From IMG/VR virus record IMGVR_UViG_3300009093_000132, positions 1 through 21,760 of that record: a stretch of DNA of 21,760 nucleotides. One strand, written 5' to 3'. Below the pieces are notes generated by a model. That model was not told the DNA's origin. It made no database searches and saw only the letters and a list, made by a program, of their open reading frames with translations. This stretch comes from a virus. Within the stretch, counting starts at the first letter, position 1. Every line of letters begins with the position of its first letter. Below, one piece after another: positions 1 to 21,760 of this stretch. A program made the translations under genes and the position numbers.

Positions 1-348
1 ACCGTACTTGGTCTGAGTGAACCAAGCCTGAGTTGCAGAAACCGGCTCTGTTGCATATTCAGCACTCGCACTGACAGAGCCTTCAGAAACATCCGTCAAT
101 CGCCCAACAAGAGTGTTGGAAGGTGCGGGTGTCCCCTTCGGTGTGGCATACTGAGCAGCGATATGCGACACCAACATATTCAAAAGAGCGGTCTGCATTT
201 CCGCTGTCTGAACCGGGCCACCACCATCATTTGCATGAACAGTAGTCGCAATGGTGAAAAAATTCGCTGCCTGTTCCTTCGTCACTTGACTGAACTCAGG
301 ATAGGTCGCAACCCAATTGCCATAGTCGAATGTTACGGAGACACCCAT
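1..348 (-). CDS. DUF4054-family head-tail connector protein (partial, C-terminus off the window)
   Basis: The first 116 codons of a gene that continues past the left edge. The translation begins MGVSVTFDYGNWVATYPEFS and reads open to base 1. An N-terminus of the form 'F-Y/A-x-W-x-x-x-Y/F-P-E-F', followed by an alpha-helical stretch, is typical of DUF4054 phage proteins. That family is thought to be a small head-tail connector/adaptor and usually lies two genes after a DUF2184 capsid gene, as it does here. The start ATG has an AGAGG-type ribosome binding site five bases upstream and follows the preceding gene by nine bases. The family call rests on motif memory and synteny. The connector function is an inference, since only about the N-terminal part is visible. 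Confidence 0.75.
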   Translation of the reverse strand, partial: MGVSVTFDYGNWVATYPEFSQVTKEQAANFFTIATTVHANDGGGPVQTAEMQTALLNMLVSHIAAQYATPKGTPAPSNTLVGRLTDVSEGSVSASAEYATEPVSATQAWFTQTKYG

Positions 349-357
349 GGTGGCCTC

Positions 358-837
358 TTAGACGCGGGGTTGCTCGTCAGCCGTTCCAACACGCTTCGGA
401 ATGCGTGTGTCAATCATCTTGCCCTGACGATCTGTCGCAAGCGGTTCCAGACCGGACAAAATCTTTGAGCCATCCTTGGCCTGGGCCTCGCTGCTGCGCT
501 CATCCGGATTGGCAAACACAATGCCATTCTTGACAAGATCACTCTGTTCATTCTGAGCCAGCCACAGTTCCCAGAAGTCTTTCGAGACACCTGGTGTGAG
601 CGCATAACCAGCAACGATCCGGCAAGAAGGCACAACACCAACCTGCGTCGCATTGCCGTAAATGGTGACCGGCTCACCCATCACCTGGGCAACTTTCACA
701 GTGCGGAAACCGCCACTGGGGATCGGCTCTTCAGAAGCAATCATTTCAAAAACACGGAGAATGAGACCATTTGGGAGTTTGCACGCAACTGTGACTGTCT
801 CACCAGTGGTCTTAGGCTCTGAACGAACATTTGCCAT
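358..837 (-). CDS. hypothetical phage head-module protein between capsid and connector genes
   Basis: A 159-residue soluble protein starting MANVRSEPKTTGETVTVACK. I do not recognise a family. The first half is beta-rich in character (TVTVACKLPNGLILRVFEM, then VKVAQVMGEPVTIYG). The C-terminal third is charged (DERSSEAQAKDGSK...). There is no signal peptide or membrane segment. The reading frame extends upstream to 891, but I chose the ATG at 837 because it is preceded by AAAAGGAAAA at good spacing, close to the leader used by the capsid and cement genes. The longer form would also run through the hairpin at 861-887. Proteins of about this size occur between DUF2184 and DUF4054 genes in related phages, so a virion or assembly role is likely, but this is inferred from position only. 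Confidence 0.8.
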   Translation of the reverse strand: MANVRSEPKTTGETVTVACKLPNGLILRVFEMIASEEPIPSGGFRTVKVAQVMGEPVTIYGNATQVGVVPSCRIVAGYALTPGVSKDFWELWLAQNEQSDLVKNGIVFANPDERSSEAQAKDGSKILSGLEPLATDRQGKMIDTRIPKRVGTADEQPRV

Positions 838-860
838 TTTGTTTTCCTTTTGTGGATAGT

Positions 861-887
861 AACCCGGTGCCCCTCTGACACCGGGTT
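861..887 (-). promoter_or_regulatory. intercistronic hairpin after the major capsid gene
   Basis: A perfect 9-bp inverted repeat, AACCCGGTG (861-869) and CACCGGGTT (879-887), around a 9-base loop. It lies in the gap between the capsid stop codon (895-897) and the next start (837). On the minus strand the stem is followed by ACTATCC, not a T-run, so it is not a classical intrinsic terminator. It could protect the 3' end of an abundant capsid transcript after processing, or act as a partial terminator that lowers expression of downstream genes. The structure is seen in the sequence; its role is inferred. Confidence 0.6.
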
Positions 888-894
888 TCAATCA

Positions 895-1998
895 TTAAAC
901 ACCAAGCATTGAGCAGATGGCGAAGGGCTGGCGAATGATCGCACCCCATGTGCCACCCGTCTGCTTCTGCTTGAAGCTGGACAGACCGCGAACAATCGGA
1001 TGCGCACGCATCTTCTCATTGAACGCGCAATAGCCGGTCTGCTGACCTTCGACACTGTCGCAGATCATCTGAACCAGATTGCCGCCCGCGATGCCCTGCG
1101 GATTGCTCGTGGAGGTCACACCATACTGCACCGCCGTTTCAAAGCGGATGTTCGGGAAGTTGCCCTTGAGCAGCGTCCGCACATTCACATTGAAAGAGTT
1201 GGTGGCAGTCAGCGCAACATCCGATGCCGGGCTCATCGCCAGTGTCACAGCGGACTTGGAGTCAATCAAACCAGAGGACTGATTGACCAGCTGAAGGAAC
1301 ATGGACTGAATGTCATTGAAGATTTCATTCGCAGTGGCCTTCACAACACCACCGTTGATCCACGCAGTACCACCCCAAGCCTTCGTCGCAGGAGTCAGCG
1401 AAGCGGTCAGGTTGGGGTCATTCAGCAAGCCATAGTTCTGCAGGCCAGCAACGCCAAAGAAGTAAGCGAAGTTGCTGAACTTGTTCATGGCCAGAGCAGC
1501 AGCCTGGTCAATCTCGCTCACCCAGCTGATCTTGGCAAGGCCAGCACGCTCCAGTTCCAGCTCACCATATTCCTTGATGACCTGGTAGAGATACGACTGG
1601 CGTTGGGGCCAGTTTGTGTTCGCACCAGCATGGCCGTTCTCAGCGAAGTCGCCATAGCTGGAAACTTCACCGGTGTGTTCCACTGTCGGGAAGAAAGCTG
1701 TCTGGACTGTCCAGTCACCTTTCTTCACTTCACCGAAAATCTGCGCTGCCATATTCGGGGCAAACAGAATTTCGTACACAGCCGGATCGATGTACTGCGT
1801 CAGGTACGCAGGTACACCGGCATTGGGCGCAGTCGCCAGAGCAGGCTGGGCGTCCATTGCGATGTTGATGTTGCTCTTGAAGTTGGCGGGCAAATAAGCC
1901 GTGGCCAACGGATTGATGACACCGCGTGCTTCGAGGTGAGGCGCATCTTCACGATACGCCTGCTCGGCATCACGCAGAGAGTTAAAACGAATGGTCAT
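895..1998 (-). CDS. major capsid protein, DUF2184 family
   Basis: A 367-residue protein whose features match DUF2184 phage major capsid proteins of the HK97 fold. It has a short N-terminal arm (MTIRFNSLRDAEQAYREDAP), a middle region rich in aromatic residues around 'AQIFGEVKKGDWTVQTAFFP' (about residues 85-105), the 'SSYGDFAENGHAGANTNWPQRQ' type segment near 113-134, and a C-terminal 'RGLSSFKQKQTGGTWGAIIRQP' stretch. It is expected to form the icosahedral shell. The leader GAAAGGAAAT at 2004-2013 is a strong ribosome binding site and is shared with the cement gene and the internal scaffold start. The gene follows protease-scaffold and cement genes in the standard order. No obvious cleaved N-terminal delta domain is visible, in keeping with a separate scaffold. 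Confidence 0.9.
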   Translation of the reverse strand: MTIRFNSLRDAEQAYREDAPHLEARGVINPLATAYLPANFKSNINIAMDAQPALATAPNAGVPAYLTQYIDPAVYEILFAPNMAAQIFGEVKKGDWTVQTAFFPTVEHTGEVSSYGDFAENGHAGANTNWPQRQSYLYQVIKEYGELELERAGLAKISWVSEIDQAAALAMNKFSNFAYFFGVAGLQNYGLLNDPNLTASLTPATKAWGGTAWINGGVVKATANEIFNDIQSMFLQLVNQSSGLIDSKSAVTLAMSPASDVALTATNSFNVNVRTLLKGNFPNIRFETAVQYGVTSTSNPQGIAGGNLVQMICDSVEGQQTGYCAFNEKMRAHPIVRGLSSFKQKQTGGTWGAIIRQPFAICSMLGV

Positions 1999-2029
1999 TG
2001 CTTATTTCCTTTCAATTATCGCTGCGCGA

Positions 2030-2995
2030 TTAGGCGTTGGTGGCGGATTGGATTTTGACCAACTCACCGGCAAGTCCTGTGGACGAGCAGATATACTTGG
2101 TCTCAACATTCACCGCAGCCACGTTGATCGCCTGAGAGCTAACAACGGTGTTGTTGGTGACAACGAAGGTGGAACCAGAACCGCCCGCACCAGTCAGCGC
2201 ATAAGCGATGTAGGTGCCCGCAACAACCGCACCAGAAACCGCCAGCAGGTTGCCGACAGCAAAGGTGCCAGTGGCAGTGCCGATGGTCAATGTACCATAG
2301 GTGCCGGAGACGGTGGTGGAAGCCACAGTCTGTTCACCGATGCTCACATTGTAGCGGCCAACACCATTCGCAGTTTCACCGGCAATGAGCGGTGTGATCT
2401 GGTTCACGATCTGTGTGCCAGTCACAACGTTGGTGCCGGAGATTGTCGCACCCGGATAAACGGAACCGGACGAAACAGCCGAAACCGTCAGCACCGCACC
2501 CGTGATGGAGCCGGTCACCGAGAAGGTGGAGGCAGCAACGGTGGAGCCTGTCGAGGTGGCGCCAGTCTTGGGAGTGCCAGTGGCAGCGAATGTGATTTTG
2601 CCGTCAGCAAAATTCGCATAAGCCTTCTGACCAACCAGAGCCTGTGTGGCACCATCATTGGTGACCCAGAAGTCACCAAAGTTCATCAGTGTCATGTTGA
2701 AGCCAGGCTGAATCAGATTGCCCGAAGCCGCAAGATACTGCGTGATGAGTGCCTGCTGTTCGCGGTGAACAAAGCCGGACGGAAGGCCGGTGCCGAAATT
2801 GTTGACCACAGCCGGGGAGTTGTCGCCATCCATGGGAGCGGACACCCACGCAAAGCGGCCAACTGTGACACCAGCCGGGCCAGCAACCAGACCACCGGGC
2901 CCAGCCACATAAGAGCCACGCGGATTGGTGGAGGCGAAGTCACCCGCAACTGCGGGAGCCTGCACCGTGTTAACTTGATTGGGAAAATCGGCCAT
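2030..2995 (-). CDS. Gp24-like structural cement/decoration protein with inserted tandem repeats
   Basis: A 321-residue virion protein. Residues 1-145 (MADFPNQVNTVQAPAVAGDF..., 'GRFAWV', 'GFVHREQQALI', 'MTLMNFGDFWV') and residues 296-321 (ETKYICSSTGLAGELVKIQS) resemble the phage structural cement family usually encoded just before DUF2184 capsid genes. Between them, about residues 157-290, lies Thr/Ser/Gly/Val-rich sequence made of two diverged copies of a beta-strand repeat ('G..LTV..V.SG.V.PG..ISG' then 'G..Y.VS..QTVAS'). Such repeats are common in phage fibres and surface decorations, so an exposed domain inserted into the capsid-binding core is likely. The start has the strong leader GAAAGGAAAT (3000-3009). 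The family assignment depends on synteny and on the first and last segments; repeat boundaries are approximate. Confidence 0.75.
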   Translation of the reverse strand: MADFPNQVNTVQAPAVAGDFASTNPRGSYVAGPGGLVAGPAGVTVGRFAWVSAPMDGDNSPAVVNNFGTGLPSGFVHREQQALITQYLAASGNLIQPGFNMTLMNFGDFWVTNDGATQALVGQKAYANFADGKITFAATGTPKTGATSTGSTVAASTFSVTGSITGAVLTVSAVSSGSVYPGATISGTNVVTGTQIVNQITPLIAGETANGVGRYNVSIGEQTVASTTVSGTYGTLTIGTATGTFAVGNLLAVSGAVVAGTYIAYALTGAGGSGSTFVVTNNTVVSSQAINVAAVNVETKYICSSTGLAGELVKIQSATNA

Positions 2996-3022
2996 TGTTA
3001 TTTCCTTTCAAAGAGAGTTTGA

Positions 3023-3907
3023 TTAGCCAATCACAGTGATGCGATCAGCATTGGCAAAGCGAGAACTGAAGCCTTCACTATTGCCAGTGGCAGCGTCATT
3101 GGCGATGACGACGGAACGGGCACCGGGCTTGGGCTGTGCTTCCAAAACAGCCTTCAACGCGGACGGATGAATGTCCTTGTGGTTCTTGACACCAAGACCG
3201 TCAAGAGCCGTACGATAAATTTCCTCCGCGCTGTCCAAAGCAATCGGAAGCTTGCCAACCCACTGCGACGCAAACTCACGCGCCTCAGCGGCATCGCGGG
3301 TCTGCTTCATGATCGCATCGCGTTGATCTTTCAACGCAGCATCCATCGTCACTTTGAACTTCGCATCCATCGCCTTGTCCTCACCTTCGGCATTCTTCTT
3401 GGCAGCTTCAGCTTCGTCCTCAGCCTTTTTCTTTTCTTCCTCAGCAGCGGCATCGGCAGCTGCCTTCTTTTCTTCTTCCTCTTTTTCGTCAGCAGCCTTC
3501 TTGTCTTCCGCTTCTTTCTTGGCGCACATCTCGTCATACGACTTCATGTCTTCAGCGGACAGCTTGTTCTTGAGGAAGTCTTTCGGATCAGCCATTTCAT
3601 CAACTCCTGTTTCTGTTTCACTGGCAGGGATGCCAGCATTAGGTTGCATATCTTCGCCTACTTCTTCGCTCTCACATTGATCGAGCATACTCATGATGTC
3701 GGCAAGCGAAGCGTCTTTTGCAAGTTTGGCTTGCGCAGTGATCGCAGAAGCAATGCCGGCTTTTTTGTCCTTAAAATTGTCACTGGTGACTCCGGACAAA
3801 ATTGGAGTCAGGTCAATCTTCGCATCAGCAGCAAGCTTGGGCTTGAGATACACAAGCAAGGCACCGCCCGTCATTGCTGCCTTTCGAGACAGAACTGTCT
3901 TGGGCAT
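3023..3907 (-). CDS. nested scaffold protein from internal start in the protease-scaffold gene
   Basis: Predicted 294-residue product that begins at Met287 of the 580-residue protein, in the same frame (MPKTVLSRKAAMTGGALLVY...). The start is preceded by GAAAGGAAAT (3912-3921) with four bases to the ATG. This ten-base leader also precedes the cement and major capsid genes. The start falls just after the protease hallmark motif, so the nested product contains only the scaffold part. Nested scaffold genes inside protease genes are known in lambda (C and Nu3) and many other phages. Here the nested gene is an inference from the ribosome binding site, the domain boundary and that precedent. Confidence 0.6.
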   Translation of the reverse strand: MPKTVLSRKAAMTGGALLVYLKPKLAADAKIDLTPILSGVTSDNFKDKKAGIASAITAQAKLAKDASLADIMSMLDQCESEEVGEDMQPNAGIPASETETGVDEMADPKDFLKNKLSAEDMKSYDEMCAKKEAEDKKAADEKEEEEKKAAADAAAEEEKKKAEDEAEAAKKNAEGEDKAMDAKFKVTMDAALKDQRDAIMKQTRDAAEAREFASQWVGKLPIALDSAEEIYRTALDGLGVKNHKDIHPSALKAVLEAQPKPGARSVVIANDAATGNSEGFSSRFANADRITVIG

Positions 3908-4765
3908 TATAATTTCCTTTCCAGAGATTTTGGAGTCACCAACCACAACATCTGGGCCAGCACGACCTTCCTCAACCAAAGCAACATGATTGGCGATAAT
4001 GTCCCGCATCACTCCGTCATAGTGCTCACCCTCAAAGGTGCCCGGAGTCATGTCAGCACGATAGCGATAACCACACGACAATTCTTTTTGCTCTTCACTC
4101 TCGATTGCGTCAATGGCCTCTTTCGACCACACCACAAGAGAGTTGGAGAGATAAGGATGATTGTACTTGGCGTCTGTTCCGGTTGAACCAATCACCAAGT
4201 CAGGCTGATGGTCATCAGCATCAACCGCCATGTGCTTGATCAAAAGCGGCACATTGTTGAAGCTGTCGGCTGCCTTCTTCAATTCTTCAGGATCACGCAG
4301 CAACATATACTTGCGATTGAAGTCAAGGCCCATCTCTGCCGCACCAGGAATTTCCCGGCCCCAATAAGGGCAGATATTACCTTTCGAGATGTTGTTGTGA
4401 TCGACATGCAAAAAACCGTCCACCGAATAATGACGGTTGGACTTGTTCAGAGGCATCTTGTCGTGAGCAAACAGCTTGCTCAAACGCAACACACCCTCTT
4501 TGAATTCAGCGTCTTTTGCCTTCTTGGTGGATGCCTTCAGCTTTTTGAGATCATCCTCATACAGCTTTACGTCATCTTCCATTCCTGCGACTTCACGCGC
4601 ACGATGGGGGCTTTTCTTGGCTTCTGCGATCTTGGCCTTAAGTGCCGTAATTTTCGCAGCGATTTGTTCCTCAGTAGCTTCATCTTCTGCCGGAGGATCA
4701 AGGGCCAAGACGGTGCCATCATCGAGTTTTGCTTGCGGCTCAGCGTCACTCCCATAGAGAATCAT
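3023..4765 (-). CDS. DUF2213 prohead protease fused to scaffold domain
   Basis: A 580-residue assembly protein in three parts. Residues 1-95 are a charged, probably coiled-coil N-terminus. Residues about 110-275 are a DUF2213 domain resembling herpesvirus/HK97-type prohead proteases. Candidate catalytic His178 lies in 'NVPLLIKH' and Ser230 in 'QKELSCGY', and the family hallmark 'NHVALVEEGRAGPDV' is at 259-273. Residues 287-580 are an Ala/Lys/Glu-rich scaffold, with an extended charged coiled coil at about 415-460. It should shape the procapsid and then be degraded. The start overlaps the previous stop as ATGA. Two in-frame internal ATGs with good ribosome binding sites (Met287 at 3907, Met391 at 3595) suggest separately made scaffold forms. 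The catalytic residues are inferred by motif analogy. Confidence 0.85.
   Translation of the reverse strand: MILYGSDAEPQAKLDDGTVLALDPPAEDEATEEQIAAKITALKAKIAEAKKSPHRAREVAGMEDDVKLYEDDLKKLKASTKKAKDAEFKEGVLRLSKLFAHDKMPLNKSNRHYSVDGFLHVDHNNISKGNICPYWGREIPGAAEMGLDFNRKYMLLRDPEELKKAADSFNNVPLLIKHMAVDADDHQPDLVIGSTGTDAKYNHPYLSNSLVVWSKEAIDAIESEEQKELSCGYRYRADMTPGTFEGEHYDGVMRDIIANHVALVEEGRAGPDVVVGDSKISGKEIIMPKTVLSRKAAMTGGALLVYLKPKLAADAKIDLTPILSGVTSDNFKDKKAGIASAITAQAKLAKDASLADIMSMLDQCESEEVGEDMQPNAGIPASETETGVDEMADPKDFLKNKLSAEDMKSYDEMCAKKEAEDKKAADEKEEEEKKAAADAAAEEEKKKAEDEAEAAKKNAEGEDKAMDAKFKVTMDAALKDQRDAIMKQTRDAAEAREFASQWVGKLPIALDSAEEIYRTALDGLGVKNHKDIHPSALKAVLEAQPKPGARSVVIANDAATGNSEGFSSRFANADRITVIG
3912..3921 (-). 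promoter_or_regulatory. internal ribosome binding site for nested scaffold
   Basis: GAAAGGAAAT on the minus strand, four bases before the in-frame ATG at 3905-3907. The same ten bases precede the cement start (3000-3009) and the capsid start (2004-2013). Such a leader is not needed for reading through the protease-scaffold gene, so its presence supports initiation here. A second internal candidate, AGGAG at 3604-3608, lies eight bases before the in-frame ATG at 3595. Confidence 0.6.
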
Positions 4766-4956
4766 CCGGCCTTTTCCTCAATCATCATCGAGATTTCATC
4801 GCTAAACAACGCACACTTGCGGAGCGATTTGGAAACCTCATTCAGTTTGTCTTTTGGTATCCCGCCAGACTTTGCGTACCTCTCCATCGCTTTGGATAGA
4901 GAGTTCAAAGCTTGTGCCTGATGCATCATGCTCATTGCGAGATGGTGATTTGTCAT
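4762..4956 (-). CDS. small hypothetical protein (64 aa) in the head operon
   Basis: A 64-residue, largely helical protein, rich in Met, Ser and Lys, starting MTNHHLAMSMMHQAQALNSL. I recognise no family. It is translationally wedged between neighbours: its ATG overlaps the previous gene's TAA (TAATG at 4954-4958), and its TGA overlaps the next ATG (ATGA at 4762-4765). This tight coupling on both sides is the main evidence that it is real. There is no signal peptide or membrane segment. It probably works in head assembly with the minor head protein and scaffold around it, but that is position only. Confidence 0.7.
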   Translation of the reverse strand: MTNHHLAMSMMHQAQALNSLSKAMERYAKSGGIPKDKLNEVSKSLRKCALFSDEISMMIEEKAG

Positions 4957-5759
4957 TAGTCAAACCCCGGAATAATCGAGCGCGAAACACAACGACAGTT
5001 GATAAGCTCTCCCGGATGAACAAAGCGCCCTTCATCGGGATCATACCAACCCTTGGCAACGTCATATTTTTTCCCGTTGTTGGCAAGATGCGACGGACGG
5101 GGGACTTTGCCACCATGAGAGTGAATCCAGATTGCCTGAGTGATCCCCAATTCTTGCTGGCGGACACGAACCATTGTCGCAGTTGCTTTATTGTTTTGAT
5201 CACGTGATATCGCAGCCGCACGACGCTCTGTCACTCCTTTGATCTTCTTGAGATCGTCAGTGAGTGATTTCAGATCACGTCCAGCAGACACAGATCGCAT
5301 CACCGCACCTTGAACATTTTTGAAGTGCTGCTCAGGAATGCTCTTGATCAGCCCAACCTGTTCTTCAATTGTGGCCTTCATAACATCGCGCATTTCGCGT
5401 GTCATTTTGAACTTGACAGACATGCCGTGCTCATTGAGGATCGCAGCCAACTGTTTCGCGGAACGATTGTTGGCAGACTTCGTATAATACTCAGCGAGTG
5501 CCGGAGCAAGTTCATCAAATTGACGCGACCATCTCCGGAACAGTTTCTTTAGTGCTCTGTTCAGAGCAGCCGCAGGTAATTCGTCCGCTGTGATCAGCGG
5601 TGTGTTGGCCTTGTACGATGCGCTGATCCAATACTCGATTGAATCTTGCATCTCCTTAATCAGCTTCAGCAGCTTGCGCTTAAAGATTTGCTGTGTGCCC
5701 AAATTTGGATGGACTGGCGGCAATGTCTTAGGAAGCGTCTTAACCTTCGCGCGAAGCAC
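4956..5759 (-). CDS. Mu gpF/SPP1 gp7-like minor head protein
   Basis: A 267-residue head morphogenesis protein of the Phage_Mu_F family. The N-terminal two thirds are helical. The family signature is at the C-terminus: 'HSHGGKVPRPSH' (residues 213-224), then 'YDVAKGWYDPDEGRFVHPGE' and 'INCRC' (253-257). These His and Cys residues form the conserved core of the family. In SPP1 and Mu the homologues associate with the portal and are needed for infectious heads. The start is GTG at 5757-5759, two bases after the previous stop, with no clear Shine-Dalgarno, so translation probably depends on coupling. Position after the portal region is the usual one. Confidence 0.87.
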   Translation of the reverse strand: MLRAKVKTLPKTLPPVHPNLGTQQIFKRKLLKLIKEMQDSIEYWISASYKANTPLITADELPAAALNRALKKLFRRWSRQFDELAPALAEYYTKSANNRSAKQLAAILNEHGMSVKFKMTREMRDVMKATIEEQVGLIKSIPEQHFKNVQGAVMRSVSAGRDLKSLTDDLKKIKGVTERRAAAISRDQNNKATATMVRVRQQELGITQAIWIHSHGGKVPRPSHLANNGKKYDVAKGWYDPDEGRFVHPGELINCRCVSRSIIPGFD

Positions 5760-5761
5760 AG

Positions 5762-6214
5762 TCAGATCAATTTTTCTAACGCAGCTGCCGCATCACGATG
5801 CCATTGAGCATCCGCCTTCCAAGTGGCTGCGGCTCCATTGCCACCCGGAATTGATTTGAATTGCTTGGAACGCTTTTCACATTCCGCTGCGGCATCTTTT
5901 TGTTCTTTGATGATGCTAGCAACTGCAGATTTGCTGTTATGCTTGACTATGGATTTTGCCCAAGAATTGACATCACCACTGTCCATCGCACCATCTAACG
6001 CACGGCCATTCTCGAAAGAGGCGCGTGTCTTGTCCGAGTCATACCAGTCCTCAACTGTGAACACACCTTTGTAGTTTTCGTTCACGTGCTGGACATAACC
6101 CTTCTTGCTTTCCTCTTTGGCCTTGCGTTTCGCAGACTCAAGAGACTCATCCATTGCCAAAATTGTCTGACGATCAGAACGGAATTTCAGCTCAGCAGCA
6201 AGATCGTTGGACAT
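5762..6214 (-). CDS. hypothetical protein (150 aa) between portal and minor head genes
   Basis: A hydrophilic 150-residue protein starting MSNDLAAELKFRSDRQT. It is Lys/Glu/Ala-rich, mostly helical in character, with no membrane segment. The C-terminal region 'KADAQWHRDAAAALEKL' looks amphipathic. I do not recognise it. I chose ATG 6214, which has GGAGA upstream and overlaps the preceding short gene's stop as TGATG. The frame extends one codon further to a TTG, which is less likely. Its place between the portal and the Mu-F-like gene suggests a role in the head or its internal contents; this is inference only. The segment 'YVQHVNENYKGVFTVEDWYD' may be an ordered core. Confidence 0.75.
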   Translation of the reverse strand: MSNDLAAELKFRSDRQTILAMDESLESAKRKAKEESKKGYVQHVNENYKGVFTVEDWYDSDKTRASFENGRALDGAMDSGDVNSWAKSIVKHNSKSAVASIIKEQKDAAAECEKRSKQFKSIPGGNGAAATWKADAQWHRDAAAALEKLI

Positions 6215-6351
6215 CAATGTCTCCAGGAATGAAGGGGGCCACCAGTGATGATGCCAGCAGCCCCCAGGGAGAAGATCGCAGCAGCAGTGATCATTCCACC
6301 GGCTGTGATCGAAGATGAGGCCAGCAGTGATACGTCCACTGGCATCATCAT
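6214..6351 (-). CDS. possible small hydrophobic protein (45 aa)
   Basis: A short frame beginning with three consecutive ATG codons (6351, 6348, 6345) four bases past the previous gene's stop (6356-6358) and ending in a TGA that overlaps the next ATG. The product MMMPVDVSLLASSSITAGGM continues into a hydrophobic stretch rich in Ala, Gly and Ile, long enough to span a membrane once, and ends PLHSWRH. No Shine-Dalgarno is evident, so translation would rely on coupling. The tight fit between neighbours supports it; the lack of homology and small size leave it uncertain. If real, it would be a membrane or virion-associated micropeptide. Confidence 0.45.
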   Translation of the reverse strand: MMMPVDVSLLASSSITAGGMITAAAIFSLGAAGIITGGPLHSWRH

Positions 6352-6355
6352 TTCA

Positions 6356-6718
6356 TTACGACGCAGGAGGCGCGTCAGGAGCCGGTGCCGGAGCCGGTTC
6401 AGGAGCAGGAGCGGGCGGATTGACCGCAGCACTCAGATTGGCCGCAAGCGCATTCAGCTGAGTCGCAGCCGCTTCCATCGCAGCCGGGTCAGGGTTGTTG
6501 GCCTGAGCAGCTACCTGAGCCGCAAGAGCCTGGATGTCCGCAACAGCCGCATTCACCGAATTGGTGATGTTGGTGACTGCCGCATTCAGATCGTCAATTT
6601 CCTGTGCCATTATATCAATCCTCTGGTTGGTGACTTCGATCATCTGCATCAACCGGCGTTCACCGGGTGTGTAGATCACGCAATGAACAAAGCGTCTGAG
6701 ATGTTCCCTCATCATCAT
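6356..6718 (-). CDS. hypothetical coiled-coil protein with Pro-Ala-rich tail
   Basis: A 120-residue protein with three in-line ATG codons at its start (6718, 6715, 6712) and an AAGGG ribosome binding site overlapping the portal stop codon. Residues about 35-95 are a coiled coil rich in Ala, Asn and Leu (DDLNAAVTNITNSVNAAVAD...). The tail is a Pro/Ala/Glu linker of repeated 'PAPAPEP' units ending DAPPAS. The pattern suggests an oligomeric helical bundle with a flexible extended tail. Phages often carry such proteins near the portal, but I know of no defined function. The unusual composition is at protein level and the frame is intact. Confidence 0.7.
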   Translation of the reverse strand: MMMREHLRRFVHCVIYTPGERRLMQMIEVTNQRIDIMAQEIDDLNAAVTNITNSVNAAVADIQALAAQVAAQANNPDPAAMEAAATQLNALAANLSAAVNPPAPAPEPAPAPAPDAPPAS

Positions 6719-6727
6719 CGTTTGCCC

Positions 6728-8350
6728 TTATTTTTTGCTTTTCGGCTTTTTGTCTTTCGCGGGTTTTTTCGCTTCGGTTTTCCCAGTCCCAGGTTTTTTC
6801 GCACTGCTCGCACCACCACCGGCTTTTCCTCCGGCATCGGGCTTGATTGACTCTTTGATGTTTCCTGGTTCCATTTCCATTGGTTCGGGAACATCATCGG
6901 GATCAATTGGCCCATACGGCGCATCAGGGTCATCAGCGATCCGCTGACGCGACTCAGCAGGGTCCAAAATGCCTTTGTCGATGTAAATTGCATCTGTTTC
7001 TGCCTCTGTCTTGCGCATGCCAGCTTGTTCCACTTCATCCATCTCCCACAGGGGCTCATAGATGAACGTCAAGTCAGGGTCAACTTTTCCCCACAGGTTG
7101 ATCTGTGCCATCTTGAACACAGTCATCAAATGGGGCGTGAAGAAGCGTTCCTGATAGGCATGGATCGTGTCATAGAAGGCGCGAATTTCACCATCACTTG
7201 AAGCATTGAGACCAGCAGGGCTGATGCCCAACAACTTCACCAACGGAATACGAGAGATTGAGGCCATGTGCTCTTGTGCTTGGGCCTGCAGCTTATCGAG
7301 GGTACCAAGCGGAACACTCACATTCGTCAACTCTTCAGTGCCTTTGTTCAACACCATCGTCCCGCGATTGTTGCGGAGATTGTTGAACATGTCGATGCGA
7401 TCCATCAACCCGGTTGACTGTCCCGGAGCGAGAGTGGTGTTCATGTCGGTGGACAACACCATCTGCGAGAATGCTTGGATCAGATCGTTAACAGATTGGC
7501 GGGTCTGGAGCCAGTTATCAACATAGGGCTTAGCCATCTGGGTGCGACTCAGCCCGCCAAAGGAGAATGCAGGTTTCAGCAAATCTGGAACCGGCATGGA
7601 GACGAATGTCAAGAAGCGGGATTGGTGAACCTCGCGTGACATCACAAACCAAGAAGTGGGATTGTACCAAGTATCCTTCATCGGATCATTGGCATTGTAA
7701 TTGGACGGATAACACCACACAGGCTCCACAGGCTTGAACGCGCGTAATGAGCCTTGCTTGATTTTCTTTTCGCTGAACTCGTCACCATTCCCAATTGGCT
7801 TCTTCAGCTCATCGGGATTGTCGGTGTCACCAGTGTCGATGTAGAGATGAGAGCGGCCAAACCATCCATCTTGTTCGCTGATGGTCTGAAACAGATCACG
7901 CACCCGGAGGCGTTTGAACTCATCCTCCAATTCTTTGATTTGTTCTTCCTGCTCTTCATCCTCAGACACCGATTGAATCTTGATCCAACGTCGTGTTGCT
8001 TCGGTGCTGATGACTTCGCTGATGAGGCGATATTCCGGGATTTGCGCCAGCTCAGACAGATACGCATAACCAAGGAACGTGTAGCCCTGAGAGAAGGCAG
8101 TGTTGTAGATTTGGTTAGCTGCCCAACCAATCTGAGAGTTGTTGAAGAACGCACTGTTGTCGTCCATCGCCAGCTTGGTGCCTTTAGGCAACACACCCGG
8201 TGCCGGCTCAGCAGGCATAAACATCTTGCGAGCAGCGTCCATTCCCATCTGCTCGTTACGACGTGACAAGGCCATTGCTTCAACAGATAGCCAAGCAGGC
8301 TTTGTCTGCTTCGTGTCTTTGGCGATCTTAGGCTTGGCAGTCTTTCTCAC
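6728..8350 (-). CDS. portal protein, DUF1073 family
   Basis: A 540-residue portal protein that forms the dodecameric DNA channel at the capsid vertex. Family-type features are the 'NNSQIGWAANQIYNTAFSQG' region after the N-terminus, 'EYRLISEVISTEATRRWIKI' (about residues 107-126), 'DGWFGRSHLYIDTG', 'EVHQSRFLTF' and 'RIPLVKLLGISPAGLNAS' followed by 'GEIRAFYDTIHAYQE'. The tail after about residue 485 is a low-complexity Lys/Gly/Ala/Pro segment. It starts at GTG (8348-8350), which overlaps the terminase stop as GTGA. This family is named after Acb1-like anti-CBASS proteins in some databases, but the paired HxT phosphodiesterase motifs are not present here, and the position directly after terminase argues for a portal. 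Confidence 0.92.
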   Translation of the reverse strand: MRKTAKPKIAKDTKQTKPAWLSVEAMALSRRNEQMGMDAARKMFMPAEPAPGVLPKGTKLAMDDNSAFFNNSQIGWAANQIYNTAFSQGYTFLGYAYLSELAQIPEYRLISEVISTEATRRWIKIQSVSEDEEQEEQIKELEDEFKRLRVRDLFQTISEQDGWFGRSHLYIDTGDTDNPDELKKPIGNGDEFSEKKIKQGSLRAFKPVEPVWCYPSNYNANDPMKDTWYNPTSWFVMSREVHQSRFLTFVSMPVPDLLKPAFSFGGLSRTQMAKPYVDNWLQTRQSVNDLIQAFSQMVLSTDMNTTLAPGQSTGLMDRIDMFNNLRNNRGTMVLNKGTEELTNVSVPLGTLDKLQAQAQEHMASISRIPLVKLLGISPAGLNASSDGEIRAFYDTIHAYQERFFTPHLMTVFKMAQINLWGKVDPDLTFIYEPLWEMDEVEQAGMRKTEAETDAIYIDKGILDPAESRQRIADDPDAPYGPIDPDDVPEPMEMEPGNIKESIKPDAGGKAGGGASSAKKPGTGKTEAKKPAKDKKPKSKK

Positions 8351-10020
8351 CGGCGCACAATCCGGCTAGCAGCCAGCATCTCAGGAGTGATGACCAGCGG
8401 TGTCTTCATCGGGAAGTAGCACATCATCATCGCATCCGCCATATTTGGTGACTTGGCACCTTCTGGTTTCTTGTCAACGAGCAAGCGTAAATCGCCGCTC
8501 TTTTTCATCACTGGCTGAGACAATTCACGCATCAACTGACGCAACCTAGGCAGCTTGGAGTCAATTGAGATCATATCAGCAACATTGAACTTGATGCCCT
8601 CAGTCCTAGCACGGTGAGTATTCTCAAAACGCCTCGCCAACTGCCACCAACCTTGGGCTTTCAAATTCGCATAGAAGTCTTTATTCAACGGAGTGTTGCT
8701 GTCGCCTCGTATTACATTCGTCTCCGGATCAATCGGGCCCATGCCCGCATCCCATGGAGAGAACACAATGTGCTGGTCTAGAATTTTTTCCTTCCAAAGC
8801 CGGTTGGCTTCAGACTTCACACCAGCACCGATGCCGCAACAATCATATTGGACAGCAATAGGAGTATCAAACCCAATCTCTGAAATAACATGGCGGGTTG
8901 CCTCACCAGTGTCGCCTTCGCTCCATTCTTGAGCGTAGCGCAGCACAACTCCCTTTCGCTTCACTAATGCGTGACTATCACCGCCTTCATCGTAAGGATC
9001 AAAACCAGCACACCAACCACCATTGTCACCAAACTGGAGATGCACATGCGCGTCAATCGCAGATTTAACCCACTCAGGTTTGATGATAATTCCTTGAAGA
9101 GACGCTGATGGATCACGATCAACTTCCTGCCTAAAGAGATGCAGCAACCCTTGATCACGCGCAGACTTCTCACGCTCATCGTGCCACTGCTGTGTCTTTG
9201 CTGGATGGTCAGACCAATCCATCGTAAAGACCCGTGTTGTGGCCTTCGGAAGCAGCACACCAGTACTCCACTCAACACCCGCTTCCTTCTTGCGGTCATA
9301 AACGGTGCCCACACCGTTGCTTGTCGAGATGTCTATCTGGACCTTGGTGTTGTCGCCAAGTGCCGCTTCAATTGACTCAGGATGCTCATAGTGAGCAGAC
9401 TCATCCTTGAAGTAAATCGTTTTGCGGCCACCACGTCCGATGTTGTCTCCAGCCTCACCAGTGATTGTCGATCCGTTCGCAGGATTGATCAACCTCATAT
9501 AGAGCGAATGGTCACCAAACGAGAAACCAGCAGGTAGCATCCAACGCGGTAATTCACGCAGAGCCATTCGCATCTTCTCAAAGATGCTGTCTGGATCACC
9601 GAGTTTGTCCACCAATTGTTCCTTGCGCGATCCCCAACCAATGGAAGAGCCGGGACGGAACAACCACAACCAAAGTGAGAAGGCACAGCACACCCACGTC
9701 GCACCCATATCGCGGGACTTGTCGATCAATCCATTGGCTTGCTCGTTCATACAAGCCATCAGAAAGTTGATCAGTTCCTCTTGGCGCTTAAACATCACCA
9801 TCGGAAGCTTGACAGGCAACGTGTCTTCAAACGCATTACGCGGATCGTAGGTAATGAACCACTCATTGATCCAAGCAACAGGATCGTTTGAGTACTTCAT
9901 CATCGCAGCAGCGCGTTTTCTCTCATCCGAAATGCACTGTTGGAGTGTTGCTGCTCGCCATGAGATGACTGCAGCATAATCGGGAGGCCAGTGATCTTTA
10001 TCGAGTGTTGACGGCTGCAT
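8347..10020 (-). CDS. terL: terminase large subunit (packaging ATPase-nuclease)
   Basis: A 557-residue packaging motor. The ATPase P-loop variant is 'KSRDMGATW' (101-109): the usual GKT lysine is absent and Lys101 leads the motif, as in the lambda gpA-type P-loop. Walker B is 'TIYFKDESA' (201-209; Asp206, Glu207). The RNase H-like nuclease shows three acidic sites: Asp341 in 'CAGFDPYDEGGDSHAL', Asp393 in 'VQYDCCGIGAG' and Asp529 in 'SPNMADAMMM'. It overlaps the small subunit by 23 bases and the portal by GTGA. The ATG at 10020 lacks a strong ribosome binding site, so a slightly later start such as Met40 or Met41 is possible, though residues before it look ordinary. Confidence 0.93.
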   Translation of the reverse strand: MQPSTLDKDHWPPDYAAVISWRAATLQQCISDERKRAAAMMKYSNDPVAWINEWFITYDPRNAFEDTLPVKLPMVMFKRQEELINFLMACMNEQANGLIDKSRDMGATWVCCAFSLWLWLFRPGSSIGWGSRKEQLVDKLGDPDSIFEKMRMALRELPRWMLPAGFSFGDHSLYMRLINPANGSTITGEAGDNIGRGGRKTIYFKDESAHYEHPESIEAALGDNTKVQIDISTSNGVGTVYDRKKEAGVEWSTGVLLPKATTRVFTMDWSDHPAKTQQWHDEREKSARDQGLLHLFRQEVDRDPSASLQGIIIKPEWVKSAIDAHVHLQFGDNGGWCAGFDPYDEGGDSHALVKRKGVVLRYAQEWSEGDTGEATRHVISEIGFDTPIAVQYDCCGIGAGVKSEANRLWKEKILDQHIVFSPWDAGMGPIDPETNVIRGDSNTPLNKDFYANLKAQGWWQLARRFENTHRARTEGIKFNVADMISIDSKLPRLRQLMRELSQPVMKKSGDLRLLVDKKPEGAKSPNMADAMMMCYFPMKTPLVITPEMLAASRIVRR

Positions 10021-10438
10021 TAGAGTTTGCGATCATCTCAGAATAAATTTCTGCTGCTTCCTTTGGCGTCATCTTGCCACTGATCTTGGGTGTGTCTTCC
10101 GATGACTGCTCACGGAATTGCACATTGGCCAAACGCGGGTGGATATATGGAGCAGCATCCACTGCGCAGTTTTGAGCCTTCTCTCGCCAGTCCCAAAGAC
10201 GATTGATCGTCATATTCACTTCACGAATGAGAGCAGCATCACCAATCTGCTGCGCACGCGGCAAAATCTCATCCTCGAATTTGCGAACGGTTTCTTCACC
10301 CTTCTCCGTGAAGTACACCATGTTGTCAATCATCACCTCAATTGGTGACTTGCCTGCAGCCTTCGCATAGGCAACAATGTGGCTTCGATCCGCTTGTGTC
10401 AGTTTGTTGACTGAGCCTTTGGGACGGCCACCAGGCAT
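9998..10438 (-). CDS. terminase small subunit-like protein
   Basis: A 146-residue protein starting MPGGRPKGSVNKLTQADRS, an AT-hook-like basic N-terminus often seen in phage packaging small subunits and related DNA-binding proteins. The middle 'KSPIEVMIDNMVYF' and later 'CAVDAAPYIHPRLANVQ' are also typical of this group. It would recognise the packaging site and present DNA to the large subunit encoded next. The frame extends to a TTG at 10468, but the ATG at 10438 gives the conserved N-terminus and has GGAG ten bases upstream. It is the first gene after the terminator at 10545-10568, so it probably heads the late transcription unit. Confidence 0.8.
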   Translation of the reverse strand: MPGGRPKGSVNKLTQADRSHIVAYAKAAGKSPIEVMIDNMVYFTEKGEETVRKFEDEILPRAQQIGDAALIREVNMTINRLWDWREKAQNCAVDAAPYIHPRLANVQFREQSSEDTPKISGKMTPKEAAEIYSEMIANSNAAVNTR

Positions 10439-10484
10439 TTTGACATTACTCCATGATTTGATTACCAACGAAAAAAGTTTTTTG

Positions 10485-10499
10485 ACAGTTAATAACTGT
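10485..10499. promoter_or_regulatory. palindrome, possible operator upstream of terminase genes
   Basis: A perfect inverted repeat, ACAGTTA-A-TAACTGT, 15 bases long, next to an AAAAAAGTTTTTT tract at 10471-10483. Both lie in the only real gap (10439-10567) between the replication and packaging genes. The palindrome is the right size for a dimeric repressor site, and the A/T tract could bend DNA or form a weak hairpin. A minus-strand promoter is expected here, but I cannot name convincing -35 and -10 boxes. Operator function is inferred. Confidence 0.35.
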
Positions 10500-10544
10500 T
10501 CGCTGTGCTCACGCTCTCCGCTTTGCAGCAGAGTGCGCCACCCA

Positions 10545-10568
10545 GAAGAAAAGCCCCAACGCGGGGCT
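10545..10568 (-). terminator. rho-independent terminator after the NusG-like gene
   Basis: On the minus strand AGCCCC-GCGTT-GGGGCT (10568-10552) forms a G/C-rich 6-bp hairpin followed by TTTCTTC. The stem includes the first base of the NusG-like gene's TGA stop (10568-10570). It separates the replication unit from the packaging genes. Confidence 0.8.
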
Positions 10569-11071
10569 CACATCATCTTCTGAATCTGGTGGCCTTTGAG
10601 CTCAACTGTCAATTGACGCCCAAAGAATGCAATCGTTGCCTCAACAGCGCCTTTGATCTTGCGAACAAAGGTACCTTTGTGCCCAGTAAATGGACCGCTG
10701 ATGATTCCAAAAATCTCATTCTTGTCAAACCAAGGGAGAACATCATTGCTCTCAACCTTGATCTCAAAATCGCCGTAGCAAAGACGACGTTCAAATTCAT
10801 TCATCCAATTCTGAGGCACAGCAATTGGACGCACCAAATGATTGGGGAGCAATTTGCTCACACCTTGCGTCTCATTGACGCGCGAGAAGTCCTCATCACA
10901 ATCCCAAAGCTTCACAAACACATAACCAGGCAACACAGCGCGGTAATAACCATCGTGTTTGATCTCAGGATACAGGTAAGCAATTCCATTGTTGCGGAGA
11001 TTGGTGAGAGCACGCTTGGTGTCTCCAGCGCGGAGTGCGGCAATGTACCAATTTTGGTTTTCGTCAGCCAC
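10568..11071 (-). CDS. NusG-like transcription elongation/antitermination factor
   Basis: A phage NusG/RfaH-type protein. The NGN domain starts 'NQNWYIAALRAGDTKRAL' and includes 'LPGYVFVKLW' and 'VNETQGVSKLL'. The C-terminal KOW domain is 'FGIISGPFTGHKGTFV' and 'FFGRQLTVELKGHQIQKM'. Such proteins bind RNA polymerase and alter pausing or termination. The frame is open to an ATG at 11179, but NusG proteins begin just before the WY motif and the extra 36 residues are Trp-rich and overlap the nuclease gene. I therefore prefer GTG 11069-11071, giving 167 residues. The ribosome binding site there (GGTGGA) is weak, so ATG 11164 or 11179 remain possible. A terminator follows at once and late genes lie beyond, which suggests a role in late transcription. 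Confidence 0.8.
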   Translation of the reverse strand: MADENQNWYIAALRAGDTKRALTNLRNNGIAYLYPEIKHDGYYRAVLPGYVFVKLWDCDEDFSRVNETQGVSKLLPNHLVRPIAVPQNWMNEFERRLCYGDFEIKVESNDVLPWFDKNEIFGIISGPFTGHKGTFVRKIKGAVEATIAFFGRQLTVELKGHQIQKMM

Positions 11072-11120
11072 CCAAATCCACCCGAAGCGGAACACCCAGT
11101 AGCGTTTCTTGCCCCAAATT

Positions 11121-11555
11121 TCATTTTTTGGAAAGCCCCCTCCACAAAAAATTTCTGACCTCATTGCTGAAGTTGTCATCTTTGGGAAGCATCTGACAAT
11201 TCACACCAACAACAAATTGGTTCAAGCGATAACCATCCAACATGTGTTTTGCATGAAACAGAATATGCCTAATATCTTTCCCGTCCTTTATTCCAACAGA
11301 GAATGCACTCATGTTGCCTGCGATCCCAAACCGCGTGTGCCACGAAATTTGCGCAGGTCGAATTTCCTCAACAGTCAAATTTCCTTTGACAATGGAGCCT
11401 CGTTTGAACTCCAGCGGCAAAATCCAATTTGGTTTGACGATGACCAATTGACAATCTGGATGCCCGGTCCCGCTCCCACGCGCTGGCTCAAAGGTATCAT
11501 ACCAACCATCCCACCGCTTCAGAAAATCTCTTTTGACATCTCGCTCAAGAACCAT
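11121..11555 (-). CDS. PD-(D/E)xK nuclease (resolvase/VRR-NUC-like)
   Basis: A 144-residue small nuclease. The motif set is 'SGTGHPDCQLVIV' (Pro33, Asp34), then 'WILPLEFKRGS' (Glu49, Lys51), then 'IRPAQISWHTR' (Gln69, Trp72, His73). This is the PD-ExK core followed by the Q-x-x-W helix of Holliday junction resolvase and VRR-NUC-like phage nucleases. It probably cuts branched or recombination intermediates before packaging, working with the primase-helicase and polymerase upstream. The ATG has GAGGG about four bases before it. The C-terminus overlaps the longer possible form of the NusG-like gene by 59 bases. The exact subfamily and substrate cannot be told from sequence alone. Confidence 0.8.
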   Translation of the reverse strand: MVLERDVKRDFLKRWDGWYDTFEPARGSGTGHPDCQLVIVKPNWILPLEFKRGSIVKGNLTVEEIRPAQISWHTRFGIAGNMSAFSVGIKDGKDIRHILFHAKHMLDGYRLNQFVVGVNCQMLPKDDNFSNEVRNFLWRGLSKK

Positions 11556-11599
11556 AGACCCTCATCCCAATCTCTTTCCACTTTCCACACTTACACATT

Positions 11600-11800
11600 T
11601 TAAACTTCCCTAAGGGTAATTTTCTCTCTCTCTAAAATTCTCGCGTAGAGTATGAATCCGACTTTTCGTGGAATTTGGAAAGTCCATCTTTTTCTGGTCT
11701 TTTGAGCTGGTACAATCATCAATTCATTCAGACCAATGACATCAGACCAATATCGCCGCCAATTCATCCTCAATTTTGGAAAGTGGAAATTCAATTTCAC
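11600..11800 (-). CDS. possible small basic protein (66 aa)
   Basis: A frame filling the 250-base gap between the primase-helicase stop and the nuclease start. From GTG 11800 it reads MKLNFHFPKLRMNWRRYWSD and continues with 'ELMIVPAQKTRKRWTFQIPR' to a TAA at 11600. It is basic and rich in Arg, Lys and aromatic residues, which would suit nucleic acid binding. Start choice is uncertain: TTG 11809, GTG 11803 and GTG 11800 are in frame, and GAGGG lies very close to them. The region is more A/T-rich than its neighbours, so it may instead be an untranslated spacer. I recognise no family. Confidence 0.4.
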   Translation of the reverse strand: MKLNFHFPKLRMNWRRYWSDVIGLNELMIVPAQKTRKRWTFQIPRKVGFILYARILEREKITLREV

Positions 11801-11805
11801 CACCC

Positions 11806-14013
11806 TCAAAATGACAGAAACAGCACTTCATTCGATGTTGTCAAATGCTTCGACAGATACTCCCTTTTCAATTTATCATCCTCAATTTCCTCGAAACCTT
11901 TTTCAAAATCCTCATTGACAATGACATACTGCAACCGGCCATCAACAAACATCCGTTTCTTCAATGTCAGCGCACCAACCTCCTTCATCGCACGCCTCAA
12001 ATCCGCGTCACTATCAAAGACCTTCGACTTGACAGCCCGCTTGACATAGCTCTCAACATCCTTCATCGCCAGAGCCTTCGGACCAGAGAGCCTGATCATT
12101 GCCACCGCCAAATCAGTCGCCTCCTTTTGGGCCTCCGTCCGCGAAGCCTCAATCAATTCTTTCTTCTGAACAGTCATTGGGGCGCGTTGACCAATCAGCA
12201 CATAACCCCCGGTCCAATTCTCTGCCCACCACTTGATGATCTGCAAACCACCGCTCTTGATCCAGCGATGGAACTTGTCAAACTTCGCATCTGGCCAACG
12301 CTTCTCCGTCACCTCCGGATAAAACCAACGGCGGTCATCATCCTCCATTTTGAGAGCCTGTTTCGAGTTGGAGCAAGCAAAGAAGTGGCACCAATTCTCA
12401 ATCGTATATTCCTTCTGGAACTTCTGATTGATCCGCACAGATGTATCAGTGATGAAACTCTTCAGCTTATTGTAAGCCTTCCACGAATGACCGGCATAAA
12501 TCTCTCCAATAACAGCCAAGCGTCTCTGTGCAAGCCATTCATTGAAATCACTGTTCGTAATATCTGTTTCAGACGGATGGCTCACATTGTTGATCCCAAC
12601 AAGCGGCGCAAGAATATGCTGACCAAGTGTCGTCTTGCCAACACCTTGCGTCTCACTCACCAGCAACACTCCATATTCCATGTGAATGTCCGGCCTCGCA
12701 ATGAGCGTCGCACACCAACGCAACATCTCATCCCTATCCTCTTTCTTAGGGAACATATAATCCATGAAATCCAGCCACGGTTTGGGATCACCTTCACTGG
12801 CCTCAATAGTCGAAGGAATATGCAGATTGATTGAGGACCGTCCCTGGTTCACAATCATCCGTTCCGGAATGTCCGGCCTGTAGCAAAGGCTAGTCTGCCG
12901 TCCATTATAGGATTTATGCAACAACTCAGTGGTCACACTCACATGCGAGAATGCCTTCACATGGTTGTTGAATATCTTGTCATTCATGATATTGTCGGGC
13001 ATCTCAGTGCAGATAAACAAATCTGCGCCCTCAACATAGGCCCACAATTCCTTAAAATGGGAACGCAATCTTGGTACATCTTTCCCCTTTCCCTTCGGAT
13101 TGGGGATCATATCAGTGGCCCATGTCGCAGGGTGCTTGCATTCGCGGAAAGACGGCCCAATGTAAAATCTCTTGCCATCAACCTCTTCAAACATCTTCTT
13201 GGGCCACTCATCAGCCATATCAAAAGTCGCTGGCCATTGCTCTGAGAATTGAATAGAGAAAGTAGTGCAGTGCAGCATCCGCGCAATATTAGGAATAACA
13301 GAACGTCCAACACTGTCATTGTCCGCAACAATGTAAGCATACTTGATGCCTTCACGCGTCAATGGGCTCCAATCTGTTCGCTCCGGAGAGAGCGCACCAC
13401 CCGTCCATCCGACATGCGCAGCACCACTCATCTCTTTCTTCCAAGGGAAAGCGTTCCACGCATCACGCGCTGACTTCGTTTCTCCCTCCATCATCCATTG
13501 CATATGAGCAGCAGCCTTCGCGCCTTCGTGAATAAAGACTGTGCTCTGGTCCTTGATCCCTTGCAGCCCCCACAAGGGCAACCGATCAGGCTCCATCTTC
13601 CTCCACACCTCATCATTCCAGAAAGTGTAAGGAACATAAACCCTGCGATCATTGATCACCTGACGCTGCTGCATCATGATCAATTTGCCCTCAGTGTCAC
13701 GATACTCAAACGTAACCTTCGGATCACCATTGCGCAATTCTTCCGGCATATTCGGTGGACGCACCAAGTGAACGATATGTGGCCATTCATACTTATTGAA
13801 TTGCTCTTTGATTGCCTTGCGCTCTGCGTCATCAGGAGCATATTCTTCATCAGCCTTCACCTCACCGTCCTTGGTGAAGCGGATGATGGAAACATCTTTC
13901 CAGTATTTGCCGCTGGTCTTTTTGATCACAGCAGTGCGCAAGGATCGCACATCAGCATTGATGCGGTGAAGGTAATCCGCAACAGCCGGAACGTCCAATA
14001 GAGAGTTGATCAT
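11806..14013 (-). CDS. primase-helicase (TOPRIM-like plus SF3/D5-type ATPase, DUF5906-like)
   Basis: A 735-residue replication protein. The N-terminal half has TOPRIM-like motifs: 'TVFIHEGAKAAAH' (158-170; Glu163) and 'YAYIVADNDSVGR' (225-237; Asp231, Asp233). The C-terminal half is a superfamily 3 helicase of the phage D5/DUF5906 type: Walker A 'SETQGVGKTTLG' (453-464), Walker B-like 'RLAVIGEIY' (498-506; Glu504), a sensor-like 'HFFACSNSKQAL', and 'EDDDRRWFYPEV' supplying an arginine finger. It should unwind and prime DNA for the phage polymerase encoded upstream. No N-terminal zinc ribbon is seen, so primer synthesis ability is uncertain. The start ATG has AGGG seven bases upstream. Confidence 0.88.
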   Translation of the reverse strand: MINSLLDVPAVADYLHRINADVRSLRTAVIKKTSGKYWKDVSIIRFTKDGEVKADEEYAPDDAERKAIKEQFNKYEWPHIVHLVRPPNMPEELRNGDPKVTFEYRDTEGKLIMMQQRQVINDRRVYVPYTFWNDEVWRKMEPDRLPLWGLQGIKDQSTVFIHEGAKAAAHMQWMMEGETKSARDAWNAFPWKKEMSGAAHVGWTGGALSPERTDWSPLTREGIKYAYIVADNDSVGRSVIPNIARMLHCTTFSIQFSEQWPATFDMADEWPKKMFEEVDGKRFYIGPSFRECKHPATWATDMIPNPKGKGKDVPRLRSHFKELWAYVEGADLFICTEMPDNIMNDKIFNNHVKAFSHVSVTTELLHKSYNGRQTSLCYRPDIPERMIVNQGRSSINLHIPSTIEASEGDPKPWLDFMDYMFPKKEDRDEMLRWCATLIARPDIHMEYGVLLVSETQGVGKTTLGQHILAPLVGINNVSHPSETDITNSDFNEWLAQRRLAVIGEIYAGHSWKAYNKLKSFITDTSVRINQKFQKEYTIENWCHFFACSNSKQALKMEDDDRRWFYPEVTEKRWPDAKFDKFHRWIKSGGLQIIKWWAENWTGGYVLIGQRAPMTVQKKELIEASRTEAQKEATDLAVAMIRLSGPKALAMKDVESYVKRAVKSKVFDSDADLRRAMKEVGALTLKKRMFVDGRLQYVIVNEDFEKGFEEIEDDKLKREYLSKHLTTSNEVLFLSF

Positions 14014-14043
14014 GACTTTGCCCTACAACAGTTCTTGTTCTTG

Positions 14044-14280
14044 TTAGTTCACGTTTGAGTTGTACCCAGCCTCAACATTCGACCACATCTTAAACAAGTT
14101 GGCCACCATATCGTCAAACTCAACATTGTTCATCTTCATCAATGCGATCATCGAATAAGCAATCAAGGTAATCTGGTCATTCACATCAGTCGAAAGCTCA
14201 CCAGCCTGGTCAATTACCTGCCTGGCTTTGCCTTCCATTTCTTCGCAGTCTTTTCGCTCCATGCTGATTCTATTCGGCAT
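14044..14280 (-). CDS. small acidic hypothetical protein (78 aa)
   Basis: A 78-residue acidic, Met-rich helical protein, starting MPNRISMERKDCEEMEGKAR. The segment 'DQITLIAYSMIALMKMNNVE' is hydrophobic and probably a buried helix, not a membrane anchor. No family is recognised. The ATG at 14280 has GGGGAAA at good spacing and lies inside the end of the upstream gene (11-base overlap), which favours this start over Met7. It sits between polymerase and primase-helicase genes, so a replication accessory role is possible but unsupported by motifs. Confidence 0.65.
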   Translation of the reverse strand: MPNRISMERKDCEEMEGKARQVIDQAGELSTDVNDQITLIAYSMIALMKMNNVEFDDMVANLFKMWSNVEAGYNSNVN

Positions 14281-14509
14281 CGCGTTTCCCCATCATTTCT
14301 CTTGCGTGATAAGGATCATGCTGCTTGCTGTTCGGACAAGAGCAATCTTTCAACCCAGGGTGGTCCGCATACTTCGCAAGGAATGCATCATAGTGAGCAT
14401 CCGGATCATCTGAATCAGGTGATTCATCAGCCAACCACAATTCGTGTGGGTCCTCACAACCACAATCGAGACACCAAGCCCCAGGCCAACCGCTCCATCT
14501 ATGGTGCAT
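14270..14509 (-). CDS. small Cys-rich, probably zinc-binding protein (79 aa)
   Basis: A 79-residue protein with 'GAWCLDCGCEDP' (Cys13, Cys16, Cys18) and a later 'LKDCSCPNSKQHDPYH' with two more Cys and His residues. These spacings suit a zinc-binding site. The middle is very acidic (ADESPDSDDPDAH). The 'SGWPGAxCxxC' opening is of a kind seen in small phage proteins of unknown role. Its ATG lies 11 bases inside the polymerase gene's end and its stop overlaps the next gene by 11 bases, so it is co-translated with the replication genes. No function can be assigned. Confidence 0.65.
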   Translation of the reverse strand: MHHRWSGWPGAWCLDCGCEDPHELWLADESPDSDDPDAHYDAFLAKYADHPGLKDCSCPNSKQHDPYHAREMMGKRDAE

Positions 14510-17417
14510 CTTCTGCTATGCCTCCCGCTGTCCTGTCTTTGCTGTAGGAATTTATTCCACCACTTTGTTTTGCTTTTGGTCCATCCATCAAGCCGATGTA
14601 CCGGACTGCTTTGACACGTATCATTCGGAAGTCTGCAGGGACCATTCCTTTTATCGCATAAATCGCTTTGCCGGGAAGTCCTCGCTCAACTATTTCGCGT
14701 CCAATTCTCTCATAATCAAATCTGCTGATTTTGCAGAAGATGGTATCAGTGTCATCACTCATAAACAGATTGAGTGCTTGAGTTGGTGATTTGACTTTGT
14801 AGCCGCGTTTGGCAACAACCTGCGGTTCATTTTCATCGCGCGGTTTGATTTGTTTTGCTACAGCGAAAATCATCACCTCATAATCAAAGCCTTTGACCTG
14901 AACATCAATCACTGATGTCACCGGAGAAAGAATGTTGGCTGTTGCAGGGTCAGGCAGCACTTCTTTAATTTTATCACGCACAGGCCACAAACTGTCGATT
15001 GATGTCACTGGGTTCTCCAAAAGTTTTGCAGCGCGAGACGGTAACTTATCTCCCCTTTGACGCGCTGACATGATTGAACTCACCATCTTTGGGCCGATGC
15101 CCTTCACATTTTGAACTGGGCCCAACAACACTCGCTTCCCGTCAATGATTGCTGGTTGCCAGCGATTGGTTGACTTGTCTTTGTTCACAGGAACATAATC
15201 AATGCCTTCCTTGTGCATCTCGCGCAGCAATGTTATCTGCTTCACCGGATCAGTCTCGTGCTGAAGCGTCGCAGCAGCAAACTCAAATGGATGATGAGCC
15301 TTGAGGTAACAACACCAGTAAGATACAATCCCGTAAGCAACAGAATGGCTCCGATTAAAAGCCCATGCGCCATATGCGCACAAATCGTCCCAAACCTTGA
15401 CAAGAGTTTCATCGGGTATTGCTCCGTTGAACTTCTTTCTTGCCCCCGCTTTAAAGCGATCACCATACTGATCAAAAAACTCTTTGCCGAGAGACTTGGA
15501 CATTGCCTTGCGCAACATCGTCACATCATCCCAACTCAGGTCACCAATTTCGCGTCCTATGGACATCACTTGTTCTTGGTAAGCGACAATGCCAAGCGTA
15601 TTGCGAAGATGAGGCTCAAACTCTTTGTGTGGATAGACAGTAGGGCTAAGGCCATTCTTACGCTTAACCCATTCGTTTGTGCCTCCTGAAGCCAGCGGTC
15701 CAGGTCTTGCAAGAGCGGTTGTAGCGATAATATCTTCAATCTCATTTGTTCGTATTTGTCCGGCAATGGATTGGAGGGCAACACCGTTGTACTGGAAGAT
15801 GCCTGCAAACTTTCCGTTGTTGATGATGTCGAAGGCTGCTTGATCATCAGGTGGTACCTTTTCGAGATGGTCCATCGGCAGACCGGCCATTTGAAGTGTC
15901 TCTTCAAACACACTCAGCTGAGTAAGTCCAAGAGCATCGATTTTGAGCAGGTTAAGTTCCTCTGCGTCTTTCTTGTCGCATTGAGTAGCGCCTGTTCGAC
16001 TATCAATAGCAATGTAATCGACAACAGGACGTTCAGTAAGGACGATGCCTGCTGCATGCTGCGATGAGTGTCTTGGATGCCCTTCCATAGCTTGTGCAAT
16101 TTTGAGCTCAGGGTATTCAAGAATGAGTGCCTTTCCGGCTTCTGTATCATTGAATGTGTCCTCCATAACCTGCAATGCACGAGAGTCACCACCGCTTCGC
16201 TCAATCAACGAGTCAAGCACCTTGTCTGTTCGCCAGCGAGGGATGTCCAACGCAGCCCCTGCCTCAGCAATTGCGGAGCGTGGCTTATAAAGAGCCACTG
16301 TGCCGAGACGGGCAACACGCTCCTTTCCATACTTGGCTTCCATGTACTCGAACACCAGATGACGACGCTCATCAGAGAAGTCCAAGTCAATATCTGGAAG
16401 GTCTGTGCGGGTTGTATCAATGAAGCGTTCAAAGATGAGATTGTAGGGGATTGGATCAATTGTTGTTATTTGGAGAAGATAACAAACAAGAGAACCGCAG
16501 CTAGAACCACGAGCAGGACCACAAATCATTTCCTTTCTTGCCCAGCGCATCACATCGCTGATGATATAGAAATAATCCTCATACTGCTTCTCAGCAATGA
16601 GCGACAATTCCCGGTCCAGCCGGGCAGCATAAACCGGCCTGGTCAGATCACAACCAACAATCTTAGCCCCTTCAATGCACAATTCCCGAAGGCTCATTGG
16701 CTTCTCAGGATGGAGCAATTCACCTTGGCGAAGGGTTGCCTTGGAAAAGCCCATCAGCATATTCCGATTGGCAACAGCCATCCCCAACTCAGCCGGATCG
16801 CACCACTGGAGAGCCTCCAGCCATTCCGTATCTGTCAAAATGTATTGCGGATAGGTCTGGGTGCTGGAATTGCGGCCGCACAGAACCTCGTACAGCCCTT
16901 TGTCTTCCGGACGCGCGAAGTGATTGTCAGAACAGGCAATGAACTTGTGCCCTGCTTCCTTCGCCTTCTTGAAAAGTCCGCGAGGGGTGGACGGGGCCAG
17001 GGACACAAAGACATCGTCCCGGAGAGGCACTTTGTCCAAGAGGGTCCGATGCCCAGTCATCTTGAAAACCCCTTCCGCTGCCCATGCCTGTTCGTAGGAA
17101 AGCAAAGGCTCATAGCGGAATTGGTTGGTGGCCTTCTCAACCAGCAAATTCAGATATTTCAGATCGTCAATCGCCCAGAAGGTCCAATGATCAATTGCGG
17201 GCTTTTTCGCTGACAATGAATCAGTGACGCCAAGTTCAACTCCATAGACCGGACGCAGCCCGGCCTTCTTGGCTTCCTTCCTCCACTTCACATAACCAAA
17301 TGTTGATGCGCGATCTGAAATTGGGGCAGCATCCCACCCCAACTCCTTCACCCGGCTCATCACATTCTCAACTGATCCAACAGCAGTGCGAAAGCTATAG
17401 CCTGTTCTTATTCTCAT
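14499..17417 (-). CDS. dnaE: family C DNA polymerase (DNA polymerase III alpha subunit)
   Basis: A 972-residue phage replicase. The polymerase core is clear: 'CGPARGSSCGSLVCYLLQIT' (299-318), catalytic 'LPDIDLDFSDERR' (Asp342, Asp344) and 'LLKIDALGL' (Asp494), equivalent to the three Asp of E. coli DnaE, followed by 'ALARPGPLASGG' and 'AYQEQVMSI'. A helix-hairpin-helix 'VKGIGPKMVSSIM' and an OB-like C-terminal region follow. The N-terminal PHP domain is recognisable ('GLRPVYGVELGV') but the usual HxHxxYS metal ligands read 'RIRTGYS', so it is probably inactive. It is about 190 residues shorter than E. coli DnaE, mainly at the C-terminus. It overlaps the upstream gene by ATGA and has a separate DnaQ-like exonuclease nearby. 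Confidence 0.95.
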   Translation of the reverse strand: MRIRTGYSFRTAVGSVENVMSRVKELGWDAAPISDRASTFGYVKWRKEAKKAGLRPVYGVELGVTDSLSAKKPAIDHWTFWAIDDLKYLNLLVEKATNQFRYEPLLSYEQAWAAEGVFKMTGHRTLLDKVPLRDDVFVSLAPSTPRGLFKKAKEAGHKFIACSDNHFARPEDKGLYEVLCGRNSSTQTYPQYILTDTEWLEALQWCDPAELGMAVANRNMLMGFSKATLRQGELLHPEKPMSLRELCIEGAKIVGCDLTRPVYAARLDRELSLIAEKQYEDYFYIISDVMRWARKEMICGPARGSSCGSLVCYLLQITTIDPIPYNLIFERFIDTTRTDLPDIDLDFSDERRHLVFEYMEAKYGKERVARLGTVALYKPRSAIAEAGAALDIPRWRTDKVLDSLIERSGGDSRALQVMEDTFNDTEAGKALILEYPELKIAQAMEGHPRHSSQHAAGIVLTERPVVDYIAIDSRTGATQCDKKDAEELNLLKIDALGLTQLSVFEETLQMAGLPMDHLEKVPPDDQAAFDIINNGKFAGIFQYNGVALQSIAGQIRTNEIEDIIATTALARPGPLASGGTNEWVKRKNGLSPTVYPHKEFEPHLRNTLGIVAYQEQVMSIGREIGDLSWDDVTMLRKAMSKSLGKEFFDQYGDRFKAGARKKFNGAIPDETLVKVWDDLCAYGAWAFNRSHSVAYGIVSYWCCYLKAHHPFEFAAATLQHETDPVKQITLLREMHKEGIDYVPVNKDKSTNRWQPAIIDGKRVLLGPVQNVKGIGPKMVSSIMSARQRGDKLPSRAAKLLENPVTSIDSLWPVRDKIKEVLPDPATANILSPVTSVIDVQVKGFDYEVMIFAVAKQIKPRDENEPQVVAKRGYKVKSPTQALNLFMSDDTDTIFCKISRFDYERIGREIVERGLPGKAIYAIKGMVPADFRMIRVKAVRYIGLMDGPKAKQSGGINSYSKDRTAGGIAEDAP

Positions 17418-17776
17418 TTGTGCTCAGCCCTGATCATATAAATGCCAATGCCATTGGCCGCGTGGTTCTCAACATGCCACTTCGTCCAGCCCTTCAAATT
17501 CGCTTCTGGGAATGTTAGGGAAACAATTGTTGGTCCATCTTTCATCATCTCATTGCGGCTGCGTTTGGAATGGGACGCGATCCGCAGCACACCGTGCCGG
17601 CCAGGAGCCGCATAATAACAAGCCTCGCTTTTCATTGAGCGATAGACCAAAGCGAAATTCGCTTTCTTGACCAACTCTGCTGCCAGTGCGCATGCCTCAA
17701 GGCAATTGAGACGGGGCAAAAATTCCCCGCCCCATTCAACCCTGGGCCTCACCTGCATCCCAACCCGTCCGCTCAT
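17414..17776 (-). CDS. hypothetical protein (120 aa) upstream of the polymerase
   Basis: A 120-residue basic protein starting MSGRVGMQVRPRVEWGGEFL. The C-terminal half, 'IVSLTFPEANLKGWTKWHVE' and 'GIGIYMIRAEH', looks like a compact alpha/beta fold. No family is recognised. The ATG overlaps the upstream 47-residue gene's stop (TGATG) and its TGA overlaps the polymerase start (ATGA), so translation is coupled on both sides. Position between exonuclease and polymerase suggests a replication accessory, without motif support. Confidence 0.75.
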   Translation of the reverse strand: MSGRVGMQVRPRVEWGGEFLPRLNCLEACALAAELVKKANFALVYRSMKSEACYYAAPGRHGVLRIASHSKRSRNEMMKDGPTIVSLTFPEANLKGWTKWHVENHAANGIGIYMIRAEHK

Positions 17777-17919
17777 CAGTCCATGTCCTGTTTAGACCAA
17801 GACTCACGTTGCTTGCGCAACATTTCTTCCTTCTCTGCTGGCGTCATTTTTTCAACACGCTCTTGAGCCTCTTCAAGCAGCTTCTTGAGTTTGTCTTCAT
17901 CAAACTTCCCGCGTGTCAT
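17776..17919 (-). CDS. small charged coiled-coil protein (47 aa)
   Basis: A short gene fitting exactly between its neighbours. ATG 17917-17919 overlaps the exonuclease stop as ATGA, and TGA 17776-17778 overlaps the next start as TGATG. The product starts MTRGKFDEDKLKKLLEEAQE and continues as one highly charged helix (RVEKMTPAEKEEMLRKQRES) to KQDMD. It has a clear amphipathic, probable coiled-coil pattern. Lying between a proofreading exonuclease and a polymerase, it could be a linker or stabilising subunit, loosely like theta with DnaQ in E. coli, but there is no sequence evidence for that. The perfect overlaps and clean composition make it very likely to be coding. Confidence 0.7.
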   Translation of the reverse strand: MTRGKFDEDKLKKLLEEAQERVEKMTPAEKEEMLRKQRESWSKQDMD

Positions 17920-18449
17920 ACTTCGCCTCTTTTGCGCAACTCAATAAAACAACGGGTCATTGCCCTGACGTCAGTTTCTGCCCTGTGGGCATTGGGGAAG
18001 CCTTCACCAAACAGGTGAGTGTGGAGATTTGTTAGGCTCAATCGAAAGCCTTTGATGTGCTCTGTCTGCTCAACAGTGCATATCTGATCCTTTGGCCATT
18101 TCACAACCTCATTGATGCGTCTCATCTCGTTATCGACCATGTCCCGGTCATAAGTGAGATTGTGTCCAACAACAGTGTCGCATGACTCAATAAAGGCTTT
18201 CAATTCTTGAGCCTTTTGCGGAAACAATGGAGCATCGTCCAGCATATCGTTGGTGATGCCTGTGATGCGAATGATCTCATCATCAAGCCTGGCAGGATGA
18301 GCGAAAAGTGACTCCCACTTGTCAATCTCATTCAGATCACCGTCAAGGACCAGTCCGAACAATTCGATGATGCGAGGCTGTTTTTCCTCTCTCACCAAAC
18401 TGTTGCGGATCAATCCGTCAGTCTCTGTGTCAAAAAGGAATATTCTCAT
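17916..18449 (-). CDS. DnaQ-like 3'-5' exonuclease (DEDDh family)
   Basis: A 177-residue exonuclease with all DEDDh motifs: Exo I 'LFDTETDGL' (Asp7, Glu9), Exo II 'VVGHNLTYDRDM' (Asp101), Exo III 'HRAETDVRAM' (His155, Asp160). 'ITGITNDMLDDAP' (62-74) is also typical of DnaQ and PolC exonucleases. The protein is a bare nuclease domain and lacks the C-terminal polymerase-binding extension of E. coli DnaQ. Next to a family C polymerase it most likely provides proofreading in trans. It overlaps both neighbours by ATGA, so it is produced together with the polymerase. Confidence 0.92.
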   Translation of the reverse strand: MRIFLFDTETDGLIRNSLVREEKQPRIIELFGLVLDGDLNEIDKWESLFAHPARLDDEIIRITGITNDMLDDAPLFPQKAQELKAFIESCDTVVGHNLTYDRDMVDNEMRRINEVVKWPKDQICTVEQTEHIKGFRLSLTNLHTHLFGEGFPNAHRAETDVRAMTRCFIELRKRGEV

Positions 18450-18634
18450 TTCTTTTTCTTCGTAGGCAAGGTCTGATAGGTGTTGGTCTCATCTGCTCCC
18501 TCCCAAAACTCTGTCCACTCGATTGAAGAAATGGAGGCTGGGCGGGTGATGGTGTGTTTGTTGCCGCCGAAATTAAGCTCAACAATATTGTTGTCAACCA
18601 TCAGGCTCATGTTTGCTGTTCTGCGTCCGCTCAT
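18446..18634 (-). CDS. small hypothetical protein (62 aa)
   Basis: A 62-residue protein beginning MSGRRTANMSLMVDNNIVEL, with a short beta-rich core ('IVELNFGGNKHTITRP') and a lysine run at the end. The frame is open further upstream, but the ATG at 18634 overlaps the previous gene's stop as ATGA, and the upstream extension is low-complexity Asn/Gln sequence that mirrors the other gene's Gly/Thr tail. The TGA overlaps the exonuclease start. No family is recognised. Confidence 0.65.
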   Translation of the reverse strand: MSGRRTANMSLMVDNNIVELNFGGNKHTITRPASISSIEWTEFWEGADETNTYQTLPTKKKK

Positions 18635-19038
18635 TTGACTAATACCCACATTGTTCCATTGTTGCCTGTTCCTGTTGTTGTGGTTGTTGTTCCATTGCTG
18701 AAAGTGCACCAACCAACACTTCCGGCTCCACCGCCGCCAGCACCACCACCGCCTCCAGCACCGCCAGCACCGCCATTTCCGGTGCCTGTGAATTTTATTT
18801 CCTTTGGACCATCCATCCCGTCATTCCATTGTTCTTCTTTCATGCTCTTCTCAGAATGGAACTCAACAGACTTCAACATTCCATTTTCGTGATAGTCCAT
18901 CCGTCTGATCAATGGGCACTTGTGCTTGTGAATGCTGCCGCAATAAGGACAGTTGGGATCAGGTGCGGCACTGGTCCCGTTGCTGGTGAATGTTTCGACC
19001 TGGGGAACCTCCCAGGGCATTTTGAATTCACTACTCAT
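18631..19038 (-). CDS. zinc-knuckle protein with glycine-rich tail
   Basis: A 135-residue protein. The N-terminus starts MSSEFKMPWEVPQVETFTSN. Residues about 30-45 hold 'CPYCGSIHKHKCP', a probable zinc site, followed by 'MDYHENGMLKSVEFHSE', a motif I associate with small phage or bacterial hypothetical proteins. Residues about 85-108 are nearly all Gly and Ala, then a Thr run (residues about 117-122), then 'GTGNNGTMWVLVK'. The Gly/Thr tail looks like structural repeat sequence from a tail or fibre protein and is odd in a replication cluster. It overlaps both neighbours by ATGA. The function is unknown. Confidence 0.7.
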   Translation of the reverse strand: MSSEFKMPWEVPQVETFTSNGTSAAPDPNCPYCGSIHKHKCPLIRRMDYHENGMLKSVEFHSEKSMKEEQWNDGMDGPKEIKFTGTGNGGAGGAGGGGGAGGGGAGSVGWCTFSNGTTTTTTGTGNNGTMWVLVK

Positions 19039-19307
19039 CCCTTCTCTCCCCTGCTGCGACGCAATTTAATTTCATCAATCATCAAATGAAGATTGTTGAT
19101 CAGTTCCTCAGTTTGAACATCACTCATCCCAATCCAAGCAAGGTCTTTATCCTCATACTTGATTGTCATGATCACATTCATCGCCTTGGTGTTGCTATCT
19201 TCTCCAACATAGCAATAGACGGAATGGATTGCTGGAGTCATGGTTTTGATTTCACCAATCATCTTTTCGATGGGGCTTTCTTTCTTCTTTCGGCTCCACC
19301 ATCCCAT
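19035..19307 (-). CDS. hypothetical protein (90 aa)
   Basis: A 90-residue protein starting MGWWSRKKKESPIEKMIGEI. It has a beta-type middle ('AMNVIMTIKYEDKDLAWIG') and a helical C-terminus ('TEELINNLHLMIDEIKLRRS'). I do not recognise a family. I chose ATG 19307, which overlaps the dehydrogenase stop as TGATG, over the earlier in-frame start at 19334 that would lie inside the dehydrogenase. Its TGA overlaps the next ATG. It belongs to the chain of coupled small genes before the replication proteins. Confidence 0.65.
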   Translation of the reverse strand: MGWWSRKKKESPIEKMIGEIKTMTPAIHSVYCYVGEDSNTKAMNVIMTIKYEDKDLAWIGMSDVQTEELINNLHLMIDEIKLRRSRGEKG

Positions 19308-19981
19308 CACACCCCTCCCATCACATCCAAGCAAATCCCGTTTACATAATCGGGCATCTCCAAGAGTTTGAAAACAGCATTTGTGACCTCAAGACGATTG
19401 GTGAAGCGTCCCATTGGTACATTGCTGAGCGCATAGCTGTCTGCCTGTTCTTTCGACCATCCCCGCAATTCACAGACTTGCTGATCTGTCAATTGAGACA
19501 TCTCTGTATCTTCAATCTTCCCCGGAGCGAGAGCATTGATGATCCATCCACTGGGAGCCAATTCACGAGCCATCACCTTCGTCATTTGGACCAACGCAGC
19601 CTTCGATGCGCAATAGAGCGATGTTGTCCGCTGAGGCACCCGATGTGTCGCAGACGCAATGTTGACTACACGTGCTGGCTTGTTTCCGTTGCCCACCAGA
19701 TAATTGATCACCCAATAAGGTCCCATCACATTCCAGCGCATGATGTCTTCATCATCTTCCTCTGTGGTGCCAATCCAAGAGAGATGGTTGGTGCCGAAAT
19801 TGTTGACCACATAATCGAAGTCATTGCCATTCAATTTCAGGTAGCTCTCAATGGCCTTTTTGCCGCCCATTATTACGTCTCCGGGGAGATTTACGAAGTC
19901 CAACCCCTCGCTTGCTGCCCGGCTTGCGATCTTTTTTCCCAGGCTTCCTTCTGCTCCCGTTATCAGCATTGATTGCGTCAT
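19307..19981 (-). CDS. short-chain dehydrogenase/reductase (SDR)
   Basis: A 224-residue classical SDR. The NAD(P)-binding motif is 'TGAEGSLG' (8-15), the NNxG motif is 'VNNFGTN' (59-65), and the catalytic residues are Asn84, Ser110 ('NIASATHR'), Tyr123 and Lys127 ('YCASK'), all present. It should bind NAD(P) and oxidise or reduce a small alcohol or ketone; the substrate is unknown. The start ATG at 19981 has GGAGG at ideal spacing and lies 134 bases inside the preceding gene in a different frame. SDRs are uncommon in phage genomes, so this is probably an acquired metabolic gene. Neighbours handle nucleotides, so a nucleotide-sugar or modified-base precursor is one possibility. Confidence 0.88.
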   Translation of the reverse strand: MTQSMLITGAEGSLGKKIASRAASEGLDFVNLPGDVIMGGKKAIESYLKLNGNDFDYVVNNFGTNHLSWIGTTEEDDEDIMRWNVMGPYWVINYLVGNGNKPARVVNIASATHRVPQRTTSLYCASKAALVQMTKVMARELAPSGWIINALAPGKIEDTEMSQLTDQQVCELRGWSKEQADSYALSNVPMGRFTNRLEVTNAVFKLLEMPDYVNGICLDVMGGV

Positions 19982-20270
19982 CAAATTCCTCCAAAATAAA
20001 AGCGTAAACACCCAGATCGTGAATTGAATCCTTGTGACCACCCTTCAAGAAGTTGGTCGCATAACGTCCCAGCTTCGCAGTGATCATCATCAGCGTAACA
20101 AAGCGTCCCATGTCATTTGTTGAGAGCCTTGGGATGCCTTCTGGGAACATCGCATTAACGATCCCTGCCTGCATCAGATAGCCGCGTTGTCCGTATGTTG
20201 GGTTGCGGCTCTCGAAAGTCTTTCGTGCCTGTTCGAGAATTTCAGGCACACCATTAATTTTTTTCATCAT
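19848..20270 (-). CDS. MazG-like helical phage protein (DUF6378/DUF1599 type) with basic tail
   Basis: A 140-residue protein. The core 'SRNPTYGQRGYL', 'MMITAKLGRYATNFLKGGH' and 'DSIHDLGVYAFILEEFDDA' matches the pattern of small all-helical phage proteins with YG, KxxR and DSxxDLxxY motifs (DUF6378; DUF1599 is described as nucleotide modification-associated). After this core a tail of about 40 residues, rich in Arg, Lys and Gly, is encoded in the region that overlaps the start of the dehydrogenase in another frame. The start is one of two adjacent ATGs (20270 or 20267), just after GGAGAAAG. The enzymatic role is unproven. The nearby NTP pyrophosphohydrolase and phosphatase suggest nucleotide metabolism. 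Confidence 0.75.
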   Translation of the reverse strand: MMKKINGVPEILEQARKTFESRNPTYGQRGYLMQAGIVNAMFPEGIPRLSTNDMGRFVTLMMITAKLGRYATNFLKGGHKDSIHDLGVYAFILEEFDDAINADNGSRRKPGKKDRKPGSKRGVGLRKSPRRRNNGRQKGH

Positions 20271-20529
20271 CTTTCTCCGGTGGAAAACCAACATGGATCG
20301 AAACAGGCGGATGAACAGCACCATAAACCGTCAGGTAAATCGGAGCACCAGCAGCCATCGCTTCAATCTCATACTTGTCTGGCTTCCATTGGCTGGTCAT
20401 TTTTGCTCCCATTTCATTCTTGCCATCAAGAATGGCCAACGCACCACAATCCTTGTCACGTCCGTCTGCTGCCCATTCTCTGGGAGCACCTAAGGTCCGC
20501 GTAAATCCGGGAATTTTATCTGCTTTCAT
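20254..20529 (-). CDS. hypothetical phage protein (91 aa)
   Basis: A 91-residue protein starting MKADKIPGFTRTLGAPREWA. It has a recognisable pattern 'CGALAILDG', then 'MTSQWKPDKYEIEAMAAGAP', then 'YLTVYGAVHPPVSIHVG'. Short phage proteins with this 'GAP.YL.V.G..HPPV...VG' ending are widespread and of unknown function. The ribosome binding site AGGAGAGAG lies just before the ATG. Its stop is 16 bases past the start of the next gene. Upstream lies the largest non-coding gap of this region, which holds a candidate structured RNA. Confidence 0.75.
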   Translation of the reverse strand: MKADKIPGFTRTLGAPREWAADGRDKDCGALAILDGKNEMGAKMTSQWKPDKYEIEAMAAGAPIYLTVYGAVHPPVSIHVGFPPEKDDEKN

Positions 20530-20550
20530 TTCTCTCTCCTTTGACTAGTT

Positions 20551-20661
20551 GCGGCAGTTGAATTGATTGGCACCATGCTTACCCCTAGTGGGATACCGTT
20601 CATCAATTCTCTTTCTATGGCCTGAGTCTGTTACCAGAAACAGGAACGCTGACGCTGCCGC
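20551..20661 (-). ncRNA. candidate structured RNA or leader
   Basis: Within the 156-base gap between 20529 and 20686 the minus-strand RNA can fold into a three-way junction. The closing stem is GCGGCAG/CTGCCGC (20655-20661 with 20551-20557). A second stem is GAATTGAT/ATCAATTC (20602-20609 with 20560-20567), two bases from the first on one side, enclosing a hairpin UAUCCC-ACUA-GGGGUA (20595-20580) that needs one G-U pair. A third hairpin is 20628-20643 (five pairs). The G-U pair favours the minus strand. It is not a tRNA: no T-loop or D-arm fits. It may instead be coincidence, and two tiny open frames also cover the area. Confidence 0.3.
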
Positions 20662-20685
20662 TCACCTGCGTAGACCACCCACTGT

Positions 20686-20877
20686 TCATTGCTGCTTCAC
20701 TCCGGGACATGTTCTTCCAACAGCATCCCAAAATGCTTGCGCAGCTTCGTTTGGTTTGTATCCATTCAGGTATTCAATCTCTCCTGTCTTCAAATCAATG
20801 CGAACCAATCCGCTGATGGTGAGATATTGCACAGAGATGGTTTGGATTGAAAGGCTTCCACTTGTGTTGAAGTCCAT
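20686..20877 (-). CDS. small hypothetical protein (63 aa)
   Basis: A 63-residue protein starting MDFNTSGSLSIQTISVQYLT. The core 'GLVRIDLKTGEIEYLNGYKP' is followed by 'NEAAQAFWDAVG', suggesting a small beta-hairpin plus helix fold. The family is not recognised. Start ATG 20877 overlaps the phosphatase stop as TGATG, so it is coupled to it. The similar-looking 'KTGEIEYLNGYKPNEAAQAFWDAV' layout is known to me from small phage proteins without function. Confidence 0.65.
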   Translation of the reverse strand: MDFNTSGSLSIQTISVQYLTISGLVRIDLKTGEIEYLNGYKPNEAAQAFWDAVGRTCPGVKQQ

Positions 20878-21326
20878 CAATAGGCTCCCTCTCTGGGCTG
20901 GAACACCGTCAATCCGTAATCTCTGAGCCCAGCAACCACTCGATCACGGTCATCAAACACACAAAGCACAGAATTAAGAACTGCTGCTTTGCTTCCGAAA
21001 TGCTCTTCCAGAAGCCTGATTTTGAGCTCAACATCTTTGGTGTAGTCATCATCTGGCCTCATCAAGAGAGTATCGAATTGGAATGGCAAAGGCTCCATCC
21101 ACTTCAAAGTTTGGATGCGGTTCTTTTCGCTCCGTCCGGTCAACCCGATGATTGAGATGCCCGGATGCATCGTCAACAATCGCATCACTGTTATCACATC
21201 GTGATAAGGCTTGTCATCTGGACACTTCGCATGGAAGTCATCCCACAACCCTGCTTGCGCAAGATCAACACGATGATCGCAGTTGGCGATGGTTCCGTCT
21301 ATGTCACAGATGATGTGTGTTTTCAC
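20877..21326 (-). CDS. HAD-superfamily phosphatase, PseT/PNKP 3'-phosphatase-like
   Basis: A 149-residue stand-alone HAD phosphatase. Motif I is 'ICDIDGTIAN' (Asp8, Asp10), motif II 'IGLTGRSEKNR' (Thr63), motif III Lys102 in 'DVELKIRLL', motif IV 'CVFDDRDRVV' (Asp125, Asp126). 'LLMRPDDDYTKD' (88-99) is characteristic of the phosphatase domain of T4 polynucleotide kinase-like proteins. It probably removes phosphates from nucleic acid 3' ends or nucleotides. No kinase domain is fused to it. It starts at GTG, overlapping the upstream stop as GTGA, without a strong ribosome binding site. Confidence 0.88.
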   Translation of the reverse strand: MKTHIICDIDGTIANCDHRVDLAQAGLWDDFHAKCPDDKPYHDVITVMRLLTMHPGISIIGLTGRSEKNRIQTLKWMEPLPFQFDTLLMRPDDDYTKDVELKIRLLEEHFGSKAAVLNSVLCVFDDRDRVVAGLRDYGLTVFQPREGAY

Positions 21327-21640
21327 TTTATTACCGCCAATTGAGCTTTGGTTGGATTAGCTCTCAATCCGATGCAGAAAAACATGTAGCGAACATCGCT
21401 CCAAGTCAAAGTCTTTGAACTATACGCATCCCACATGTACTTAGCTCTTTTCTTTTTTTCTCCCCAAAGACTGTCTTCATATTCTGTAATGATCGCACGA
21501 ATTTGCGGATCATTTTGAGTTGGAGTCAAATTGTGCGATTTGAATTGCACAAGTCTTTTATCGGCATATTTTCCTGCCGCATCCTTTTCTTGTGGAGTTG
21601 GAGGAAGCAAAGGTTGACCGTTGTACTGCGTCCGTATCAT
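21323..21640 (-). CDS. hypothetical protein (105 aa)
   Basis: A 105-residue protein with a basic, Pro-containing N-terminus (MIRTQYNGQPLLPPTPQEKD) and helical remainder ('SLWGEKKKRAKYMWDAYSSK', then 'TWSDVRYMFFCIGL'). I recognise no family. Its ATG immediately follows the stop of the upstream gene (TGA at 21641-21643), and its TGA overlaps the phosphatase GTG. It is part of the nucleotide metabolism cluster by position. Confidence 0.7.
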   Translation of the reverse strand: MIRTQYNGQPLLPPTPQEKDAAGKYADKRLVQFKSHNLTPTQNDPQIRAIITEYEDSLWGEKKKRAKYMWDAYSSKTLTWSDVRYMFFCIGLRANPTKAQLAVIK

Positions 21641-21760
21641 TCACACCTCCATCATTGTCTTGAGTCCACGCGCCTCGCTGGTCGCATTGAACTTCTTGGC
21701 TACGTATTCATCAACATTGATGCCGTAATATGAGGCCAACAGTTCCACACAAATAAGAAC
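21641..21760 (-). CDS. probable MazG-like NTP pyrophosphohydrolase (C-terminal 39 residues only)
   Basis: The end of a gene that begins beyond the right edge. The visible sequence reads VLICVELLASYYGINVDEYV, then 'AKKFNATSEARGLKTMMEV' and TGA. A helix with 'LA..YGI....V..KFNATSE..GL.T' is the typical C-terminus of phage all-alpha NTP pyrophosphohydrolases (MazG-like; some act on dATP/dGTP). The metal-binding ExxE..ExxD part lies outside the window, so activity cannot be checked here. Confidence 0.6.
   Translation of the reverse strand, partial: VLICVELLASYYGINVDEYVAKKFNATSEARGLKTMMEV

What the first reader, a model, noticed from the sequence alone, without database searches (positions are those of the whole stretch)
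3023..3921. Nested scaffold gene marked by the same ten-base leader as the capsid genes
The protease-scaffold gene has an in-frame ATG at 3907 (Met287) with GAAAGGAAAT four bases upstream. The identical leader stands before the cement (3000-3009) and capsid (2004-2013) starts, and a close variant before the gene at 837. The internal start lies about 14 residues after the protease motif, so a 294-residue scaffold would be made separately and probably in excess. A second internal start with AGGAG is at 3595 (Met391). A shared strong leader may set stoichiometry of shell, cement and scaffold.
Basis: partly seen in the sequence, partly recalled or inferred. Interest (0 to 1): 0.65.

Follow-up and report, generated by a model that had tools for sequence, protein, structure and literature searches.

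The report
Hidden scaffold gene inside protease gene
In this virus of bacteria, one gene carries two starts: the first makes the enzyme that trims the shell during assembly, and a second, conserved start inside it very probably makes the shell's temporary scaffold as a separate protein; the same layout recurs in many related phages, including the classic laboratory phage T1, where the scaffold gene was never marked.

Summary
The 580-aa DUF2213 gene (4765..3023, minus strand) has an in-frame ATG at 3907 (Met287), with GAAAGGAAAT four bases upstream. The same 10-mer precedes the cement and capsid starts (4 exact copies, 0.1 expected).

The internal start is strongly supported. An in-frame ATG/GTG with a Shine-Dalgarno (SD) core occurs in the linker of 87/93 dereplicated homologues (synonymous-codon null 39±4) and in 88/100 members of a second, more distant set (null 43±4). 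Where Met is replaced by Val, the codon is GTG 14/14 times (background 27%). In three phages the protease and scaffold are two genes, split at this point, each with its own SD; their fused sisters keep the start.

The protease domain has the T4 gp21/herpesvirus assemblin fold, with an invariant His-Ser-His. The downstream part in Pa193 is the segment already seen inside the capsid by cryo-EM.

Not supported: the exact shared leader is found in only 2 of 30 genomes tested, and the second start at 3595 is not conserved.

Verdict: a nested protease/scaffold gene like lambda C/Nu3 or herpesvirus UL26/UL26.5. I found no description of it for this family, which includes T1. No expression data exist here.

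The parts
3023..4765 (-). Full-length DUF2213 protease-scaffold fusion, 580 aa
   Evidence: ORF; PF09979 E 2e-48; phrog_2229 head maturation protease E 2e-108 over residues 108-577
3974..4435 (-). Assemblin-fold protease domain (residues 111-264), invariant His178, Ser230, His260
   Evidence: AlphaFold2 model, high confidence here; T4 gp21 Z 11.1, herpesvirus proteases Z 6-8; His/Ser/His invariant in 47 + 11 + 3 sequences
3908..3973 (-). Variable, disordered linker (residues 265-286) that carries the internal SD
   Evidence: pLDDT under 50 at 270-287; poorly conserved in alignment A3
3912..3921 (-). Internal ribosome-binding leader GAAAGGAAAT
   Evidence: exact match; SD here in 87/93 and 88/100 homologues
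3905..3907 (-). Internal start codon ATG (Met287)
   Evidence: ATG or GTG in the linker of nearly all homologues; Val always GTG, 14/14
3023..3907 (-). Nested scaffold gene, 294 aa, all-helical, acidic
   Evidence: model helical from residue 294; stand-alone homologous genes in L139, L302, L307; Pa193 counterpart seen inside the capsid (PMC11042391)
3821..3832 (-). A-x-D-[SA] site 1 of the scaffold (AADA, residues 312-315): candidate processing site
   Evidence: A312 and D314 in 45/47
3710..3721 (-). A-x-D-[SA] site 2 (AKDA, residues 349-352)
   Evidence: A349 45/47, D351 46/47
3362..3373 (-). A-x-D-[SA] site 3 (AMDA, residues 465-468)
   Evidence: A465, D467 46/47; M466 47/47
3230..3241 (-). 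A-x-D-[SA] site 4 (ALDS, residues 509-512)
   Evidence: A509 45/47, D511 47/47
3092..3103 (-). A-x-D-[SA] site 5 (ANDA, residues 555-558)
   Evidence: A555 42/47, D557 47/47
2030..2995 (-). Cement (decoration) protein with leader GAAAGGAAAT at 3000-3009
   Evidence: phrog_2122 E 6e-44, Pfam XM1_gp53_minor_capsid E 3e-23
895..1998 (-). Major capsid protein with leader at 2004-2013
   Evidence: phrog_264 E 3e-69; Pa193 gp26 (9b40) E 9e-22
1849..1860 (-). A-x-D-[SA] site in the capsid protein N-terminus (AMDA, residues 47-50): candidate cleavage site
   Evidence: 27/29 capsid proteins have it in the first 75 residues, 3.3 expected; aligns with Pa193 SAMDSN, whose modelled chain begins at residue 66

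Best explanation
The gene is a nested protease/scaffold pair. Initiation at 4765 gives a 580-residue fusion: an assemblin-fold maturation protease (residues about 111-264), a flexible linker and a helical scaffold. Initiation at the internal ATG 3907, from an SD encoded in the linker, gives the 294-residue scaffold alone. Inferred steps: the free scaffold is the main scaffold of the procapsid; a few fusion molecules co-assemble with it through the common scaffold part and so bring the protease inside; after assembly the protease cuts the scaffold, and the N-terminal arm of the capsid protein, at A-x-D-[S/A] sites. Shown by sequence and comparison: the domain layout, the fold, the conserved internal SD plus start, the two-gene relatives and the recurrent motif. 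Not shown: the protein products, their ratio and the cleavage.
For: 87/93 homologues have an in-frame SD + ATG/GTG in the linker; synonymous-codon null 39.2±4.0, other reading frames 3 and 0, other internal ATGs with SD 8.8%. A second, more distant set, selected by later scans with alignments A4 and A5: 88/100, null 42.9±4.4, other frames 9 and 2. Val junctions are GTG 14/14 against 161/587, while a Met/Val site elsewhere in the scaffold uses all four Val codons (20 of 43 GTG). SD energy equals that of the cement and capsid genes (-6.35, -6.74, -6.26). L139, L302 and L307 have separate protease and scaffold genes, homologous to the fused sisters L303-L306 that keep the nested start; both L139 proteins match the one fused family phrog_16985. 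T1 gene ST50 has it at Met209, and its nested product matches the 162-residue family phrog_36941 end to end. Fold of T4 gp21 and herpesvirus assemblin. Pa193 gp24 residues 286-326, downstream of its Met195, lie inside the capsid (PMC11042391).
Against: No ribosome profiling, N-terminal peptide or gel evidence was available. This window's own SD is moderate (-4.9 kcal/mol). The Lys/Glu-rich linker gives an SD in about 42% of synonymous reshuffles. Escherichia phage ST32 (Chaseviridae) lacks an internal ATG/GTG with SD at this place, and 12 of 100 in the distant set miss the strict rule, most of these with a Met but a weaker SD. Scaffold function rests on gene order, helicity and the Pa193 structure, whose authors call it 'putative'.
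Confidence: 0.88

Rival explanations
1. Only the fusion is made; free scaffold arises by autocleavage in the linker, and the Met is conserved as part of a cleavage site (as in phage P2 gpO, a protease-scaffold without a known nested product).
For: The linker is disordered, and assemblin proteases do cut their own release site (known for herpesviruses, from general knowledge).
Against: Met changes to Val only through GTG (14/14); the SD exceeds the synonymous null in two sets; the linker residues are not conserved; split relatives have a true gene start here.
Confidence: 0.06
2. The SD-like sequence is a by-product of Lys/Glu/Gly-rich coding, or a pause site, and is not used for initiation.
For: About 42% of synonymous reshuffles contain such a signal; acidic stretches elsewhere also create SD + ATG by chance, in 56 of 93 genes.
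Against: 87/93 and 88/100 observed; spacing peaks at 5-9 bases, close to the 6-9 of the cement and capsid genes; start codon in frame; Val only as GTG.
Confidence: 0.05
3. The shared ten-base leader is a specific regulatory element that sets shell, cement and scaffold ratios (the first reader's reading; compatible with the best explanation, as an addition to it).
For: Three head genes carry it exactly; L008 shares it for two genes and 9 of 10 bases for the third; within-genome leaders are slightly more alike than between genomes (5.6 against 4.7 bases).
Against: Only 2 of 30 genomes share it; the rest use different ordinary SDs of similar strength.
Confidence: 0.08

Closest known systems
Phage lambda C / Nu3 (also Mu I / Z)
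   Same: Protease at the N-terminus, scaffold as the C-terminal part, scaffold also made from an in-frame internal start (general knowledge).
   Different: Lambda C is a ClpP/S49-type protease (general knowledge); here the protease has the assemblin fold, and no lambda C or Nu3 family appeared in the profile scans.
Herpesvirus UL26 / UL26.5
   Same: Assemblin-fold protease fused to a scaffold with the scaffold also made alone; His-Ser-His invariant here as in herpesvirus assemblin (triad of herpesviruses from general knowledge).
   Different: Herpesviruses use a separate nested transcript (general knowledge); here a bacterial SD inside the gene. No kinship was tested beyond fold.
Phage T4 gp21 prohead protease
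   Same: Best fold match, Z 11.1, 133 residues, rmsd 2.9.
   Different: In T4 the scaffold gp22 is a separate gene (general knowledge).
Pseudomonas phage Pa193 gp24, 'putative scaffolding protein' (PDB 9b40; PMC11042391)
   Same: Same family (E 2e-19); residues 286-326 seen at the five-fold vertices inside the capsid; internal ATG 195 with SD.
   Different: The authors treat it as one 478-residue scaffold; the terms protease and internal start do not occur in the paper.
Phage P2 gpO
   Same: Protease-scaffold fusion (general knowledge).
   Different: No nested scaffold product is known for it (general knowledge; not tested here).

Membership tests
Nested phage protease/scaffold genes (lambda C/Nu3 type) | Protease domain N-terminal and scaffold-like helical region C-terminal in one reading frame | tested here: met
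Nested phage protease/scaffold genes (lambda C/Nu3 type) | In-frame internal start with its own SD at the head of the scaffold | tested here: met
   (sequence signal; use not shown)
Nested phage protease/scaffold genes (lambda C/Nu3 type) | Scaffold made as a separate product, in excess | not testable with these tools
   needs ribosome profiling or N-terminal mass spectrometry
Nested phage protease/scaffold genes (lambda C/Nu3 type) | C-terminal part acts inside the procapsid | tested here: inconclusive
   Pa193 homologue segment lies inside the capsid (PMC11042391); not shown for this phage
DUF2213 (PF09979) head maturation proteases | Profile match above the curated cut-off and head-gene neighbourhood | tested here: met
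   164.9 bits against 22; portal, MuF, cement, capsid around it
Assemblin-fold prohead proteases (T4 gp21, herpesvirus) | Fold | tested here: met
   T4 gp21 Z 11.1, several herpesvirus proteases Z 6-8 over residues 113-282; Foldseek alone E 0.02-0.06
Assemblin-fold prohead proteases (T4 gp21, herpesvirus) | Catalytic Ser and His in the active-site geometry | tested here: inconclusive
   His178, Ser230, His260 invariant in all 61 aligned sequences; geometry and activity not checked

The most novel reading that the evidence does not exclude
The herpesvirus arrangement, an assemblin protease fused to a scaffold with the scaffold also made alone, is an ancient feature of the shared assemblin lineage and survives in DUF2213 phages, rather than having arisen separately in herpesviruses.
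Probability: 0.12. Interest if true: 0.85.

Novelty: new member of a known kind. Interest (0 to 1): 0.6.

Why it matters
[quoted passage not shown] The group includes the laboratory phage T1, so the claim can be tested directly in E. coli. It also shows, in phages, the same protease fold and the same kind of gene arrangement as in herpesviruses, and gives a candidate cleavage motif shared by scaffold and capsid protein.

Tried and rejected
Shared leader as a special element: only 2 of 30 genomes. Second internal start at 3595: no Met in that column in the other 46 sequences, and such SD + ATG signals arise often in the acidic coding. A second Met/Val site before A-M-D in the scaffold: Val codons are mixed, so this is protein conservation and not a start. 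Fourth leader copy at 16528: inside the polymerase gene, overlaps an ATG with no spacing, judged incidental. Single-sequence scan of viral contigs found nothing. The genome of the 38-kb XM1 phage could not be located, so its gene 52 was not read; the link to XM1 rests on the Pfam family XM1_gp53 and gene order. PV464115 and MT161387, suspected to be natural splits, proved to carry opposite-strand annotations instead. Paper searches for a nested scaffold in this family found none; only open-licence papers are held.

Full report
What is there. The window is a 21.8-kb virus record with its head genes on the minus strand. Going downstream: large terminase, portal, a MuF-type head protein, the 580-residue DUF2213 gene (4765..3023), cement protein and major capsid protein. 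The capsid protein is related to that of Pseudomonas phage Pa193 and to the chain of entry 8frs, and the cement protein to Vibrio phage XM1 gp53.

Check of the observation. Codon 287 of the DUF2213 gene is an ATG at 3907 with GAAAGGAAAT four bases upstream. The same 10-mer precedes the cement and capsid starts. Four exact copies occur against 0.10 expected; the fourth (16528-16537) lies in the polymerase gene and overlaps an ATG without spacing. The variant at 837 is within chance as a motif match.

Conservation test. From the loci fetched up to I took 93 dereplicated homologues (the window included) and asked whether the 4-25 codons after the last protease motif hold an in-frame ATG/GTG with a GGAG, GAGG or AGGA core at normal spacing. 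87 of 93 do. Resampling synonymous codons gives 39.2±4.0 (maximum 49 in 300). The two other reading frames give 3 and 0. Windows elsewhere in the same genes give 8.9%, and other internal ATGs carry an SD in 8.8% of cases. I then fetched 160 more loci with alignments of distant members (T1-like, Vibrio, Rhizobium, Psychrobacter, Firmicutes and Pbunavirus types). With the linker window widened to 0-44 codons, 88 of 100 pass against 42.9±4.4 (maximum 60 in 200), other frames 9 and 2. The window was widened because distant linkers are longer, so the two counts are not the identical test, but each has its own null.

The codon test. In one subgroup the position holds valine. The codon is GTG in 14 of 14, whereas 161 of 587 other valines in the same genes are GTG. 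These sequences are related, so 14 is not 14 independent events. As a control, a second Met/Val-alternating position later in the scaffold uses GTG in 20 of 43 and all other valine codons too. So the junction keeps a start codon, while the second site keeps a residue.

Natural two-gene versions. In Agathobaculum phage AB434P2 (L139) and contigs L302 and L307 the protease gene ends about 30 residues after the last motif, and a separate gene of 212-226 codons starts 13-14 bases later behind AAGGAGG. Sister contigs L303-L306 have one fused gene with the internal ATG behind GAAAGGAAA-like leaders or close variants. Their nested products are homologous to the separate genes (best E 3e-8). Both AB434P2 proteins match opposite ends of one fused family, phrog_16985. 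In T1 the nested product (ST50 from Met209, GAGGACAAGCAA-ATG) matches the 162-residue family phrog_36941 from end to end.

Structure. The AlphaFold2 model (47 sequences, mean pLDDT 82) has a confident beta domain at 111-264, a disordered stretch at 270-287 and helices from 294. The best structural matches of the beta domain are T4 gp21 (Z 11.1) and then herpesvirus proteases (Z 6-8); Foldseek alone was weak (E 0.02-0.06). His178, Ser230 and His260 are invariant in all 61 aligned sequences, near and far, the residue set of herpesvirus assemblin (general knowledge). The long helices at 30-100 match many unrelated coiled coils and were ignored.

Scaffold role. In Pa193, residues 286-326 of the homologue gp24 were built as a helix-turn-helix pentamer at the five-fold vertices inside the capsid and called a putative 478-residue scaffold; the authors could not say whether it is cleaved (PMC11042391). 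Its internal ATG is codon 195 with an SD, so the visible piece lies in the nested product. The XM1 paper states that its scaffold gene is not yet identified (PMC10457771).

Candidate processing sites. The motif A-x-D-[SA] occurs at 1.77 per 100 residues in the scaffold part against 0.40 after shuffling, and at background in the protease (0.14 against 0.12). Five copies are nearly invariant. The N-terminus of the capsid protein carries it in 27 of 29 cases, 3.3 expected, and Pa193's capsid chain is modelled from just after it. Cleavage there is an inference.

Leader and stoichiometry. The exact shared leader is found only here and in L008. SD strength is alike at nested, cement and capsid starts across the family (the capsid starts were chosen partly by SD, so their figure leans high). 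In this window the nested SD and ATG lie mostly unpaired in the predicted fold, while the protease start is in a hairpin. That fits more scaffold than protease, but is weak evidence.

Exceptions. Escherichia phage ST32 lacks the signal. Xanthomonas phiXaf18 has only a GTG with GGAG, at codon 191. Some distant members keep a Met with a weak SD.

Conclusion. The internal start is very probably real and general in the DUF2213 family. The kind of arrangement is known (lambda C/Nu3, herpesvirus UL26/UL26.5), but I found no description of it for this family, and it makes a concrete, testable proposal for the missing scaffold of T1-like, Pbunavirus-like and XM1-like heads.

Noticed in passing
window 895-1998 and 3023-3907; L002-L122: A-x-D-[SA] recurs at five near-invariant places in the scaffold and at the capsid protein N-terminus: a candidate cleavage motif of the DUF2213 protease.
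   Followed up: partly
L139:1444-2687, L302, L307: Protease and scaffold as two separate genes in these phages, beside fused sisters L303-L306: a natural split or fusion at the nested start.
   Followed up: yes
PMC8770471 (Burkholderia cenocepacia BCAM1066): A Tn-seq paper calls DUF2213 a putative essential bacterial domain; on the present evidence it is a phage head protease domain, so a prophage effect should be considered.
   Followed up: no
window 2030-2500: The cement protein has about 165 extra C-terminal residues beyond its family profile (phrog_2122 matches only residues 4-156), rich in Thr/Ser/Gly/Val.
   Followed up: no
window 10568-11179: A protein that by eye resembles NusG/RfaH-type antiterminators lies upstream of the head genes; not tested.
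   Followed up: no
window 14499-17417: The phage encodes its own DNA polymerase III alpha-like protein of 972 aa (by eye; not tested).
   Followed up: no
L137 (Escherichia phage ST32): A lineage whose DUF2213 gene lacks an internal ATG/GTG with SD at the junction; how it makes scaffold is unknown.
   Followed up: partly
L308 and other Drexlerviridae records: The T1-like gene is annotated variously as major head subunit precursor, scaffolding protein or protease; where ribosome-binding sites are marked (L308) the internal one is not.
   Followed up: partly

Follow-up and report, generated by a model that had tools for sequence, protein, structure and literature searches.

The window, i.e., the entire 21,760-bp virus record analyzed here, carries all its main genes on the minus strand. 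The early part of this strand reads in the order polynucleotide-kinase-like protein, FabG-like protein, DnaQ-like exonuclease, Pol III alpha, primase-helicase, a small unassigned gene, and a NusG-like gene, which is followed after a short gap by the genes for the small and large terminase subunits (terS and terL), the portal, a MuF-like protein, a head protease, and the capsid (Table 1). On the basis of this gene order the boundary between the replication and packaging units falls at the nusG-terS junction, where the preliminary description had placed it. The window TerL is 53% identical to the TerL proteins of Pseudanabaena phage Pam3 and Rhizobium phages, and the window TerS additionally shows a weak local match to annotated TerS. 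The FabG-like short-chain reductase encoded among the early genes (window 19307-20041, minus strand; phrog_3142, 3.1e-30) is a candidate auxiliary metabolic or host-takeover gene. Perfect 7-bp inverted repeats with a spacing of ≤5 bp number 18 in the window versus 3-14 in five shuffled copies.

Table 1. Features around the nusG-terS junction of the window, ordered by position.
Feature	Position	Strand	Details
Terminase large subunit (terL)	8347..10020	-	phrog_2, 1.3e-21
Terminase small subunit (terS)	9998..10439	-	ATG at 10439; 31.6% identity to the same-slot protein of L082 (3e-18)
A6-G-T6 tract	10471..10483	. (+ strand reading)	Low complexity
15-bp palindrome ACAGTTATTAACTGT	10485..10499	.	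Single copy
GCGGAGAGCGTG	10510..10521	-	+46 after the nusG stop, an offset shared with the ops-core elements in relatives
Second leader hairpin, GCAA tetraloop (GNRA)	10511..10538	-	GCGC-A-CTCTGCT-GCAA-AGCGGAG-A-GCGT; from the fold of 10440-10545
Intrinsic-terminator-like hairpin	10551..10569	-	GAGCCCC-GCGTT-GGGGCTT then TTCTTCT; T-rich tail 10543-10550
nusG-like gene	10568..11179	-	203 aa with the ATG start, 167 aa with the GTG at 11071
KOW domain, predicted β-barrel, canonical NusG-like sequence	10571..10732	-	NusG chain alignment through residue 201-202
NGN domain (RNA-polymerase-binding domain of the NusG family)	10793..11053	-	Pfam match, residues 43-129
Gene directly 5' of nusG	11121..11555	-	Nuclease-like by eye; no family match
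Primase-helicase (DUF5906/VapE-like), replication unit	11806..14013	-	Pfam and PHROG matches

The product of the NusG-like gene, for which the preliminary description had implied the alternative GTG start, is recovered by the Pfam NusG model (PF02357; 1.7e-10, 41.7 bits, above the cutoff of 22.2) and by PHROG 6386, annotated as a transcription antiterminator (1.5e-16). Its AlphaFold (AF2) model comprises an NGN domain and a β-barrel KOW domain (pLDDT 85), with the KOW β-strands at residues 120-165 of the 167-residue form predicted at a pLDDT of about 90, and in Foldseek the structures nearest to it are chains of NusG and RfaH, many of which come from transcription complexes. Both hallmarks of the NusG/Spt5 family are accordingly present, viz., the NGN domain (Pfam and Foldseek) and the C-terminal KOW β-barrel (AF2 and chain alignments). 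Among the curated models compared, the protein scores best with nusG (TIGR00922; 40.6 bits, cutoff 135.7), followed by UpxY (34.4 bits), RfaH (27.4 bits, cutoff 144.5), and LoaP (25.7 bits, cutoff 125). It is a divergent NusG paralogue and, with every score far under its cutoff, no orthologue of any curated family; nor is it of the RfaH type, ordinary NusG being the best model. At the positions of the DNA-reading residues K10, H20, R23, and Q24 of RfaH, the window protein has R10, N20, N23, and N24. The HMM, AF2, and Foldseek results and the gene order agree with the earlier view that a phage NusG paralogue stands at the end of the replication unit. Scans with NusG patterns recovered few relatives, the proteins having diverged too far, and no relative turned up that pairs the window's protein subtype with another leader.

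The nusG stop (10568) and the terS ATG (10439) are separated by 128 nt. The hairpin at the nusG stop, whose stem opens with the G and A of the TGA codon (10568-10570), has a minimum free energy of -12.5 kcal/mol (z -3.15); only 0.25% of shuffled gaps contain a strict terminator, and the minus strand of the window has no other. The stop codon had already been placed within a rho-independent hairpin, and the analysis bears this out, the span given at that time (10545-10568) taking in the T-rich tail besides the stem-loop. This tail can also pair with an upstream CAGAAGA in a longer stem, which could weaken the hairpin as a terminator. Between the terminator and the palindrome sits the hairpin with the GNRA loop, which was absent from the preliminary description and is possibly an RNA loading element. 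Consensus ops, the recruitment site of RfaH, has no match within two mismatches in the gap; GCGGAGAGCGTG differs from it in having GCGG-AG-AGC instead of GCGG-T-AGC, and GCGG..AGC as an indel variant of ops, with 1 match versus 0.78 expected, was discarded as a positional coincidence only.

The palindrome and the A6-G-T6 tract reported previously are both present; however, a 7-bp palindrome is found in about 5% of shuffled gaps, so that ACAGTTATTAACTGT is of marginal significance and constitutes weak evidence. No counterpart of it was found in the gaps of the relatives, whose TerS proteins are different. The only close relative, L002, belongs to the same species as the window (99.7% identity over 7,967 bp) and is identical to it throughout the gap, and hence offers no conservation test of the gap elements; 8 of the 26 differences between these two near-identical sequences fall within 14 bases (window 6502-6515). 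Searches with the gap DNA against phages gave no meaningful match, and an Rfam search gave none.

The window TerL falls into a group with Pseudanabaena phage Pam3 and Rhizobium phages, the listed relatives being 43-53% identical to it, and a nusG gene is absent from all six isolates examined in this TerL group. Scans with TerL alignments yielded about 180 loci, mostly uncultured contigs, in which NusG was called first with the Pfam NusG model and then with a local HMM. A NusG-like gene occurs in 23 of the 106 distinct phage or prophage loci with a related TerL and enough upstream sequence, and in all 23 it shares the strand of terL and precedes it by 0.4-5.5 kb, usually with terS in between. 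The slot is also present in a Methylobacterium terricola prophage (L174). On the TerL tree the label of nusG presence needs 14 changes, of which at least 8 are forced by well-supported branches, a pattern indicating that nusG has been gained or lost many times in one and the same slot. In an isolated phage with a different head-gene set, Microcystis phage vB_MweS-yong2 (OM681334.1; L201, L202), nusG is likewise the last gene and terS the first, and no ops core was seen in its visible gap. The gene follows same-strand replication genes in the window and in L079, L113, L029, L031, and L130; in L072, L147, and L082 the genes upstream of nusG appear to be on the opposite strand, and there nusG would therefore open the late operon rather than mark the end of the early one. 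A terminator-like hairpin is present in the gap of only 4 of 26 nusG-bearing loci, and the terminator was consequently dropped as a conserved part of the slot; L161 has a hairpin across the nusG stop similar to that of the window. A second well-supported nusG subfamily occupies the same slot without ops (L018, L029, L031, L106, L107, and L108); UpxY is the best model in the two proteins of this subfamily that were tested, and the gap of L108 holds a strong terminator (-26.9 kcal/mol).

Ten relatives (L079, L082, L072, L154, L147, L055, L113, L163, L161, and L206) carry GCGG(T/C)AGC, the core of ops, between nusG and the terminase genes. The site reads GCGGTAGC or GCGGCAGC, corresponds to positions 2-9 of ops (GGCGGTAGCGTG), and mostly lies 40-58 nt past the nusG stop; the full 12-nt ops is matched only in L079, the pause bases 10-12 varying in the other relatives. 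The first four sites were spotted by eye and the statistical tests followed: GCGGTAGC is found 7 times in the 4,160 nt after nusG (0.10 expected), as against 8 times in 325 kb elsewhere in the same loci, and it ranks first of 3,768 8-mers in the post-nusG stretches (p=1.4e-11). Among the 88 nusG-less loci there is no enrichment, with 2 sites of GCGGTAGC in 132 kb upstream of TerL. Apart from one or two pairs, the flanks of the core show no conservation, and the site-bearing loci encode proteins with only 26-51% identity to the first one in the set, so that a leader inherited in common is not a ready explanation of the site. An additional scan added three loci, of which L206 has the site (at +252, ahead of TerS and TerL) and L205 and L208 lack it. 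An RNA hairpin directly 5' of the core, considered as a second conserved element, does better than randomly chosen sites (p=0.004), but similar scores are reached at other GCGG(T/C)AGC sites; GCTACC on the reverse strand of the loci lacking ops occurs 3 times versus 0.9 expected. A second ops site in the L079 genome, inside a short coding frame, looks like chance and was disregarded, and another in the L206 contig is intergenic, a single and anecdotal case.

The proteins encoded next to these sites are also the ones closest to RfaH. The NCBIfam RfaH model (TIGR01955) is the best model for all ten site-bearing proteins, at 61-92 bits against a cutoff of 144.5, versus 2 of the 11 other slot proteins tested. 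In the RfaH-ops complex, ops bases 3-8 are required for recruitment, and the flipped ops T6 is held in a pocket formed by H20, R23, Q24, and R73 of RfaH (PMC5995543). The pocket residue Q24 is retained in 8 of the 10 site-bearing proteins versus 1 of 17 others (Fisher about 1.7e-4, kinship ignored), and all ten have H or N at position 20 and K or Q at position 10; the RfaH reference fragment in this alignment agrees with the RfaH chain over the stretch used. The best AF2 model of the L163 protein has its KOW domain in the β form, a prediction that leaves room for an autoinhibited α-helical state that refolds. Taken at the level of sequence, the ten relatives look like a phage RfaH-ops pair; the window protein, with R10, N20, N23, and N24, looks like a cousin with another loading rule.

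Based on the gene and its predicted fold, the conserved slot, and the ops core with its link to RfaH-like proteins, we propose that the phage-encoded specialized NusG paralogue is probably a resident antiterminator for the late operon, acting as a self-licensing early-to-late switch that would hold the position of Q in lambda and work by a mechanism of the RfaH/LoaP type. Near the nusG-terS junction the phage-made protein would attach to the host RNA polymerase, which would thereby resist pausing and termination and so transcribe the long late operon to its end. Since the order is nusG, then site, then terminase genes, the factor would have to be made before the checkpoint is met, i.e., before polymerases are licensed into the late genes, and this order holds with same-strand (e.g., L079) as well as opposite-strand (e.g., L072) upstream genes. 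In the ten relatives the ops core would be the loading site, with antitermination and control of the late genes as its predicted consequences; in the window the divergent protein might fill this role by way of another signal within the leader (10440-10570), for which the GNRA hairpin is a candidate. The earlier proposal that the NusG paralogue controls entry into the late genes gains strong comparative support from the slot before terS and terL and from the ops cores of the ten relatives. The best score of the window protein with ordinary NusG, its lack of the R23/Q24-type pocket residues, the absence of consensus ops from the window leader, and the opposite-strand genes upstream of nusG in L072, L147, and L082 count against the late-operon reading, and the canonical look of its KOW domain could reflect a NusG-like role unrelated to late genes. 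We regard as evenly poised the wider proposition that a widespread group of tailed phages encodes its own RfaH-type antiterminator and an ops checkpoint before the terminase genes, the window using this circuit too but with a protein that has diverged and with another signal.

The preliminary description offered the alternative that the terminator at the nusG stop is itself the target of the NusG-like protein, which on building up would let polymerase read through into terS and the late genes. This terminator is real and stands out within the window, the L161 hairpin resembles it, and LoaP-type NusG paralogues promote the bypass of termination sites (PMC12691694). Nevertheless, no loading site could be found ahead of the window terminator, and with terminator-like hairpins in so few of the nusG-bearing gaps such read-through finds no support as a general rule; furthermore, the ops-bearing phages have their loading site past the stop, and because an ops-loaded factor acts downstream of ops it cannot defeat a terminator at the stop. 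For the window we consider this mechanism possible but unlikely, and do not favor it. An equally doubtful alternative, also anticipated in the preliminary description, holds that the terminator merely ends the early transcript and that the late genes have their own promoter in the gap, perhaps with control through the palindrome, while the NusG-like protein works elsewhere. The terminator, the palindrome and AT-rich tract before terS, and the roominess of the 128-nt gap would accommodate this, but nothing speaks positively for a late promoter at the marginal palindrome, no sigma-70-like site was seen on the minus strand of the gap (although the host's promoters may be of another type), and both the recurrence of nusG in the slot and the ops cores of the relatives would be left unexplained.

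Packaging sites often lie next to terS, and the palindrome and A/T tract might accordingly be a packaging (cos/pac) or TerS-binding site unrelated to transcription; we deem this very unlikely, with nothing similar in the gaps of the relatives, although their TerS proteins differ. We also judge it distinctly improbable that the protein competes with host NusG and thereby protects the phage genome at large from Rho-dependent silencing, without acting at any specific site. Foreign genes are indeed silenced by NusG and Rho (PMC7593976), and a canonical NusG-like KOW domain and the absence of consensus ops from the window would fit such a role, yet the fixed place of the gene before terS and the ops cores of the relatives point to a targeted one.

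The proposed antiterminator switch is reminiscent of several known systems. As with RfaH and ops of Enterobacteria, there is a NusG-family fold, a long operon as target, relatives' proteins nearest to RfaH, and leaders in these relatives with the ops core GCGGTAGC holding the recruitment bases; in contrast, the phage systems adjoin their presumed target before the terminase genes, score under the NCBIfam RfaH cutoffs, and have unconserved pause bases 10-12 in the relatives' ops and no consensus ops in the window. LoaP of Bacillus, which is paired with the leader RNA hairpin dfn, is, similarly, a specialized paralogue that promotes terminator bypass from a leader element, and the window leader has stable RNA hairpins; however, the window protein scores weakly with the LoaP model. 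The gene for the lambda Q antiterminator lies directly upstream of the late operon under its control, as proposed here, but Q is an unrelated protein that loads at a promoter-proximal pause (qut) via DNA binding and sigma. Housekeeping NusG shares the NGN and KOW domains and provides the best curated model for the window protein, from which it is set apart by the sub-cutoff score, the phage-borne gene, and the divergent NGN domain. The NusG paralogues of plasmids (ActX/TraB and PrfaH) are likewise resident in a mobile element, in or beside a long operon, although conjugation genes are the setting there and phage late genes here; such paralogues within tra operons have been published, with a passing mention of rfaH-like genes in prophages (PMC7593976, PMC6391919).

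Searches of the open literature turned up neither a phage NusG or RfaH that acts on late genes nor a phage leader with an ops element. Late-gene switches of phages are known from a few models, namely lambda Q, T4, T7, and P2 Ogr, and a phage-borne switch of the RfaH/ops type would, if true, be a further class and would imply that the ops code is in use far beyond the surface operons of enterobacteria. The natural pairs with an altered pocket (H20 to N and changes of Q24) and altered ops bases (T6 to C) would be material to dissect recognition, and the starts of late operons in uncultured phages might be predicted from sequence. Finally, cold-shock-domain-like frames (FDSRKGFGFIKP, FNSEKGYGFINK) occur just 3' of nusG in L205 and L208 and between terS and terL in L079; CspA-type proteins are RNA-melting antiterminators, and the pairing of such a frame with a nearby nusG may be meaningful.
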